Source of the DNA: Ignavibacteria bacterium
GTDB lineage: Bacteria > Bacteroidota > Ignavibacteria > Ch128b
DNA: 64,000 bases
Assembly (NCBI GenBank): GCA_013177855.1
Contig: JABLYA010000001.1
Coordinates: 605,231 to 669,230, forward strand
Direction: 5' to 3'
In this document: one piece after another, positions 1-64,000 of the stretch
Layout of the letters: each line of letters begins with the position of its first letter
How positions within the stretch are numbered: position 1 is the stretch's first letter
Made by a program: the position numbers and the translations under genes
Notes under the pieces: generated by a model
Databases searched by the model: none
What the model was told of the DNA's origin: nothing
The model's input: only the letters and a program-made list of their open reading frames with translations

Positions 1-277
1 TTGGGATGAAATACTCATTTGGTTTATAAAAAAAACTTAATGCAGCGCCAAATAATAATCCATTAAATCCATAGAAACCTTCACGAACTTTCTTTTCTTC
101 ATAATTAAAAATTAAAGCTATTAAGTTGGTGATTAGAACTGAAAAGAGAATGATTGAACCGTGGACAGGAGAAATAAAAGTTGCAGCCAGAACTAATGCA
201 CCGAACCATCTTCTGTTTGAAAAGAAAATTTGCGAATAACTGAAAAGAGTTGAATCAATTAGGATTGATAGATTCAT
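1..277 (-). CDS. Urea-transporter-like membrane protein, N-terminal part (cut by window edge)
   Basis: Reading the minus strand from an ATG at 277 gives an uninterrupted frame to the window edge (about 92 residues). It begins MNLSILIDSTLFSYSQIFFS and continues through two hydrophobic stretches with a YGFNGLLFG motif near residue 70. The early SYSQIFFSN and the YGFNGxLxG motif are hallmarks of the urea transporter (UT) family, which conducts urea across the inner membrane. The ATG overlaps the stop of the upstream decarboxylase gene by one base (TAATG), so the two are translationally coupled in one operon with the ATP-grasp and PqqD-like genes. Some UT proteins of this phylum carry a C-terminal peptidase M23 domain; the missing part could hold one. 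Family call fairly sure; substrate not shown. Confidence 0.7.
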   Translation of the reverse strand, partial: MNLSILIDSTLFSYSQIFFSNRRWFGALVLAATFISPVHGSIILFSVLITNLIALIFNYEEKKVREGFYGFNGLLFGAALSFFYKPNEYFIP

Positions 278-1629
278 TATTGTTTGAGTTTTTCTGGTAT
301 TCTCTCGAGCTGAATGATAGTTTCTAAATTCTCTTTTTCACGAACGATTTCAACTTTTCCATCTTCCATAATCATTACAACTCTTGGCCTCAAATTAATG
401 AACTGCATCCATTGAGTCATATTATAGGCACCAACATTATGGAAAATGATTTGTTTACCCACAGAGATAGGTGGTAAATAAACACCATCTCTCAATAAAT
501 CAATATTCATACATAAATTACCATAAATTGCACTCTCATCTCTTACTTCTCCATAAAATTCAGTCGTTGAAATACGATGTTTATACCAGAAACTTGTAAA
601 TAATAAATTAACTCCAGCATCTACGATAATGGCTTGTTTACCATTACTCAAGCGCTTATTGGCAACAACGCTTGTAATTAAATATCCAGCTTCATCAATT
701 AAAGCCCTTCCAGTTTCAAGAATTAAAAGCGGTAACTCATCCTGTTTTAATCCATGCTCTAAAATTCCCGAAGTAATTGCATCAGCATAATCTTCAAATG
801 AAGGAACCACAACAGAAGCATCAAGATAATAAGCTTGAAGGGTGTTTTTGCTCGCAAATCCACCACCGATATCAATATAATCTAATTGATGATTATACTC
901 ATATTTAACTCGCTTATATAAATCCATTAACTTCGAAGCAGCAACTCGATAAGCATCAGCCGTAAGAATGTAAGTTCCAATGTGACAGTGCAATCCAACG
1001 AGTTTAAGTTTTTCTGAAATCATTATTCTTCTTATCGCATCATAAGCTTCGCCATTTTCATAATTCAATCCAAATCTATCCCATTTAGGATAAATTCCCG
1101 TATCCATATTTACTCGTATCGCAACTTTAGCTGTTTTATTAATTTCTTCTGTGATCTCAATTAATTTATATAGCTCATCAAAATGATCAATGTGTATTAG
1201 AGCTCCGTCATTAATTGCTTTTATTAAAGCTGAATCTGGTTTGTGTGGACCATTAAAAATTATTTTTGAACCGCTCACTCCAAGTAATTTTGCTTTATCA
1301 TATTCAAATTCAGAAACAACCTCTGCCCATGAACCTTCCTGATGAAAGATTAAACAAACAGCATTTAGATAATTTGTTTTATAAGACCAGGCAAATTGAA
1401 CTTTGGGATATCGAGTTTTAAAAATTCTTAAAGCTTTTCTATAAGTCTGTCTGATTGTTTTTTCTGATAAAACAAATAATGGTGAGCCAAAATCTTCAAC
1501 TAACTTTTCAATAGATACACCGTCAATATTTTCTAAAACTGTTAATGCCCCTGCTTTACCAAATTTACTAATAAAACCAGTCTTCTGTCTTGTAATGATT
1601 GGTTTTGAGTAAGGTTTCTTATTGCCCAT
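277..1629 (-). CDS. Fold-III PLP-dependent decarboxylase (DapDC/LysA-like)
   Basis: 450 residues with the layout of the diaminopimelate/ornithine decarboxylase fold-III family. Visible motifs are SYKTN with the PLP lysine K84, HCHIGT (H214-T219), the glycine loop IGGGF (254-258) that holds PLP phosphate, ETGR (305-308), GNLCMNID with the active-site cysteine C373, and GAYNMTQ (400-406). It should decarboxylate an amino acid or a related D-centre substrate. About 40 extra residues precede the barrel, and typical LysA is about 420 residues. It starts directly after the ATP-grasp gene (the two genes meet at base 1629) and overlaps the urea-transporter-like gene. Because its neighbours are not lysine genes, a role in a dedicated small-molecule or peptide pathway is more likely than housekeeping lysine synthesis. 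Substrate unknown. Confidence 0.85.
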   Translation of the reverse strand: MGNKKPYSKPIITRQKTGFISKFGKAGALTVLENIDGVSIEKLVEDFGSPLFVLSEKTIRQTYRKALRIFKTRYPKVQFAWSYKTNYLNAVCLIFHQEGSWAEVVSEFEYDKAKLLGVSGSKIIFNGPHKPDSALIKAINDGALIHIDHFDELYKLIEITEEINKTAKVAIRVNMDTGIYPKWDRFGLNYENGEAYDAIRRIMISEKLKLVGLHCHIGTYILTADAYRVAASKLMDLYKRVKYEYNHQLDYIDIGGGFASKNTLQAYYLDASVVVPSFEDYADAITSGILEHGLKQDELPLLILETGRALIDEAGYLITSVVANKRLSNGKQAIIVDAGVNLLFTSFWYKHRISTTEFYGEVRDESAIYGNLCMNIDLLRDGVYLPPISVGKQIIFHNVGAYNMTQWMQFINLRPRVVMIMEDGKVEIVREKENLETIIQLERIPEKLKQ

Positions 1630-2663
1630 TATAATTCTCCATTAATTGAAATTTTTTCGTATGTTTTTATATCTGTAATTAGATCAATTGAGCATCGCAC
1701 AAACATTTTACCTACTTCATAATCTTCGTAAGGTTTGACACTTTCACCAAGAGCAAGTTTAACAAGCAAATATGGAAGATTTTGACCTGCTGCCTGAGTT
1801 AAGTATACCCATGCGGGCAATCGCGAGTTTATTTCAAGTAAATAATACTTTCCGTCATTCCGTGATTTTAAAATTTCAAGTTCAAGTCCACTTCGCCATT
1901 TCAATGCTCTAATCACTTTGTGCGTCATCTCAATTAATTTTTCATCTTTGATTGTTACTCCACTCCAGCCTTTTCCTTTATCAGTAATAAACAACTTTCT
2001 CATCGCAACTGCACCTAAAGTATTACCTTCGCCATCACCTACAGCCGCTACATTTAATTCATCTCCAATCAGATACTCTTGAATTAATACTGGCAATCCC
2101 CATTTAGATACAATCTTTGAAAAATTAGAAAAAACTTCATCAATTGAATAACAGATATATGCTTCGTAAAAAATTCCTTTTGTAACCACAGGAAACTTTA
2201 ATTTTTTCAAAACTTCATTTATTTGAGATTGAGAATTAATAATAAATGTCTTTGGTGTATCAATTCCTGCACTCTGACAAAATTCTGAAAGTTTATCTTT
2301 GGCTCTTTTCTCTAAATTCTCAAATGTTGGCAAAAAAGTCTTAATCCCAAGTTTGTTTAATTCATCAGAAATGTAAATAAAATTATAAAGTTCAGAATCT
2401 AATGTCGGTATAATTATGTTTAATTCTTCCTGAGAATGGATATATTTTAATCTTTCAAGTAATGTTTCCGGTCCTTGGGAAGGATAAGGTATCATATAAG
2501 AACGGGACTTGATCCCATCCATGTAAATTCCAGGTTCAAGATTATCATAATGTAATCCAATAATCTCACCATTAAATTCTGGTTCAGCCAGTATTGAACG
2601 AATAACAGGCACACCAGGTCCTGGATTATCAGTATTGTTTAATCCAGTTACGGCAATTTTCAT
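1629..2663 (-). CDS. ATP-grasp ligase (carbamoyl-phosphate-synthase-like)
   Basis: 344 residues. Residues 1-100 form a Rossmann-like pre-ATP-grasp domain; 110-310 form the ATP-grasp fold with the nucleotide lysine in FPVVTKG (K162), the IQEYLIGDE strand (194-202), and the metal-binding EINSR motif (E277, N279, R281). Such proteins join a carboxylate to an amine or other nucleophile using ATP. The N-terminus, with a PGPGVPVIRS segment, resembles uncharacterised CarB-like ATP-grasp proteins. It lies 1 nt after the PqqD-like gene and abuts the decarboxylase gene, so the three act together. The acceptor may be a peptide or carrier presented by the PqqD-like protein, but that is inference. Confidence 0.8.
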   Translation of the reverse strand: MKIAVTGLNNTDNPGPGVPVIRSILAEPEFNGEIIGLHYDNLEPGIYMDGIKSRSYMIPYPSQGPETLLERLKYIHSQEELNIIIPTLDSELYNFIYISDELNKLGIKTFLPTFENLEKRAKDKLSEFCQSAGIDTPKTFIINSQSQINEVLKKLKFPVVTKGIFYEAYICYSIDEVFSNFSKIVSKWGLPVLIQEYLIGDELNVAAVGDGEGNTLGAVAMRKLFITDKGKGWSGVTIKDEKLIEMTHKVIRALKWRSGLELEILKSRNDGKYYLLEINSRLPAWVYLTQAAGQNLPYLLVKLALGESVKPYEDYEVGKMFVRCSIDLITDIKTYEKISINGEL

Positions 2664-2664
2664 T

Positions 2665-2907
2665 TTAGTCCTCTAAAAGATTAAAAATTTTGAGTTGTGT
2701 GATAAAATCGTGAAGGTCTTTTTCTGCTTGGATGGGAGTTACTTCATATTCATTGAGAAGTAAATTAAGTATTTCTTTTTCTGATAAGCCTTCTTTAATT
2801 TTTTGTAGGATATAAGTTGCTGGTTCATTAAGAATGAAGGAATCACCTGTTGAACCATTAAAAGCGAAGCCTGATTCGCTTAAGGCAAGATTTTTATTAA
2901 CTTTCAT
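2665..2907 (-). CDS. PqqD-like small protein
   Basis: 80 residues with the PqqD/RRE pattern: a beta-rich start (LALSESGFAFNGSTGDSFILNE) followed by ATYILQKIKEGLSEKEILNLL and a helical tail. PqqD-family proteins are peptide-binding winged-helix modules that present a precursor peptide to a modifying enzyme, though many stand-alone members are uncharacterised. First gene of the small minus-strand operon, directly before the ATP-grasp ligase. No precursor peptide gene is visible beside it; the next features upstream are tRNAs. Confidence 0.7.
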   Translation of the reverse strand: MKVNKNLALSESGFAFNGSTGDSFILNEPATYILQKIKEGLSEKEILNLLLNEYEVTPIQAEKDLHDFITQLKIFNLLED

Positions 2908-2956
2908 ATTGGGGCTCTTATTTAATTTTTATTGCCCCTCTCTCCGAAAAACTTAG

Positions 2957-3028
2957 TGACCCCAACGGGAATCGAACCCGTATTTTCACCTTGAAAGAGT
3001 GATGTCCTAACCGTTAGACGATGGGGCC
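2957..3028 (-). tRNA. tRNA-Glu (UUC)
   Basis: On the minus strand the sequence begins GGCCCCATCGTCTAACGG and folds into a full cloverleaf: a 7-bp acceptor with one G-U pair, anticodon loop CTTTCAA with anticodon TTC, and T-loop TTCGATT. CCA is not encoded. Nine bases separate it from the tRNA-His gene, so the three tRNAs are probably one transcript. Confidence 0.95.
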
Positions 3029-3037
3029 ATTATTTAG

Positions 3038-3111
3038 GGTGAGCGACGGGGCTCGAACCCGTGACCACCAGAGCCACAATCTGGCGCTCTACCAACTGAG
3101 CTACGCTCACC
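3038..3111 (-). tRNA. tRNA-His (GUG)
   Basis: The minus strand begins GGTGAGCGTAGCTCAGTTGG, with anticodon loop ATTGTGGC containing GTG and T-loop TTCGAGC. The first G is the extra G-1 that pairs with C73, the identity element of histidine tRNA. CCA is not encoded. Confidence 0.95.
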
Positions 3112-3123
3112 ATAAATTGGCAG

Positions 3124-3197
<74 letters not shown>

Positions 3198-3350
3198 GTT
3201 CAAAACTTAAAAGAACTTTAATATTTACTCAACAGATTTCGTTTGTTATTACCAATAAAAATGATTAATTGTTTCAATTATCAATGTGGAATAGAACGAA
3301 TTAAATTTTAAAGCGATGCAAATTTAATAAATTTGATTATTAATCAAAAA

Positions 3351-3740
3351 TTATTTTGCAACATCTTCAGGTAATTGGATAAATTTTTTTAACTTATCGA
3401 ACAATTCTTTTTTTGTCATTGGTTTTGCAATATTTTCATCGCAGCCGGCTTCAAGTAATCTTTCTCGATCACCTGCAAGTGCATAGGCAGTTAACGCAAT
3501 TATGGGAACTTTCTTAAACTTTTCATCTTGCTTTAAATCTTTTACAAGATCGACCCCGTCTTTTTTACCTGGAAGATTTATATCAAGCAGAATTAGATCA
3601 ACGGAATTGTCTTTAAGAAAATCCATTGTTTCTTCATAAGTTTCCGTTATAAAAACTTCGCATTTATTCTTTAAGAGGGTTCTGACGAGTAATGCACTTT
3701 CAAGATGATCCTCTACATAAAGTATTTTTGGTTTTTCCAT
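3351..3740 (-). CDS. Single-domain response regulator (CheY/DivK-like)
   Basis: 129 residues made of one receiver domain and nothing else. All the receiver landmarks are present: acidic pair E10-D11, phospho-acceptor D53 in LILLDINLPG, T84 and K106 in AKP. It would be phosphorylated by a histidine kinase and act through protein-protein contacts, as it has no output domain. It stands alone between the tRNA cluster and a divergent gene, so no cognate kinase can be named. Family certain, partner unknown. Confidence 0.9.
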   Translation of the reverse strand: MEKPKILYVEDHLESALLVRTLLKNKCEVFITETYEETMDFLKDNSVDLILLDINLPGKKDGVDLVKDLKQDEKFKKVPIIALTAYALAGDRERLLEAGCDENIAKPMTKKELFDKLKKFIQLPEDVAK

Positions 3741-3836
3741 TGGATGACTCTCATTTTTATTATTTTCGATGTAATTTTAATAAATTTATTTATTTGATAC
3801 AATTAGTATATTGAAATAAAACACAGAGAAATTGCA

Positions 3837-4796
3837 ATGAAGAGAATAACAATTTTTTTAATCGCATTAACTTTTAATGCTTTTTCACAGAGTGTTGTGA
3901 TAAATAAATTTTATAATAGTGGAAATTCGAGTGGTGTTGATGATGCAGTTGAACTGTTGGTAATCGAAAAAGACTTAAATATGTCAGGGATGATTCTAAA
4001 AGATTTTTCTAGCAGTATGAATAATGACAATGGTGGGAAGTATTTATTCAAAGATGTAGAGCTCTGGCAAAAAGTTCCCGCTGGGACTTTAATAATCATA
4101 CGAGTTAATAGCCTGTCAAATGATTTAGATACTTCTGACTTTGTTCTAAATGTTGGATTAAAAGATACAGCATATTTTCAACAATTGGGAACTGGGACAT
4201 TCGATTTAGCAACTACAGAGCTCGTGATGATTAAAGCCGCAGGAAGTGATATAAGTGGTGTTGACGGATGCATCCACGCATTCGGCTCTGGTACTGCTGG
4301 AACATTTTTTAATCTTGCTCCTGAACCAAAACTCAGAAGTACGGGAACAACAGGTACTGGTAAATTTGCATTTGCTAAAAATTCTAATTCTTTACTTTCA
4401 GATTTTAATGGTACCGATGCAGATACTTCATCCTCGCTCGTATTAGGAGAACCGAATAATCAATCAAATTCTTTGTTTATTAATCTTTTAAGAAGTGGTC
4501 AAACGCAAGTTGAGAAAAACACTTTAAACATAAAAAATTTCTATCTTTATGATAATTATCCTAATCCGTTCAACCCTTCTACAAACATTAAATTTTATTT
4601 AAACAAAGATTCAAATATCGAATTAAGTATCTACAGTTTAAACGGAAATAAAATTCATATTCTTTTAAATGATTTTTATAAAGCAGGAACTTATGAAATC
4701 AATTTTGATGGCAGTAACTTATCGAGTGGCGTATATTTTTATAAACTGAAAACTGATTTTGGCAGTTCAATTAAAAAGATGATTTTAATAAAATAA
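3837..4796 (+). CDS. Secreted protein with lamin-tail-like domain and type IX secretion sorting domain
   Basis: 319 residues. The signal peptide (1-18, ending NAFSQ) is followed by a domain of about 170 residues starting VVINKFYNSGNSSGVDDAVELL. Its pattern (V-I-N-x-F, a later VELL, then LNMSGMILKDFSS) resembles the lamin-tail (LTD) fold found in secreted bacterial nucleases and adhesins. The last ~80 residues are a Por/type A C-terminal sorting domain: YPNPFNPSTNIKF, then LSIYSLNGNK, an AGTYEINFDG strand pair and SGVYFYKLK, the form typical of Ignavibacteria. It should be exported by the Sec system and then the T9SS to the surface or medium. Monocistronic with a terminator downstream. No catalytic motif is seen. 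Confidence 0.8.
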   Translation: MKRITIFLIALTFNAFSQSVVINKFYNSGNSSGVDDAVELLVIEKDLNMSGMILKDFSSSMNNDNGGKYLFKDVELWQKVPAGTLIIIRVNSLSNDLDTSDFVLNVGLKDTAYFQQLGTGTFDLATTELVMIKAAGSDISGVDGCIHAFGSGTAGTFFNLAPEPKLRSTGTTGTGKFAFAKNSNSLLSDFNGTDADTSSSLVLGEPNNQSNSLFINLLRSGQTQVEKNTLNIKNFYLYDNYPNPFNPSTNIKFYLNKDSNIELSIYSLNGNKIHILLNDFYKAGTYEINFDGSNLSSGVYFYKLKTDFGSSIKKMILIK

Positions 4797-4825
4797 TTTT
4801 TTTCTTTGTTCTCTTGTTTTATTCT

Positions 4826-4861
4826 AAAAAAAAATGTCAGGCTAAGCCTGACATTTTTTTT
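4826..4861. terminator. Bidirectional intrinsic terminator
   Basis: Perfect 9-bp stem ATGTCAGGC / GCCTGACAT (4834-4842 and 4846-4854) with a TAA loop, an A-run on the left and a T-run on the right. It sits between two convergent genes and can end transcription from both. Confidence 0.9.
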
Positions 4862-4888
4862 AGAACATTTTATACTTACTCTTTAAAC

Positions 4889-5443
4889 TTAAACTTTACT
4901 CAAAATACTTTCGGAAATTCTTTTACCTATCTCGTAAGCTTCTTTGTTTACCGAAATTAGATTATGATATCTCTCTGGAAGAACTTGTTGTAATCCATAA
5001 ATTATTGATTCATCATTCACAATTTTCACGACTTCAATAAACGCTCCGAGCATCAACATATTCATCACTTTTAAATTATTTAGTTTATTTGCTTCTTCTG
5101 ATGCAGGGATTGGAAAAATATTAATGTCAGTTCTGGTTGGTGGATTAATAATGTTAGTTGAGTCATAAAATAAATTTCCACCCGGCTTAACAGCAGATTC
5201 AAATTTATCCAGTGATGGCTGATTTAAAGCTATAACCGAATCAAATCTTGAAATGATAGGCGAGCTTATAAGGTTATCCGAAATAATTGTGATGCAATTG
5301 GCTGTACCACCACGCATTTCTGGTCCATAAGAAGGCATCCAGCAAACTTCTTTACCTTCTTTCATTCCTGCGTAACAGAGTATCATTCCCATTGTTAAGA
5401 CACCCTGTCCACCAAATCCAGCAAAAATAGCTTCGTGTTTCAT
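4889..5443 (-). CDS. 2-oxoacid:ferredoxin oxidoreductase, gamma subunit
   Basis: 184 residues of the pyruvate/ketoisovalerate oxidoreductase catalytic-domain (gamma) family, with the N-terminal signature GFGGQGVLTMG (residues 9-19). In these enzymes the gamma subunit helps bind CoA while the beta subunit carries TPP. Last gene of a four-gene set; its start overlaps the beta-subunit stop by 4 nt. The bidirectional terminator lies 28 nt beyond its stop. Confidence 0.88.
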   Translation of the reverse strand: MKHEAIFAGFGGQGVLTMGMILCYAGMKEGKEVCWMPSYGPEMRGGTANCITIISDNLISSPIISRFDSVIALNQPSLDKFESAVKPGGNLFYDSTNIINPPTRTDINIFPIPASEEANKLNNLKVMNMLMLGAFIEVVKIVNDESIIYGLQQVLPERYHNLISVNKEAYEIGKRISESILSKV

Positions 5444-6252
5444 TTTTGTACCTCCTTCGGGACTTTCAAATCACCAAGTGGATAAAAAGGTAACATTACT
5501 TCTTCAACAAATTTATTTGATTCGACTGGAGTCATTTTCCAGTTTGAAGGACAATTGGATACAATTTCAATAAAACAAGTACCTTTCTTCTGCTGTAAAT
5601 ATTGAAAAGCTTTTTGAATTGCCTTTTTAGCTTTTCTCACATTACCGGCATTATTTACAGCTTGCCGAGTGACATAATAAGTTCCTGGCAATTGAGCGAC
5701 AAGGTCGGTAATTTTTAATGGATAGCCAGTTATCTTAACATCTCTGCCAAAAGGAGTGGTTGTAGTTTTCATACCTGGTAAGGTTGTTGGAGCCATTTGA
5801 CCACTTGTCATTCCGTATACAGCATTATTAATAAAAACTATTAAAATATTTTCACCACGGTTGCAGGTATGAATAGTTTCAGCGGTTCCAATTGCTGCAA
5901 GATCACCATCACCTTGGTAAGTAAAAACAAGTTTATCTGGCAGAACTCTAATTATTCCAGTTGCAACTGCAGTCGCTCTACCATGAGCAGCTTCCTGCAT
6001 ATCGATATCCATATAATTATATGCAAATACAGCACAACCAACTGGGGCAACACCAATAACTTTATCCTGTATATCCATTTCTTCAATCACTTCCATCAAT
6101 AAACGATGCACGATACCGTGGCCACAACCAGGGCAATAATGCAAATCGGTATCTGTTAAAGTTTTCGGTTTTCGATAGACTAGATTTTCAGCAACACAAA
6201 TATCTTCTTCAAGGAATTCCTGCTCTTCAGTTTTAACAATTGTCTCATCCAT
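5440..6252 (-). CDS. 2-oxoacid:ferredoxin oxidoreductase, beta (TPP) subunit
   Basis: 270 residues. The CPGCGHG motif (residues 40-46) is followed by the TPP/magnesium site YQGDGDLAAIG with a downstream NNAVYGMTSGQ, as in KorB/VorA-type beta subunits. It carries the thiamine diphosphate that decarboxylates the 2-oxoacid. It sits 2 nt after the alpha subunit and overlaps the gamma subunit, so it is co-translated with both. Whether the complex prefers branched-chain keto acids or 2-oxoglutarate is judged from the alpha subunit and the neighbours. Confidence 0.9.
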   Translation of the reverse strand: MDETIVKTEEQEFLEEDICVAENLVYRKPKTLTDTDLHYCPGCGHGIVHRLLMEVIEEMDIQDKVIGVAPVGCAVFAYNYMDIDMQEAAHGRATAVATGIIRVLPDKLVFTYQGDGDLAAIGTAETIHTCNRGENILIVFINNAVYGMTSGQMAPTTLPGMKTTTTPFGRDVKITGYPLKITDLVAQLPGTYYVTRQAVNNAGNVRKAKKAIQKAFQYLQQKKGTCFIEIVSNCPSNWKMTPVESNKFVEEVMLPFYPLGDLKVPKEVQK

Positions 6253-6254
6253 GG

Positions 6255-7325
6255 TTATTCTCCTTTCAAAAAAGTTTTTTCAAAGTGTTCTAATACTTCC
6301 TCAGGAGTAGGAATGATTCCGCCCATTCTACCATAAAATTCAACTCTAACTTTACCTTCAACACTTAATCTAACATCTTCAACCATCTGACCAGAATTCA
6401 TTTCAACATCTAATATTCCTTTAATTTTTGTTGCAAGATCTGCATAAGCTTTTTTAGGGAATGGGAATAATGTAATCGGTCTGATTAAACCGAGTTTATA
6501 TCCTTTTTCACGACCGATCTCAACAACTTTTTTACAAATCCTTGCACCTAATCCATATCCTGTCAAAATATATTCGGCATCATCAATCATGTAAGATTCA
6601 TAACGAACTTCTTTCTCTTCAATCTCTCTATACTTAGCTTGAAGACGAAGGTTAATTTGCTCCATTATTTTTGGATCAATGTGCAGAGAAGTAATAATAT
6701 TTCTTTCACGATCTTTTGTCTTACCAGTTGTTGCCCATGGTTTTGGTATAGTTCCGCCTTTTGGTTGTTGTTCAAAGAGTTCAACTTTTTCCATCATTTG
6801 CCCAATTGCACCATCGGCCAAGATCATAACTGGATTTCTATATTTATCAGCTAAATCAAATCCAAGTCGAACGAAGTCAGCCATTTCCTGAACACTTGAA
6901 GGAGCAAGGACGATTAATTTATAATCACCATGGCCACCACCCTTTGTAGCCTGGAAATAATCACCCTGAGATGGTTGAATTGTACCAAGTCCTGGACCAC
7001 CACGATTAACATTCACAATTAGACATGGAAGTTCTGCTGCAGCTATATAAGAAATTCCTTCCTGCATTAAACTAATTCCAGGACTTGATGAGGAAGTCAT
7101 TGCTCTTTTGCCTGCACCTGCTGCACCATAAATCATATTTATTGATGCAACTTCGCTTTCCGCTTGTAATACTACCATACCAGTTCGATTGTAAGCTTCT
7201 CTTGAGAGATACTCAAGGACTTCGGATTGAGGAGTAATTGGATAACCGAAATAAGCATCGCATCCAGCTCTAATTGCGGCTTCAGCTAATGCTTCATTCC
7301 CTTTCATCAATCGGAGTTCGCCCAT
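6255..7325 (-). CDS. vorB: 2-oxoacid:ferredoxin oxidoreductase, alpha subunit (VorB-like)
   Basis: 356 residues. The N-terminal GNEALAEAAIRAGCDAYFGYPITPQSE and the later SSSSPGISLMQEGISYI and NVNRGGPGLGTIQPSQGDY segments match the alpha subunit known as VorB (3-methyl-2-oxobutanoate:ferredoxin oxidoreductase) as I recall that family. The reaction is 2-oxoacid + CoA + oxidised ferredoxin to acyl-CoA + CO2 + reduced ferredoxin. The branched-chain preference is supported by the lipoate-dependent dehydrogenase genes upstream, but 2-oxoglutarate (KorA) cannot be excluded from sequence alone. It follows the ferredoxin subunit by 1 nt. Confidence 0.8.
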   Translation of the reverse strand: MGELRLMKGNEALAEAAIRAGCDAYFGYPITPQSEVLEYLSREAYNRTGMVVLQAESEVASINMIYGAAGAGKRAMTSSSSPGISLMQEGISYIAAAELPCLIVNVNRGGPGLGTIQPSQGDYFQATKGGGHGDYKLIVLAPSSVQEMADFVRLGFDLADKYRNPVMILADGAIGQMMEKVELFEQQPKGGTIPKPWATTGKTKDRERNIITSLHIDPKIMEQINLRLQAKYREIEEKEVRYESYMIDDAEYILTGYGLGARICKKVVEIGREKGYKLGLIRPITLFPFPKKAYADLATKIKGILDVEMNSGQMVEDVRLSVEGKVRVEFYGRMGGIIPTPEEVLEHFEKTFLKGE

Positions 7326-7326
7326 T

Positions 7327-7611
7327 TCAGTTAACCTCCAGAGTCATATCTTTTTGGATGTTGGTTAAAGTTGCGACTTTTTCTTTTTTCTTACCAGTTT
7401 TTCTATAAACTGTGATAACTGCATCGGGACAAACAAGCGCACAATTCTCACAGCCAGTGCAGTTATCTTTTATTTTTACCATATAATGGTAACCTTTTTT
7501 ATTTATTTTGTCGCTAAGTGCAATCGTATCCTGAGGGCATGCAACAACACACAATTCACACCCCTTGCACTTTTCGATATCGACTATAATATCACCTTTT
7601 ACTTTTGCCAT
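7327..7611 (-). CDS. Ferredoxin-type delta subunit of 2-oxoacid oxidoreductase (2x[4Fe-4S])
   Basis: About 94 residues with two 4Fe-4S motifs, CKGCELCVVACP and CTGCENCALVCP. It shuttles electrons from the TPP subunits to free ferredoxin. An upstream in-frame GTG at 7623 is possible, but the ATG at 7611 is preceded by a clear ribosome-binding site (GAGGTCAAAAATG on the minus strand), so I take that start. First gene of the delta-alpha-beta-gamma set; 134 nt separate it from lipA upstream. Confidence 0.9.
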   Translation of the reverse strand: MAKVKGDIIVDIEKCKGCELCVVACPQDTIALSDKINKKGYHYMVKIKDNCTGCENCALVCPDAVITVYRKTGKKKEKVATLTNIQKDMTLEVN

Positions 7612-7745
7612 TTTTGACCTCACTAATTGTTAATGGAATAATTAAAAAAGTGGATGATTTTAGATAATCTTTCGGTGAGGAAAGAGTTCTTTTGTTAGGA
7701 AGGATTAATAAATAATAATTGAAAGAAACTTGATTACTTATCCCA

Positions 7746-8651
7746 TCATAAATTTTCCCTTGCGTGTTTATCGGCGTGATAAGATGAGCGGACAAGCGGC
7801 GCAGATTCAACAATTTTTAATCCTATTTTTAATCCTTCTATGCGAAAATACTCAAATTCTTCAAGTGTAACAAAACGCTGTACAGGTAGATGTTCCTTTG
7901 TCGGCTGTAAATATTGACCAATTGTAACAATATCACAACCATGTTCATAAAGATCTTTCATCACACCGATTACTTCCTCGTTTGTTTCACCAATTCCAAC
8001 CATTAAACCAGATTTAGTTCTAAGTCCTCTTGATTTGAACCATTTAATTAAATCAAGACTTCTTTGATATTTTGCCTGAGGTCTTACAACAGGATATAGT
8101 CTTGGAACGGTTTCAACATTATGATTTAGAATATGAGGTGGATGTTTCATTATTATTTCAAACGCTTTTTCATCACCTTTAAAGTCAGGTATTAAAATTT
8201 CAACTGTGCAGTCCGGCGAAGTTTCGTTAATCAATCTTACAGTTTCGGCAAAGATAGATGCGCCACCATCTTTTAATTCATCTCTATTGACCGAGGTGAT
8301 TACGCAATGCTTCAAACCGAGTTTCTTTACAGCATCTGCAACTCTTCTTGGCTCATCCCAGTCAAGCGTTGTTGGCATTCCCATCTTAACAGCGCAGAAT
8401 CCACAGCTACGAGTGCATATATCGCCCAATATCATAAACGTAGCTGTTCTGTGATTCCAGCATTCAGAGATATTTGGACAGTGAGCTTCTTCGCAGACTG
8501 TGTTTAAATTATATTCGCGCATCAAGCGATGAACATCACTAAAGTTTTCACCAACGGGTAATTTTACTTTAAGCCAGGGTGGTCTGTGAGATAAGACCAC
8601 CTTCTTTTCAACTTCTTCTTTAAATTTTCTTTGATATGAGTTAATCTTCAA
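7746..8651 (-). CDS. lipA: Lipoyl synthase
   Basis: 301 residues, normal for LipA. The auxiliary-cluster cysteines are C53, C58 and C64 (CEEAHCPNISEC) and the radical-SAM cluster is C79, C83 and C86 (CTRSCGFC). The RSSYHA segment near the C-terminus supplies the serine ligand of the auxiliary cluster. It inserts two sulphurs into octanoyl groups on the lipoyl domains of E2-type proteins. It lies 2 nt after the E2 gene, whose two lipoyl domains are obvious substrates, in one operon with lipB. Confidence 0.96.
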   Translation of the reverse strand: MKINSYQRKFKEEVEKKVVLSHRPPWLKVKLPVGENFSDVHRLMREYNLNTVCEEAHCPNISECWNHRTATFMILGDICTRSCGFCAVKMGMPTTLDWDEPRRVADAVKKLGLKHCVITSVNRDELKDGGASIFAETVRLINETSPDCTVEILIPDFKGDEKAFEIIMKHPPHILNHNVETVPRLYPVVRPQAKYQRSLDLIKWFKSRGLRTKSGLMVGIGETNEEVIGVMKDLYEHGCDIVTIGQYLQPTKEHLPVQRFVTLEEFEYFRIEGLKIGLKIVESAPLVRSSYHADKHARENL

Positions 8652-8653
8652 TT

Positions 8654-10261
8654 TTATTCACCTTCAAAATTTTCGAGTAATTCTTTAATTCTTCGCATAA
8701 ATTTACCAGCCAATGCACCATCGATTAAACGATGGTCGTGGCAGAGAGAAATATACATCATATGTCGAATTGCAATTGTATCTTGACCATCAACTTCAAC
8801 TACAACTGGTTTCTTAGTTACAGCGCCAACACCAAGAATTGCAACTTCAGGTTGATTGATGATTGGATTGCCAAAGAGTGTTCCATACAATCCGTAATTT
8901 GTAATTGTGAATGTACTGTCTTTAACTTCATCTGGGAGAAGCTTTTTACTTCTTGCTCTGGTTGCTAAATCATAAATTGATTTTGCTAGTCCAGTAATGT
9001 TCTTCTCATCTGCATTTTTAATTACCGGAACAATTAATCCCATTGGTTCAAGAGCTACAGCAATTCCAATATTTATGTAATTTTTCAGCACTACATTTGT
9101 CCCATCAATTGAAGCATTTACATACGGAAATTCTTTCAATGCTTTAACGGTTGCGTCAACTATGAATGGTAGATAAGTTAATTTTATCCCTTCTCTTTGC
9201 AGAAATGCTTCTTTATTCTTTTGAATGTAATTATGAATTTTTGTCATATCGACTTCTTGAATTCCGACCACATGAACTGATGTGTCTCTACTCTTTACCA
9301 TATGTTCCATAATTAACTGGCGCATGTGATCCATCGGCTCAATTTTTACTTTCTCACCTGGCTCAAATTTTACTTCAACCTTTTCTTCTACTGCCGGTTT
9401 CGAAACTACCTTTTCTTCTTTTCGAGCAGGTGCAATTTTACCAGCCTTCTTAAGCTCAATATAATTTAAGATGTCTTTTTTAGTTACTCTTCCACCTAAA
9501 CCAGTTCCTTCAATTGTTTCAAGCTCTTCAAATGAAATACCTTCTTGTCTTGCAATATTTAGAACAAGCGGAGAATAAAATCTTGATTTTTCTACTTTTT
9601 CAACTTGTTCTTTTTGAGTTGTAGTTTTAGCTTCTTTACTTTCAACTTTCTCAGTTACTGGTGTTTTAATTTCTTCTTTAACTTCTTCACGGGAAACTTT
9701 TAAGACATAACCGGTTGGAGAAATTCGAGCGACTACTACTCCTACATCAACAGTTTCTTGTTCATTCACTAAAATTTCAGCTAAAACACCTTCTGCTGGG
9801 GAAGGCACTTCAGTATCAACTTTATCAGTACTTATTTCGAAGAGTGTTTCATCTTTTGCAACTTTATCTCCAACTTTTTTATGCCATTTGATGATGGTTC
9901 CTTGAGTTACACTTTCACCCATCTTCGGCATAACAACATCAATAAGTTCTTGTTTGCCGGAACCATTTGATTTTTGCTCAACTGGCTTCGTTGGGGTTTC
10001 TGCAGGTTTGATTTCAGCATTAACATCGGTTTCAATCAAAGCGACAACTGTTCCAACAGGAACGGTTTCCTGTTCAAATACTTTTATCTCTGCCAATATT
10101 CCCGATGCAGGTGAAGGTATTTCGGTATCAACTTTATCGGTACTGATTTCAAAAATTATTTCGTCTTTATCAACTTTATCACCGACTTTCTTATGCCATT
10201 TAATAATAGTTCCTTCATTTACGCTTTCACCCATTTTGGGCATTACAACTTCTACTTTCAT
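8654..10261 (-). CDS. Dihydrolipoamide acyltransferase E2 with two lipoyl domains
   Basis: 535 residues. Two near-identical lipoyl domains (about 1-76 and 109-182), each with the lipoylated lysine in STDKVDTE; a Pro/Ala/Lys/Glu linker; a peripheral-subunit-binding domain (about 227-272, RFYSPLVLNIARQEGI...); then a catalytic acyltransferase domain ending with HDHRLIDG (about 508-515). It moves the acyl group from E1 to CoA in a 2-oxoacid dehydrogenase complex. It sits 10 nt after the fused E1 gene. The features and E1 partner fit a branched-chain 2-oxoacid complex best; a pyruvate complex is the alternative. Confidence 0.92.
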   Translation of the reverse strand: MKVEVVMPKMGESVNEGTIIKWHKKVGDKVDKDEIIFEISTDKVDTEIPSPASGILAEIKVFEQETVPVGTVVALIETDVNAEIKPAETPTKPVEQKSNGSGKQELIDVVMPKMGESVTQGTIIKWHKKVGDKVAKDETLFEISTDKVDTEVPSPAEGVLAEILVNEQETVDVGVVVARISPTGYVLKVSREEVKEEIKTPVTEKVESKEAKTTTQKEQVEKVEKSRFYSPLVLNIARQEGISFEELETIEGTGLGGRVTKKDILNYIELKKAGKIAPARKEEKVVSKPAVEEKVEVKFEPGEKVKIEPMDHMRQLIMEHMVKSRDTSVHVVGIQEVDMTKIHNYIQKNKEAFLQREGIKLTYLPFIVDATVKALKEFPYVNASIDGTNVVLKNYINIGIAVALEPMGLIVPVIKNADEKNITGLAKSIYDLATRARSKKLLPDEVKDSTFTITNYGLYGTLFGNPIINQPEVAILGVGAVTKKPVVVEVDGQDTIAIRHMMYISLCHDHRLIDGALAGKFMRRIKELLENFEGE

Positions 10262-10271
10262 TTGTCCTCCA

Positions 10272-12338
10272 TTAAAATTCTATTATTTCTTGAATAGCTT
10301 TTTTTATTTTCTCTTTGTGTGGTAAAACAAAATTTTCAAGATTTGGATGATAAGGAATGTGAGTATCGTGTGCAGCTAATCTTTTTACTGGACCATCAAG
10401 ATATTGGAAGCAATTATCAGAAATTAATGCAGCAATTTCAGCACCGAAACCTGCTGTTAATGTATCTTCATGAACAATTAAAACTTTTCCAGTTTTTCTA
10501 ACACTATTAAATATAGTTTCTTTATCTAATGGAATTATGGTTCGAACATCTATAATTTCAATTGAGTAATCTTTCAATTCTTGTGCAGCTTTAATTGATT
10601 CATGAACCATCAATCCCCAGGTTACGATTGTTAAATCGCTGCCTTCTTGTTTAATTGCTGCTTTACCAAATGGTATCATATAATCGATATCAGGTTCTGG
10701 CGACATCGCAAAAGTCTGACGATATAATCCCTTGTGTTCTAAGAATAAAACTGGATCATCCAGATGTATTGCTGTTTTAAGTAAACCTTTCGCATCTGAT
10801 GCATTCGAAGGATAAACAATATAAAGTCCAGGACAATGAGCAAAAAATCCTTCAATGTTTTGACTGTGATAAAGTCCACCATGAATAAAACCACCGCAAG
10901 CTGTTCTAATTACAACCGGTGCTGACCAGACACCATTTGAACGATATCGAATAGTTGCAAGTTCATCTCGTATTTGCTGCATTGCAGGCCAGATATAATC
11001 TGCAAATTGAATTTCAACAACAGGTTTTAATCCTCTTAACGCCATTCCAATTGCAACACCAACAATACTTGCTTCGGCGAGTGGAGAATTAAAAACTCTT
11101 TCTTTACCAAATTTTGAGGACAAACCTTTTGTTGCAGTAAAAACACCTCCTTTCGGATCAGCAACATCCTCGCCAAAAATATACATATTAGGATGTCGTT
11201 CCATTTCTTCCTTTAAAGCATGATTAATCGCATCAACCATTACTATTGGTTTACCGGGCTTTTCATTTTTCTCGTATTCAATATCCTTTCGATTTATTGA
11301 GTCAGAAAAAACATGTAAAAGTGCAGATTCAGGTTTTGGATCTGGTGCTGTCTCAGCCCAGGATGCAGCTTCTTCAACTCTATCGTGAACCTCTTTCTCT
11401 AACTCTTTGAAAGCAAGTTCAGTTAAAACTCCTTTTTCGATTAAAAGATTTTTGAATCTCTGAATTGGATCTTTTTGCTTTTCAGCTTCTAACTCTTCTT
11501 CACTCCGATATTTTCTATGATCATCGGATGATGAATGTGGTAGTAATCGAACCACATCTGCTTCTATCAAAACTGGTCCCTGTTTGCTTCTTGCATATTT
11601 TACTGCAGAAACAGCGGCAACATTTGCTTCGAGATAATTTGTCCCATCGACTTTTAATCTCAATAGGTTTTTATAACCTTTTGTCATTTCATAAATAGAG
11701 CCACCTTCGCCTGCTGTTTGATTTTCAACAGGAACAGAAATTGCCCAACGATTATTTTCAATTAAGAAAATTACTGGTAGCTTCTCTCTGCTTGCCCAGT
11801 TAACTGCTTCATGAAATTCACCTTCGCTTGTTGCACCTTCACCGGAAGAAACAACTGTAACTTCGTCTTTACCCAATTTTACTGAAGCTAAAGCACAACC
11901 AACTGCTTGAAGATATTGCGAACCTGTTGGACTTGATTGAGTTGGAATATTCAAAGATTTAGAGCCAAAGTGTCCCGGCATTTGTCTGCCGCCTGTGAAT
12001 GGATCATCTGCTTTACCAAATGAATGAAGAAAAATTTCTTCTGGTTTGATTCCTAAGGCAAGCGAAAAAGCAATTCCTCTGTAATAAGGAAAAGCCCAGT
12101 CATAACCGGGTTTAAGAGCTTTTGCCATTGCTACTTGAATTGCTTCATGTCCTGAACAGCCTATGTGGAAAAATACTTTTCCCTGTTTGAGTAACTTCAT
12201 CAACTTGTCATCAATGGTTCGAGAAAGAAGCATAACTCTCAAAACAGAGATAAGCTCTTCTTTTGTCATTCCCCCAGCAATTTCTTTTCTGCCAGTTGGT
12301 TTTTTTACGGTTTCTTTGTTTTTGTCGTTAAACGCCAT
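10272..12338 (-). CDS. 2-oxoacid dehydrogenase E1, fused alpha-beta subunits
   Basis: 688 residues carrying both halves of a heterotetrameric E1. Residues ~20-340 are the alpha half, with the TPP motif GEGATSEGEFHEAVNWASRE and the closing IENN. Residues ~360-688 are the beta half (VDAINHALKEEMERHPNMYI, GEDVADPKGGVF, FADYIWPAMQQI). Fused E1 of this length is common in Bacteroidota and is usually assigned to branched-chain 2-oxoacids. It decarboxylates the keto acid and passes the acyl group to lipoyl-E2. It overlaps lipB by 11 nt. Confidence 0.92.
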   Translation of the reverse strand: MAFNDKNKETVKKPTGRKEIAGGMTKEELISVLRVMLLSRTIDDKLMKLLKQGKVFFHIGCSGHEAIQVAMAKALKPGYDWAFPYYRGIAFSLALGIKPEEIFLHSFGKADDPFTGGRQMPGHFGSKSLNIPTQSSPTGSQYLQAVGCALASVKLGKDEVTVVSSGEGATSEGEFHEAVNWASREKLPVIFLIENNRWAISVPVENQTAGEGGSIYEMTKGYKNLLRLKVDGTNYLEANVAAVSAVKYARSKQGPVLIEADVVRLLPHSSSDDHRKYRSEEELEAEKQKDPIQRFKNLLIEKGVLTELAFKELEKEVHDRVEEAASWAETAPDPKPESALLHVFSDSINRKDIEYEKNEKPGKPIVMVDAINHALKEEMERHPNMYIFGEDVADPKGGVFTATKGLSSKFGKERVFNSPLAEASIVGVAIGMALRGLKPVVEIQFADYIWPAMQQIRDELATIRYRSNGVWSAPVVIRTACGGFIHGGLYHSQNIEGFFAHCPGLYIVYPSNASDAKGLLKTAIHLDDPVLFLEHKGLYRQTFAMSPEPDIDYMIPFGKAAIKQEGSDLTIVTWGLMVHESIKAAQELKDYSIEIIDVRTIIPLDKETIFNSVRKTGKVLIVHEDTLTAGFGAEIAALISDNCFQYLDGPVKRLAAHDTHIPYHPNLENFVLPHKEKIKKAIQEIIEF

Positions 12339-13050
12339 TTACGCCCTCCAGTAATATCGATGATTGTGAATTTGAAAATTCTTCTATTGAAAAGTAATAA
12401 TGAACATCATCATATCTAAAAATTTGCACGAAGTTTTCAATGAGATGGCTTTTCACTTCTTCGATCGAAATTTTTTTCTTTAAAATATTTTCAAGAGAAG
12501 TTACACCCTTATCAGTAATTCCGCAGGGAATTATTTTTCCGAAGTAACTTAAATCAGTATTTATGTTAAATGCAAATCCATGCATTGTTACCCAGCGAGA
12601 AACCTTAATTCCAATAGCTGCAATTTTTTCATTTCCTATCCAAACTCCAGTATATTTTGGATGGCGCTCTCCATCGATTTGATAAACTTTGAGAGTTTGA
12701 ATAATAATTTCTTCAAGTTCTCTTAAATATCTATGAATATCCTGATACAAGTTGTCAAGTTTAATTATTGGATAACCTACAATTTGTCCTGGACCGTGAT
12801 AGGTAATATCGCCGCCACGATCAATTTCAAACAAATCAATTTTTTCTTCAGTTAACTTTTGTGGACTTACAAGAAGATGTTCTCGTTTGGCGATTTTACC
12901 AAGTGTGTAAACATTTGAATGTTCAAGCAAGATAAAAACATCATCAATCCTGCCATCAACTCTGAGTTTATGTAATTGATGTTGAAAATCCCAAATCTTT
13001 TTATAGGGCTCAACGCCAAGATTGATAATATTTAATTTTCGCTTCTGCAT
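12328..13050 (-). CDS. lipB: Octanoyl-[ACP]:protein N-octanoyltransferase
   Basis: 240 residues. RGGDITYHGPGQ (78-89), the catalytic cysteine C176 in PCGITDKGVTSL and the lysine K142 in NEKIAAIGIKV identify LipB. It transfers octanoate from acyl carrier protein to lipoyl domains, giving LipA its substrate. Its 3' end overlaps the start of the fused E1 gene, so synthesis of cofactor and enzyme are coupled. Confidence 0.96.
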   Translation of the reverse strand: MQKRKLNIINLGVEPYKKIWDFQHQLHKLRVDGRIDDVFILLEHSNVYTLGKIAKREHLLVSPQKLTEEKIDLFEIDRGGDITYHGPGQIVGYPIIKLDNLYQDIHRYLRELEEIIIQTLKVYQIDGERHPKYTGVWIGNEKIAAIGIKVSRWVTMHGFAFNINTDLSYFGKIIPCGITDKGVTSLENILKKKISIEEVKSHLIENFVQIFRYDDVHYYFSIEEFSNSQSSILLEGVNGV

Positions 13051-13168
13051 TTATTTATGATTTCAAATTATTTCATTTTGTATTCAATCATTTATCTCAA
13101 ACAAAAAGCAATTTATTGTCACTAAAACAAAACCAGTTAAAGATTGGTTCAATTCAAATTTTCAAAAA

Positions 13169-14569
13169 TTATAAATGAATTGCTTCGTCATAAGCGTTTG
13201 CAGCTGCTTCCATAATTGCTTCGGAAAGAGTTGGATGTGCATGAACAGTTTTAAAAATTGATTCTCCAACTGCTTCCAGTGACTTTGCCAAACCAAGTTC
13301 TGCGATTAATTCTGTTGCATCCTGGCCAATAATATGCGCACCTAAGAGTTCACCATATTTTGCATCAAAAATTAATTTGACAAATCCTGTATTCTCACCA
13401 ACTGCAAGTGATTTACCATGACTTCTAAATGGATACTTTCCAATTTTAATTTCGTAGCCAAGCTCACGAGCTTTTTTCTCTGTCAATCCGATGCTGGCAA
13501 CCTGTGGCTGGCAGTAAGTACATCCAGGAATGTTTGTATAATCCACGCCGGGATGATGCAAACCTGCTAATTGTTCAACACAAGCAATACCTTCAGCTGA
13601 AGCAACATGAGCTAACCAGGGCGGACCATTAACATCTCCAATTGCATAAATATTTGGAACTGAAGTCTGATAAGTTTTTCTATCAACAACAATAAAACTT
13701 TTTTCTGTTTTTACTCCCACATTTTCCAGTCCAATATTTTCAATATTTCCCTGAACTCCAATTGCAACCAATGCAATTTCAGCATTTAAGGTTTCTTCTT
13801 TCCCGTTTGATTCAACTTTTACTTCAACGCCTGTATTAACCTTTTTCGCTGAAAGAACTTTTGTGTTAGTTAAAATTCGAATTCCATTTTTGGTAAATTC
13901 TTTTTCAAGGGTTTTGGCGACTTCTTCATCTTCAACAGGAAGAATTTGAGGCATCATTTCGATGAGAGTAATTTTAGTCCCAAGCTCATTGTAGAAATAG
14001 GCGAATTCAACTCCAATCGCACCAGCACCAATTATAATCATATCCTTTGGTTGTTTTTCTAAAATCATTGCTTCAGAGCTTGTTATAATTGATTTACGAT
14101 CAATCTCAATTCCTGGAATTTGTCTCGGACGTGCACCTGTTGCAATAATGATGTTTTTCGCTTTTACAAGACTTTTATTTCCAGAAGAATCTGTAACTTC
14201 AATTGTATTCTTATCAATCAATTTCCCATAGCCATCATATTTATCAATCTTATTCTTTCTCATTAAAAATTCTACACCTTTAACAATGCGGGCAGAGACA
14301 TCACGACTTCTTTTAATTATTTTAGAAAAATCTACACTATAATCTTTGATTTCAATACCAAACTCTGATGCTTTTTTGATAGTGTGAAGAACTTCGGCAT
14401 TTTTAAGAAGTGCTTTTGTGGGAATACATCCCCAGTTCAAACAAATACCGCCGAGTTTATCTTTTTCAATAATTGCTGTTTTAAATTTTAATTGTGCAGC
14501 GCGAATTGCGGCAACATAACCGCCTGGACCACCGCCAATGACAGCAATATCATAAATTTGTTCTGACAT
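13169..14569 (-). CDS. lpdA: Dihydrolipoamide dehydrogenase (E3)
   Basis: 466 residues. An N-terminal FAD-binding GGGPGGYVAA motif, the redox disulphide C43-C48 in GGICLNWGCIPTK, a central NAD-binding GAGAIGVEFA, and a C-terminal HAHPTLSEAIMEA with the catalytic His-Glu pair. It reoxidises dihydrolipoamide with NAD+. Probably first gene of the lpdA-lipB-E1-E2-lipA run; 118 nt separate it from lipB, with a weak 5-bp hairpin (AACCA/TGGTT) and a T-rich stretch in the gap that may reduce read-through. Confidence 0.96.
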   Translation of the reverse strand: MSEQIYDIAVIGGGPGGYVAAIRAAQLKFKTAIIEKDKLGGICLNWGCIPTKALLKNAEVLHTIKKASEFGIEIKDYSVDFSKIIKRSRDVSARIVKGVEFLMRKNKIDKYDGYGKLIDKNTIEVTDSSGNKSLVKAKNIIIATGARPRQIPGIEIDRKSIITSSEAMILEKQPKDMIIIGAGAIGVEFAYFYNELGTKITLIEMMPQILPVEDEEVAKTLEKEFTKNGIRILTNTKVLSAKKVNTGVEVKVESNGKEETLNAEIALVAIGVQGNIENIGLENVGVKTEKSFIVVDRKTYQTSVPNIYAIGDVNGPPWLAHVASAEGIACVEQLAGLHHPGVDYTNIPGCTYCQPQVASIGLTEKKARELGYEIKIGKYPFRSHGKSLAVGENTGFVKLIFDAKYGELLGAHIIGQDATELIAELGLAKSLEAVGESIFKTVHAHPTLSEAIMEAAANAYDEAIHL

Positions 14570-14595
14570 ATTCTTTTTTCATCCTTATTTTGTTC

Positions 14596-14624
14596 AATTT
14601 AAACATAGATTAAAGTTTTTTCAA
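14596..14624 (-). promoter_or_regulatory. Candidate sigma-70-type promoter for the lpdA operon
   Basis: On the minus strand TTGAAA (14624-14619) and TAAATT (14601-14596) are separated by exactly 17 bases and end 27 nt before the lpdA ATG. Fits the general bacterial -35/-10 pattern, but AT-rich DNA gives such matches by chance. Confidence 0.35.
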
Positions 14625-14754
14625 TGAAATTAATTTGGTGTTGACTGTTTGCTTTAATTAGATGTTATTTAAATGATAAAGTTTTAGGTGTGAATTCAGA
14701 AATAAAAACGAACCCTTTAAGCTCAATATTCTATTGTTTCTGCTACCAATTTTT

Positions 14755-15585
14755 TTATTCTTTCACACTGCCAAGAGTTAATCCTGAAACCAAATATCTG
14801 CTCAGAACAATGAAAAGAATTACAACTGGAATACTGACAATTAAAGATGCAGCAGCGTATAGTCCCCATTCAGTTGTAAGATTTGATTGGAATGATTTTA
14901 ATCCAATTGGTAAAGTATAAAGATTTCTATCCTGAAGAATTTGAGCTGCAACAATATACTCTGACCAGGCAGACATAAATGAGAAAAGAGCAGTAATAAC
15001 CAAAGCGGGTGATGCAAGTGGAAGAATAATTTTATAGAATGCCTGCCATCTCGTACATCCATCAATTCTTGCGGCCTCCTCGAGACTGAATGGAATTGTA
15101 TCGTAGTAACCTTTCATCTGCCAGACACAAAAAGGAAGCGCAGTAGAAGAATAAACAATAACAATTCCAAGATAACTATTGAGTAATCCCAGCTTCATCA
15201 ACATAATATACATTGGAAGTAAAAGCATCGTAGCTGGAAACATTTGAGTTACCATTAATCCAAGCATTGCTGATTTCTTTCCGATGAACTTAAATCTTGA
15301 AAGTGAATATCCTGCAGTGGATGCCAGTGAAACTCCTGTCAAAGTGACTACAAAAGAAATGAAAGTTGAATTAAAAAGCCATTTCAAAAAATCGGTTTCG
15401 GTAAATAATTTCACATAAGACTCAAAGGTCGCATTTTCAGGAATGATTTCGAGAGAAGTTGATAATAATTTATCGCCGGGACGAAGTGAGACTGTAAATA
15501 CATTTATTACCGGATAAATAGTGGCTAAAGTGAAGAAGATTAGAAAAACAAAGATAATCCAATTGATTAATTTACTTTCTTTCAT
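14755..15585 (-). CDS. Carbohydrate ABC transporter permease (MalG-like)
   Basis: 276 residues with about six membrane helices and the EAA loop EEAARIDGCTRWQAFYKIILPLASP (around 168-192) that docks the ATPase. The C-terminal KE ending and YLVSGLTLGSVK segment are typical of MalG/LacG-type permeases for oligosaccharides. It follows the binding-protein/permease fusion by 1 nt and is the last gene of the operon. No ATPase gene is present in this operon, so a MalK/MsmX-type subunit encoded elsewhere must drive it. Confidence 0.9.
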   Translation of the reverse strand: MKESKLINWIIFVFLIFFTLATIYPVINVFTVSLRPGDKLLSTSLEIIPENATFESYVKLFTETDFLKWLFNSTFISFVVTLTGVSLASTAGYSLSRFKFIGKKSAMLGLMVTQMFPATMLLLPMYIMLMKLGLLNSYLGIVIVYSSTALPFCVWQMKGYYDTIPFSLEEAARIDGCTRWQAFYKIILPLASPALVITALFSFMSAWSEYIVAAQILQDRNLYTLPIGLKSFQSNLTTEWGLYAAASLIVSIPVVILFIVLSRYLVSGLTLGSVKE

Positions 15586-15586
15586 T

Positions 15587-17833
15587 TTAATAAACCGATT
15601 CTGTTGCTCTTGTTCGTTTTAAGAAAGTCAAACTCATCACAAGTAATATCAAAAAGATTATCATACTGAAAGCAGCAGCATAACCATATCTATAAAGATT
15701 AAATGCAGCTTTATAAACATATGATACGAGAATATGAGTTTGATCCGAAGGTTCACCAGCATTACTAACAAGCCATACAACATTTAAGTTATTAAATGTC
15801 CAGATAATTCCGAGTGTAATTGCTGGTATCATAACAGGCTTGATTAATGGAATTGTAATTTTACGAAGTTTTTGGAACCAATTTGCCCCTTCAATTTCAG
15901 CTGCTTCATACAACTCATTTGGAATGCTTTGAAGTGCACCGAGTGCGATCACCATCATAAAAGGAAATCCAAGCCAAACATTCGTAATGATTACTGCAAT
16001 GAATGCTTCAAGAGGACTTTTTAACCACTCAACTGGAGGAAGTGATAGATATTTTGTTAAGATTATATTGATAGCTCCATATTCATAATTAAACATTCCA
16101 CGCCAGGTTAAAGCAACAATGTATTGTGGAATTGCCCAGGGTAAAATCAATAAAGTTCTAAAGATTGTTTTACCCGGAATTTTTCGATTTAATAAAATTG
16201 CAAGTGCAACACCAATTGTCACATGAAAGAACACATTAACAACTGTCCAGATAATTGTTTTTAAAAAAACCGTATAAAAAATTGGTTCAGAAAAAACTTT
16301 TATATATTGATTAAAGCCGATGATACTCCAATCGTTTATGTGCCTTAAATTCATATTTGAAAAAGATAAAACAATATTGTAAACAAACGGATAAATAATG
16401 ACCAGTATCATCACAATAAATGCGGGAAGGACAAGATAATAAGCAAAACTATTTCTCGATAAATCTTTTATGAATGCTAAAATTGTCTTCCGTGATAAAA
16501 ACAAGACTACAATTAATCCAATAGTAAATGTTAAGATAAAAATCAGCTCTGCATAAGTTGAAGAAACATCTTCATTCATTTCCTGTATCTTTTTTACAGC
16601 TTCTTCCTGCATTTTCTGAGCTGCGATTTCAGGTTTCATTGCACCGCCAAGCACAGCCTGATAATATGGACGCATCGCATCCCAGACAGCTCTCATTTCC
16701 GAGATAATTGGCATTGGTTTGCCAAGCTCAATTTGCCTTTGCGAGTTAATCAAAATCTCGTTTTCTTTTATGAATGGATCATTGTAAACTGATTTATGAG
16801 TTGGGAAGGTATTTAATTCTTTTGCAGTTTCGAGTTGCTGTTCAGGTGCAAGTAAAAATTCGAGTAACAATTTTATAGCGGGTAATTTTTCTGGATTAAC
16901 ATTAGCATTAATTGAATATCCTTTCCCTGAAATCATCGGTGCTGCATAAAGTCCTGTCTCTTCAATTAATGGCAATGGAGCAATTCCATAATCAATTCCT
17001 GCTTTGCCATAACTTGCCCAGCTCCAATCTCCATTTATAATCATACCAGCTTTACCTTCCTTGAAAAGAACATCAGCAATATCATAATCAGCTTCGCCGG
17101 GAATAATTTTATACTTATCTCGCAGATCAGCAATGAATTTCAAACCTTTTATCATTGCTTCAGAGTTGAGTGTTGGGTTGTTTTTTTCATCAAAAACCCA
17201 GCCGCCAAATCCAGTCAAAAATGGTATAAAGAAAAACGGCTCCGTATAATTCCAGACCAAACCATATTGCTCTGGCTTTCCATCGTTATTAAAATCTTTT
17301 GTGATTTGTTTACCAATTTCAATTAATTCTTTATCTGTTTTAGGTGGATTTTTGACAAGCTTTTTGTTATAAACAAGTGCAAGATGATTACCAAGCTTAT
17401 CGGCTATCATCCACAGATGATTATTGCTCCAGATCAACCCTTTCTCATTAAACTGATTTAAGAATTTATTTGAAAAAATTGTATCGAGAGGAAGAATTAT
17501 ATTCATTATTTCAAATGGTCCAACTTGATCTTGCGGACCATAAACAATCTCAGGTCCCTGACCACCAATTGCTGCAATAATAAACCCACTTCTTAATTCT
17601 TCTGTTTCCTTATAAATCTGATTGACGCTGATTTCAGGATGTAATTTCATAAACCTATCGAGTTGACGCTGAAGAACTTCTCGTTCATCAACTCTCATTT
17701 GATGCCAGATCGTAATTTGAATTTGATTGTTAGGTTTTTTACTGCAGGAGAGAAAGATGAATGAAATGAAAAGAATTGTTAAGATTAAAAGATTAAATTT
17801 TGATTTTATATACTTCATTTCTGTCTTCTTCAA
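15587..17833 (-). CDS. Fusion of sugar-binding lipoprotein and MalF-like ABC permease
   Basis: 748 residues, about the sum of a MalE-like (~400) and a MalF-like (~300) protein. The N-terminus has a signal peptide ending at a probable lipidated cysteine (FLSC, C30), followed by a family-1 solute-binding domain (ITIWHQMRVDEREVLQ..., GGQGPEIVYGPQD, KAGMIINGDWSW). After about residue 420 come a membrane helix, a short linker and then a binding-protein-dependent permease with six helices and the EAA loop EAAEIEGANWFQKLRKITIPL. It should capture oligosaccharide and pass it directly to its own channel half. The GH13 amylase in the same run makes maltodextrin a likely substrate. The fusion is seen in one continuous frame without any stop. 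Confidence 0.88.
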   Translation of the reverse strand: MKKTEMKYIKSKFNLLILTILFISFIFLSCSKKPNNQIQITIWHQMRVDEREVLQRQLDRFMKLHPEISVNQIYKETEELRSGFIIAAIGGQGPEIVYGPQDQVGPFEIMNIILPLDTIFSNKFLNQFNEKGLIWSNNHLWMIADKLGNHLALVYNKKLVKNPPKTDKELIEIGKQITKDFNNDGKPEQYGLVWNYTEPFFFIPFLTGFGGWVFDEKNNPTLNSEAMIKGLKFIADLRDKYKIIPGEADYDIADVLFKEGKAGMIINGDWSWASYGKAGIDYGIAPLPLIEETGLYAAPMISGKGYSINANVNPEKLPAIKLLLEFLLAPEQQLETAKELNTFPTHKSVYNDPFIKENEILINSQRQIELGKPMPIISEMRAVWDAMRPYYQAVLGGAMKPEIAAQKMQEEAVKKIQEMNEDVSSTYAELIFILTFTIGLIVVLFLSRKTILAFIKDLSRNSFAYYLVLPAFIVMILVIIYPFVYNIVLSFSNMNLRHINDWSIIGFNQYIKVFSEPIFYTVFLKTIIWTVVNVFFHVTIGVALAILLNRKIPGKTIFRTLLILPWAIPQYIVALTWRGMFNYEYGAINIILTKYLSLPPVEWLKSPLEAFIAVIITNVWLGFPFMMVIALGALQSIPNELYEAAEIEGANWFQKLRKITIPLIKPVMIPAITLGIIWTFNNLNVVWLVSNAGEPSDQTHILVSYVYKAAFNLYRYGYAAAFSMIIFLILLVMSLTFLKRTRATESVY

Positions 17834-17856
17834 ATTTATTTATTCAGTAATCAACT

Positions 17857-18633
17857 TTACCTGAATTCTGTCATTCTCTCATCAATCTCGTTTCTTAATT
17901 CATTACCTTCTTCCTCAAATACATCTAACAAGTCATCATAAATTTTATCATTTGCAATAAAATTCCAGTAATCTTCACCAATCAATATTTCGTTATTATC
18001 AAGATCATAGAGGCCTTTAAGTGTCCATCTCTCATAAGGCTCTGGATGATATGGATTGTAAGGAATAGCTAACCTTGTAAAGGCCTTCGCTCTTCTATTC
18101 TGACTTAAGCGAAGAGCCGTCCACCTTAATAATTTGGTTTTCAAAATTTGAAATTCTTTCATGTTTGGTTTTGCACTTGTAATATCAAAATAATTTTCTT
18201 GGGACCCAATTTTTACAAATAAATCTACTGTTGAATCAGGATCTTCTCGTTCTTCGCCTCTTTTAATTTTATTCCTAATTAAATTTATTTCGCGTTCTTT
18301 ATTAGGTGATAATTTACCTTTCCGCAAATCAAACACAATTTTTTGAATTAATTTTTCTGTATCTCGATCGACTTCACCCTTTAATTTATATTGTCTTTCA
18401 GCTTCAAATCCTGCATCCCTTGCAATAATTACAGATACTTGTTCCCAGATTGAAATTCCAAAAGTTGTATTCATAGATTGAATAAATGAAAACATTGCAT
18501 ATCTATCTCTGCCCAATAATCTAAAATGAAAAGGCATATTAGAAGTTTCTGGATTATACTTATCTAATTTTTGCCTTATAACGTCTTTAAGCAGATCTTC
18601 TATTTTTAATTTGGCATTATTTGAGAGCGGCAT
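17857..18633 (-). CDS. Type II restriction endonuclease, TdeIII/MjaII-like
   Basis: 258 residues, paired with a DNA methyltransferase (1-2 nt gap). The central VDLFVKIGSQENYFDITSAKPNMKEF region (136-161) has the shape of a PD-(D/E)XK nuclease core: D137, then D150 and K155. I recognise it as resembling TdeIII/MjaII-type enzymes, which I recall as acting on GGNCC; this is memory, not a search. The canonical lysine two places after the second acidic residue is a threonine here (D-I-T), so the active-site lysine may be K155. It lies between the methylase and the sugar transporter, 23 nt before the latter. Confidence 0.65.
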   Translation of the reverse strand: MPLSNNAKLKIEDLLKDVIRQKLDKYNPETSNMPFHFRLLGRDRYAMFSFIQSMNTTFGISIWEQVSVIIARDAGFEAERQYKLKGEVDRDTEKLIQKIVFDLRKGKLSPNKEREINLIRNKIKRGEEREDPDSTVDLFVKIGSQENYFDITSAKPNMKEFQILKTKLLRWTALRLSQNRRAKAFTRLAIPYNPYHPEPYERWTLKGLYDLDNNEILIGEDYWNFIANDKIYDDLLDVFEEEGNELRNEIDERMTEFR

Positions 18634-18635
18634 TT

Positions 18636-19856
18636 CTATCCTTTTTCAAAATAAAATATCGATTCATAAAATTTATTTTCATCTCTTTCAGTCCTCATCA
18701 ATACTGGTCTGTGAAATACATCAATCAAATTGTAACCACAAAGTTCACCGATTCTGGGGAACAGATTAAATTTATCATTTGCAACAATGAAAATTTTCGC
18801 TCCTTTAACTAAATATCTATTAAAATTATTAAAAACTTCAACTATCCCATTTACATATTCAGCACGAGCTTTCTGACTTGTTCCTTTCATCGCAGAACCA
18901 ATTTCAAGCTCATCCTGTCTTTGAAAATCAAATAACTCATAGGCGTACCTGTGTTGTTCGTGATAATCAATCAAACCAACATAAGGTGGTGAAGTAAAGA
19001 CTCCATTAATTTGTATGTCATCATTAAGAGAAACATTACGTGCATCACCCTGAATTATTTGAATTGAAGCATTTGTTCTTATCTGGTCAAACTCTTTAAT
19101 TCTTTTTATTGTATCTAAACTATAGCGATTAATAAACTTATATGCTTCTTTAATTGGTTCACAATACCTTTTATGTTTAATACACCAATATCTTTCTCTT
19201 ATTGGCTTTTTGGGTCTCGCAAGATCGTAATGGGGTATCAAACGGGCTGATCGAGCTGAACGTGATAAAATAATTTTCAAAACATCCTGATATTTGTAAT
19301 CGTTAATTAACTCTTTGTAAAAAAGAATTTCTTGCAAAGCTCTTTCAGAAAACCATTCATTCAAATATTGACTATCTGTTTTTAATTTTCTTGTTTCACT
19401 TTCAAATAAGTTATTTACCCCAGAGTTTAAGTTTGAAGTAAATTTTTTTAATCTTCTCAAAGCATCTTTGATTTCAAATTCCAGCTCATCGATGTTATAT
19501 TTTTTTGTCTTTACACTCTGAATTAAAACATTGAACGGCGAGAGTTCAACTCCGATAGAATTAATTCCCAATACATTTGCTTCAATTAATGTGGTCCCAG
19601 AACCAGAAAAAGGATCTAAAATAATGTCCCCGGCTTTGAAAAATTTTTTTAAAAAAACTTCAACCAATTGAGGTATAAATTTGCCCAGATAAGGATGTAA
19701 ACGATGTACATGTTTTGTTCGCTCTTTTTCAGTAACACTTAGAAATGTTAAATCATTTCCAAGAATTTTTAAATTTTTTTCTGCATTTATATTCTTAGAA
19801 ATTTGATCAGCATCTAATCCATATTTTAATGCTGCTTGTCTATTATCTTCATGCAT
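18636..19856 (-). CDS. DNA methyltransferase of a type II restriction-modification pair
   Basis: 406 residues. The order is motif X-like HPYLGKFIPQLVEVF (54-68), the SAM site DPFSGSGTT (81-89), an insert of about 190 residues likely to recognise DNA, then the catalytic TSPPY (288-292). TSPPY enzymes methylate the exocyclic amine of cytosine (N4) or adenine (N6); SPPY is more often N4-cytosine. The motif order with the recognition region between I and IV is the alpha-type arrangement. A cysteine-rich CIKHKRYC inside the insert is also seen. It protects DNA from the adjacent nuclease. Its ATG follows the amylase stop by 1 nt. Confidence 0.85.
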   Translation of the reverse strand: MHEDNRQAALKYGLDADQISKNINAEKNLKILGNDLTFLSVTEKERTKHVHRLHPYLGKFIPQLVEVFLKKFFKAGDIILDPFSGSGTTLIEANVLGINSIGVELSPFNVLIQSVKTKKYNIDELEFEIKDALRRLKKFTSNLNSGVNNLFESETRKLKTDSQYLNEWFSERALQEILFYKELINDYKYQDVLKIILSRSARSARLIPHYDLARPKKPIRERYWCIKHKRYCEPIKEAYKFINRYSLDTIKRIKEFDQIRTNASIQIIQGDARNVSLNDDIQINGVFTSPPYVGLIDYHEQHRYAYELFDFQRQDELEIGSAMKGTSQKARAEYVNGIVEVFNNFNRYLVKGAKIFIVANDKFNLFPRIGELCGYNLIDVFHRPVLMRTERDENKFYESIFYFEKG

Positions 19857-19857
19857 T

Positions 19858-21924
19858 TTAATTAATCAATTTTATTACTACAGCTTCTTTGGGATACAAA
19901 GTCAAATTTTTGAATAAAATTCTGTTTTGATTCCGCTTTTCTCTCATAAACTCACTCAATGCAAAAATAACCATTCCATTTTTATTTTTTTGATTGAAAT
20001 TTTTGAAAGTTAAGTCTTCTATTGTCTTATCAGAATTATTAATTAAGATCATAATTTGATCTTTTTTATCATAACGAAGATAAGCTAAAACTTCTGGATA
20101 ATTTGTCTCGATAAATTTTATGCTCCGTTTCTTTGAATCATCAGGTTTAGAAAGAACTGTATTAGCTTTTCGAATTTTTATTAAGGCTTCATGAATATTT
20201 AGAATTTTGTTATCGATTAATTTTTCCCAATTCATATTTTGTCTAACATTCTCAGGTGGAGTTCTGCCAATCAAACCAATTTCATCACCATAATAAATCA
20301 TTGGTGTTCCAGGTAAAGTAAAAAGTAGAACTAATGCCTGAAAAAATTTTAATGTATCCTGATCAAAAAGTGATAATGCCCGATGATTATCGTGATTGCT
20401 CAAAAATCTTAGCATCTGAAAATTAGGCGGATAAATCTCTCGTTCTTGAAGCAAGGTTCGTTCTAATGATTTCAAATCACTTCCATCAAAAAATCTCTGA
20501 ATTGAATAATAAACAGGATAGTCGAAAAGCATATCAAATTCATCTTCAAAAAATGGAATTAAGTAATTTGCTCCATCCCAAACTTCACCTAAAATCAAAA
20601 AATCTGGACGAATCTTTTTTAATTCTTTTCTTAATCTATTCCAGAATTGGTGAGGTATTTCTTTAGCTGCATCACATCGAATTCCGTCAATTCCATCTTC
20701 AAAATTTCCATCACCATCTGGATCCATCCAATACTTTACAAAATTTATGAAGTAATCCTGTACCTCAAGATTTTCAAAATTAAACTTAGGCATATCTTTT
20801 TCGATGCCGAAATGTTTCCAATCAGAATTCAAAGAATCAACAAACTGAAACCAATCCGAATATTTTGAGGAAGGATTGTTTTTTGCTTCACGGAAATAAA
20901 CAAAAGATGTATCGCAATGATTGATCACAATATCTTTAATGACTTTAATTTTTCGCTTTTTGCATTCTTTCAAAAAGTTAAGATAATCAGTCATAGTTCC
21001 ATAATCTTTTTCAATCGAGAAGTAATCAATAACATTGTAACCATGATCTTTTGAACTTTCATTAAAAGGCATAAGCCATAATGCATCAACTCCAAGTTCT
21101 TTCAGGTAGTCAAGTTTACTCGTTAGTCCATTAAAATCTCCAATTCCATCACCATTCGAGTCTGCAAACTTTCTAACAAAGATTTCATACATAATTGCAG
21201 AATTGTAAAACTCTGGAGTTTTAATTTTTGCTTTGTATCGATCAACAAAGAATTTAGTTAAATAACCATTGTTGCGATTTCCTTTTTCGTCAGCAAATTC
21301 AATTAATATTTTATGTTCGCCTTCAGAAAGATTTTTTGGCAGATTAATTTTTAGAACTTGAGAATATTCATCAAATGAAAATTTAATTGGTTTATCATCA
21401 AGAAAAACTTTTATTGACGATTTTACTATCCTGCCCTCTCGACTCATCAATCTGCATGTAAAAGCTGTGATTTTGGTAATTCTCTTTCCAAACGGTGGAT
21501 TCACATCAATAACAAATGGTGAATTATAATCTAACGGAATTAATATTCCATTTCGCCATTCGTCCTCAGTTACATCAGGTGCATTTGGATCTGTTATCCA
21601 GATTGAGTCATTGATTACAAATTTGTAATGGTATTCAATTCCAGGTTTTAATTTGATATCAACAAACCAGATTCCGTTCAAAGAGTCATAACTCATTAAA
21701 TATTGATTTTTCTGCCATTGATTGAATGAACCTGCAACTGAAATGGAATTAATTTTTATCTCTGATAATTTTTTGATTTCAGATACTTTAGAATGAATAA
21801 TTTGCGAAGGCGAAAAAGAAAATCTTATTCCATTTTCAACTGGATGTGGACTCAGGATAAGATTTTGTGAAAAACTTAAACGAATTAAAATTATGGATAA
21901 AAAGAATAAGTATCTAAGCTTCAT
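19858..21924 (-). CDS. Secreted alpha-amylase family protein (GH13)
   Basis: 688 residues with a signal peptide (1-20, ending SFSQ). An N-terminal early-set domain of the CBM48 kind (VAGSFNQWQKN, YHYKFVINDSIWITDP) and a second beta domain precede the TIM barrel (about 240-600). The four GH13 regions are visible: DIVINHCD, GIRCDAAKE with the nucleophile near residue 418, GEVWDG with the acid/base near 446, and SNHDN near 509. It should cut alpha-1,4-glucans outside the cytoplasm. It begins the run that ends in the sugar ABC importer, with the restriction pair in between. Confidence 0.92.
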   Translation of the reverse strand: MKLRYLFFLSIILIRLSFSQNLILSPHPVENGIRFSFSPSQIIHSKVSEIKKLSEIKINSISVAGSFNQWQKNQYLMSYDSLNGIWFVDIKLKPGIEYHYKFVINDSIWITDPNAPDVTEDEWRNGILIPLDYNSPFVIDVNPPFGKRITKITAFTCRLMSREGRIVKSSIKVFLDDKPIKFSFDEYSQVLKINLPKNLSEGEHKILIEFADEKGNRNNGYLTKFFVDRYKAKIKTPEFYNSAIMYEIFVRKFADSNGDGIGDFNGLTSKLDYLKELGVDALWLMPFNESSKDHGYNVIDYFSIEKDYGTMTDYLNFLKECKKRKIKVIKDIVINHCDTSFVYFREAKNNPSSKYSDWFQFVDSLNSDWKHFGIEKDMPKFNFENLEVQDYFINFVKYWMDPDGDGNFEDGIDGIRCDAAKEIPHQFWNRLRKELKKIRPDFLILGEVWDGANYLIPFFEDEFDMLFDYPVYYSIQRFFDGSDLKSLERTLLQEREIYPPNFQMLRFLSNHDNHRALSLFDQDTLKFFQALVLLFTLPGTPMIYYGDEIGLIGRTPPENVRQNMNWEKLIDNKILNIHEALIKIRKANTVLSKPDDSKKRSIKFIETNYPEVLAYLRYDKKDQIMILINNSDKTIEDLTFKNFNQKNKNGMVIFALSEFMREKRNQNRILFKNLTLYPKEAVVIKLIN

Positions 21925-22018
21925 TGTTCTTTATGTTTTTGTAAATATAACAATCGATTTGTTTGTAAGGCATGCATAAAAATAATTTCAAAATTTTGAA
22001 TGGTAAATTAATCGAAGG

Positions 22019-22026
22019 AAACGTTT
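22019..22026. promoter_or_regulatory. Possible LacI-family operator
   Basis: The 8-bp palindrome AAACGTTT, within ggAAACGTTTtaa, lies about 95 nt before the amylase start. LacI-family sugar regulators bind palindromes centred on CG with this type of flank. No regulator gene is in the window, and the site is short. Confidence 0.3.
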
Positions 22027-22061
22027 TAAATTACTCAGACCTAAAAAACTAAAATAAAAAT

Positions 22062-22088
22062 ATGTCGGGCTCTTTAATAGCCCGACAT
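22062..22088 (-). terminator. Intrinsic terminator of the LKR-SDH operon
   Basis: 9-bp stem ATGTCGGGC / GCCCGACAT with a 9-base loop, followed on the minus strand by ATTTTTATTTTAG. It lies 10 nt past the saccharopine dehydrogenase stop and before the amylase operon. Confidence 0.88.
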
Positions 22089-22097
22089 TAAATTAAC

Positions 22098-23423
22098 TCA
22101 ACTTATCTTTTCTCGTTTTTCAACCATCTTGATATTTAATTTTTCAAGTTCAGCAAGGACTGGTTCGTAAATATCTTTTGTGTTTGGAATTCTTACACCA
22201 ATCTCATTTATCTGACCATTTGCAATCATTTTAACTGCAATTGCCATTGGAAGACTTACCGTTCTTGCCATTGATGTGTCGCCGTATGGAATTCCAAAAT
22301 CAATTAGAGTTGATGTGATTTTATCCATTGAGCCGTCTTTATTTTCTACAATGAATGTGTGTTTAAGTAAAAGCATATCAACTTCGCCAGGTTTATATAC
22401 AAGTTTTTCCTGCAAACGATTGCTTAACATATCGAGCAAATTATCTGCATTTGAAACAACTTCATCACTGAAAAGACCAAGCCACTCAAAGCGATAAATT
22501 ACATCATCAATCTTTTCGATCTTAACTTTTTCTTTGATAGCTTCCTTCAAATTGCTTTCAGGACTTACTCCAAGAACTTTTGCTGTAATGTTTCTGTAAG
22601 TATTTCCATTGACAAAATCTCTCGTAGTTTCATCAATGAAACCGAGTTGATTTAGAACATAAAAAGTATCGCACCAGCCAAGATTACGATATGTTCCTCT
22701 TTTAACTGTCAGTGCATCTTTCAAACCATACAAATCTTTGTAAGGAACAGAATCACGGTTTGGATAAACTTCAAATTTCCCAAGACCTTCAATTTCTTCT
22801 ACAACATAATTTCTAAATAAATCTTTTCCATCAATTTCAACTATTTTACCATTCTCCAAAAACCTTGCAGGATTTCGAGAAGCCAATACAACACCTCTCG
22901 GGCTCCAGCTGAACTTATATCCAAATGGATTGTCATTATGCTGCGGTGCTGGTAGTCCACCACAATAAGAATAAAAATGCAAAACTTTTCCACCTTCGTT
23001 TTCGACTTCGTTAATAATTTTCATTGCAGACATATGATCAATTCCAGGATCAACTCCAATTTCATTCAAGAACAATAAACCTTTCTCTCTAACTTTAGAA
23101 TCAAGTTCTCTCATTGCTGGGCTGACATAAGAAGTTGTAACCATATGTTTACCGAATTCAACACAAAGCTCAGCAACTTTTATGTGATGAATCCAGGGAA
23201 GTAAACTAATTATTATATCGTTCTCTTTTATCAATTGAGCAAGCGCATCATGATCTTCAACGTTTACCTGTCTGGCTTTACCATTTGGGAATCCTTTTAC
23301 TAATTCCTCCGCTTTGCTAACTGTGCGGGAAGCAACTGTCACCTCGAGTTCAGGTTGATTCAATAAATAATGAACTCCAGGACGACTGACTAATCCAGCG
23401 CCAAGAACTAAAATTTTTTTCAT
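22098..23423 (-). CDS. Saccharopine dehydrogenase (glutamate-forming type)
   Basis: 441 residues. An N-terminal Rossmann motif GAGLVSRPGVHYLL, then the saccharopine dehydrogenase C-terminal domain with NEIGVDPGIDHMSAMKII and SYCGGLPAPQHNDNPFGYKFSWSPRG, matching the SDH half of the animal/plant bifunctional enzyme AASS. It oxidises saccharopine to glutamate and aminoadipate semialdehyde. Its start overlaps the stop of the LKR gene by 4 nt (ATGA), so the two enzymes are made together. A reverse, biosynthetic role is less likely because the partner is of the LKR type. Confidence 0.88.
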   Translation of the reverse strand: MKKILVLGAGLVSRPGVHYLLNQPELEVTVASRTVSKAEELVKGFPNGKARQVNVEDHDALAQLIKENDIIISLLPWIHHIKVAELCVEFGKHMVTTSYVSPAMRELDSKVREKGLLFLNEIGVDPGIDHMSAMKIINEVENEGGKVLHFYSYCGGLPAPQHNDNPFGYKFSWSPRGVVLASRNPARFLENGKIVEIDGKDLFRNYVVEEIEGLGKFEVYPNRDSVPYKDLYGLKDALTVKRGTYRNLGWCDTFYVLNQLGFIDETTRDFVNGNTYRNITAKVLGVSPESNLKEAIKEKVKIEKIDDVIYRFEWLGLFSDEVVSNADNLLDMLSNRLQEKLVYKPGEVDMLLLKHTFIVENKDGSMDKITSTLIDFGIPYGDTSMARTVSLPMAIAVKMIANGQINEIGVRIPNTKDIYEPVLAELEKLNIKMVEKREKIS

Positions 23424-24727
23424 TGTCTTTCTCCCTTTAAATATTTTTCGATGTATTTGTATTCTTCAGTTAATTTACCTTTATGAAGGATAATTGCTTT
23501 TTTAATCGGATAAGGAAGATTTAATTCAGAAAAATCTTTATCAAAATGATTTTTTAAAATCTGCGGGATAAAGTTTTTTAAAACTTTCGAAAATTCCGAT
23601 GAAGCTTCTCGCGAGAATTCACAGGGCAAATTGTCTACTGCCATCACAACTATTCCATCTTTTTGAACATCATCATAAAATTTATTTTCAAATGGATTAA
23701 AAGTAAAACAAGGATTATCAGGTTGAGTAGCCTTGTAAGTAATCTCAATTGCTCCTTCGATATCGCAACTTATATCTCCAATTACTAACAATGATTTGCT
23801 GATTTCAGGATTTGCGAGCAGAAACTTTTTGGTAACCAGTCTTGGATATTTTTCTGTCCAGAAAATGCAATTAAGAAGTACTCTTAAGTTTGGTAAATAT
23901 TTTTCAAAATCGGACTGATAATTTTCGGGGTTGGTAAAAAATTCTTGAAGATTGAATTCACCTTCTCTTCTTCTTACTGTATCTTTTTCCTTAAAAACAA
24001 TTTTGATTAAATGATGCTTTTCGTTTCTTAGGGATTCATAATTTTCAAGAAGAGCCTCAGGAGTAATCTCTTTATGTGGTAAGATATCAAAAAATTCTTG
24101 AGCACCTTTTGATACATTACCATATCCTGCAAAACCTACAGTTAAAGGCAAAACTTCATCTGGTAAACCTTTTTCGGAAATTTCTTCACCAATTCTTTTC
24201 AGAGCATCTTTCGCTTCTTCAACACTTGAATACTCATAAGGCTGTTTTAATTTATTGAAGGGATTATTAATTCCCATCAAATCTAACTTCTTACCTAATG
24301 CATAAAATGTTTCAACAAGTCCAGCATAGCCTGCATATTTACCAAAGAAAATCAATCTTCTGCCCTGTTCATCAACAATTCTTTCATAATCAATCAAATT
24401 GCATTTCAAATCCATTAGTTTCTGAAGCATAGGCATATTATGCTTCTGGCCTTTAATTACATGTGCAAAAAACACATAAGTTTTTTCTGGAAGAATTTTC
24501 TCTGGCGGAATTTCTTTTACTCCGAAAATTAATTCAGCATTTGAAAGATCCTCCGAAATCTCTGCTCCAGCCTGGAGATATTCCTCGTCTTTAAATATTC
24601 TAATTTCCGACGGTTGTACTAAAATTTTTATACCAAGATTTTCGATTAATTCTTTTACATCCGATGGGATAAGGGGTGTTCTTCGTTCCCAAATACTTTT
24701 ATCTTCACGGCGGATTCCAATAATCAT
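23420..24727 (-). CDS. Lysine-ketoglutarate reductase (LKR)
   Basis: 435 residues. The opening IGIRREDKSIWERRTPLIPSDV and the later FFGKYAGYAGLVETFYALGKKL and TVGFAGYGNVSKGAQEFFDILP are typical of the LKR half of AASS, related to alanine dehydrogenase. It condenses lysine with 2-oxoglutarate to saccharopine. It has a strong ribosome-binding site (GGAGTAAAGTATG). The 247-nt gap upstream contains a small hairpin (AGGCA/TGCCT) with a pyrimidine-rich stretch on the minus strand; I do not recognise it as a known riboswitch. Confidence 0.85.
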   Translation of the reverse strand: MIIGIRREDKSIWERRTPLIPSDVKELIENLGIKILVQPSEIRIFKDEEYLQAGAEISEDLSNAELIFGVKEIPPEKILPEKTYVFFAHVIKGQKHNMPMLQKLMDLKCNLIDYERIVDEQGRRLIFFGKYAGYAGLVETFYALGKKLDLMGINNPFNKLKQPYEYSSVEEAKDALKRIGEEISEKGLPDEVLPLTVGFAGYGNVSKGAQEFFDILPHKEITPEALLENYESLRNEKHHLIKIVFKEKDTVRRREGEFNLQEFFTNPENYQSDFEKYLPNLRVLLNCIFWTEKYPRLVTKKFLLANPEISKSLLVIGDISCDIEGAIEITYKATQPDNPCFTFNPFENKFYDDVQKDGIVVMAVDNLPCEFSREASSEFSKVLKNFIPQILKNHFDKDFSELNLPYPIKKAIILHKGKLTEEYKYIEKYLKGERQ

Positions 24728-24974
24728 ACTTTACTCCTTTTTTGGTTCAAAAATTAAATGCGAGAGTAGAGTAAAGAGTTTTATTTAAAAGACATTTTCG
24801 TAGCGGGAAGGCAGATAATTCCGATGCCTGAAATGAAATTTAAGAGGTATTGATCTCGATTTATTTATCTGAAAAAACTCTCTCATCAATTGCAACTTAT
24901 GAAGGATTAGAAATTTTATCAATCACTAAACATAAGTTTTAATATCAGCAATTAATTGAAAATAATATGAGCTT

Positions 24975-25589
24975 TTATTTTTTGCTCAAGATCATTTCTG
25001 GATGTTCTCGATTCTCATAAACATCTTTACCTTTTCCATGACATTCAGAACAATTTACTTCCATCCAATCTCGCCCAATATCGACAGGATGTTTGTATTC
25101 TAAGCCCTGAAGTGATAATCTTACAGGTTCATTTTCAAAACTTTGAGAAAGTATTGTGTGACAGGTATTACAATCTTTAGTTAAAACCTTTCCTTCGTTG
25201 CTGATATGCTTTCCATCGTGACAGCGGAAGCAACCTAAATAATACATATGACCAATATTATCAAAATGATTTTTCCAGCTCACTTTCATTTCAGGAAAGT
25301 AATTTCTTGAATAGATCTTCTGGATTTGATCTATTGCCTGTTGAATGTCTGACTTCATTGTCTTATAAACTTGCGGGTAATTCAAAGAATAAAATTCATC
25401 AATAATCTGGTAGATACTATCGAGAGCTATTTGCTTTGTTGTATAATCTTGTTCAAGTGCCTCTAAAGCTATACTTTTAATGTAGGGAAGTTTTCTATTT
25501 ATCATTCCCTGAGAAATTAAATGATTTATTGATCTTGCAGGAGGATGATAAATATGAGTTGGTCGGTTATGACAATCAATGCAATCCAT
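24975..25589 (-). CDS. C-terminal part of a NapC/NirT-like multihaem cytochrome (split by frameshift)
   Basis: 204 residues beginning MDCIDCHNRPTH, with four haem c motifs: CIDCH, CFRCH, CNTCH and CSECH. It has no signal peptide or membrane helix of its own, so it cannot mature as a cytochrome alone. The start overlaps the end of the upstream NapC-like frame by 14 nt. Removing one A from the A7 tract just upstream joins the two frames as ...LKKAISRRMDCIDCH..., which matches the continuous proteins of this family I know. Treat as the second half of one gene of about 515 residues. Confidence 0.8.
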   Translation of the reverse strand: MDCIDCHNRPTHIYHPPARSINHLISQGMINRKLPYIKSIALEALEQDYTTKQIALDSIYQIIDEFYSLNYPQVYKTMKSDIQQAIDQIQKIYSRNYFPEMKVSWKNHFDNIGHMYYLGCFRCHDGKHISNEGKVLTKDCNTCHTILSQSFENEPVRLSLQGLEYKHPVDIGRDWMEVNCSECHGKGKDVYENREHPEMILSKK

Positions 25590-26520
25590 TCTCCTGGAAA
25601 TTGCTTTTTTTCAGATCGTCATTTGAAAATTTTATTTCAGTGCTTTTGTAAGTTGTCTTTGTTCCATCAAGTCGTTCAACTTCAATATAAGGTATAATTT
25701 GTCTTTCTTTATCAAGTGCGTAATAAGTAATCTTATTTTTAATATTCATATGCCAGTGAATTCCGGAAGTAGGACCAGCTTCTTCATTTCCTCCTCCGAT
25801 TTTCATTAATAAATATAAATTCCATTTTGTATTTTTTTCGTCACTTTCATAGTAATCATTAACAATTTGTTTTTCACTATAAAAGTGTTTGGGCCAATGA
25901 CATTGTTCACAGGTCTCCTGAGCTGGTCTTAGATTCTCAATTGGAGTTGGAATTGGTCTTGGATACTTATTAAAAATTGTTGCATACACCTGATACGCAC
26001 CTGAAAGTTTTGATCTTACAAACCATCCTGCACCTGGTCCTATGTGACATTTAACACAACCAACCCTTGAATGTGGAGATACTTTGTAAGCTGTATATTC
26101 TGGAGACATAACGCTGTGACAGAGCTCACCACAAAACGCATCTGAATCTGTATATTCATAAGCTTTATAACTACCAAATGCACTGAATAGCAAAAGTAAA
26201 ATTCCAGCACTCGAGAAGAAAACAACAGCTTTTCTTTGGTGTGGATCATTCAAATTAATAACTGGGAATTCAAATTCTTTAGAGATTCCAGCCTTGATCC
26301 TTCGATTTTCTCTTAAAGCCCCAATGAAAAATATCGCTATTCCTATTAATAAGAACGCTGGCAAAATTACAAAAGCAATAATGCCCATATAAGGTTTTTG
26401 TTCTTTAGCTAGTAGTTCCAATAACATTAAAAATAAAATTAAACCAAAACTAACAACTGCCAGAGAACCGCCGAACAGAGAAACGGGATTATAAAAAACT
26501 TTTGGTAAAATTTTTTTCAT
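25576..26520 (-). CDS. NapC/NirT-like membrane multihaem cytochrome, N-terminal part
   Basis: 314 residues: about three hydrophobic helices in the first 120 residues, then haem sites CGELCH (a CX3CH), CVKCH and CEQCH with the family segments SPHSRVGCVKCHIGPGAGWF and PRPIPTPIENLRPAQETCEQCHWP. Such proteins take electrons from membrane quinol and pass them to periplasmic acceptors. The frame ends 13 codons after an A7 tract, and the remaining four haems lie in another frame downstream. With those, the protein would have seven haems. Located after the 13-haem b/c cytochrome, from which a terminator separates it. Confidence 0.82.
   Translation of the reverse strand: MKKILPKVFYNPVSLFGGSLAVVSFGLILFLMLLELLAKEQKPYMGIIAFVILPAFLLIGIAIFFIGALRENRRIKAGISKEFEFPVINLNDPHQRKAVVFFSSAGILLLLFSAFGSYKAYEYTDSDAFCGELCHSVMSPEYTAYKVSPHSRVGCVKCHIGPGAGWFVRSKLSGAYQVYATIFNKYPRPIPTPIENLRPAQETCEQCHWPKHFYSEKQIVNDYYESDEKNTKWNLYLLMKIGGGNEEAGPTSGIHWHMNIKNKITYYALDKERQIIPYIEVERLDGTKTTYKSTEIKFSNDDLKKSNFQENGLH
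25605..25611 (-). other. A7 homopolymer where the cytochrome reading frame breaks
   Basis: On the minus strand CTG AAA AAA AGC continues in the N-terminal frame to a stop 13 codons later. With six A's instead of seven the frame would run CTG AAA AAA GCA ATT TCC AGG AGA ATG GAT into the haem-rich C-terminal frame. Sequencing error, real mutation or slippage are all possible. Confidence 0.8.
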
Positions 26521-26573
26521 AACTCTACCTTTATTTAGTATTAATACTTTACTGGCATTAAATATCTTTCAAT

Positions 26574-26604
26574 AAAAATGGGGAATGATATTAAACCATT
26601 CCCC
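26574..26604 (-). terminator. Intrinsic terminator after the b/c cytochrome gene
   Basis: 8-bp stem GGGGAATG / CATTCCCC (26580-26587 and 26597-26604), followed on the minus strand by ATTTTTATTG. It lies 13 nt past the stop of the 13-haem gene and before the NapC-like gene. Confidence 0.85.
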
Positions 26605-26616
26605 GAATTTTTTTTC

Positions 26617-28767
26617 TCAAGAATTTCCTTGTTGTTCTTTTTCTTCTTTTTGTTGTTGGGCTTTAATTCTTTCAAGTTCGAGTGGATGTTCATCAGCCAT
26701 TTCTTCTTCAGTCAAATAACCTTTAATCCAGGCAAGGCTCATCGGGTAAACATCGGGATTAAACAGAACAAAGTAAAAATGCCATACTAAGATTGATAAG
26801 AACGCAAGCCATGCTTCAAAGTAATGAATTGTCCGAGCCACATCATAACCAAGTTTTGTAAATATTCCAATAAAAGTATTTTCAAACCACATAATAATTC
26901 CAGTAATAGTCATCACAACAGTTCCCCAGATTAAAGCCCAATACTCTGCTTTTTCGGCATAACTAAATCTATCGAGTTTTGGTTTGACAGGAGATAATCC
27001 AATGTTATACTTAAACACCCCAATTGCATCTTTGACATCTTTAAGATTTGGCAATAAATCTTTGAATAATTGTCTTCCTCTTTCAGTAAAAGCAAGATAG
27101 AAGATATGATAGATTGAATCGACAACCATTACAACAGCAGCAATTCGATGTAACAAACTTCTCCATTCAAAGAATCCTGGAATTAAATCTCTTAAATGTC
27201 TGACCCACCATGCATCAGGAAATCTTAAAGCAAATCCAGTTATTACGAGAGTAAAGAAACTTATAAGAAGGAGGAAATGCTGTATTCGTTCATTCACCGT
27301 CATTCTCAAATACAATGAATGTCCATGGTATTCGTGTTTAATTAAGCCACGTTGAATCATTTTTTTCCTTTTTGCTCTCTTAATAAAGTCTAAAATATTA
27401 TGAAGCAGCATCCCACCAATAATTGTTGCAATAAGAATGATATAAATTGTTGAGATCCAGTAAAGTATTGGTTCTTCTTTTTCAGTTTCCACAACATGAA
27501 TTTTCCCCATTGCAAATCGTTCATTCGCACCAGGATGACACTTACCGCAAGTTTTTACAAGATTTGCTTTATGAATGGTTGATGTTGAATCAGAAGAAGG
27601 CTTAATATTATGGTATCCATGGCAGCTCGCACAATTTGCAGCTTCTGTATCTCCACCTTTTATAGCAAGTCCATGGTAGCTTGTAAAAAATGTTGCAACT
27701 TGTTTGGTATTTAAACCATATCTTTCACTTAATTTGACAGAACTATGGCAAGGGGCACAAACCTGTACGGAAACATTTCTGATTGAAACAGGTGCTTTTG
27801 GATCATTGGGGCTTAATATATTATGTTCTCCATGACAATCTGTGCAGGTAGGTGCATCCATATTCCTTCTTTGAAGAGCAACACCATGAATGCTTTCAGA
27901 GAATTCTTTTGCAATTTTATCATGACATTTTCCGCAGGTCTGAACTACATTAAATTTTGAAACTGGTGATTTTTCATCTGAAGATTTTATAATTAAGTGA
28001 GAACTGTGACAATCGACGCAATTCGCTGCTTTAGAGTTACCTTTCAATAATGCCTGCCCATGAATACTATTTTCATAGGCTTTAATAAAACTTGTTTTTG
28101 ATGCAACCAGACTTGATACTTCTGGCTTCTCTAAATGACAATTAAGACACAATTTTTCCTGAGCAATCTTTGTCTTCAGCGTATCTTGAGTTAAATAAGT
28201 CTTTGAAATCTTTGCTTTATGACAGGTTAAACAATTCGGAGCAAACGGATTTTCTTCAACCAAAGCCTTAAAGTGGATGGAATTCGAAAAATCTGACTTA
28301 ACATCTTTATGACAATTTCCACAGGCATCGGTTAAATTCGAAACATAAAAAATAGATTTTTTATTCTTTGGGGATACAACATTGTGTGTTCCATGACAAC
28401 CTTTGCAATTCAACGCTTTATCATCAAACTTTTCACCCATTTTAAATAGCTTAGGATGGAATGGGTGCTTGACCGCCGCATCTTTATGACAACTTGAGCA
28501 TTTTATCGGTTCAATATTTTCTTTATGTGGAATTTCTTCTGCGCTAAATCCTTTGTGACAGGATACGCAACTTAACTTTTTATGAGGCGAGTTCTCAAGT
28601 ATTGTTTTATCTACAAAAAGAGAAATCGTCTTTCCGTTGCGTTCCATTGTGAGTTCATTATCACTATGACAGGAAAGACAATCTTCATCCGTTTGTGCAA
28701 ATAGAATTGAATTGTTAAAAAAGAATAAGAGCAGAAGAATGAAGGAGTAAGTTATTTTTCTTCTCAT
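26617..28767 (-). CDS. 13-haem cytochrome c fused to a cytochrome b membrane domain (CbcL-like)
   Basis: 716 residues from the chosen start. An upstream in-frame ATG at 28818 exists, but the one at 28767 has a Shine-Dalgarno (GGGAGAGG) and opens a proper signal peptide (MRRKITYSFILLLLFFFNN...). The first ~430 residues carry 13 CXXCH sites in a c3/c7-like array with paired histidines. The last ~270 residues have about five membrane helices with conserved histidines (RIQHFLLL, LLHRIAAVV, IHYFEAWLA, LVWHFYF), a b-type cytochrome of the b561/FdnI kind. This layout resembles Geobacter CbcL, an inner-membrane quinol oxidase that feeds extracellular electron transfer. Located 31 nt after a universal stress protein gene. 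Confidence 0.85.
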   Translation of the reverse strand: MRRKITYSFILLLLFFFNNSILFAQTDEDCLSCHSDNELTMERNGKTISLFVDKTILENSPHKKLSCVSCHKGFSAEEIPHKENIEPIKCSSCHKDAAVKHPFHPKLFKMGEKFDDKALNCKGCHGTHNVVSPKNKKSIFYVSNLTDACGNCHKDVKSDFSNSIHFKALVEENPFAPNCLTCHKAKISKTYLTQDTLKTKIAQEKLCLNCHLEKPEVSSLVASKTSFIKAYENSIHGQALLKGNSKAANCVDCHSSHLIIKSSDEKSPVSKFNVVQTCGKCHDKIAKEFSESIHGVALQRRNMDAPTCTDCHGEHNILSPNDPKAPVSIRNVSVQVCAPCHSSVKLSERYGLNTKQVATFFTSYHGLAIKGGDTEAANCASCHGYHNIKPSSDSTSTIHKANLVKTCGKCHPGANERFAMGKIHVVETEKEEPILYWISTIYIILIATIIGGMLLHNILDFIKRAKRKKMIQRGLIKHEYHGHSLYLRMTVNERIQHFLLLISFFTLVITGFALRFPDAWWVRHLRDLIPGFFEWRSLLHRIAAVVMVVDSIYHIFYLAFTERGRQLFKDLLPNLKDVKDAIGVFKYNIGLSPVKPKLDRFSYAEKAEYWALIWGTVVMTITGIIMWFENTFIGIFTKLGYDVARTIHYFEAWLAFLSILVWHFYFVLFNPDVYPMSLAWIKGYLTEEEMADEHPLELERIKAQQQKEEKEQQGNS

Positions 28768-28798
28768 GCAGCTTTTTCCTCTCCCTATAGATTTTTTA

Positions 28799-29368
28799 TT
28801 AGAATTCAAAAAAGTCATCTGGTTTATATTTTAAATGTAATTCTTTTTCCACATCTTCCCTTGTTAAGAAAGATGAAGTGAATTCTTCTGGTTTAACAGT
28901 TAAAACTGGAACTGGAGAATATCTGACAATTTTTTCTGCTACACTTCCCATCAATAAATGAGAAAAACCTGTTCTTCCATGAGAAGCAACCACTACAAGA
29001 CCAATTCCATGTTCAATGACAAATTTTAAAATTTCTTTATAAGGGTTTCCCTGCAAGACTACAATTTCAACTTCTTCAACAAGATTTAATTTCTCAATTG
29101 CGATATTCTTCAATTGCTCTCTAATGTTTTTCTTCAATTCTTTGAATTTTTCTTTAATCTCTGGGAATTTTTTTTGCTTTTTTTCTGATGGAACCTGCTC
29201 ACAAACATAAACCAGATAAACTTTTGCATCGTAAGTCTCTGCTATTGAATTTGCATATTCAAGAGCAATCAAAGAAAGTGGAGATAAATCTGTCGGAACT
29301 AGAATCTTTTCTAAGATTCTCTCTTTTTTTAACCTAACCAGAACCTGTGTTTTTGGTTTTTGCTTCAT
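28799..29368 (-). CDS. Universal stress protein (UspA family)
   Basis: 189 residues. The start of the fold (ILEKILVPTDLSPLSLIALEYA) and the ATP-binding motif GRTGFSHLLMGSVAEKIVRYSPVPV (G-2X-G-9X-GS) are both intact, so it is of the ATP-binding type. The protein is longer than the usual 140 residues because of a charged insert near 60-90 and a 30-residue tail. Cytoplasmic regulator of stress or energy shortage. Same strand as, and 31 nt before, the cytochrome b/c gene. Confidence 0.9.
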   Translation of the reverse strand: MKQKPKTQVLVRLKKERILEKILVPTDLSPLSLIALEYANSIAETYDAKVYLVYVCEQVPSEKKQKKFPEIKEKFKELKKNIREQLKNIAIEKLNLVEEVEIVVLQGNPYKEILKFVIEHGIGLVVVASHGRTGFSHLLMGSVAEKIVRYSPVPVLTVKPEEFTSSFLTREDVEKELHLKYKPDDFFEF

Positions 29369-29477
29369 TCATCAACTGATTTTAATTCTCATCAGATTTC
29401 AATGACTAATTTTTTTTGTTTGTTCAATAATTAATTTAAAATAAAAATCCATCACAAAAATAAAATTAATTCTTTTC

Positions 29478-30485
29478 TTAGTATTTCAACTTATCTGGAT
29501 CAAAGGTTTGCAGAATTTTCATATAGTTTGCACGTTCAAATGCAGCTGGATTACTAACTGATTTATGACTCATGCTTCCTTTCATTTGTTCGACGGATTC
29601 ATATTCATGTTCTTCCATCCATTTTTTCATATCGTCAAGTACTTTAGCAATATGATTCTCACCATATTTAATCAAAGCTGAAAACATTTGAGTAACGCTC
29701 GCACCAGCCATAATCATTTTTATCACATCTTCTGCTGAAGCAATTCCACCTGTTGCTGCAAGATCTGCATTTATCCTGCCATATAAAATCGCAATCCATC
29801 TTAAAGGTAATCTATTTGCAAAAGGAGTACTTAAAATTACATTAGGCACAACTTCCAAATTTTCAAGATCAATATCCGGTTGATAGAAACGATTGAAGAG
29901 AATCAAACCATTTGCACCAGCTTTTGTTAATTCGTTCGCTATCCATGCGGTTGAGCTAAAGTAAGGACTAAGTTTAACCGCAATTGGAATTTTAACTACT
30001 TTTCGGACTTCTTTTACAATTTCTATATAAAGTTGATCAATCTCATTTGAACTTTTTGTTGGATCTGTTGCAAGAAAATAAATATTTAATTCAAGAGCAT
30101 CAGCGCCGGCTTCTTCAATTTTCTTCGCGTAATCTGTCCAGCCTCCCAGAGACTTTCCATTCAAGCTGGCTATTACGGGTATATTCACCGATTCTTTAAT
30201 TTTTCTTATCTGTTCAAGATAATATTCAGGGCCAATTTTATATTCACTAAATTCAGGGAAATAACTTAATGCCTCAGCATAACTTTCCGAATGAATTGTA
30301 GTTCGGTAATGCAATTCAAGCTGTTCTGATTCAATTTCTTCTTCAAAGAGTGACCATAAGACAATTGCTGAAGCACCTGCATCTTCTAACTTTTTTACTT
30401 TTCCAAGATCTTTAGACAAGGGGCTTGCTGAAGGCATCACAGGATTTTTTAATTTCAATCCAAGATATGTTGTGGATAAATCCAT
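29478..30485 (-). CDS. Dihydroorotate dehydrogenase-like flavoprotein
   Basis: 335 residues of the DHOD-like TIM-barrel family. It opens MDLSTTYLGLKLKNPVMPSAS and has FMN-contact segments (VIASLNGKSLGGW, ALELNIYFL, VKLSPYFSS, ATGGIASAEDVIKMIMAGA). The active-site region reads SPYFS rather than the usual class-I cysteine loop, so true dihydroorotate dehydrogenase activity is doubtful. Genes of this kind are often found right after nifJ, as here, suggesting a role tied to ferredoxin metabolism, but the reaction is unknown. Confidence 0.8.
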   Translation of the reverse strand: MDLSTTYLGLKLKNPVMPSASPLSKDLGKVKKLEDAGASAIVLWSLFEEEIESEQLELHYRTTIHSESYAEALSYFPEFSEYKIGPEYYLEQIRKIKESVNIPVIASLNGKSLGGWTDYAKKIEEAGADALELNIYFLATDPTKSSNEIDQLYIEIVKEVRKVVKIPIAVKLSPYFSSTAWIANELTKAGANGLILFNRFYQPDIDLENLEVVPNVILSTPFANRLPLRWIAILYGRINADLAATGGIASAEDVIKMIMAGASVTQMFSALIKYGENHIAKVLDDMKKWMEEHEYESVEQMKGSMSHKSVSNPAAFERANYMKILQTFDPDKLKY

Positions 30486-30542
30486 ATTAAATTCCTCACT
30501 AAAATTTATTTCAAATTACACTTCAAAATCTAATTTAATCTT

Positions 30543-30574
30543 GATGTCAGCTCGCCTATCAACGAGCTGACATC
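30543..30574 (-). terminator. Strong intercistronic hairpin after nifJ
   Basis: Perfect 12-bp stem GATGTCAGCTCG / CGAGCTGACATC with an 8-base loop, 50 nt past the nifJ stop. On the minus strand it is followed by AAGATTAAATTAGATTTTG, which lacks a solid T-run, so it may be a partial terminator or an RNA-stabilising end. Confidence 0.65.
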
Positions 30575-30623
30575 TTAACGATAAATTATTCTCAAATTTT
30601 CAAAACTTAACTGATATCAAATC

Positions 30624-33600
30624 TCAGTTTTTATCTTTACCATTATGGCCATTGCCATTATGTGCATTAAAGAACATTTCATAAATCTTTGAATTCGCTA
30701 ACTCTTCATACTGACGATAACGGATTTCAATTTCTTTCTGAGCTTCTTTCATCAACTTTTCAGCAACATCAGGATGAGACTTAGTCAACATTTTATAACG
30801 GGTCTCGTTGTAAGCATATTCTTTAAATGGAATTTTAATTCCTTTAGAATCAAACCTAAATGGATTCTTACCTTCTTTAATTAAATCAGGATTGTAACGA
30901 TACAACTGCCAGTAGCCAGAATCAACAGCTAATTTTTGTTGATACATTCCTTTTTCCATATCAATACCATGAGCAATGCAATGGCTGTAAGCAATGATTA
31001 ATGACGGACCTTCATAAGCTTCGGCTTCAAGGAAAGCTCGAACTGTATGAGCATCATTGGCGCCCATTGCGACTTTTGCAACATAGACATTACCATAAGT
31101 CAAAGCCATTAGACCCAAATCTTTTTTAGCAGTTGGTTTACCGCCCATTGCAAATCTTGCAACTGCTCCTTTAGGTGTAGACTTAGACATCTGTCCGCCA
31201 GTATTTGAATAAACTTCTGTATCAAGAACTAAAATATTTACATCTCTTCCTGAAGCTAAGACATGATCCAATCCACCATAACCAATATCATAAGCCCAGC
31301 CATCACCACCTATTATCCACACAGATTTCTTTACGAGATAATCTGCAATTGCAAGCAAATGTTTGACATCATTTGGATCTGCATTTTTAACTTCAGCTAA
31401 GCGTTTTTTCAATTCTTCGACGCGCAATCTTTGTTCGTAAATTCCAGCTTCATCCTTTTGATTTGCATTTAAAATTTCATCGACTAATTTTTCACCAATT
31501 TCAGAAGCCATCTTCTTTAAAAGATATTTTGCAAATTGATTGTGCTTATCAATTGCAAGTCTGAAACCATATCCAAATTCAGCATTATCTTCAAATAGTG
31601 AATTAGACCAGGCAGGTCCTCGACCATCTTTATTGTAGCTCCAAGGTGTGGTTGGTAAATTACCACCGTAAATAGATGAACAACCAGTTGCGTTTGCAAT
31701 AATTGCACGATCACCAAAAAGTTGTGAAACTAATTTCACATAAGGAGTTTCACCGCAGCCAGCACAGGCACCAGAGAATTCAAACAATGGTTCAAGGAAT
31801 TGCGAATCTTTTACATTTTCTACTTTAACTTTTCTTCTATCAAGCTCTAGAATGCTCAAGAAGTAATTCCAATTGACTCTTTCCTGTTCTCTTAATGGCA
31901 GTTGAGGCTGCATATTGATTGCTTTGAGTCTTGTTTCTTTCTTATTCTTTGCTGGACATACCTCAACACAAAGTGAACAACCTGTACAATCTTCTACAGC
32001 AACCTGTAATGTATAATAAAGATTTTCACCGTATTCCTTGGATTTGAACTTTGTGTATTTAAAGGTTGGCGGTGCATTCTTGATATATTCTTCTTCATAT
32101 ACTTTAGCTCTAATAGTTGCATGTGGACATACAATCACACATTTATTGCATTGAATACAAACTTCAGGATCCCAGACTGGAACTTCCAAAGCAATATTTC
32201 TTTTTTCATATCGAGCCGTACCAGAGGGAAAAGTACCATCGACTGGCATTTTGCTAACTGGAATTAAATCTCCTTTACCTGCAATGATTTTTCCTAAAAC
32301 ATCTTTAACAAATTCAGGGGCATCATCTGTGACTGGCGGTTGTAATTGCTTGGTACTTGTAATTTTATCAGGAATTGGAACCTCAAAGAGATTATCAAGA
32401 GTCTTATCAACTGCCTCAAAGTTCATCTGAACAACTTTCTCACCCTTTGCACCATAAGTTTTCTTGATTGCATCTTTTATCAAGGCAATTGACTGTTCCT
32501 TTGGAAATATATTTGAAATTGCAAAGAAACATGTTTGCATAATTGTATTGATCCTTACACCCATACCAGTTTCACGAGCGACTTTATAGGCATCAATTAC
32601 ATAAAGTTTCATCTTCTTATTAATCAAATCTCTCTGTGCTTTTTCGGGGAGTGAATCCCAGACTTGATCGGGAGGCACCTGTGTATTCAAAAGAAATACT
32701 GCACCTTCTTCAGCATCATCAAGCATATCGAATTTATCAAGGAATACCTGCTGATGGCATGCAATAAAATTGGCCGATGTAATTAAATATTCTGATTTAA
32801 TTGGTTTGGGACCAAATCTTAAATGAGAAACTGTTGTGGAACCTGATTTCTTAGAATCATAAACGAAATATCCTTGAGCGTAATAATCAGTTCCTTCACC
32901 AATTATTTTAATTGAGTTCTTGTTAGCTCCAACTGTTCCATCAGCACCAAGCCCATAAAATTTGCAACGAATCGTTTCTTTAGGTTCAATGTTTAACTTA
33001 GGATCAAATTCAAGACTTGTATTCAAGACATCATCAACAATACCGATTGTGAAATGATTTTTGGGTTTTGATTTACTTAATTCATTGAAGATTGAGATAA
33101 CCATCGAAGGAGTAAATTCTTTGGAAGAAAGTCCATAACGGCCACCAATAATTTTTGGCAATCTGAATGGCAGTTCATCGTTGTTGAATTTTTCAGTCAA
33201 AGCATTGACAACATCGAGATAAAGCGGCTCACCTGCTGAACCTGGTTCTTTGGTTCGATCAAGAACGGCAATTGCTTTGACAGTTTTTGGTAAAGCTTGA
33301 ATAAAATGATCTACTGAGAATGGTCTATATAATCTTACTTTTACAACTCCAACTTTTTCACCTTTATCCATTAAATATTCAACTGTTTCTTCAACTGTCT
33401 GCGCACCAGAACCCATAAGAACAATTACTCTCTCTGCATCGGGTGCACCAAAATAATCAAACAAATGATATTGTCTGCCAGTTAACTTCGCAAATTTATC
33501 CATCTGCTTTTGAACGATTTCAGGGCATTTCAGATAAAATGGATTTACAGTTTCTCTTCCCTGGAAATAAACATCAGGGTTTTGAGCAGTGCCTCTAATA

Positions 33601-34241
33601 AATGGTCTTTCTGGATTCAAAGCTCTCATTCTGTGTGCGATAACCAGATCATCATCAATCATATACTTCATATCTTCGATGGTGAGCTGTTCAACTTTCA
33701 TCACTTCATGGGAAGTTCTGAAACCATCAAAGAAATGTAAGAATGGAACTCTTGCCTCTAATGTCGCTGCTTGGGCAATTAAAGCAAAATCCATTACTTC
33801 CTGAACTGAATTTGATGCAAGCAACGCAAAACCTGTAGAGCGGGTTGCCATAACATCTGAATGATCACCAAAAATCGATAGAGCCTGTGCAGCAATTGAA
33901 CGAGCTGAAACATGAAAAACTGTGGAAGTTAATTCTCCAGCAATCTTAAACATATTTGGTATCATTAAAAGTAAACCTTGTGATGCAGTGAAAGTGGTTG
34001 TTAGAGCACCACTTTGCAAAGCACCATGGACGCTTCCAGATGCGCCACCTTCACTTTGAAGCTCACTAACAATCGGTACATCACCCCAGATATTTTTTTT
34101 GCCCTCAGCTGCCCAGGCATCACACCATTCACCCATTGGTGATGAAGGTGTAATTGGATAAATTGCTATTACTTCATTTGTATGATAAGCTATATACGCT
34201 GCAGCTTCATTTCCATCAATTGTGACTTTTTTTCTTTCCAT
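30624..34241 (-). CDS. nifJ: Pyruvate:ferredoxin (flavodoxin) oxidoreductase
   Basis: 1205 residues, a normal length for single-chain PFOR. In order: the N-terminal domain (YIAYHTNEVIAIYPITPSSPM, FTASQGLLLMIPNM), a gamma-like CoA domain with GLGADGTVGANKNS, a ferredoxin insert with two 4Fe-4S motifs (CIQCNKCVIVCP near 690, CTGCSLCVEVCP near 745), the third cluster region CAGCGETPYV, and the TPP site GGDGWAYDIGYGG with TEVYSNTGGQMSKSTP. It converts pyruvate and CoA to acetyl-CoA, CO2 and reduced ferredoxin, or the reverse. It has a good ribosome-binding site (AAGGGTAAAATG). Confidence 0.97.
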   Translation of the reverse strand: MERKKVTIDGNEAAAYIAYHTNEVIAIYPITPSSPMGEWCDAWAAEGKKNIWGDVPIVSELQSEGGASGSVHGALQSGALTTTFTASQGLLLMIPNMFKIAGELTSTVFHVSARSIAAQALSIFGDHSDVMATRSTGFALLASNSVQEVMDFALIAQAATLEARVPFLHFFDGFRTSHEVMKVEQLTIEDMKYMIDDDLVIAHRMRALNPERPFIRGTAQNPDVYFQGRETVNPFYLKCPEIVQKQMDKFAKLTGRQYHLFDYFGAPDAERVIVLMGSGAQTVEETVEYLMDKGEKVGVVKVRLYRPFSVDHFIQALPKTVKAIAVLDRTKEPGSAGEPLYLDVVNALTEKFNNDELPFRLPKIIGGRYGLSSKEFTPSMVISIFNELSKSKPKNHFTIGIVDDVLNTSLEFDPKLNIEPKETIRCKFYGLGADGTVGANKNSIKIIGEGTDYYAQGYFVYDSKKSGSTTVSHLRFGPKPIKSEYLITSANFIACHQQVFLDKFDMLDDAEEGAVFLLNTQVPPDQVWDSLPEKAQRDLINKKMKLYVIDAYKVARETGMGVRINTIMQTCFFAISNIFPKEQSIALIKDAIKKTYGAKGEKVVQMNFEAVDKTLDNLFEVPIPDKITSTKQLQPPVTDDAPEFVKDVLGKIIAGKGDLIPVSKMPVDGTFPSGTARYEKRNIALEVPVWDPEVCIQCNKCVIVCPHATIRAKVYEEEYIKNAPPTFKYTKFKSKEYGENLYYTLQVAVEDCTGCSLCVEVCPAKNKKETRLKAINMQPQLPLREQERVNWNYFLSILELDRRKVKVENVKDSQFLEPLFEFSGACAGCGETPYVKLVSQLFGDRAIIANATGCSSIYGGNLPTTPWSYNKDGRGPAWSNSLFEDNAEFGYGFRLAIDKHNQFAKYLLKKMASEIGEKLVDEILNANQKDEAGIYEQRLRVEELKKRLAEVKNADPNDVKHLLAIADYLVKKSVWIIGGDGWAYDIGYGGLDHVLASGRDVNILVLDTEVYSNTGGQMSKSTPKGAVARFAMGGKPTAKKDLGLMALTYGNVYVAKVAMGANDAHTVRAFLEAEAYEGPSLIIAYSHCIAHGIDMEKGMYQQKLAVDSGYWQLYRYNPDLIKEGKNPFRFDSKGIKIPFKEYAYNETRYKMLTKSHPDVAEKLMKEAQKEIEIRYRQYEELANSKIYEMFFNAHNGNGHNGKDKN

Positions 34242-34468
34242 TTTACCCTTCCTTTAAAAATTTTTTGGATGTCAATTTTTTTTGAAAGTAACTATTGTCT
34301 TTTTTAAATAAAAATGCAAAAAATTCTCCAAATAATTTCAATTATTATGCCTATAAAACTTTTAAAAAATCTTGATTTATTTGATAATTATTAAGTTTTA
34401 TCTCTCAGAATCGAAAAATTTGAAAACTTATTTTCAAAATTGAGAATTTTAGATATCAATTGTTGAAA

Positions 34469-34888
34469 TCAATCTGCGGTGTAGAAATTTAAGACCTGGT
34501 TGAATTCAACAAGATCAATTGGTTGGTAAAAGACTTTATCGACTTGTTTTTGAACTTGATTTACAAGCTCTTGATGAATAATAGGGTGAGATGTAAATAC
34601 AAAAATCTTAGAATTCGAACTTGTAGATCTGACTTCTTCGATCAGTTTTAAAGTTGATACATTTAAGGTAATATCAATTACAATTATTTCGGGTTGAAGC
34701 GTTTTAACAATCTGGAGAAAAGTTTCTCTATCGTTTACAGTCACTATTTTTTGAAAATCTTTTCTGAAATAAAGTGAGAAACTTTGAGCGAAGTCAAAAT
34801 CTTCTGAATAAAGAACAATCTTAATTCTTCGATATAAATTTTTTTTACTTTCGGAGTTTGAATTTTCTATTTGAACTTTACCTTCCAT
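34469..34888 (-). CDS. Receiver-like protein lacking the conserved lysine
   Basis: About 139 residues from the ATG at 34888; a TTG at 34906 is the only upstream alternative and neither start has a clear ribosome-binding site. It folds like a receiver: an acidic pair in YSEDFD, the aspartate in EIIVIDITLN, and a serine in VFTSH. The usual lysine of the KP motif is replaced by glutamine (VFYQPIDLVEF). It may act without phosphorylation or be weakly phosphorylated. It lies between nifJ and an NtrC-type two-component pair on the same strand; partners are unknown. Confidence 0.65.
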   Translation of the reverse strand: MEGKVQIENSNSESKKNLYRRIKIVLYSEDFDFAQSFSLYFRKDFQKIVTVNDRETFLQIVKTLQPEIIVIDITLNVSTLKLIEEVRSTSSNSKIFVFTSHPIIHQELVNQVQKQVDKVFYQPIDLVEFNQVLNFYTAD

Positions 34889-34970
34889 ATAAGAAATAAA
34901 TTTCAATCATTATGCCACAAAAAATATTTCGATATTTTCTTATTTCCAGTTCAATCAGGATTTTAAACAA

Positions 34971-34996
34971 AGAATTTTTAAGAATTTTTAAGAATT
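34971..34996. repeat. Tandem 10-bp repeat
   Basis: AGAATTTTTA is repeated twice head to tail, followed by a partial third unit AGAATT. The 10-bp period equals about one helical turn, 80-110 nt before the receiver-like gene. It could be a bent-DNA or protein-binding element, or simple AT-rich slippage. Confidence 0.6.
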
Positions 34997-35086
34997 GGTT
35001 TATGATAGTAAATTTTATTGCCCAAAATTAAGCTAGATATTCTCAATAGTGAAAATTAAATAATAAAAAAATATCACAAATGAAAT

Positions 35087-36445
35087 TTACGCGAGTATTT
35101 TCAATTCCTTAATTCTCCTGTACAATGTAGCTGTGCTGATGCCAAGCATTCGTGCGGTTTTTTCTTTGTCATAATCATTCTGAGCAAGAGCTTTTTGAAT
35201 GTAATCTTTTTCAAACTCGTTTATAGCGATATCAAGAGTTTTAAACGTACTTATAGAACCATTAGACTGCGTCAGATTATTTATGTATGAAGGCAATTCA
35301 TTTAAAGTAATGTAATCTCCCTTACAAAAAATAACAGCTCGTTCAATAACATTCTCAAGTTCGCGTACTTCACCTTTCCAGGTGTAATTAATTAAGGCTT
35401 TCATTGCATCTGCATCGACGCCTTTAATATTTTTATTCATCTCTTTACGATATTTATCAAGGAAAAATTCAACAAGTAGAGGGATGTCTTCAACTCTTTC
35501 ACTTAAAGATGGCAAATGAATTTCAACAACATTTAATCTATAATAAAGATCTCTTCGAAATCTTCCTGCTTCCACTTCTTCGTATAAATCTTTATTAGTA
35601 GCTGATATAATTCTAACGTCAACGGGAATTGGTGTTGATGAACCGACAGGAATAATTTCTTTTTGTTCGATCGCCCGCAATAATCTTACCTGAGATTGAA
35701 GAGGCATTTCACTAATCTCATCTAAAAATAATGTTCCACCATCTGCAGCCTGAAAATATCCTTCTTTATCTCTAATGGCACCTGTGAAAGAGCCTTTTTT
35801 GTGTCCAAATAATTCACTTTCAATTAATGTTTCAGGTATTGCGCCACAGTTTACCACGATGAATGGTTTATCTTTCCTTGGACCATTATAATGAATTGCT
35901 CTGCTAACAAGTTCTTTACCTGTACCGCTATTACCTGTAATCAGAACACTGCTATTTGTCCCTGCAACTGACTTTATCATCTCAAACACTCTTTGCATTG
36001 CGGGACTCTTACCAATGATATTATCAAAAGAATATTGCTTTTGTAATTCGCGGCGATAAAGTTGATTCTCGATCACTAACTGTTTGTAATCGAGCAGTCT
36101 TTTAATCTTTAAGATCAATTCATCGAAATCAATGGGTTTAAGGATGTAATCGCTGGCGCCTAATCTTAATGCTGCGATTGCCGTTTCGAGTGAACCATAG
36201 GCTGTGATAAAAATCGATAACAACTGAGGATCTATTTTGGAAACTTTTTCTAAAAGCTCTATTCCCTTCATTTTTGGCATTTCTATATCAGAGATCAGCA
36301 AATCATATTTATTATTTAAATACTTTTCATAAGCCTCTTCACCGTTCGATGCTTCATCAACTTCGTAGCCTTCCTGTCTTAAAATTAATGCAATGTTTTC
36401 TCTTAAAATTTCTTCATCGTCTACGATTAAAATTCTTGCTTTCAT
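35087..36445 (-). CDS. Sigma-54-dependent response regulator (NtrC/PilR-like)
   Basis: 452 residues: a receiver domain (1-120; phospho-acceptor D53 in LISDIEMPKMK), an AAA+ domain with Walker A GNSGTGKELVSRA and the sigma-54 contact loop GSFTGA (a conservative variant of GAFTGA), and a Fis-type helix-turn-helix at the C-terminus (TARMLGISTATLYRRI). It activates transcription from -24/-12 promoters after phosphorylation. It overlaps the kinase gene by 4 nt, and a matching -24/-12 promoter stands before the pilin-like gene about 8 kb upstream in the same block. Confidence 0.93.
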   Translation of the reverse strand: MKARILIVDDEEILRENIALILRQEGYEVDEASNGEEAYEKYLNNKYDLLISDIEMPKMKGIELLEKVSKIDPQLLSIFITAYGSLETAIAALRLGASDYILKPIDFDELILKIKRLLDYKQLVIENQLYRRELQKQYSFDNIIGKSPAMQRVFEMIKSVAGTNSSVLITGNSGTGKELVSRAIHYNGPRKDKPFIVVNCGAIPETLIESELFGHKKGSFTGAIRDKEGYFQAADGGTLFLDEISEMPLQSQVRLLRAIEQKEIIPVGSSTPIPVDVRIISATNKDLYEEVEAGRFRRDLYYRLNVVEIHLPSLSERVEDIPLLVEFFLDKYRKEMNKNIKGVDADAMKALINYTWKGEVRELENVIERAVIFCKGDYITLNELPSYINNLTQSNGSISTFKTLDIAINEFEKDYIQKALAQNDYDKEKTARMLGISTATLYRRIKELKILA

Positions 36446-37974
36446 AGTTTATTCCATGTTTCAATATTAATTGGTAAAACGATTGTAAACGTTGAGCCTT
36501 CGCCTTCAGTACTATTTACTCTAATCTCGCCCTGAAAGCTTTTTATAATATTATAACTAACCCACAATCCTAAGCCAGTTCCTTCACCCACTTTTTTAGT
36601 TGTGTAGAATGGATCGAAAATTTTTTCCATTGTTGATTCAGACATTCCAATTCCATTATCTGAAATTGAAATATAAACTTTATTCTCATCACGATAAGTT
36701 TTTGCAACAATTTGTGGATTAGGATTAAAATAAATCATTCGATCTGCATCAATGCAAAGAGCATCAATAGCGTTGATTAAAATGTTTAAGAAAACCTGCT
36801 GCAATTGATCTGGGACAAGATAAAGAATTGGAATATTCGAACCGTATTCCTCAACAAAATTTATTCCTTTTGCTTTTTTACTGACCCTTGCGATCTCTAT
36901 TGCAGATTTTAAAACTTTGTTAATTTCTGTTGATTGAAGTTCATAGGTAGATTGACGGGAAAAATTGACAAGGTCTCTGATTATCTTGGAGATACGATTT
37001 ATCTGACTTTTAATTAATTCAAGCTTTTGATTTGTAAATTCATCTTTATTAGTTCGTTGAATGACTTGAACAAGAGAAGATATGGAAGCAAGAGGATTAC
37101 CGACTTCGTGAGCAAGACCTGAAGCAAGTAAACCCATACTTTCCATTTTCTGAGCATGAATTAATTGCTGTTCGAGTTTTTTCTGTTCTGTTTTATCGCG
37201 ATGAATTCCAAAGTAGCCAATTAGTTTCCCATTCTCATCAATTATTGGTGATACTAATAAATCAGTATAAAAAAGAGTTCCATCTTTTCTTTTATTAACA
37301 ACTTCACCAATCCAGACCTTGCCCTGCTTAATCGTATCCCACATATTTCTCCAGAATTCTTTTGAATGTTTGTGTGAACTAAAGATATTAGGATTTTTAC
37401 CAATTAATTCTTCTCTTGTGTAGCCACTTGATCTTTCAAACGCTGGATTGACATAAATTATTTTTCCCTCGATATCAGTAATTTCCAGCGGATTGACAGT
37501 ATACTCAGCTACATTTGCGAATCTGACTAAATCAAGTTCTTTCTTTTTTTGAATAGAAATATCTCGCGCAAATACAAAACATAATCTAGTATCGCTTTGA
37601 TTATTTGAGTGGTTAACCTGGAAGAAAGGTGCAAGAATAACTTGCACAAATTTCTTATTTTCACCAGCAACAAAAATTGTCTCAATCTCTTGATTTATTC
37701 CTTCTTTAATAGATTTATTAAAGACTTTAGCAAACTCGTCTCTTTTATCTTCACTTATAAAATCAATAAAGTTTTTATTTACAATTTCTTGTTTTGAGGA
37801 AAGAAAAAACTCGGATGCAGCTTTGTTACAGTGAAGTATAGACATTGATTGGTCGATGACAAAACTAATATCTGGAAGAATATCAAAGAAATAACAAGGA
37901 ATATGAAATGTTTGATGCTTATGATTTGTTTTATCTTCCGTTACCAAAATTTTGTCGTTCAAATTTATTTCCAT
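36442..37974 (-). CDS. PAS-PAS sensor histidine kinase
   Basis: 510 residues with no membrane helices: PAS domain about 25-140, second PAS with PAC about 155-262 (DIEGKIIYVNPAFERSSGYTREEL), HisKA with phospho-acceptor H289 in GLAHEVGNPLAS, and an HATPase domain with N, D (DNGIGMS) and G boxes (GEGTGLGLWVSY). It should sense a cytoplasmic signal and phosphorylate the adjacent NtrC-type regulator, whose gene it overlaps. It starts 113 nt after the last gene of the secretin operon. Confidence 0.93.
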   Translation of the reverse strand: MEINLNDKILVTEDKTNHKHQTFHIPCYFFDILPDISFVIDQSMSILHCNKAASEFFLSSKQEIVNKNFIDFISEDKRDEFAKVFNKSIKEGINQEIETIFVAGENKKFVQVILAPFFQVNHSNNQSDTRLCFVFARDISIQKKKELDLVRFANVAEYTVNPLEITDIEGKIIYVNPAFERSSGYTREELIGKNPNIFSSHKHSKEFWRNMWDTIKQGKVWIGEVVNKRKDGTLFYTDLLVSPIIDENGKLIGYFGIHRDKTEQKKLEQQLIHAQKMESMGLLASGLAHEVGNPLASISSLVQVIQRTNKDEFTNQKLELIKSQINRISKIIRDLVNFSRQSTYELQSTEINKVLKSAIEIARVSKKAKGINFVEEYGSNIPILYLVPDQLQQVFLNILINAIDALCIDADRMIYFNPNPQIVAKTYRDENKVYISISDNGIGMSESTMEKIFDPFYTTKKVGEGTGLGLWVSYNIIKSFQGEIRVNSTEGEGSTFTIVLPINIETWNKL

Positions 37975-38087
37975 AATTCTTCGAAGCCCTCACTAATAAT
38001 TAAATATTTTTATTGCAAATTAATTGATGGTTTGAATAAACTCAATTCATTGAAAATTAGAGAAAGGTGAAAAATTAAATTCAAAAA

Positions 38088-39098
38088 TTACCAATCTACC
38101 CAGTTAGATACGATAAATTTTGAAGATTTAAGCTTTTGCTGAATATTATTGATAGCCCTTGAACTATAATTTATGACGGCAGAACCTGTTGCAGAAATAT
38201 CCACGCTTGGACCAACTACCAGCATTCCGCCATATATTGCAGAGTTTCCCGAAGCAGATGCAGAAATTTGAGTATTACCATAAACGATAACTAATCCCTG
38301 ATAACTAAAATTACCAGCACAACTCATATCCCCATAAATTATTAAAATACCAGCGCCCGATGCATTCCCTGCAAAATTCGCATTACCCGAAATAAAAGTA
38401 ATTTTAGGTTCTTCCGGCGTGCCCAGGATTGTACCTGTTGAATATGTTCCTGAAGGTAATATAATATCAGCGGATTGTATATACTGATTTATTAACTCAC
38501 TAAGGTTTTGTGAATTTTGATTTACCAAAACACTTGGAGATGGAGTTGAACCAATTATCTGTGGTTTTACATTATTTGGGATCCCATTGACTATCCTTAT
38601 ACTATCATTAATATTTTCCACCGATATTCCACTCACTGGCTGGGATGTTCCTGGAGTTCCATCGGAATTTTTATCAATGCCGCTAATCAAAATATTCCCA
38701 TGAAGCGAAATATCAATATTCGAAGATGAAATACTCATAGCAGCATTGATTTTTGGTAAAGTGATTATATTCCATATTGTTATCACAGAAGCATTAGCTT
38801 TCTGTTTCATATAATTTGCGTTTACAGAAATTAGAACTGTGTCCGTTCCTTTGATAGAAACATTGTAAGATCCTCCAAGCAATAAATTATCATTAAAATT
38901 ACCTCTCAATTTTTTGTTTAATCTGAGTTTATTTAGTGTGATATTCAAAGCTGAATTTGCAATGTATTTGGCTTGCTCAATATTAAATGCAGAAATTACC
39001 CGATCAGTAATTCGGGTTGAACTACCTCTTAAATTTAAAACGACGAAAATAATCAGCAACAAAGTAGCAGAAGTTATTATTAAGACTTTATTCCCCAC
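38088..39098 (-). CDS. PilX-like pilus-assembly protein with repeat-rich C-terminus
   Basis: 336 residues. It starts from GTG with a ribosome-binding site (TAGGTTAAATGTG). A hydrophobic helix begins at residue 5 (VLIITSATLLLIIFVVLNL), then comes a segment like the PilX N-terminal domain (AFNIEQAKYIANSALNITLNKL). The C-terminal half is rich in Gly, Ala, Ser and Asn with short beta-like repeats (GNANFAGNASGAGILIIYGDMSCAGNFSYQGLVIVYG). Minor pilin proteins of this kind sit at or near the pilus tip. It has no prepilin leader. Last gene of the secretin operon. Confidence 0.6.
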   Translation of the reverse strand: MGNKVLIITSATLLLIIFVVLNLRGSSTRITDRVISAFNIEQAKYIANSALNITLNKLRLNKKLRGNFNDNLLLGGSYNVSIKGTDTVLISVNANYMKQKANASVITIWNIITLPKINAAMSISSSNIDISLHGNILISGIDKNSDGTPGTSQPVSGISVENINDSIRIVNGIPNNVKPQIIGSTPSPSVLVNQNSQNLSELINQYIQSADIILPSGTYSTGTILGTPEEPKITFISGNANFAGNASGAGILIIYGDMSCAGNFSYQGLVIVYGNTQISASASGNSAIYGGMLVVGPSVDISATGSAVINYSSRAINNIQQKLKSSKFIVSNWVDW

Positions 39099-39100
39099 AT

Positions 39101-39646
39101 TTAACCTATATTTTTGGGTCTAACAATAAATTTATCTTCAAAAAATAAATAGCATCCATTAACGGGATACTCAGATTCAATTCTCAAAGAGACAATGATG
39201 AATCTTATAAATAATTTTTCATTAGTAGGAATACCATTTACATCCAGATAATCAAATTTAAATTTTGTCACTCCATAAGGCGAAATCGTTTGTTCATTAC
39301 TATTTTTTACTAATATTAATTTATAATCCGAAGGATTTTGAGAATTTTCTGCCAACTCACCTATTCTTATTTCAAGAGAATCTACCAAACCATCTCCATC
39401 TTCATCACAGTAAAATTTTATTTTTAAAGAATCAGCCTCAATTATGGGATTCACAGGTGACCTGAAACCGATTTTCTTTAAGTAATACTCCAATATCTGT
39501 TGAGTTGTTATAAAATTTTGTAAAACTTTTTCTTCTTGTAATTCTTCCTGCTGGCTTTCGTTTATAAAAACTGTAGTTCTTGTTAGTATCAAAATAATCG
39601 ATGTGCCAATTACTATGCTTATTAATAGGTAAATTGGATGATTCAT
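39101..39646 (-). CDS. Minor-pilin-like protein (PilW-like)
   Basis: 181 residues. One hydrophobic helix from residue 4 (PIYLLISIVIGTSIILIL) is followed by a helix and a beta-rich domain that contains FYCDEDGDGLVDS, a possible calcium site. The size and position within a pilus operon fit PilW/GspJ-type minor pilins. No G-F-x-L-x-E prepilin sequence is present. It abuts the preceding gene with a one-base overlap at 39646. Confidence 0.5.
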   Translation of the reverse strand: MNHPIYLLISIVIGTSIILILTRTTVFINESQQEELQEEKVLQNFITTQQILEYYLKKIGFRSPVNPIIEADSLKIKFYCDEDGDGLVDSLEIRIGELAENSQNPSDYKLILVKNSNEQTISPYGVTKFKFDYLDVNGIPTNEKLFIRFIIVSLRIESEYPVNGCYLFFEDKFIVRPKNIG

Positions 39647-40128
39647 TACCAGACAGAAAAAATTTGTTTGAGTTCAAATTTCTTTGCTTGATTTTGCCCA
39701 AAGCACTTTATAGTTACTAATTTATAAAAAGTTGGGCTCGAGCTTATGATATCTGGATTATCTTCTTTTACATAATTTACAGTGACTTGTAGAGTATAAA
39801 ATTTACTGTTTTCCAGATTTAACTCTCTCGAATAGCCGTTATAATCATCGATATCATCGTATTCGGGATAAATTTCATTATCTGGACCGAGCATTGAAGT
39901 ATTTGTTAAACTATCTCGATTGATTGAAGTCATTGAAATAAGTTTTTCGTCGAAAATTTTTGATCTCATTTCTTCGAAAAGATTTTTTGCTTCGTTTACT
40001 GAATGGTACAAGTTTCTTGCTTCAATTTTTTCATCTTTTGTTTCTATGTTAGCTCGATTAGTCAAAATTATAATTGTTGAAAGCAAGATTAATGATGCAA
40101 TAAGTATAATAAGTTGACTCGAGTTCAT
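39646..40128 (-). CDS. Minor-pilin-like protein (PilV-like)
   Basis: 160 residues. It starts MNSSQ and then immediately a hydrophobic helix (LIILIASLILLSTIIIL), followed by a polar helix (IEARNLYHSVNEAKNLFEEM) and a beta-rich domain. The shape is that of a pilin or pseudopilin, but again there is no cleavable leader or Glu at +5. It overlaps the secretin gene by 4 nt. Confidence 0.5.
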   Translation of the reverse strand: MNSSQLIILIASLILLSTIIILTNRANIETKDEKIEARNLYHSVNEAKNLFEEMRSKIFDEKLISMTSINRDSLTNTSMLGPDNEIYPEYDDIDDYNGYSRELNLENSKFYTLQVTVNYVKEDNPDIISSSPTFYKLVTIKCFGQNQAKKFELKQIFSVW

Positions 40129-41339
40129 TTTGATTTTATTTGTGATTTAATTTTTTCAATTTGTTGATCATAATCTTCGATCTTGTTTCTAATTAAATCC
40201 TTTTCTCTCGAAACCACCCTCTCGTAAAGTGATGGATTTAGCTTAGCCTTTAAAACAATAATTAATTCCTTACGTGCTGAAGTTACTACATCCCTTCCAG
40301 CAAGATATTTAATTCCAAAAACCCACCAGGGCAAATCTTTTAAGAAAGGAATACCAGTACGTTCTTTTTTGTCTTCATTAATAAATAATCCACCAATTAT
40401 AGTTTCTTCTCCGTCAAGTAGTAAAACATTTGTGTTGGCTTTTGTTCTTTTGACCTCGGTAGAAATTTGTCCAGGAATTGCTGAACTTCTTTCAACGTTT
40501 AGATCGAGCAAGATGTAGTCTTTACCATTCTCGTTTAAAACATAAGGTGTGACTCTAATAATTGTTCCTGTGCTGTAAAATCTTTCGATAGTATTTCCTG
40601 CAAAATCTTTTTCTCTGGTTGAAAAATCTGAACCAACCTGAATTTCCCCTTTAACTCTGTCTCTTACTGTAATTTGTGGACTTGCGATAACTTCACCTAA
40701 TTGATTGGACTCAAGGAAATTGAATAATGATGTAGCTTTAGCAATTGAACCAAAGACATTTACATCTCCTCGAATTCCAATATCAAGTGCTCGTGAATCA
40801 GTTGTTGAATTCCAATCGAATATTTCATTAGAAGTTTCTCCGAATCTTATTCCGACATCGGCACCACCTTTTGAGAATAGCGTTCGCCAGTTGATTCCTC
40901 TTTCTTTTGCTTTGTTTACATCGAGTTCAAAAAATACTGCTGAAATGGTTACTTCCCTGGTTCTAAAATCGACACCTTTTAAAATGTCCGGTATTTCTGC
41001 CTCAGAAAATTTTTGCTGAGGAACTAATTTGATAAAATCTTCTTTTTCAACTAATTCAAGGTTATGTAACTTGGCAATTATTTCAAGTGCTTTATACCAG
41101 TTGAGATTTGTGATTTCAATTCCAACTGGTACCGGCATATTTTGATCAAGTATAATCACTTTATTAATAACTTGTTTACTTATCCTGCTCAAAACATCGA
41201 TTGCCTGATCAACACTTGCTGTTTTAGAAATTGTAACTAAATTTTCAGAATCCTGTGAAAGCATCGCTTTCAAACTTCGATAGCTTTGAGCTGAGATGCT
41301 TAATGAGAAAAATAAAACTAATATCAAAATCTTTTTCAT
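40125..41339 (-). CDS. Secretin (PilQ/GspD family, short form)
   Basis: 404 residues with a signal peptide (1-18, ending ISAQ). Residues ~30-120 look like a secretin short N-domain (STN-like/N0). The secretin core follows: LFNFLESNQLGEVIASPQITVRDRVKGEIQVG, then the VIxVTP-type strand TGTIIRVTPYVLNENG and the closing NTNVLLLDGEETIIGGLFINE with GIPFLKDLP. It forms the outer-membrane ring through which a pilus-like fibre or substrate passes. It is shorter than PilQ (about 700) because N1-N3 and AMIN domains are few or absent. It overlaps the genes on both sides by 4 nt. Confidence 0.88.
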   Translation of the reverse strand: MKKILILVLFFSLSISAQSYRSLKAMLSQDSENLVTISKTASVDQAIDVLSRISKQVINKVIILDQNMPVPVGIEITNLNWYKALEIIAKLHNLELVEKEDFIKLVPQQKFSEAEIPDILKGVDFRTREVTISAVFFELDVNKAKERGINWRTLFSKGGADVGIRFGETSNEIFDWNSTTDSRALDIGIRGDVNVFGSIAKATSLFNFLESNQLGEVIASPQITVRDRVKGEIQVGSDFSTREKDFAGNTIERFYSTGTIIRVTPYVLNENGKDYILLDLNVERSSAIPGQISTEVKRTKANTNVLLLDGEETIIGGLFINEDKKERTGIPFLKDLPWWVFGIKYLAGRDVVTSARKELIIVLKAKLNPSLYERVVSREKDLIRNKIEDYDQQIEKIKSQIKSK

Positions 41340-42223
41340 TTTTTTTGCTCCTTATCTTCAAGAACTAATGTAACTCGTTCAAGTATTCCACCTTTGTTTA
41401 AGAGAAATTGACAATTGTGTTGATCATAATTTATTTTCGTTAAGTATCCAAGATAAACTTCATCACCTTCCATTAGTGTGTATGAATTACCCTTTTTATC
41501 AATTAAATAAACTGCATCAGGCATAATGGCAAGTAACTTTGCACCTTCAACTTCAAATAATCCTTGATCGTTTGGTGGAATGTCTAATTTGATTAATGAT
41601 TCAAAATAATCTGAAACATAGGTCAAAAACTTTTGATCTTTTCTCTGGATTAAAGTATCCAGATTAAATTCAGGTGAAGTTGTATAAAGATTTTCAATAT
41701 GAAATGTAAAAACTACTTTTTCCTCTAATTTCCCTGATTTATCAGGTTCATATGTCTGCCTGATTTCATTCAAATGAAGTCTGTAAATCTCTGGTGAACT
41801 TTCAAACAAGTTCATCAAAGAAAATAGATCTCTGAATTTACCGCTCCCAGTAATCTTAAATCTATCGATTCTCAAAGGTGGTTTTTCTTCGGTAGAAACT
41901 CGATCAATGTTAATATCCAGACGATTTTCAAGAAGATTGATTTTGCTTAGGATTTTACTATATGCATCTACCTGCGAAGGATAGTAAGGAATAATTTTAT
42001 CCGTAACTTTTATAAATGACGAAAGTGAATCAATCTTTTGTTCGAGCTCATAAATTACTTCATCAGGAGATTTATTACTTAGAAGTTCGTTGGTCTGAGA
42101 CTTGCTCTGTTCATTTAATTTTTTCATTTCTCTTGTGTATGAATATTCTACAAAATAATAACTGGCAGCTGCAGTTATTAGTAATAAGATCAATAAGAAT
42201 ATTCTTCGAGATTTTCTTTTCAT
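41336..42223 (-). CDS. PilO-like and PilP-like fusion protein
   Basis: 295 residues. After a short basic cytoplasmic tail there is one membrane helix (IFLLILLLITAAASYYFVEY), a coiled-coil stretch (residues ~30-90) and a ferredoxin-like domain of the PilO sort (IDRFKITGSGKFRDLFSLMNLFES). The last ~80 residues (FEVEGAKLLAIMPDAVYLIDKKGNSYTLMEGDEVYLG) look like PilP or a GspC HR domain, which touches the secretin. It would link the inner-membrane frame to the outer-membrane ring. The assignment rests on fold pattern and gene order. Confidence 0.6.
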   Translation of the reverse strand: MKRKSRRIFLLILLLITAAASYYFVEYSYTREMKKLNEQSKSQTNELLSNKSPDEVIYELEQKIDSLSSFIKVTDKIIPYYPSQVDAYSKILSKINLLENRLDINIDRVSTEEKPPLRIDRFKITGSGKFRDLFSLMNLFESSPEIYRLHLNEIRQTYEPDKSGKLEEKVVFTFHIENLYTTSPEFNLDTLIQRKDQKFLTYVSDYFESLIKLDIPPNDQGLFEVEGAKLLAIMPDAVYLIDKKGNSYTLMEGDEVYLGYLTKINYDQHNCQFLLNKGGILERVTLVLEDKEQKK

Positions 42224-42224
42224 T

Positions 42225-43730
42225 TTAATTTTTAACCAAAGTTGTTAACTCAAATTGATAAATCTTTTTATTTCTAATCTCATAAATGTAGATATTCTTA
42301 AGTTCAGCATTGTGAAGAGCAGCCATCAAATCTGGTATTTTCGATCGGTCGATTGCCAATCCCTTAATCAAAAATAAAGATGGATTTTTTTCATCAACGG
42401 CAATTGATGTGAGCCATATCTTATTTTTATGCGGGTTGAAAGATTCAATTAATAAAAGTTGATCTGTAATTCTCCTTAAATTTTTCTCAGCCTCTTCTAA
42501 GTTCTGTTTATATGCATTTAAAATTTCATAACGATTACTTAATTGATTTATCCTAGCTAAATCGGCAGATGAGATCGACTTAATAACTTCCATTCTTGAA
42601 ATTTGCGCTCGAAATTTTTTCAAATTGCTTGACCGCTCTTTATACATCTGAAGTGAAAAAAACATTAAAGCTCCAATTAACATCACTAAAAAGATTGACA
42701 GGAAATCAATCTTCTTGAAAAATGAAATTTTAGAAAGTCTTTTTGTTTGAAATTCTAAGTTCTTCTTAATATTAGAGAATCGGAAAACTTCATCACAAAC
42801 CGCAACTAAAGGTAAAATATATGATTGAGCTTTATGAACAGCTTCTTCTTCAAGCGAGGAAAAGTCAAAAATTTGTAAGTCGAGAAGATCTACGCTTGCG
42901 AAAGGAAAACTCTGCTTAACTGCTAAGAGCAAATCATCATTAATTTCACCTGTAAGAATGATATTTGTCAATTCAGTTACATTGGCATATTCCATCTCTA
43001 AAACAATCTTACTTGATAGAAAACTAACAATCCCCTGCCGTTCTAAGCTTAAACCGAGATATTTGTTAATGTGAGTTACTTTACCATCTTTAATGAAAAT
43101 CAATCTAATTGAATCAGTTCCAATATATATCAAAAGGTATGTTTCATCTTTAGCGGGTTTATAAATGTTCAAAGTATAATTAATAAGTGCGATATCAGCA
43201 CTTCGAAGAGGTAATATATCAAGCGTTTTTGACTCGGCTATTTCAGCTAAAGATTTGAGCTCATTTAAGATTGGGATATTTTCTTGAACAACAGTTGAGA
43301 TTAAAAAATGATTTTTATACTCAATGTAATCGATTCGGTCTGGTGAATAATCAATGTTGGTATTTTCTTTCCATTCAGCGGCTATTTTACTTTTTAAATC
43401 ACCCGGTTTCTTGCCATTATCAAACTGATGAACTAAATAAGATATATATGGTTCGGTTATAACAGGAATAAAAGGTAATTCTTCTATTCTATAAAAATTC
43501 GAGATTTCAACAAGGTTAGTTTTTATTTGATTTGGCTCATCAAACTCGGTAATATCAAAATCCAGATCAGCTGTTTTTCCACCATTAATTTCTTTAGTTG
43601 AAAAAACAAATTGATTTTCAGAACTCGGGACAGAAATAAAATTCAAAATTTTTATTTTGCCACCCTGTCTTTCAACACAAGCTACTTTAATCTCAAAACC
43701 ATCTTGAAATACCGAACAATATTTTTTCAT
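42225..43730 (-). CDS. PilM-like and PilN-like fusion protein
   Basis: 501 residues. Residues 1-320 resemble the actin-like PilM fold: an N-terminal strand pair, YLLIYIGTDSIRLIFIKDGKVTHINKYLG as the second nucleotide segment, and ILTGEINDDLL. At about 345 a single membrane helix begins (DFLSIFLVMLIGALMFFSLQM), followed by a coiled coil and a ferredoxin-like periplasmic domain, as in PilN. So the cytoplasmic ring and its membrane anchor are one chain. Strong ribosome-binding site (GAGGG). It starts 78 nt after the pilin-like gene, beyond a terminator hairpin. Confidence 0.65.
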   Translation of the reverse strand: MKKYCSVFQDGFEIKVACVERQGGKIKILNFISVPSSENQFVFSTKEINGGKTADLDFDITEFDEPNQIKTNLVEISNFYRIEELPFIPVITEPYISYLVHQFDNGKKPGDLKSKIAAEWKENTNIDYSPDRIDYIEYKNHFLISTVVQENIPILNELKSLAEIAESKTLDILPLRSADIALINYTLNIYKPAKDETYLLIYIGTDSIRLIFIKDGKVTHINKYLGLSLERQGIVSFLSSKIVLEMEYANVTELTNIILTGEINDDLLLAVKQSFPFASVDLLDLQIFDFSSLEEEAVHKAQSYILPLVAVCDEVFRFSNIKKNLEFQTKRLSKISFFKKIDFLSIFLVMLIGALMFFSLQMYKERSSNLKKFRAQISRMEVIKSISSADLARINQLSNRYEILNAYKQNLEEAEKNLRRITDQLLLIESFNPHKNKIWLTSIAVDEKNPSLFLIKGLAIDRSKIPDLMAALHNAELKNIYIYEIRNKKIYQFELTTLVKN

Positions 43731-43759
43731 AGCAGCCCTCTTTTTTTAAATAAAAATAA

Positions 43760-43793
43760 AACTCGGAAAATCCCGAAAAGGAATTTCCGAGTT
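43760..43793 (-). terminator. Terminator or attenuator after the pilin-like gene
   Basis: 10-bp stem AACTCGGAAA / TTTCCGAGTT with a 14-base loop, followed on the minus strand by TTTTATTTTTATTTAAAAAAAGAGGG. It lies 15 nt beyond the pilin-like stop and before the PilM-N gene, so it would limit transcription of the machinery relative to the pilin. Confidence 0.85.
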
Positions 43794-43808
43794 GTAAATG
43801 AAATCAAA

Positions 43809-44192
43809 TCAATTGTTAATCGTAACAGTAATATTATCTGGCGTCACTACTGCGGTTGCTTTAACTTTATTTTTACCATCATTACCAGTTTCATTACCAG
43901 TACCAACTATGGTGACAACAGTCGCACCAACTGTTGCAGTATAAGTACCATTACCCGTAGTTGTTAAAGATGGTGGGATGGTGAAACCTGTAAATGAATT
44001 GCCTCCACCACCAAGCGCAGTTGGTTTTCTATAATATTGTTGTGCGAATGCACCAATATTGTTCAAATCTGCAATGACAGCATCTCTATTAGCGCTTTGT
44101 GCACTTGTAGAGGCAAGATTGATTCCCACTACTATAGCAATACCGACAATAATGACTCCGATTACGATTAATAATAATTGTTGTTGACCCAT
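43809..44192 (-). CDS. Pilin-like major subunit without a recognisable leader
   Basis: 127 residues with a strong ribosome-binding site (AAAGGAGTTAAAAAATG). It starts MGQQQLLLIVIGVIIVGIAIVVGI, so the hydrophobic helix begins at residue 5, then comes STSAQSANRDAVIADLNNIGAFAQQYYRKP, which is the amphipathic rest of a pilin helix, and a GGGGNSF loop with a small beta-rich head. There is no basic leader ending in G before a phenylalanine, and the usual Glu at +5 is missing. I recall similar uncharacterised MGQQQLLL proteins in Ignavibacteria. A sigma-54 promoter stands upstream and a terminator downstream, both consistent with a strongly expressed, regulated fibre subunit. Confidence 0.7.
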   Translation of the reverse strand: MGQQQLLLIVIGVIIVGIAIVVGINLASTSAQSANRDAVIADLNNIGAFAQQYYRKPTALGGGGNSFTGFTIPPSLTTTGNGTYTATVGATVVTIVGTGNETGNDGKNKVKATAVVTPDNITVTINN

Positions 44193-44246
44193 TTTTTAAC
44201 TCCTTTCTTTTATTTTGACTTTATTAATTCACGCATAAAAATGTAT

Positions 44247-44262
44247 TGCAGTAAATATGCCA
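44247..44262 (-). promoter_or_regulatory. Sigma-54 (-24/-12) promoter of the pilin-like operon
   Basis: On the minus strand TGGCATATTTACTGCA matches TGGCAC-N5-TTGCA with the invariant GG and GC separated by exactly 10 bases. The predicted start is about 44 nt before the ATG at 44192. A sigma-54 activator gene lies in the same block. Confidence 0.75.
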
Positions 44263-44403
44263 AACAGTAAAATTACTGTAGTTGATAAAAAATTTTGAAA
44301 TATGATTTGATTTTTAAGAAATGATTAAGAATGATTTGAAAGCAGTTTTCGAGGAAATGAAAAAATTACAAGTAAAAAAGTAAAACTGTAAAAAGTTCAG
44401 TGA

Positions 44404-44904
44404 TTATTCGGATTTATATTTTTTTGGATATTCAAAAAATTGAAGTGTACCAGTTCCACTTTTAATATTTGCCCAGCTGTCTAAATCTAAATCAATTCCA
44501 ACAATTGCACAGGTTGGAAGCTCATAATCAAAATCATATAAAAGGAAATGTGTGAGGTCAGTTAATCCTGGATTATGACCAACAATTGCAATAGTGTTTA
44601 AGTCATCATTTAACTTCTTTATAAAATTCAATATACTTCTTCGTGAAGCATTATATAATTCATCTGTATATTCAATTAAATTTTCGGGCAATTTTAATTC
44701 GGTAGAAAATATTTCTGCGGTCATTTTTGCTCTTAGAGCTGAGCTTGAAAAAAGTTTATCAATCTTAAAATTATAATTCTTTAATACATTAGCCATTAAA
44801 GGTGCATCCTCTAAACCTCTTTTATTGAGTGGTCTTTCTTTATCGTCAAGGTCGGGATTATCCCAGCTGGATTTGGCGTGTCGGATTAATATTAATTTTT
44901 TCAT
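44404..44904 (-). CDS. sixA: SixA-like phosphohistidine phosphatase
   Basis: 166 residues of the histidine phosphatase (RHG) family: catalytic LIRHAKSSWDN at residues 5-15, a distal VGHNPGLTDLTHFL with the second histidine, and an arginine in ALRAKMTAEI. The length is typical of SixA, which removes phosphate from histidine phosphotransfer domains. Stands alone, divergent from sppA and 212 nt from the pilin-like gene. General phosphomonoesterase activity is the alternative. Confidence 0.85.
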   Translation of the reverse strand: MKKLILIRHAKSSWDNPDLDDKERPLNKRGLEDAPLMANVLKNYNFKIDKLFSSSALRAKMTAEIFSTELKLPENLIEYTDELYNASRRSILNFIKKLNDDLNTIAIVGHNPGLTDLTHFLLYDFDYELPTCAIVGIDLDLDSWANIKSGTGTLQFFEYPKKYKSE

Positions 44905-45029
44905 AATTAACCATTTTAATTTTTGGCTATATCAGAAATTTTTCCATCAGTTTCAAGTAATCAATAAAATCTAAATTCATTATAATTGAGTATTATTATT
45001 TATCTTTCAATTAAGCTAAGGAGTAAAAT

Positions 45030-47450
45030 ATGAAGAGAGCACTCACACTTTTAATCCTATCAATTTTATTTTCCAATCTTTTTTCACAAACAAATCTTTC
45101 ATATCAAACGAATTATAATCTGTTCCCTGCATCTCCAGGTTCATTAAGATTTGGACTAAACGGATTTGATAATCCAGCTTTATTGAACTATGTAAAAGAA
45201 CCGGATTTATATTTTATCTGGAATACAAGCAATAAATCTTTTTTCAAAATGAATGATTATGGATTCTTTTCTGCTTTTAAAAATTTTAGTTTTGGTTTTT
45301 ATTCAAATAATCTAATCGGATTAGGACGAATCAACAATTATAAACTGGCAGCATCAACTGGCAACAAAAGTTTCGGTATTGGTTTCGCTTATAATTGGAG
45401 ATCAACTGATATAGCAAATCTTGAACTTAAAAACTTATTTACGATTTCGACTCTCTCAAGACCAAATAAATATTTTTCTTTAGGTTTAATTGGAAACTTT
45501 AATTCAAAATTTGAAGATTACGAGGGTGTAATAGATTTAGCAGTCAGACCACTTGGCAATGAAAAATTAACTTTATTTGCTGACTTTGTTCATCAAAATT
45601 TTTCAAACACTAAATCAGACAAATGGAGCTCAGGAATTATCATTGAACCATTTGAAGGTATTCAAATTATCGGAAGATACTTTGATACAAAATCGTTCTC
45701 TGCAGGCATTCAAATCAGTTTTGGTAGATTTAGTATTCTTCAGTCCAATGTATTTGATAAAAGTGGCAATGCAATAAATCAGATTCAGGGAATTCGCTTG
45801 GGCTCTTATGATAGAAATATCTTGAACAAAGTAATCAAAAAAGAAAAGACGCATCAAATTGACCTTAATGGACAAATTAAATATCAAAAATTTCAACTCT
45901 TTGATAACTCCAAAACTTTTTATGGTTTAATTGATCGCTTGAATAAAATAAAAGATGACAAAAGCATAACGACCATTGAAATTAATACTTCAGGAATCGC
46001 AGCATCAAGAGTTTTTTTGTGGGAACTCCGAGAGAAATTGCTAGAGCTGAAAAATTCCGGCAAAAAGATAACCATATTTATTGATAATGCGGATTTCAAT
46101 TTATATCACTTCGCTTCAGTCGCTGATAAAATTGTGATGGATCCACTCGGACTAATAACTCTTGAAGGAATTCTGATGGGCCGAAATTATTATAAAGGAA
46201 CACTTGAAAAACTTGGAATTGGCTTCGATGAATTACGATTTTTCAAATACAAATCTGCTGCAGAAACTTATTCAAGAGAGAAAATGTCTGATGCCGATCG
46301 AGAACAAAGACAATTAATTGTTGATAATCTTTATAATACAATCAAAGAAGATGTTGAATCATCAAGAGCAAACTTAAAACTTCCATTAGATTCTCTGGTA
46401 AATAATTATGTTTTGTTCACTTCAACTTCGGCATTAAACTATGGACTTGTTGATTCAATTGGACGATGGTATTCATTAAAAGATGGATCTGAGCTGGACA
46501 AAATTTTAAGAGTTGTAAAAGATAATACAATCGAATCAATGGTGACTAATGAAGATAATTATTGGGGCGAAAAGCCTAAGATTGCAATTGTCTATACGCT
46601 TGGTGCTTGCGCTATGGACGAAGGAATTAGAGCACGAAGTCTTATAAAAGATGTTGAAAAAATAGCTAAAGATAAGTCCATCAAAGCGGTTATTTTCAGA
46701 ATAGATTCACCAGGTGGAGACGCTTTAGCTTCTGATGTAATTGCCGAAGGAATGAGGAAAATCAAAGGCAAGAAACCAGTCATTGTTTCTCAAGGTTTGG
46801 TCGCAGGTTCGGGAGGATACTGGCTCTCTATGTATGCTGATACAATTGTTTCAAATAAAAATACAATTACTGGTTCAATTGGAGTGATAGGAAGCTGGTT
46901 ATATAACAAAAGCTTTAAAGAAAGTGCTGGGGTTTCAACTGACTATGTTAAGAGAGGAAATCACGCAGATGTGGGATTTGGAATGATCATTCCAATTCTT
47001 AATACCGTTCTTCCAGATCGAAAATTAACTAATGATGAACGTTCTAAAATTGAAATGATGATTAGAGAGATGTATGCAGAATTTGTGAACAAAGTCGCAA
47101 ATGGCCGGAACAAATCTCCAGATGAAATTGAACAAATTGCTCAGGGACGAGTTTGGTCAGGAATTGATGCTAAAAAAATTGGTTTAGTTGATGTTTTAGG
47201 TGGACTGAGCGATGCAATTGAAATTGCTCGTGAAAAAGCAAATTTGAAAAAAGATGAGTTTCAAGTAGTCGAATTTCCAAAACCGCAATTATTTGATTTG
47301 AGTTTTGTTTTACCATTATCACTTCAATCAATTCAGAAGAATACACCTTTGATTGATTTTATAAATTTCAATTTGAAGAACAACGGTAAACCAATGATGC
47401 TAATGCCTTTTGAATATATTCCCGAGGACTACTTCTTGAAAGGATTTTAA
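45030..47450 (+). CDS. sppA: SppA-type signal-peptide peptidase with N-terminal barrel-like region
   Basis: 806 residues. The signal peptide (1-20, ending LFSQ) is followed by about 240 residues of alternating aromatic/hydrophobic beta-strands (for example FSFGFYSNNLIGLGR, SFGIGFAYNWRSTD, FSLGLIGNF) that resemble an outer-membrane barrel. Residues ~300-490 form the first S49 domain with the general-base lysine K408 in FKYKSAAETYSREKM. Residues ~510-760 form the second, with the nucleophile S594 in VAGSGGYW. This is the double-length (67K) SppA layout with an added domain. Classical SppA degrades leftover signal peptides in the inner membrane, so a different location is possible here. RBS AAGGAG. 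A terminator follows. Confidence 0.85.
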   Translation: MKRALTLLILSILFSNLFSQTNLSYQTNYNLFPASPGSLRFGLNGFDNPALLNYVKEPDLYFIWNTSNKSFFKMNDYGFFSAFKNFSFGFYSNNLIGLGRINNYKLAASTGNKSFGIGFAYNWRSTDIANLELKNLFTISTLSRPNKYFSLGLIGNFNSKFEDYEGVIDLAVRPLGNEKLTLFADFVHQNFSNTKSDKWSSGIIIEPFEGIQIIGRYFDTKSFSAGIQISFGRFSILQSNVFDKSGNAINQIQGIRLGSYDRNILNKVIKKEKTHQIDLNGQIKYQKFQLFDNSKTFYGLIDRLNKIKDDKSITTIEINTSGIAASRVFLWELREKLLELKNSGKKITIFIDNADFNLYHFASVADKIVMDPLGLITLEGILMGRNYYKGTLEKLGIGFDELRFFKYKSAAETYSREKMSDADREQRQLIVDNLYNTIKEDVESSRANLKLPLDSLVNNYVLFTSTSALNYGLVDSIGRWYSLKDGSELDKILRVVKDNTIESMVTNEDNYWGEKPKIAIVYTLGACAMDEGIRARSLIKDVEKIAKDKSIKAVIFRIDSPGGDALASDVIAEGMRKIKGKKPVIVSQGLVAGSGGYWLSMYADTIVSNKNTITGSIGVIGSWLYNKSFKESAGVSTDYVKRGNHADVGFGMIIPILNTVLPDRKLTNDERSKIEMMIREMYAEFVNKVANGRNKSPDEIEQIAQGRVWSGIDAKKIGLVDVLGGLSDAIEIAREKANLKKDEFQVVEFPKPQLFDLSFVLPLSLQSIQKNTPLIDFINFNLKNNGKPMMLMPFEYIPEDYFLKGF

Positions 47451-47534
47451 TTGCAATTTATAATCAAAAAATATGAATGGAGAGTATTACGCTAAAACGA
47501 TAAAGCTATTCAATAATCCTGAATTCAAAAAAAT

Positions 47535-47562
47535 AAAAAAGCAGGCAAAAGTGCCTGCTTTT
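47535..47562. terminator. Bidirectional intrinsic terminator
   Basis: Stem AAGCAGGCA / TGCCTGCTT with an AAAG loop, A-run before and T-run after, between convergent sppA and the S9 peptidase gene. Confidence 0.9.
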
Positions 47563-47581
47563 AATTTTTAATGAATTAATC

Positions 47582-49627
47582 CTAATCGATTTTATAGTCA
47601 ATATACTTATCAGGAATTTTATCAAATGAATTTTTATCTCTTACATAAAAATCAAACCATTCCATTGTTCGAATGGCATAGTCCAATCGAGATTGAGTTC
47701 GTGCATTGCCATGTCCTTCACCGGGATATAAAACTAATCTGACTGGTGCTTGATTTAATATTTTTAATGCTCTATACAATTCCATTGACTGCGTTACACT
47801 TACTCTCGGATCTTCTTTACCATGTAAAATTAAAATAGGCGTTTTGCAATTCGTCACATATTTCAATGGACTTCTATCCCAGACAAGATCAAAATTTTCC
47901 CATGACCAGATTCTCCAATGGACATAGTAATCTTCATAAGGAATATCTGTGGTTCCTCTTTTAGAGATTTGATTTGAAATTCCGACAAACATAACTGCCC
48001 CTGCGAAACGATCTGAATATTTTGTTGCAGCCCAGGCTGAGAAATAACCGCCATAACTTCCACCGCCGATTCCAACACGATCTTTATCCACTAATCCTTT
48101 ATTGATCAGATAATCAATTCCATCAATAACATCGTCAAATTCTTTACCTCCTAAATCCATTTGACCCATTTTAGAAAATTCAACACCGCGGCCATTACTT
48201 GCACGATAGTTTGGCATAAAGACAAAATATCCACGTGCAGCAGCCATCTGTCCCCAACTACCATAGGAAGTTACCCACGCATTTTGATCTGCAGCTTCAG
48301 GCCCGCCGTGCACATTCACAATTAATGGATATCTTTTACCTTCTTCATAATTCAATGGATAGATCAAAACACCAGTAATTTCAAGTCCATCTCTTGCGTT
48401 ATATCTTACTTCTTCCTGTCGGGCAAATTTAACTTTATCAAGCCAGGGATTTACATTTGTTAATCTTCTGAATTCACCTTTTTTATTAAACAAATAAATT
48501 TCATTTGGATAATTAAACTTGCTTAACACCAGGATAAAATTTCCAGAATTCTTATCAAAAATAGCTCGTCTGACAACAGTATTTGCTGGAGTAATTAATT
48601 TCCTCGATGGGGCATTAATATTTTGTTCACTCAAAGGCAAATAAACACCTTCTTCCGCTGTGAAAAGCAGAGTTTGATTATCTTTCCAGCCTACCCAATT
48701 TACAGTTCCTTCAAATTTATCAGAATAATTTTTCAGGTCGGTAAATTTTTTATTTTTATTTGGAACTTCAACTACAAACATACTGCTTGAAGCAGGATCG
48801 TAAATATCGACTGCTGAATTAAATACTAAATATTTATCATCTGGACTAAATTCGAAATTCCCCAATTTGCCGGGATTATCAATCAACAATTCTTTCTGGT
48901 TTGTTTCAAGATCAATTAAGTGAATTCGCTTAAACATATAAGAATCATCAACAAGATTTCTTGGAGCAATAGCAGCCGCAATGTATTTCCCTGTATTTGA
49001 AACCACAAAATCAAAAACTGTACAATCACTTGTGATTTGTTCGGACTTCTTTTTTTCTAAATCGTATTTGTAAAGATTGATATGCTGCCAGTCTTCTTCG
49101 TAAATGATCTGATTAAAACCTTTCCTTTGTAAATTTTTAATTTTATCTGGAACTGGACTTTGAGCAGTGTAATAAATCACCTTTCCGTTTGGATGATATT
49201 TAAATTGTAAAACACTCTCAGTTGTCTCAAATAATTTAAATTTTTCACCACCATCAACTGGAATTGCGTATACTTGAGTAGCTTTATCGTTTTCAAATCT
49301 TGCTGTAAAAACAATTAATTTACCATCCGGTGAGAATGTGATATTACCAATGCTTACTTTACCAGAAATAAATGGTTTTTGATTGCTCCCATCACTTTTC
49401 ATTACATAAAGTTCTCGATAAGCAAATCCGGGTTCGTCATTAACATCTCTCGGAACAATTACTGTGTAAGCAATTAATCTTCCATCTGGTGATAAAACTA
49501 CTTCACCAATAGATTTTATTTTTACCACATTGTATGGTGTGATAATTGTGTCAGTTTGCGAATAAGAAACTGAAAAAAAGAACAGTAGATAGATTAATTT
49601 TATAAAGATAAGATTTCTGATTTTCAT
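47582..49627 (-). CDS. Secreted S9 family prolyl oligopeptidase-like peptidase
   Basis: About 681 residues from the ATG at 49627, which follows an AGGTG ribosome-binding site; an ATG four codons upstream has none. A signal peptide ends SVSYSQ. Residues ~30-400 are WD40/TolB-like propeller repeats (FSPDGKLIVFTAR, FSPDDKYLVFNSA). The C-terminal alpha/beta hydrolase has the nucleophile in GIGGGSYGGY, the acid in LHGKEDPRV and the histidine in YPGEGHGNA. Cleaves short peptides in the periplasm or outside. It follows the MetX-like gene by about 13 nt. Confidence 0.9.
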   Translation of the reverse strand: MKIRNLIFIKLIYLLFFFSVSYSQTDTIITPYNVVKIKSIGEVVLSPDGRLIAYTVIVPRDVNDEPGFAYRELYVMKSDGSNQKPFISGKVSIGNITFSPDGKLIVFTARFENDKATQVYAIPVDGGEKFKLFETTESVLQFKYHPNGKVIYYTAQSPVPDKIKNLQRKGFNQIIYEEDWQHINLYKYDLEKKKSEQITSDCTVFDFVVSNTGKYIAAAIAPRNLVDDSYMFKRIHLIDLETNQKELLIDNPGKLGNFEFSPDDKYLVFNSAVDIYDPASSSMFVVEVPNKNKKFTDLKNYSDKFEGTVNWVGWKDNQTLLFTAEEGVYLPLSEQNINAPSRKLITPANTVVRRAIFDKNSGNFILVLSKFNYPNEIYLFNKKGEFRRLTNVNPWLDKVKFARQEEVRYNARDGLEITGVLIYPLNYEEGKRYPLIVNVHGGPEAADQNAWVTSYGSWGQMAAARGYFVFMPNYRASNGRGVEFSKMGQMDLGGKEFDDVIDGIDYLINKGLVDKDRVGIGGGSYGGYFSAWAATKYSDRFAGAVMFVGISNQISKRGTTDIPYEDYYVHWRIWSWENFDLVWDRSPLKYVTNCKTPILILHGKEDPRVSVTQSMELYRALKILNQAPVRLVLYPGEGHGNARTQSRLDYAIRTMEWFDFYVRDKNSFDKIPDKYIDYKID

Positions 49628-49640
49628 AAGGCACCTCATT

Positions 49641-50669
49641 TTAGTTTAGAAATGATGATATTTCTTCCCTGACTTTATCTAGGTTACAATTAACTGAAAG
49701 ATGTCCGCAGTTATCATCAAGAATTAAAGTTTTACAGTTTATAATTTTTGCAAATTCAAGAGAAGATGACGGATGAAGAATATGATCTTGCTTTGCAATT
49801 ATCAGAAAGATTTCTGCTTTAATGTGGTTCTTTAAATCTTCCTTGGATGAAAATCCTTTAGAGATATCATGAGAAATCATTGCTCTTAATTGACAAAGAT
49901 AGTCATAACTGTTCCAATATGAAGGTGCGTCTTTGTCAAAGCTCTTTAAAATTTCTGGAAATTTTTCTCTCGGATTATTTTCAACATACCAATCTGGAGT
50001 TCTGGCAACAAGCTGAGTAAGCATATTAATTGATTTGAAGATTTCCTTTTCACTCATTCCACAATTGTGGGCTGAAGTGATTAATTGTTCTCTTGTTGTC
50101 CACAAAAGCATATCGTAAGAGCTTGACCAGGGCGTTGGCACATAAGCAATAATTTTTTCAACAAAATCTGGATACATCACAGCAAATTGAAGTACCTGCA
50201 TACTTCCCATCGAGCCACCAATAGCAGCATAAATTTTTTCAAAACCCAGAACCTCGTGAAGCAATTTATATTGAGTTGCTACTATATCTCTCATTGTAAA
50301 TGAAGGGAATTTTTCATTTCGCTGTTTTGTACTGTTGGATGGTGAAGTCGAAATTCCATTGCCAAGTGCATCAACACAAACGATAAAATATTTTGAAGAA
50401 TCTAAAAGTTTATCTTTTCCATCACCAATCAAATTACCTAACATTTGACTTGTTCCACCAAACCACGTTGAATATAAAATTACATTCGATTTATCACTAT
50501 TTAATTTTCCAAAAGTCCTGAAACCAATTTTACAATCATAAATCACTTCTCCACTTTCAAGCTTAAAGTCACCAAGATCAGCAAATTGCTGTTGAGCTTG
50601 AAGATGAAGAATAGGAATAAACAAAAGATAGAAAAATAATTTTGTAATGCTCTTCATTTTAATTCTCAT
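49641..50669 (-). CDS. Secreted alpha/beta hydrolase of the MetX (homoserine acetyltransferase) family
   Basis: 342 residues with the MetX fold: the nucleophile elbow GGSMGSMQVLQ, the nearby NSDKSNVILYSTWFGGTSQM, and a closing Asp-His pair (AKQDHILHP; DDNCGHLSVN). Unlike biosynthetic MetX it has a signal peptide (FFYLLFIPILHLQAQ), so it acts outside the cytoplasm and acetyl-CoA would not be available. A secreted hydrolase or esterase is more plausible than homoserine acetylation. Its ATG overlaps the stop of the DUF1684 gene; a second ATG four codons later is an alternative start. Confidence 0.75.
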   Translation of the reverse strand: MRIKMKSITKLFFYLLFIPILHLQAQQQFADLGDFKLESGEVIYDCKIGFRTFGKLNSDKSNVILYSTWFGGTSQMLGNLIGDGKDKLLDSSKYFIVCVDALGNGISTSPSNSTKQRNEKFPSFTMRDIVATQYKLLHEVLGFEKIYAAIGGSMGSMQVLQFAVMYPDFVEKIIAYVPTPWSSSYDMLLWTTREQLITSAHNCGMSEKEIFKSINMLTQLVARTPDWYVENNPREKFPEILKSFDKDAPSYWNSYDYLCQLRAMISHDISKGFSSKEDLKNHIKAEIFLIIAKQDHILHPSSSLEFAKIINCKTLILDDNCGHLSVNCNLDKVREEISSFLN

Positions 50670-51298
50670 TATTTATGATATTTTTTCTCGCCAGCTTCAA
50701 TTCGAAGATTAATAAAATCTTCATCTCTGGGAATTGCACAGGAATAAAGTGGTGTATAAGCGCAATAAGGATTATAAGCTTTATTAAAATCTAATGTATA
50801 AAGGAAATTCGGATCAGATGATTCTTCTTCAACATCAAGGTAACGTCCAACTTCGTAAGTTTCATCGCCAGTTGTTAGGTCACGAAACCAAACAGCAAGG
50901 TAATTTCTAAGATATTCTTTTCCCTCTTTGATCACACTTTCAGGATATTTATAAACATTTATCTTATAGGTTTTGCCTTTATAAGTGAATTGGAAATACC
51001 CGTATTTTATTTGCGTTCTTTTTTCACCTTTTGTACCAAGCACGATTACCGTTTCGGGGAATGCGTATTTATACAACTTCGATTTAAATACGAAATCCGG
51101 ATTCACCTCGAAATACTTTAATCCTGAAAATTCGACAGAAGTATCTCGCTTAAAAGGTGAGTCAGGACTGAACCGAAATAATGAATCAATCTGCTTTCTA
51201 TGATTTTCAATTTCCTGAAGATATTGTGGATCTATTGATTTTTTTGAACAAGATGTAAGGAAAACAAGAACAATTAAAAAAAATGTTAGCTCTCTCAT
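50669..51298 (-). CDS. DUF1684 lipoprotein
   Basis: 209 residues. Lipobox LTSC with C17, then a DUF1684 domain whose C-terminal signature LDFNKAYNPYCAYTPLYSCAIPRDEDFINLRIEAGEKKYH is complete. The family is widespread, secreted and without a known activity. It is the first gene of a three-gene minus-strand run with the MetX-like hydrolase and the S9 peptidase, overlapping the former by 1 nt. No catalytic residues can be named. Confidence 0.85.
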   Translation of the reverse strand: MRELTFFLIVLVFLTSCSKKSIDPQYLQEIENHRKQIDSLFRFSPDSPFKRDTSVEFSGLKYFEVNPDFVFKSKLYKYAFPETVIVLGTKGEKRTQIKYGYFQFTYKGKTYKINVYKYPESVIKEGKEYLRNYLAVWFRDLTTGDETYEVGRYLDVEEESSDPNFLYTLDFNKAYNPYCAYTPLYSCAIPRDEDFINLRIEAGEKKYHK

Positions 51299-51491
51299 AT
51301 ACTCTTTTTTGTTTTTTTGTAAAGCAAAGATAAATAGTTAAAAGAAATTTTTAAGCATTATAAACAAAAACTTGATTATAATTGACTTTAATTTCTCCCA
51401 AAAGACACTTTACCGTTAAACAATCACCATAAGCGAAAATTTTAACTTTTAAGAAATAATGGGAGAAAATTTGGTAGGAATTTTATCTCAG

Positions 51492-51565
51492 TGCGCCCGG
51501 AAGGATTCGAACCCTCAACCTTCTGATCCGTAGTCAGATGCTCTATCCAATTGAGCTACGGGCGC
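51492..51565 (-). tRNA. tRNA-Arg (ACG)
   Basis: The minus strand begins GCGCCCGTAGCTCAATTGGA; anticodon stem TCTGA/TCAGA encloses CTACGGA with anticodon ACG. Its A34 is the substrate of TadA, encoded about 850 bp away. Perfect 7-bp acceptor, A73, no encoded CCA. Confidence 0.95.
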
Positions 51566-51582
51566 AAAATCTAAAGAATTAG

Positions 51583-51656
51583 CGCACCCGGAAGGACTCG
51601 AACCCTCAACCCTCAGATCCGAAGTCTGATGCTCTATCCAATTGAGCTACGGGTGC
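51583..51656 (-). tRNA. tRNA-Arg (UCG)
   Basis: The minus strand begins GCACCCGTAGCTCAATTGGA; anticodon loop CTTCGGA with anticodon TCG, T-loop TTCGAGT, discriminator G73. It is very similar to the neighbouring tRNA-Arg(ACG) and 17 nt from it, suggesting an old tandem duplication. Confidence 0.93.
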
Positions 51657-51797
51657 ACAAACAAAAAATTTGAAATAACTATTTGACTTAATCCAGAACT
51701 GTAAAAAATTCGTTGCAAATATAACTATGGCATTATTCAGTTTCAATTAACAGAACTAAAAAAGTTTTATATTTAAATAACAAATCGAAAAAGAAAG

Positions 51798-52385
51798 ATG
51801 AAACTAACACGACTTATAAAACCATCAATTTTACTATTGGTTTTCGTTTTCAGTTCTTGCAGTATTATAAACTATTTACTGGAATCCCCTCCGCCATCAA
51901 AAGAGGAGATATTATTGAAAGAACTTCGGGACTTTGTTCAGAACTCTTTATATAACATTAATTATAATTCTCTCAGATTGAGTCCTGAGGCTTATAAGTC
52001 TAAAAAAATTCGTGTTTTTGGGGTGATAGTAGAGGAATTCGAAAATGATTTTCTCCTTTTCACCAATCCATTTGAAGATAACGAGTATGGATTTTATAGA
52101 ATTAGAATCGACTCACCACTTCCAAAGCAGGGAGAATTTCCTAAACCATTAAAGTATATTTCACGAGGAAGTGAAGTTAATGTTTTTGGTTATTATTCAG
52201 GATTGACTTCTATCGATCCGTCAAAAATTTCATCTGAAAGTAAAAGATTAAATCCGCATTTAGATTTTACAAGATTAAGAAACATACCCACAATCGAAGC
52301 GGTAGTAATTTACGATCGAGCTGATCAAAGATTTGAAAAACCTGTATGGATTTCACAAAAATTTATTAATCAATATTATAAATAA
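51798..52385 (+). CDS. Small lipoprotein of unknown function
   Basis: 195 residues. Signal peptide with lipobox FSSC (C21), followed by a helical segment (EEILLKELRDFVQNSLYNI) and a mixed beta domain (KKIRVFGVIVEEFENDFLLFTNPF, VNVFGYYSG) that looks like an OB-fold but without a diagnostic motif. Its stop is 15 nt before tadA, so the two are one transcript. I do not recognise the family. Confidence 0.7.
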   Translation: MKLTRLIKPSILLLVFVFSSCSIINYLLESPPPSKEEILLKELRDFVQNSLYNINYNSLRLSPEAYKSKKIRVFGVIVEEFENDFLLFTNPFEDNEYGFYRIRIDSPLPKQGEFPKPLKYISRGSEVNVFGYYSGLTSIDPSKISSESKRLNPHLDFTRLRNIPTIEAVVIYDRADQRFEKPVWISQKFINQYYK

Positions 52386-52399
52386 CTCGAGGGATAAAA

Positions 52400-52864
52400 T
52401 TGTTCTCAGAACGAGATTTATATTTTATGAAACAAGCGTTAAGAGAAGCAGAAAAAGCATTTGAAAAAAATGAGGTTCCTATTGGTGCTGTTGTAGTTTT
52501 TGAAGATAAAATAATTGGGCGAGGTTACAATCAAACAATTTCATTAAAAGACCCAACTGCTCATGCAGAGATAATTGCAATTACTTCGGCAGCAAATTAT
52601 TTGCAAGATTACAGACTGGAAGGTTGTAAAATTTATGTAACTCTTGAACCGTGTCCAATGTGCGCAGGTGCAATCGTTAATGCTCGAATTAGTACGCTAT
52701 ATTTTTCTACATTCGATCCAAAAGCTGGTGCATGCGGAACATTATTTAACATTACCAATAACAAATCATTAAATCATCAGATAAAAACATATAGTGGTCT
52801 TCTTGAAAACGAAAGCAAAAGCCTTTTAAAAGCCTTCTTCGCAAATCTTCGAAATCTAAATTAA
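52400..52864 (+). CDS. tadA: tRNA-specific adenosine deaminase
   Basis: 154 residues. The zinc site is H55 with the catalytic glutamate E57 (AHAEI) and C85/C88 (PCPMCAGAI). TadA converts A34 to inosine in tRNA-Arg(ACG), which is encoded nearby. The start is TTG at 52400, chosen because CGAGGGATAAAATTG gives a strong ribosome-binding site and the family N-terminus aligns; the next ATG is eight codons in and would remove conserved residues. A free-nucleoside deaminase of the same fold is a less likely alternative. Confidence 0.92.
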   Translation: MFSERDLYFMKQALREAEKAFEKNEVPIGAVVVFEDKIIGRGYNQTISLKDPTAHAEIIAITSAANYLQDYRLEGCKIYVTLEPCPMCAGAIVNARISTLYFSTFDPKAGACGTLFNITNNKSLNHQIKTYSGLLENESKSLLKAFFANLRNLN

Positions 52865-52902
52865 AATATTTTTGAGAGAGGAGCTAAATATAAAATCTAT
52901 TT

Positions 52903-53832
52903 TCAAGATTGCTTCAGTTGAGTTTCAATTCTTGAAGCAAGGCTCTCAGCATCAAATCCATATTTCTTATACAAAGCCTCTGGCGTACCTGATTCTCCAA
53001 AAACATCTGGTAAACCAATCCTTATTATTTTGGCAGGATAATTTTCACTTAAAACTTCTGCAACAGCAGATCCAAGTCCACCAATTATATTATGATCTTC
53101 GGCAGTGAAAATTAATTTACATTCCTTTGCAGATTTAATAATAATTTCTTTATCAATTGGTTTGATAGTGTGAATATTAACGACTCTTAAACTGTATCCT
53201 TTCTCTTTTAATATATTTGATGCTTTAAAAGCTTCAGCCACCAATGCACCAGTTGCAAAGATAACAGCATCATTTCCATCGGTTAATTGAACACCTTTCC
53301 CAAACTTAAATTTATAATTATCATCAAAAATTTTATCCACATTTTGTCGCGTAAGTCTGATATACATTGGTCCATTATGTTCAACACTATATTTAATCAA
53401 TTCACGTGTCTCAATTTCATCACATGGTTGACATACACTAAAGTTAGGAAGCGATCGCATTAAACTTACATCTTCGAGTCCCATTTGAGTCGTTCCGTCT
53501 TCACCAATTCCAATTCCTGCGTGTGTTCCAATTATTCTAACGTTAGCTTTGGTATAAGCGACCGAGATTCTTATTGTATCATATCTTCCAGTTATAAAGC
53601 AAGCGAAGCTACAAGCGTATGCAATTTTACCCGAAAGAGCTAATCCTGCACTTACGCCAATCATATTAGCTTCTTGAATTCCCATTTCAAAAAATCTTTC
53701 CGGGAATTTTTTCGCGAATAGACTGGACATAGTGGATTTTGACAAATCGGCGTCAAGAACAACAATATTGGAATTAACTTCACCCAATTGTGCAATTGTT
53801 TCACCGAAAGCTAATCGCGTTGATTTACCCAT
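52903..53832 (-). CDS. Transketolase, C-terminal subunit
   Basis: 309 residues covering the pyrimidine-binding and C-terminal domains of transketolase: MGIQEANMIGVSAGLALSGK with the conserved glutamate that activates TPP, THAGIGIGEDGTTQMGLEDVSLM, and the closing AEDHNIIGGLGSAVAE. It works with the N-terminal subunit gene directly upstream (8-nt overlap). Split transketolases are common in this phylum. The substrate range, sugar phosphates of the pentose pathway, follows from the family. Confidence 0.92.
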   Translation of the reverse strand: MGKSTRLAFGETIAQLGEVNSNIVVLDADLSKSTMSSLFAKKFPERFFEMGIQEANMIGVSAGLALSGKIAYACSFACFITGRYDTIRISVAYTKANVRIIGTHAGIGIGEDGTTQMGLEDVSLMRSLPNFSVCQPCDEIETRELIKYSVEHNGPMYIRLTRQNVDKIFDDNYKFKFGKGVQLTDGNDAVIFATGALVAEAFKASNILKEKGYSLRVVNIHTIKPIDKEIIIKSAKECKLIFTAEDHNIIGGLGSAVAEVLSENYPAKIIRIGLPDVFGESGTPEALYKKYGFDAESLASRIETQLKQS

Positions 53833-54658
53833 TTTTCACCAACAATTTTTGAAGTTCCTGGAGAGCTAATTCAGTTTCTTTTTCATTTGGAGCTTTACCA
53901 TGCCATTCAACATTATCTTCCATAAATGAAACGCCTTTACCTTTAATTGTATGAGCTATGATATAAGTAGGTTTGCCATTTGCTTCACGAGCAATATTAA
54001 AAGCGTTTTCAATTTCAGCAAAGTTATGCCCATCAATTTCCAATACATTCCACTTAAAAGCTTCAAGTTTTGCTTTCAATGGTTCAAGATCCATTACATC
54101 TTTTGTAAAGCCATCAATTTGACTTTTGTTGTAGTCCAGGATCACACAAAGATTATCAAGATTAAATTTTGGAGCTGAAAGAATTGCTTCCCAGATTTGA
54201 CCTTCCTGCGTTTCACCATCACCAGTCATACAATAAACACGATAAGATTTTTTATCAATCTTTGCGGTAAGTGCCATCCCAATAGCAACAGAAAGTCCTT
54301 GACCAAGCGATCCAGTCGAAGCTTCAACATAAGGCAAATCAAGATAACTCGGATGTCCTTGTGTACGTGAACCCAATACTCGCAAATTCATCAATTCTTC
54401 ATAAGAGATTAAACCAATTCTTGCCAGAATTGCATAAAGTGCTGGAACACCATGACCTTTTGATAAAACAAATCTGTGTCTATCCGGGTCAAGTGCATTT
54501 TCCTTAGTTCTTTTTATCTCATTAAAAAATAAATAAACCAGAATATCAATTGCACTTAATGAACCACCTGGATGACCAGATTTAGCTCTTGATATCGCCT
54601 TAATGATATCAATTCTTAATTCATTTGCAATTTGTTGTAATTGATTGTGTGTATACAT
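53825..54658 (-). CDS. Transketolase, N-terminal subunit
   Basis: 277 residues carrying the TPP diphosphate-binding half: SGHPGGSLSAIDILVYLFFNE (with the substrate histidine), GSLGQGLSVAIGMAL and the TPP motif MTGDGETQEGQIWEAILSAPKFNLDNL. It is translated first and overlaps the C-terminal subunit gene by 8 nt. Confidence 0.93.
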   Translation of the reverse strand: MYTHNQLQQIANELRIDIIKAISRAKSGHPGGSLSAIDILVYLFFNEIKRTKENALDPDRHRFVLSKGHGVPALYAILARIGLISYEELMNLRVLGSRTQGHPSYLDLPYVEASTGSLGQGLSVAIGMALTAKIDKKSYRVYCMTGDGETQEGQIWEAILSAPKFNLDNLCVILDYNKSQIDGFTKDVMDLEPLKAKLEAFKWNVLEIDGHNFAEIENAFNIAREANGKPTYIIAHTIKGKGVSFMEDNVEWHGKAPNEKETELALQELQKLLVKNG

Positions 54659-54789
54659 ATCTCAAAAATTTTTCAAAGTTAACAATTGACATTAAATGTT
54701 CAAAGATAAAATTTTTAGCATTTAGTTTGAGTTCGACATTAACATTATATATTTTTGAGTGGCATTCAGAATAAATTTTGAGGTGACAA

Positions 54790-56124
54790 ATGGAAAAATT
54801 CCTTTTAGTCTTTCTTTTGCTCTCAAACACATTACTCTTTTCACAAACTAAAATGGGAGAATACAAATACGAGGATTTCAAAACTCCTGAGTATTGCGGG
54901 ACTTCATGTCATACAGATATTTACCAGCAGTGGAAACAGGCAATGATGTCCGAGGCCTTCACTCATAAATGGGACGAAATAGAATACTTTGATTTAGCTG
55001 TACCACATTCTGAAAAAGATGAAAAGGTTGCAGAAGTAAAAGCTGGCTGTAATGGTTGTCATTCTCCACTTGCATATGTAACAGGAGATATCCCGCCAAA
55101 AAGACCTTCTTTTAATACAAGAGCAAATGAATCTGTTTCCTGTGAAGTTTGTCACAGTATCGTTGGTTATGCAGGTGATATTCCTTACAATTTCAATTAT
55201 ATAATGAGACCAGGCAAAACAAAATTTGGTGCTAGACAAAGCGATATTCAATCTCCTGCCCACATAATCGAAATTAATCCGCTTCTCAAGTCCGGCGATT
55301 TTTGTGGAATTTGTCACAATGAAAAAAGTCCTTATGGTGTTTGGGTAAAATCAACTCATCTTGAGTGGAAAGAAGGTCCATATTCAAAGGAAGGAGTTCA
55401 ATGTCAGGATTGCCATATGCCAAAGGTAGAGATGAGAGCTGCAAGTATGGGTAATTTATATAAAGATATGAGAGCTCATCTTTTTCACGGTGCACATGAT
55501 AAAGGAAAACTTAATGGTGTAATTGAATTAAGAATAAATCCTGATATTAGAGAAGTTGAACCAGGTTCAACGGTCAAATTCACAGTTATTCTTTACAATG
55601 CAAAAGCAGGTCATAAATTCCCAACAGGTTCAGTTGAAGATCGAATTGCATGGCTGGAAGTTACAGCAGTTGATGCAAAAGGAAACAAATATCACTTACC
55701 TGTTGACAAAAAAGGATTTCAAGGAGAAGAATATACAATAAGCGACGAGAAAGCACTCGCCTATCAAGATTTAGGAATTGCACTGAATAAGCCTGATTTC
55801 AAAGGACTTGAAAGAGATGGAATTCCATCTGGTAATCGAATTTTTAGAATGGCATATTTTGATCCACAAGGAAGGATGACAATGCAACAATGGAATACAG
55901 CATCACTTGGAGTTGATTACAGAATAGGTCCGCGGGAAACAAAAGTTGAAACTTTTACATTTCGAGTACCTGATAATTGTCCTCCAGGAAAAATGAAAGT
56001 AACAGCCGTTTTGAATTATCAACTGCTTGTTTCATCAGTTGCGAAATTTTTAGGTGTTCCAGAATCAGAATATCAAACAATTAAGATAAACGAACATTCA
56101 ACTGAAATTGAAATTCTAGAATAA
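54790..56124 (+). CDS. Secreted five-haem cytochrome c with C-terminal beta domain
   Basis: 444 residues. Signal peptide ends LLFSQ (1-19). Haem sites: CGTSCH (C36, a CX3CH), CNGCH (87-91), CEVCH (118-122), CGICH and CQDCH, a c554-like arrangement. From about residue 220 a beta-rich domain follows (INPDIREVEPGSTVKFTVILYNAKAGHKFPTGSVEDRIAWLEV), typical of multihaem cytochromes of this kind. Likely a periplasmic or surface electron carrier. RBS GAGGTG 4 nt before the ATG. The next gene, 18 nt on, encodes a Cyc2-like barrel cytochrome, so they probably exchange electrons. Confidence 0.85.
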   Translation: MEKFLLVFLLLSNTLLFSQTKMGEYKYEDFKTPEYCGTSCHTDIYQQWKQAMMSEAFTHKWDEIEYFDLAVPHSEKDEKVAEVKAGCNGCHSPLAYVTGDIPPKRPSFNTRANESVSCEVCHSIVGYAGDIPYNFNYIMRPGKTKFGARQSDIQSPAHIIEINPLLKSGDFCGICHNEKSPYGVWVKSTHLEWKEGPYSKEGVQCQDCHMPKVEMRAASMGNLYKDMRAHLFHGAHDKGKLNGVIELRINPDIREVEPGSTVKFTVILYNAKAGHKFPTGSVEDRIAWLEVTAVDAKGNKYHLPVDKKGFQGEEYTISDEKALAYQDLGIALNKPDFKGLERDGIPSGNRIFRMAYFDPQGRMTMQQWNTASLGVDYRIGPRETKVETFTFRVPDNCPPGKMKVTAVLNYQLLVSSVAKFLGVPESEYQTIKINEHSTEIEILE

Positions 56125-56142
56125 ATTTAGGGAGATAAATCA

Positions 56143-57300
56143 ATGAGAAAACTTCCTCTTACGCTTTTTGCAGTTTTCCTTCTTATAAATTTCACTTCAG
56201 CAGAACTTTTTGGTATTCCTGCATTTGCAAGAAAATACAGTATGAGCTGTCAGACCTGCCACTCACCTTTTCCTAGATTAAAAGATTATGGTGATGAATT
56301 TGCTCGAAACGGTTTTGTTCTTGCTGATAAAGATGCACCAAGATACTTTTTGGAAACTGGTGATGCTGAATTATCTTTAATTAGAGATTTTCCTTTAGCA
56401 GTTAGAATTGAAGGATTTGCAACATTTAAACATAAATCGAACGAAGATAGAATTGATCTGGCAACGCCATATATGGTAAAATTTCTTTCAGGCGGTGCAT
56501 TGACAAAAAATGTTTCTTATTATTTCTATCTCTACTTAAACGAAAAGGGTGAGATAACAACTGTCGAGGATGCATATTTGATGTTTAATAATGTTTTTGG
56601 TACTGATTTGGATATTTATGTAGGACAATTTCAAATTTCCGATCCACTATTTAAAAGAGAGCTAAGATTAACTCGCGAAGATTATATGATTTATAAAAAG
56701 AAAATTGGTAATTCTCAAATGAGTCTCGGTTATGACAGAGGAATTATGTTGAACTTACCTCTTAAAACTAAAACAGACTTAACCTTTGAAATTGTTAATG
56801 GTAATGGAATAGGAGCCGTAACAGATAATTTTGACATTGATAAATATCCGAGCTTTTTTGGAAGAGTATCTCAAGATATTGCAGAACCCTTAAGGTTTGG
56901 TTTATTTGGATATTACGGAAAAGAAAAAGTAAGCCAAAATAATCCAATTAATAGAGCCACAATGTTCGGTGTAGATGCAACTTTAACCTTAAGTGATAAA
57001 TTTGAAACTAACTTTCAATATGTAAAAAGAAAAGATACTCAAGCTGATGCAGTTAGATCCGCTAACACAAACGGATCATTTCTTGAACTTGTTTACACTC
57101 CCAAAGGTGATGAAAGCAAATGGTATGCTGCTGCACTAATCAACTATATAACTTCAGATTATCCAGGTTCAGATTATAAAACTTCAGCGTTACACGTAGG
57201 ATATTTACTCCGAAGAAACATTAGACTTTATGGCGAATTTATTTACGACTTCATTAATAAATCTAATCAATTATTGGTCGGATTTGTCACTGGATTTTAA
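56143..57300 (+). CDS. Cyc2-like outer-membrane monohaem cytochrome-porin
   Basis: 385 residues. Signal peptide (1-20), then the haem segment IPAFARKYSMSCQTCHSPFPRLKDYGDEFARNGF (25-58) with C36, C39 and H40. This has the P-x-FAR...C-x-x-CH...P-x-L-x-x-G-x-x-F-x-x-N-G pattern of fused cytochrome-porins such as Cyc2. The rest is a beta-barrel: repeated amphipathic strands with aromatic ends (LYLNEKGEITTVEDAYLMFNNVF, VGQFQIS, SLGYDRGIMLNL) finishing in FVTGF. It could carry electrons across the outer membrane. Cyc2 oxidises iron(II) in neutrophilic iron oxidisers, but related sequences are widespread, so direction and donor are not known here. Confidence 0.75.
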   Translation: MRKLPLTLFAVFLLINFTSAELFGIPAFARKYSMSCQTCHSPFPRLKDYGDEFARNGFVLADKDAPRYFLETGDAELSLIRDFPLAVRIEGFATFKHKSNEDRIDLATPYMVKFLSGGALTKNVSYYFYLYLNEKGEITTVEDAYLMFNNVFGTDLDIYVGQFQISDPLFKRELRLTREDYMIYKKKIGNSQMSLGYDRGIMLNLPLKTKTDLTFEIVNGNGIGAVTDNFDIDKYPSFFGRVSQDIAEPLRFGLFGYYGKEKVSQNNPINRATMFGVDATLTLSDKFETNFQYVKRKDTQADAVRSANTNGSFLELVYTPKGDESKWYAAALINYITSDYPGSDYKTSALHVGYLLRRNIRLYGEFIYDFINKSNQLLVGFVTGF

Positions 57301-57320
57301 GTGATATTATTTACCAAACA

Positions 57321-57350
57321 AAAAAAGGCGAGCATTGTCTCGCCTTTTTT
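57321..57350. terminator. Bidirectional intrinsic terminator
   Basis: 12-bp stem AAAAAAGGCGAG / CTCGCCTTTTTT with a CATTGT loop and a further T-run, between the convergent Cyc2-like and DUF711 genes. Confidence 0.92.
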
Positions 57351-57421
57351 TTTAAATTCTATTTGAGCAAAAAAATTATTTATAAATCTGTTTAATAAAA
57401 TTTTGAACTAAACTTAAACTT

Positions 57422-58783
57422 TCAATTTGTCAAACTTCGAACTGGTGCTGGAATTCTTCCTCCCCGCAGCACAAACTCTTTTGATGATAAATTTCTTACT
57501 GGCATAATAGGAGCTGAACCCAACAGACCGCCATACTCAACAATATCACCAACTTTCTTTCCATAGGCTGGAATTATTCTAACCGCAGTTGTTTTATCAT
57601 TAATTACACCAATTGCACATTCATCAGCAATTATTCCTGCAATAGTTTCTTCAGGTGTATCTCCAGGAATTGCAATCATATCAAGACCAACAGAACAAAC
57701 GCTTGTCATTGCTTCTAATTTTTCAATTGAAAGATGTCCTTTCTGAACTGCTCTAATCATTCCTGCATCTTCAGAAACAGGGATGAACGCACCGCTCAAT
57801 CCACCAACAGATGAGCTTGCCATCAATCCACCTTTTTTAACAGAGTCGTTAAGCATTGCTAATGCTGCGGTTGTTCCAGGTGCACCAACTGATTGAAGTC
57901 CCATTGCTTCAAGAATATCTGCAACTGAATCACCTTCAGCTGGAGTTGGTGCAAGAGATATATCGACAATTCCAAATTCTACTCCGAGTAATTCGGCAAC
58001 TTTTCTGCCGATTAATTCACCTGCTCGTGTAATTTTAAAAGCAGTTTTTTTGATGACCTCGGCTAATTGTCCCAGATCAACTCTACCTGCTTCACGAATT
58101 GCCTGAAGAACAACTCCTGGTCCGCTTATGCCCACATTGATAGATGCTTCAGCTTCTGAAACACCATGAAATGCCCCTGCAACAAATGGATTATCTTCAG
58201 GGACATTACAAAAGACAACAAGTTTTGCACAACCAATCGAACCATCTTTAGCAGTTAATCTCGCTGTTTCCTTTATCTGATGACTCATTAAATTTATGGC
58301 GTCGATATTTATTCCAGCTTTTGTGGAAGCGACATTGACAGAGGAACATACTCTTTTAGTATTTGCAAGAGCTTCTGGGATTGCAAGAATTAATTCTTTT
58401 TCTCCTTTTGTAAATCCTTTTTGCACAAGAGCACCAAAGCCGCCAATGTAATCCACTCCAACTGCTTCAGCAGCTTTATCCATTGTCTCTGCTATTTTAA
58501 TGAATTCATCTTTTTTTAGATTATCAAAAGGAATTGAAACGGGAGTGACCGCAATACGTTTATTCGCAATTGAAATACCAAAACGTCGTTCAATATCCTC
58601 TGCAATTTTTACATGATTTTTAGCTACTCGAGTAATTTTATCATAGACTTTTTGACAGATGACATTAACATCTCGATCTGCACAATCTCTCAGATTGATT
58701 CCGAGTGTGACTGTTCGAATATCGAAATGTTCAACCTGAGTCATTCTAATCGTTTCAAGTATTTCTTCAAATTCGTAAGGCAT
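57422..58783 (-). CDS. PFL-family (DUF711/UPF0210) protein
   Basis: 453 residues, the full family length. It has the PFL-family segments [65 protein letters not shown] and [35 protein letters not shown]. The glycyl-radical enzymes share a remote fold, but no radical glycine motif is visible. Biochemical role unknown. It follows an ACT-domain gene by 17 nt; that pairing is conserved in many bacteria. Confidence 0.9.
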
Positions 58784-58800
58784 ATTAAATTCCTTTTAAT

Positions 58801-59226
58801 TCATATTCTGTGCATACTTTTAAAAACATCTTCGTGTTGTATCATAATTTTGATGTTCATTTCTTCAGCAGCATTTGCAAGTCGATCGTGAAGTTCTTTA
58901 AATGATAGCGGAGAATTTGAAATATCAACAATCATAATCATCGTGAAAAATTCCTGAAGAATTTTTTGAGTAATATCCTGAATGTCACAATTAGCTTCTG
59001 CAAGAATTGTTGAAATTTTACTAACAACTCCAGGCCGGTTAATACCATACGAAGTGATAATTACTCTACCGCTATCCATTGAGTTCTGTGATGTAGAAGG
59101 TTTTTCAATGTATTTTTCTATTCTCTTATAAACTTCTTCTCTTAATTTTTCTGGAGTTATATTATTACCGAATTCTTTAAGAACTTCAATGGTAATTTCT
59201 CTAATTTTTTGTTCTGAAACGCTCAA
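58801..59226 (-). CDS. ACT-domain protein with N-terminal helical region
   Basis: About 141 residues. The first ~50 are helical (SEQKIREITIEVLKEFGNNITPEKLREEVYKRIEKYI), then comes an ACT domain (VIITSYGINRPGVVSKISTILAEANCDIQDI). A TTG at 59226 is preceded by AGGTGA at the right spacing, while an in-frame GTG at 59235 has no upstream site; I take the TTG, with doubt. ACT domains bind small amino-acid-like ligands, so it may regulate or sense for the DUF711 protein that follows. Confidence 0.8.
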   Translation of the reverse strand: MSVSEQKIREITIEVLKEFGNNITPEKLREEVYKRIEKYIEKPSTSQNSMDSGRVIITSYGINRPGVVSKISTILAEANCDIQDITQKILQEFFTMIMIVDISNSPLSFKELHDRLANAAEEMNIKIMIQHEDVFKSMHRI

Positions 59227-59276
59227 GATTTTCACCTATTGATTTAGTTCTGAATGGATTTTAACTAATTAAAATT

Positions 59277-60419
59277 TCAATCTTTTAATAAATGTCTTGC
59301 AATTACAATTCTCTGTATTTCAGATGTCCCTTCATAAATTTCTGTGATCTTCGCATCGCGTAAATATCTTTCGACTAAATATTCACGAACGTATCCATAT
59401 CCTCCATGAATTTGAATTGCTTCATCGGCACATTCCATTGCTGTTCGAGATGCAAAAAGTTTTGCCATTGCTGCCTGCATTGCAAAATCTTTATGCTGAT
59501 CTTTTAATGATGCCGCTTGAAGAGTGAGCAGTCTCGCGGCTTCAACTTTTGTTGCCATATCAGCTAATTTAAATTGAATTGCTTGAAGTTCTGCAATTGG
59601 TTTCCCAAATGCTTTTCTCTCCTTTGAATATTTTATTGCTGCTTCTAAGGAAGCTTGAGCAATTCCCAGAGCTTGCGCAGCGATTCCAATTCTACCTCCA
59701 TTTAATGTGTTCATTGCAAAATTAAATCCTTTACCTTCTTCCCAGATTAAGTTTTCTTTCGGGACACGACAATTAGTAAACATTAATGAACAGGTATCGG
59801 AACTTCGAATGCCTAATTTGTCTTCTTTTTTACCTCTCTCAAATCCAGGAAAATCTTTTTCAACAATAAAAGCACTAATTCCTTTATGACGCAATTCTCG
59901 ATTTGTCTGAGCCATTACAAGATAAACATCTGCGGTTGTTCCATTTGTAATCCAATTCTTTGTCCCATTTAGAATCCAGTAATCACCATCTTTCTCAGCG
60001 ATTGTATGCTGATTAGTTGCATCACTTCCAGCTTCGGGTTCAGATAGTGCAAAAGCACCAAGCATCTTCCCTTGAGCAAGAGGTTTTAAATATTTTTCTT
60101 TTTGTTCGTTTGTGCCGTATTCTTCTAGTCCCCAGCAAACAAGACTATTATTTACGGACATAATCACACCGACACTGGCATCAACTTTAGAAATTTCTTC
60201 CATCGCTAAAACATAGCTAATAGTATCCAGTCCAGCACCGCCCCACTCAGGTGAGACCATCATACCCATAAATCCAAGCTCACCAAGTTTTTTCACAATT
60301 TCGTATGGAAACTCAGCATTAATGTCTCTATCAACCGCACTTGGTGCAATTTCGGTTTCTGCAAATTCCTTTGCAGTTTGTTTGATCATTAATTGTTCTT
60401 CTGTGAATGTAAAATTCAT
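59277..60419 (-). CDS. Acyl-CoA dehydrogenase
   Basis: 380 residues with FAD-binding GAFALSEPEAGSDATNQHT and YWILNGTKNWITNGTTADVYLV, and the catalytic glutamate in TEIYEGTSEIQRIVIARHLL. The DAKITEIYEGTSEIQ placement is that of short-chain or branched-chain-type enzymes. It oxidises an acyl-CoA to the enoyl-CoA and passes electrons to ETF. Branched-chain acyl-CoA is suggested by the 2-oxoacid enzymes elsewhere in the window, but not proven. Good ribosome-binding site (GGAGATAG). Confidence 0.93.
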   Translation of the reverse strand: MNFTFTEEQLMIKQTAKEFAETEIAPSAVDRDINAEFPYEIVKKLGELGFMGMMVSPEWGGAGLDTISYVLAMEEISKVDASVGVIMSVNNSLVCWGLEEYGTNEQKEKYLKPLAQGKMLGAFALSEPEAGSDATNQHTIAEKDGDYWILNGTKNWITNGTTADVYLVMAQTNRELRHKGISAFIVEKDFPGFERGKKEDKLGIRSSDTCSLMFTNCRVPKENLIWEEGKGFNFAMNTLNGGRIGIAAQALGIAQASLEAAIKYSKERKAFGKPIAELQAIQFKLADMATKVEAARLLTLQAASLKDQHKDFAMQAAMAKLFASRTAMECADEAIQIHGGYGYVREYLVERYLRDAKITEIYEGTSEIQRIVIARHLLKD

Positions 60420-60429
60420 TTTCTATCTC

Positions 60430-61278
60430 CTATCTCAATTTTGCTTTAATATTTGTCTGGTATGATTGTCTGTAAACATCAGGATCGTTTGATTTGTAAT
60501 CTTTGATAGGGATACCATAATTTCTAAGTCTTGCTTCAGCTGTTTTAATTCTGTCAATTGGATCTGGATGAGTTGAAAGGAATGTTTTTACTTTTGACGG
60601 TTGAGTATCAATTAATTTGTCATCTCTCATTTTCTCAAAGAAGAATTTTACTCCTCCCGGATAAAATCTTGCAGCTCTTAAATATTTAATTGAATACTCA
60701 TCTGCTTCATCTTCAAAGGTTCTGCTGTTAGCAAGAAAAGTCAGACCCGTAAAGAGGTTTGCTGCAATTTGCGCGATTTCATTTGGATTTTCTCCCAATA
60801 CTAAACTTGCAAGCATTGAAATACCGTAATAAGATGTCAGATTTTGAGTTGCATGTCTTCTTTCTGCGTGAGCTATTTCGTGTGCAAGTACTCCAGCAAG
60901 AGCGGCTTCGCTATCCAGATATTTCAAAATTCCTGTATAGACATAAACAAAACCACCGGGAGTTGCAAACGCATTTAATGTGTTGTCATCCTGAATTAGT
61001 TCAAGTTGATACTTGTAAACATTTCGTTTTTTAATTTCAGGGGAATTTAAAATTTGTAAAAAGATATTTTGATAAATGTAATTCTTCACTGAAGGATCAC
61101 CAGAATAAATGGGATATTCCTTTGGATTTTTTCTAATTTCCTGATCAAGCTGCATTCCTAAGTTAACTTCATCCTGATCCGAGAAAATATTTAATCCCCA
61201 CTTTGCGCAGCCGGCAAAAAGAATCATTATTACAATGAAAACACTCAAAGTTTTTAGGTTGGAATTTATTTTCATCAT
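60430..61278 (-). CDS. M48 family metalloprotease lipoprotein
   Basis: 282 residues. Lipobox FAGC with C24; zinc motif HEIAH with H133, E134 and H137, and the third ligand in the downstream FEDEADEYSIKYL. It resembles the periplasmic BepA/LoiP group, which check outer-membrane protein assembly, but without TPR repeats. RBS GGAGGATAAATG. It is separated from the FecCD-type permease gene by no gap (stop at 61279). Confidence 0.9.
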   Translation of the reverse strand: MMKINSNLKTLSVFIVIMILFAGCAKWGLNIFSDQDEVNLGMQLDQEIRKNPKEYPIYSGDPSVKNYIYQNIFLQILNSPEIKKRNVYKYQLELIQDDNTLNAFATPGGFVYVYTGILKYLDSEAALAGVLAHEIAHAERRHATQNLTSYYGISMLASLVLGENPNEIAQIAANLFTGLTFLANSRTFEDEADEYSIKYLRAARFYPGGVKFFFEKMRDDKLIDTQPSKVKTFLSTHPDPIDRIKTAEARLRNYGIPIKDYKSNDPDVYRQSYQTNIKAKLR

Positions 61279-62292
61279 TTATCCTCCATTTAAAGTACTT
61301 CTATGTTTTAACAAAAATATAAAAATTGGTGAACCTATTACAGCTGTAATCGAACCGATTGGAATTTCAACTGGAGAAAGAAGAATTCTCGAAATAAGAT
61401 CAGCAATCATCATAAAGATTGCTCCAGCAAAAATTGATGAAGGAATGACAATTCGGTTATCATATCCAAATATTAATCTGCATATATGTGGAACAACCAA
61501 TCCAACAAAACCAATTATCCCAACACTCGAGACCACAATTCCTATTAATAGACTTCCAAATATGAATGATATATTCTTCAGAAGATTTGTATTTACACCA
61601 AATTGTTTTGCATTCTCTTCATCGATAGAAATCAAATTGTAATGGTTAGAGAAAACTAAAAATAAGACTGCAGAAAAAACAAAGACGATTGTAATTACTA
61701 AGATTGATGAATAATCAGTTAAAGACAAATTTCCCATTAGCCAGAATAAAGCTGTTCTAAAACTTTGATCAATAAGCGAAACAATAAATAGTATTAAAGC
61801 CGAAAGGAAAGCATTAATCATTACACCAACGAGTAAAATTGTATTTGGATCCACCTCACCCCATCTTCTGCCTAAAAGAAATACAATCAAAAAAGTAATC
61901 AAGCTGCCAATAAATGCAAAGAATGAAATTCCAGTAAATTGAAACCCAATTGCAATTGCTATTATTGCTCCCAAAGCACCACCGCTCGAAACACCTAGTA
62001 TATAAGGTTCAGCTAATGGATTTTTCAACAATGCCTGAAATACTGTTCCAACTAAAGATAATGAAGCCCCAACTAACATAGCCGTTAAAATTCTTGGAAG
62101 ACGAAGTTCCAAAATTATTTTTGATTGAATTGTATCTCCACTCTTTCCAGTTAAAATTTTTAAAGTTTCCATAAAAGAAATTTCTTTTGTCCCAAGACTG
62201 AGACTAACCAGAAAAACTGTTACGAGTAAGATAAATAGTAAGAGTAGATAAACAAATAATTTTTCTTTTGTTGATTTGATTTGATCGGTCAT
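61279..62292 (-). CDS. FecCD-type iron-chelate/vitamin B12 ABC permease
   Basis: 337 residues with about nine to ten membrane helices. Signatures include LRLPRILTAMLVGASLSLVGTVFQALLKNPLAEPYILGVSSGGALGA and GFVGLVVPHICRLIFG. It forms the channel for siderophore-iron, haem or cobalamin import. No binding protein or ATPase gene lies next to it in the window. It follows obg by 1 nt, so its expression is tied to obg. Confidence 0.93.
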   Translation of the reverse strand: MTDQIKSTKEKLFVYLLLLFILLVTVFLVSLSLGTKEISFMETLKILTGKSGDTIQSKIILELRLPRILTAMLVGASLSLVGTVFQALLKNPLAEPYILGVSSGGALGAIIAIAIGFQFTGISFFAFIGSLITFLIVFLLGRRWGEVDPNTILLVGVMINAFLSALILFIVSLIDQSFRTALFWLMGNLSLTDYSSILVITIVFVFSAVLFLVFSNHYNLISIDEENAKQFGVNTNLLKNISFIFGSLLIGIVVSSVGIIGFVGLVVPHICRLIFGYDNRIVIPSSIFAGAIFMMIADLISRILLSPVEIPIGSITAVIGSPIFIFLLKHRSTLNGG

Positions 62293-62293
62293 T

Positions 62294-63322
62294 TTATTGT
62301 GGTTTGCTTAAATCACTTAATGTTTTAGCGAGAGAATCAAGTAAGTTATCAATTCCAATTTTTGCGACTGAAGAAATGAAAAGAATTTCAACAGGTTTCT
62401 CTACACCTTTGAGTGCAGTTTTGAATTTAGATTTTATCTTCTTCTCGAAGTTAAATCTTTCGCTTTCAGGAATTAGATCCATTTTTGAAATAGAAACAAG
62501 ATAGGGCTTCTTTAATAATTCTTTGCTGTAAGCTCGTAATTCTTTAACAAGAATTTTAAATTCTTCAAATGGTTCTTCAGATGAAGCAGAGATTAAAAAC
62601 AATAAAACTTTTGTCCGCTCAATATGTCTCAAAAATTTTAATCCCAAACCTTTCCCCTGTGCCGCTCCTTCAATAATTCCTGGAATATCTGCAACAACAA
62701 AACTTTTAAAGTCTTTGTATTGAACAAGCCCAAGAACAGGTTCGAGTGTTGTGAATGGATAATCAGCAATTTTTGGACGCGCAGCTGAAATCACCGAAAT
62801 TAATGTTGATTTACCTGCATTTGGAAATCCAACTATTCCAACATCGGCTATTAATTTAAGCTCGAGAATAATCCATCTTTCTTCACCTGGTTTTCCCGCT
62901 TCGGCTTTTCTTGGAGCTTGATTGGTCGGAGATTTGAAATGTGTGTTTCCTTTACCGCCTTTGCCTCCACGAGCAACTACAAAGGTTTGATCTGGTTCAG
63001 TGAAATCAAATAAAACTTCTCCAGTTTCTTTATCTTTAACAACAGTTCCAACTGGAACACGGAGAATCACATCTTCGCCATTCTTACCAGTCTTAAGTGC
63101 TCCCATTCCGGGCTCGCCATTTTTAGCTATATATTTCCTTTTGTATCTGTAATCAAGTAAAGTTGACATATTCGGATCAGAGATTAATATTACATCACCG
63201 CCTTTTCCACCATCTCCACCATCTGGACCACCTTTAGGCACATACTTTTCACGGCGAAAACTGACCGCACCTCTTCCTCCGTTTCCTGCTTTTACATAAA
63301 TTTCTACAAGATCTATGAACAT
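62294..63322 (-). CDS. obg: GTPase Obg/CgtA
   Basis: 342 residues. The Obg fold (1-158) is glycine-rich (GGRGAVSFRREKYVPKGGPDGGDGGKGGDV). The G domain has G1 GFPNAGKS, G3 DIPG and a G4 that reads SKMD instead of NKxD, a form also seen in related phyla. There is no long C-terminal extension. It acts in ribosome assembly and stringent response. The upstream unknown gene ends 7 nt before its start. Confidence 0.97.
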   Translation of the reverse strand: MFIDLVEIYVKAGNGGRGAVSFRREKYVPKGGPDGGDGGKGGDVILISDPNMSTLLDYRYKRKYIAKNGEPGMGALKTGKNGEDVILRVPVGTVVKDKETGEVLFDFTEPDQTFVVARGGKGGKGNTHFKSPTNQAPRKAEAGKPGEERWIILELKLIADVGIVGFPNAGKSTLISVISAARPKIADYPFTTLEPVLGLVQYKDFKSFVVADIPGIIEGAAQGKGLGLKFLRHIERTKVLLFLISASSEEPFEEFKILVKELRAYSKELLKKPYLVSISKMDLIPESERFNFEKKIKSKFKTALKGVEKPVEILFISSVAKIGIDNLLDSLAKTLSDLSKPQ

Positions 63323-63329
63323 AAGATTT

Positions 63330-64000
63330 TCACTTTATGTTTTCGTAAAGGAATTCTGCAAATTTATTTGCCCATTTAGATAAAGGTTGAATGTTTTTTT
63401 TGTCAAATAAATCTGTTAATAAAAGGGAAGCTTCGTCCCAATTGTTCACAGCATTAAGTTTTTCCATAAATTCAATAAACTCAATTTCATTTTCATCAAA
63501 AATCTTTTTAATGATTTTCTTCCTTAAGCTTTTAGGCATCAATCCATCAAGATTTCTATTGTAAAGTTTTTGAAAACTTTCTTCTTTCTTGACAGCATTT
63601 TGTTCAAAATTATTTTCGTTTTTTTGAATTGATAACTCAGGAGAGACATTTTCTGAGTTATTCAAGACTTCTTTAAAGTTTTCTTTCTGAACATAGCTTT
63701 CATAATTTTCTTCAAAGGTCACTGACTCTGATCCTTCCTTAACAACTTCCTCGTTCGTAATTTTTTCTAAAGATTTATTTTCTTCCTCTACTACCATATC
63801 TTCAGCGAGGGATTTAGTTTCAACGACCTGCTTTTCATAAACACTTGAATGAAGAATAGATCGAATGAACGAAACAACTGTTTCACCAGAAGTTTTAAAT
63901 TGTTCTCGATGTTCTTCAAGAAAACTTGCGAGCTCGTTTCTCTGTTTATCTTTCAAATAAATAATAAATGCCTCATATTCCGCTGAATCCGTAATAGAGA
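63330..64000 (-). CDS. Unknown protein, C-terminal part (cut by window edge)
   Basis: The frame is open to the window edge, giving at least 223 residues, so the true start is beyond 64000; the TTG at 63956 is not needed as a start. The ends look folded and helical (FIIYLKDKQRNELASFLEEHREQF near the start; EIEFIEFMEKLNAVNNWDEASLLLTDLFDKKNIQPLSKWANKF at the end), while the middle ~100 residues are an acidic, Glu/Asn/Lys-rich linker. I do not recognise a family. It lies directly before obg. Confidence 0.7.
   Translation of the reverse strand, partial: SITDSAEYEAFIIYLKDKQRNELASFLEEHREQFKTSGETVVSFIRSILHSSVYEKQVVETKSLAEDMVVEEENKSLEKITNEEVVKEGSESVTFEENYESYVQKENFKEVLNNSENVSPELSIQKNENNFEQNAVKKEESFQKLYNRNLDGLMPKSLRKKIIKKIFDENEIEFIEFMEKLNAVNNWDEASLLLTDLFDKKNIQPLSKWANKFAEFLYENIK

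Follow-up and report, generated by a model that had tools for sequence, protein, structure and literature searches.

The window analyzed here is a 64-kb stretch of DNA (G000:C1:605231-669230) from a genome of 3.66 Mb rated 100% complete; positions are those of the window unless a genome or locus is named. Open reading frame calls confirmed seven genes at 38088-44192, all on the minus strand, most neighbors being joined by overlaps of 1-4 nt or separated by gaps of 1-2 nt. The initial annotation, made from the sequence alone, had described seven genes in tight order at these coordinates, and this held. The block and the features that adjoin it are the following.

44247..44263, minus strand: sigma-54-like promoter TTGGCATATTTACTGCA, ~60 nt upstream of the pilin start
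43809..44192, minus strand: leaderless major pilin, MGQQQLLLIVIGVIIVG..., 127 aa (Shine-Dalgarno AAAGGAG, no upstream start, AF2 model, structural matches)
42225..43730, minus strand: PilM-N-like fusion, 501 aa (weak HMM matches and conserved place in the operon)
41336..42223, minus strand: PilO-P-like protein, 295 aa (gene order, size, weak PilN/O-like match)
40125..41339, minus strand: PilQ-type secretin with a signal peptide, 404 aa (PF00263, E 2e-24)
39646..40128, minus strand: leaderless GspI/PilV-like minor pilin MNSSQLIILI, 160 aa (AF2 model, GspI-type structural matches)
39101..39646, minus strand: leaderless minor pilin MNHPIYLLIS, 181 aa (homologues all leaderless)
38088..39098, minus strand: leaderless minor pilin MGNKVLIITS, GTG start, 336 aa (ORF call; homologues leaderless)
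36442..37974, minus strand: PAS histidine kinase adjoining the operon (HMM search)
35087..36445, minus strand: sigma-54 response regulator (PF00158, E 3e-73; PF00072; HTH_8)

The secretin has PilQ as its best NCBIfam match (E 1e-24, under the cut-off of that model) and PilQ 9x0w as its best PDB match (E 1.6e-15). The PilM-N-like protein gave a weak PilN match at residues 437-496 (E 0.09) and a weak match to the PilM-like Amuc_1101 family (E 0.004), and the C-terminus of the PilO-P-like protein gave a weak GspC-like match. The labels of fused PilM-N and fused PilO-P proposed earlier are possible, and rest on weak HMM matches and gene order. The MNHPIYLLIS minor pilin is probably GspJ/PilW-like, on the basis of gene order and a weak profile match only, and the MGNKVLIITS protein could, by inference, be GspK/PilX-like.

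From their position, the histidine kinase could be a PilS-like regulator and the response regulator could be PilR-like, both roles being inferred. The sigma-54-type motif at 44247..44263, which has this sigma-54 activator gene in its vicinity, is the sole exact match in the window. Across the family, such sites were found 5' of the pilin in 9 of 110 cases, against 6.6 expected from random windows, so that a family-wide sigma-54 promoter is not supported.

A second operon carrying the motor

The initial annotation had pointed out that no assembly ATPase, PilC or PilD gene lies in the block, which held for the block itself, and had suggested a search of the genome. This search found PilB, PilC and PilT in a second operon ~200 kb from the block (locus L006, G000:C1:848936-860575), and PilD nowhere. 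The machine as a whole is therefore not lacking its motor, which corrects the earlier picture. The second operon encodes two MGQQQ pilins (98% and 92% identical to the window pilin), PilC, PilB, a PilT-family ATPase, PilMN-like and PilOP-like proteins, a secretin and two leaderless minor pilins starting with MGRTV and MGRAV. PilB matches PF00437 with an E-value of 1.6e-103 and has PilB as its best NCBIfam and PDB match; PilC contains two T2SSF domains and matches the PDB PilC 3jc8 (E 3e-28); the PilT-family ATPase scores 321 bits with TIGR01420, for a curated cut-off of 319.1. For PilB, PilC and the secretin, the best PDB matches are the pilus versions. We consider it likely, as part of the main reading given below (about 0.8 as a whole), that the block and this second operon are the two loci of one type-IV-pilus-like machine.

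A survey of the family, also suggested at the outset, showed that the operon order is kept. Contig ends truncate many of the 79 loci; the full order pilA-C-B-T-MN-OP-Q is seen in 43 of the 79, and pilA and pilC are adjacent in 59.

Some observations on these genes can be added. The 98% protein identity between the window pilin (43809-44192) and the core-operon copy (G000:C1:857242-857622, L006 15240-15623), despite the 200 kb between them, suggests a recent duplication or gene conversion between the major pilin genes. The C-terminal regions of the large GspK/PilX-like minor pilins (38088-39098 in the window; 16318-17445 and 17464-18576 in L006) are long, and that of the window protein gives a weak bactofilin-like match (PF04519, E 0.02, under cut-off).

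Leaderless N-termini and predicted pilin folds

The four pilin-like reading frames of the window start exactly at MGQQQLLLIV, MNSSQLIILI, MNHPIYLLIS and MGNKVLIITS. As the ORF caller takes the first ATG, GTG or TTG after the previous stop, frames that begin at these residues have no upstream start in the window. For the major pilin, the AAAGGAG sequence lies just 5' of the ATG and the upstream open frame amounts to one codon. A class III signal peptide is a leader of 6-26 aa ending in Gly-1 (PMC4471445). Such a leader, the Gly-1 site and a Glu at +5 are absent from all four proteins; the earlier claim that no basic leader, G/F site or Glu+5 is present therefore held, with the single Lys at position 4 of the MGNKVL minor pilin to be recorded.

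These N-termini are not a peculiarity of one assembly. An MG[QT]QQLL start is found in 131 homologous pilins from 79 loci, and MGQQQLLLI forms the exact first nine residues of 125 of them. Their upstream open frames have a median length of four codons and a Shine-Dalgarno-like sequence precedes most of them. Among the 114 pilins tested, 111 have no in-frame ATG, GTG or TTG between the preceding stop and MGQQQ; in the other three the upstream start is a stray one in a short frame, and none yields a class III leader. Since the N-terminus is shared by 131 homologues and 111 of the 114 tested lack an upstream start, chance is ruled out, and our computation shows that the coding sequence starts directly at a mature-type N-terminus. 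The homologues of the minor pilins are likewise leaderless, the GspI-like one having M1 and Q5 invariant in 10 out of 10 sequences.

With the start Met counted as residue 1, Gly2 and Gln5 are each present in 131/131 major pilins. Gln5 occupies the position of Glu5, and the initial view that Glu+5 had been lost must be corrected in this respect: the packing position is replaced, not simply lost. The first 24 residues are uncharged in all 131 pilins, and residues 25-40 contain on average 1.6 Lys/Arg and 1.2 Asp/Glu.

The AF2 model of the major pilin (42 sequences, pLDDT 87, pTM 0.70) displays a helix at residues 2-55 followed by a four-stranded sheet, and that of the GspI-like minor pilin (39646-40128; pLDDT 87) a helix at residues 3-55. 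Foldseek alone gave no significant match to the PDB with these two models, the lowest E-values being 0.66 and 0.35. When the Foldseek candidates were aligned with VIA-align, places 1-13 for the major pilin were all type IV pilins or pilin fusions, the best being PilV from Neisseria meningitidis (Z 9.5). The full-length PAK pilin 1oqw aligned with a Z-score of 7.5 over 115 residues, and residues 2-126 aligned on residues 1-124 of the gonococcal pilus 5vxx. For the GspI-like minor pilin, places 1-6 were GspI pseudopilins or an Xcp pseudopilus model (Z 6.4-7.5). The fold assignment thus relies on AF2 combined with VIA-align, at Z-scores of 6-9.5, and pilin families topped the list only with VIA-align. 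Sequence and profile comparison of the leaderless pilins with conventional pilins was not significant, and neither was profile-profile comparison with the conventional GspG/I/J-like pilins of the same phylum, the one exception being a weak A4-G match (probability 33.7%, with residue 8 aligned on residue 8). Altogether, the major pilin and one minor pilin are predicted by modelling to be type IV pilin folds.

Upstream starts giving normal leaders, or models without a pilin fold, would have refuted the earlier proposal of a distinct pilus-like or secretion machine. The former were looked for and not found, and both models made, for two of the four proteins, are pilin folds. The proposal is therefore supported.

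Prepilin peptidase and PilC clades

In the genome containing the window, neither Peptidase_A24 (PF01478) nor the N-methylation motif (PF07963) found a match, and a broader peptidase profile, A5, which comprises nine members including a divergent Bacteroidota form, returned nothing. In the leaderless genomes without PF01478, the A5 matches did not rise above noise (E-values of 0.002 or higher, frequently with stops in the sequence). This profile recovered the positive controls G023, G207, G211 and G375, the G207 and G023 sequences being part of A5 itself, and it recovered no peptidase in G242, so its sensitivity may be incomplete. A peptidase of an unrelated family remains possible and cannot be excluded by homology. 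What is shown by computation is a core operon with PilB, PilC, a PilT-family ATPase, putative alignment-type proteins and a secretin, in a genome without a recognizable prepilin peptidase.

This situation recurs in other genomes. The peptidase is absent from 16 of 19 genomes reached through named loci, among them both Melioribacter roseus MAGs, Chrysopegis kryptomonas and a complete Ignavibacterium sp. chromosome. Within 61 relatives, the genomes with the pilin are almost the same as those with PilC, 33 having both, and the peptidase is present in three. Across 392 genomes of the phylum, the pilin was found in 132, and 131 of these contain PilC (Fisher p 1e-60). A peptidase was detected in 15 of the 132 pilin-bearing genomes and not in the remaining 117, many of them single-contig, and all 15 genomes with both leaderless pilin and peptidase possess a separate conventional PilC. 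Inheritance of the pilin together with its own PilC clade across many genomes is thereby shown by computation.

The PilCs of leaderless operons score 511-876 bits against the PilC of the window's genome, conventional PilCs only 62-120 bits, and the two form separate clades with supports of 0.83 and 1.0. The neighborhoods of conventional PilCs readily yielded class III prepilins, also in genomes G017 and G023, which carry leaderless systems as well (MKLIKDEK/GFTLIELMV in G023, for example, the slash marking the cut). In the 79 leaderless loci, no class III prepilin resembling a pilin was found. The search for leaders thus works, and the leaderless class is a discrete one.

Several side observations were made during this survey. 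The PilC of the leaderless system (L006 13647-15023) is ~450-500 aa long, against ~375 aa for conventional PilC of the same phylum, and its extra N-terminal part could possibly relate to the handling of unprocessed pilin. Genome G327, a carrier of the leaderless system without the peptidase, also contains a conventional PilC gene with an in-frame TAA (G327:C1:2518637-2519617), perhaps what is left of a decaying second system. A divergent Peptidase_A24-like protein of ~164 aa with a D...GxGD motif is encoded near a conventional PilC in L231:9-350 (G207) and in the sister genomes belonging to family f36. Its PF01478 score lies under or only slightly over cut-off, and Pfam surveys therefore undercount prepilin peptidases in this family. 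Finally, three records labelled Calditrichaeota/Calditrichota (L107, L143, L147) contain the same leaderless pilin adjoining PilC, one without peptidase and two with a peptidase elsewhere in the genome, and the system may thus extend beyond Bacteroidota.

Relation to known systems and proposed mechanism

The leaderless system resembles T4aP by its PilB, PilC and PilT-family ATPases, PilQ-type secretin, pilin fold and minor pilins, and, as far as weak PilN/PilM-like matches and conserved gene order indicate, by PilMNOP-like proteins. It differs by the lack of a class III signal peptide, Gly-1 and prepilin peptidase, by Gln5 in place of Glu5, by a longer PilC forming its own clade, and by PilMN and PilOP that look fused. 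Among T4aP features, PilB, PilC, PilT (a T4aP hallmark), a diderm secretin and the pilin fold of the two modelled subunits are present, but the class III signal, Glu5 and Peptidase_A24 are absent. We consequently do not file the system as a canonical T4aP but as a leaderless variant of the type IV filament. The T2SS pseudopilus shares with it the GspI-like minor fold, the secretin and, tentatively, the GspIJK-like gene trio, whereas the leaderless system has a PilT-family ATPase and component matches that are best with pilus versions. For a GspG-type prepilin with class III signal and for GspO/PilD, no N_methyl or Peptidase_A24 match exists in the own genome, and of the GspIJK tip complex the GspI-like fold was found, J and K being assigned by gene order only. 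Conventional T2SS/Com-like loci of the same phylum (G017 and G023, for example) also encode, in the same cells, a platform of the PilC family along with pilin-like genes, but their leaders end at G/F and are followed by Glu5, and in all 15 genomes where Peptidase_A24 co-occurs with the leaderless pilin, these loci come with that peptidase. Archaeal type IV filaments often lack Glu5 (PMC4471445), yet their pilins keep class III signals, which dedicated prepilin peptidases cleave. MSHA loci contain no peptidase gene, but those genomes hold the peptidase elsewhere (PMC6668835), whereas the leaderless genome has none genome-wide. Reviews treat the signal peptide and the peptidase as universal and defining, and count the peptidase as ancestral (PMC4471445, PMC6668835). 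The open-licence literature searched yielded no description of leaderless type IV pilins and no mention of the MGQQQLL string.

Our main reading, which we hold likely (about 0.8), is a PilB/PilT-driven T4aP-like machine whose pilins are born mature, leader cleavage being bypassed. It rests on computation, without filament, N-terminus or motility data, and the filament, the N-terminal state and the insertion mechanism are inferred. The nascent pilin would enter the membrane by the Sec route, its uncleaved N-terminus acting as a signal-anchor and its C-terminal domain ending up in the periplasm. The start Met, or Gly2 after Met removal, would stand in for N-methyl-Phe1 and the invariant Gln5 for Glu5, the pilin being born assembly-competent without any maturation or N-methylation step. 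PilB and PilC would then drive its polymerization into a filament that passes through the PilQ-like secretin and is retracted by PilT, and the GspI/J/K-like minor pilins would form the tip of the filament.

Two difficulties should be raised here. The leader normally fixes pilin orientation by the positive-inside rule (PMC4471445); with no positive charge in the N-terminal flank of any of the 131 pilins, this rule does not favor the required orientation and another determinant must act. Glu5 mutants of normal pilins do not homopolymerize (PMC4471445), so that a working Gln5 is unexpected and needs its own explanation. A neutral, perhaps formylated N-terminus beside Gln5 could provide one, as a testable idea and not as a result.

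Other explanations must be weighed against this reading. One would be that the machinery assembles a short pseudopilus in the periplasm, for type II-like secretion, and not a surface pilus, as suggested by the minor pilin at 39646-40128, which models best on GspI pseudopilins, by the GspI/J/K-like trio and by the weak GspC-like match of the PilOP-like C-terminus. On the other hand, a PilT-family retraction ATPase is encoded in the core operon, pilus versions are the best matches of PilB, PilC and the secretin, as pilus pilins are of the major pilin, and GspIJK-like minor pilins also occur in T4aP (PMC4471445); we thus find a pseudopilus unlikely. One could also suspect that a leader was overlooked, through an upstream start, a frameshift or a misassembly, and that PilD was missed. 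The general rule that the known subunits of type IV filaments are all prepilins (PMC4471445) and the weak scores of some divergent Bacteroidota peptidases with PF01478 speak for it. However, the absence of upstream starts in 111/114 pilins and the recurrence of the same N-terminus in independent assemblies refute the overlooked leader, and the broader profile is blank in the own genome, 117/132 pilin-bearing genomes being without peptidase, so that this explanation as a whole is all but excluded.

That some other enzyme, such as Met aminopeptidase or an unrelated membrane protease, trims or modifies the N-terminus as a functional substitute for PilD cannot be dismissed by homology searches, which are blind to an unrelated enzyme. 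The specificity of Met aminopeptidase makes Met removal possible when Gly2 follows, as it does in all 131 copies. Nevertheless, there is no leader to remove, the minor pilins starting with MN and MS have no conserved cleavage site, and the core operon of the own genome contains no unassigned membrane gene, which leaves this substitute very unlikely. Lastly, the loci could be what remains of a decaying pilus system after the loss of pilD, decay alone being able to explain the absence of this gene. The near invariance of the first nine residues in 131 copies, the operon order kept across many families, the near-universal pairing with PilC and the multiple pilin copies refute such decay, and we regard it as practically excluded.

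The reading that we prefer remains that of a T4aP-like machine with pilins born mature. A bolder version, which we hold slightly less likely than not, would be that a lineage-wide class of type IV filaments has replaced the prepilin route, with orientation achieved without a positive leader and a neutral N-terminus/Gln5 pair replacing the N-methyl-Phe1/Glu5 packing pair, possibly with formyl-Met retained as residue 1. If the main reading is true, a widespread machine keeps its motors, its platform and its fold without the cleavage step, and leader cleavage would be dispensable, the peptidase having been thought indispensable for every such machine. It would also become testable what sets the membrane orientation of a pilin, what roles N-terminal charge and Glu5 play in assembly, and what purpose N-methylation serves.
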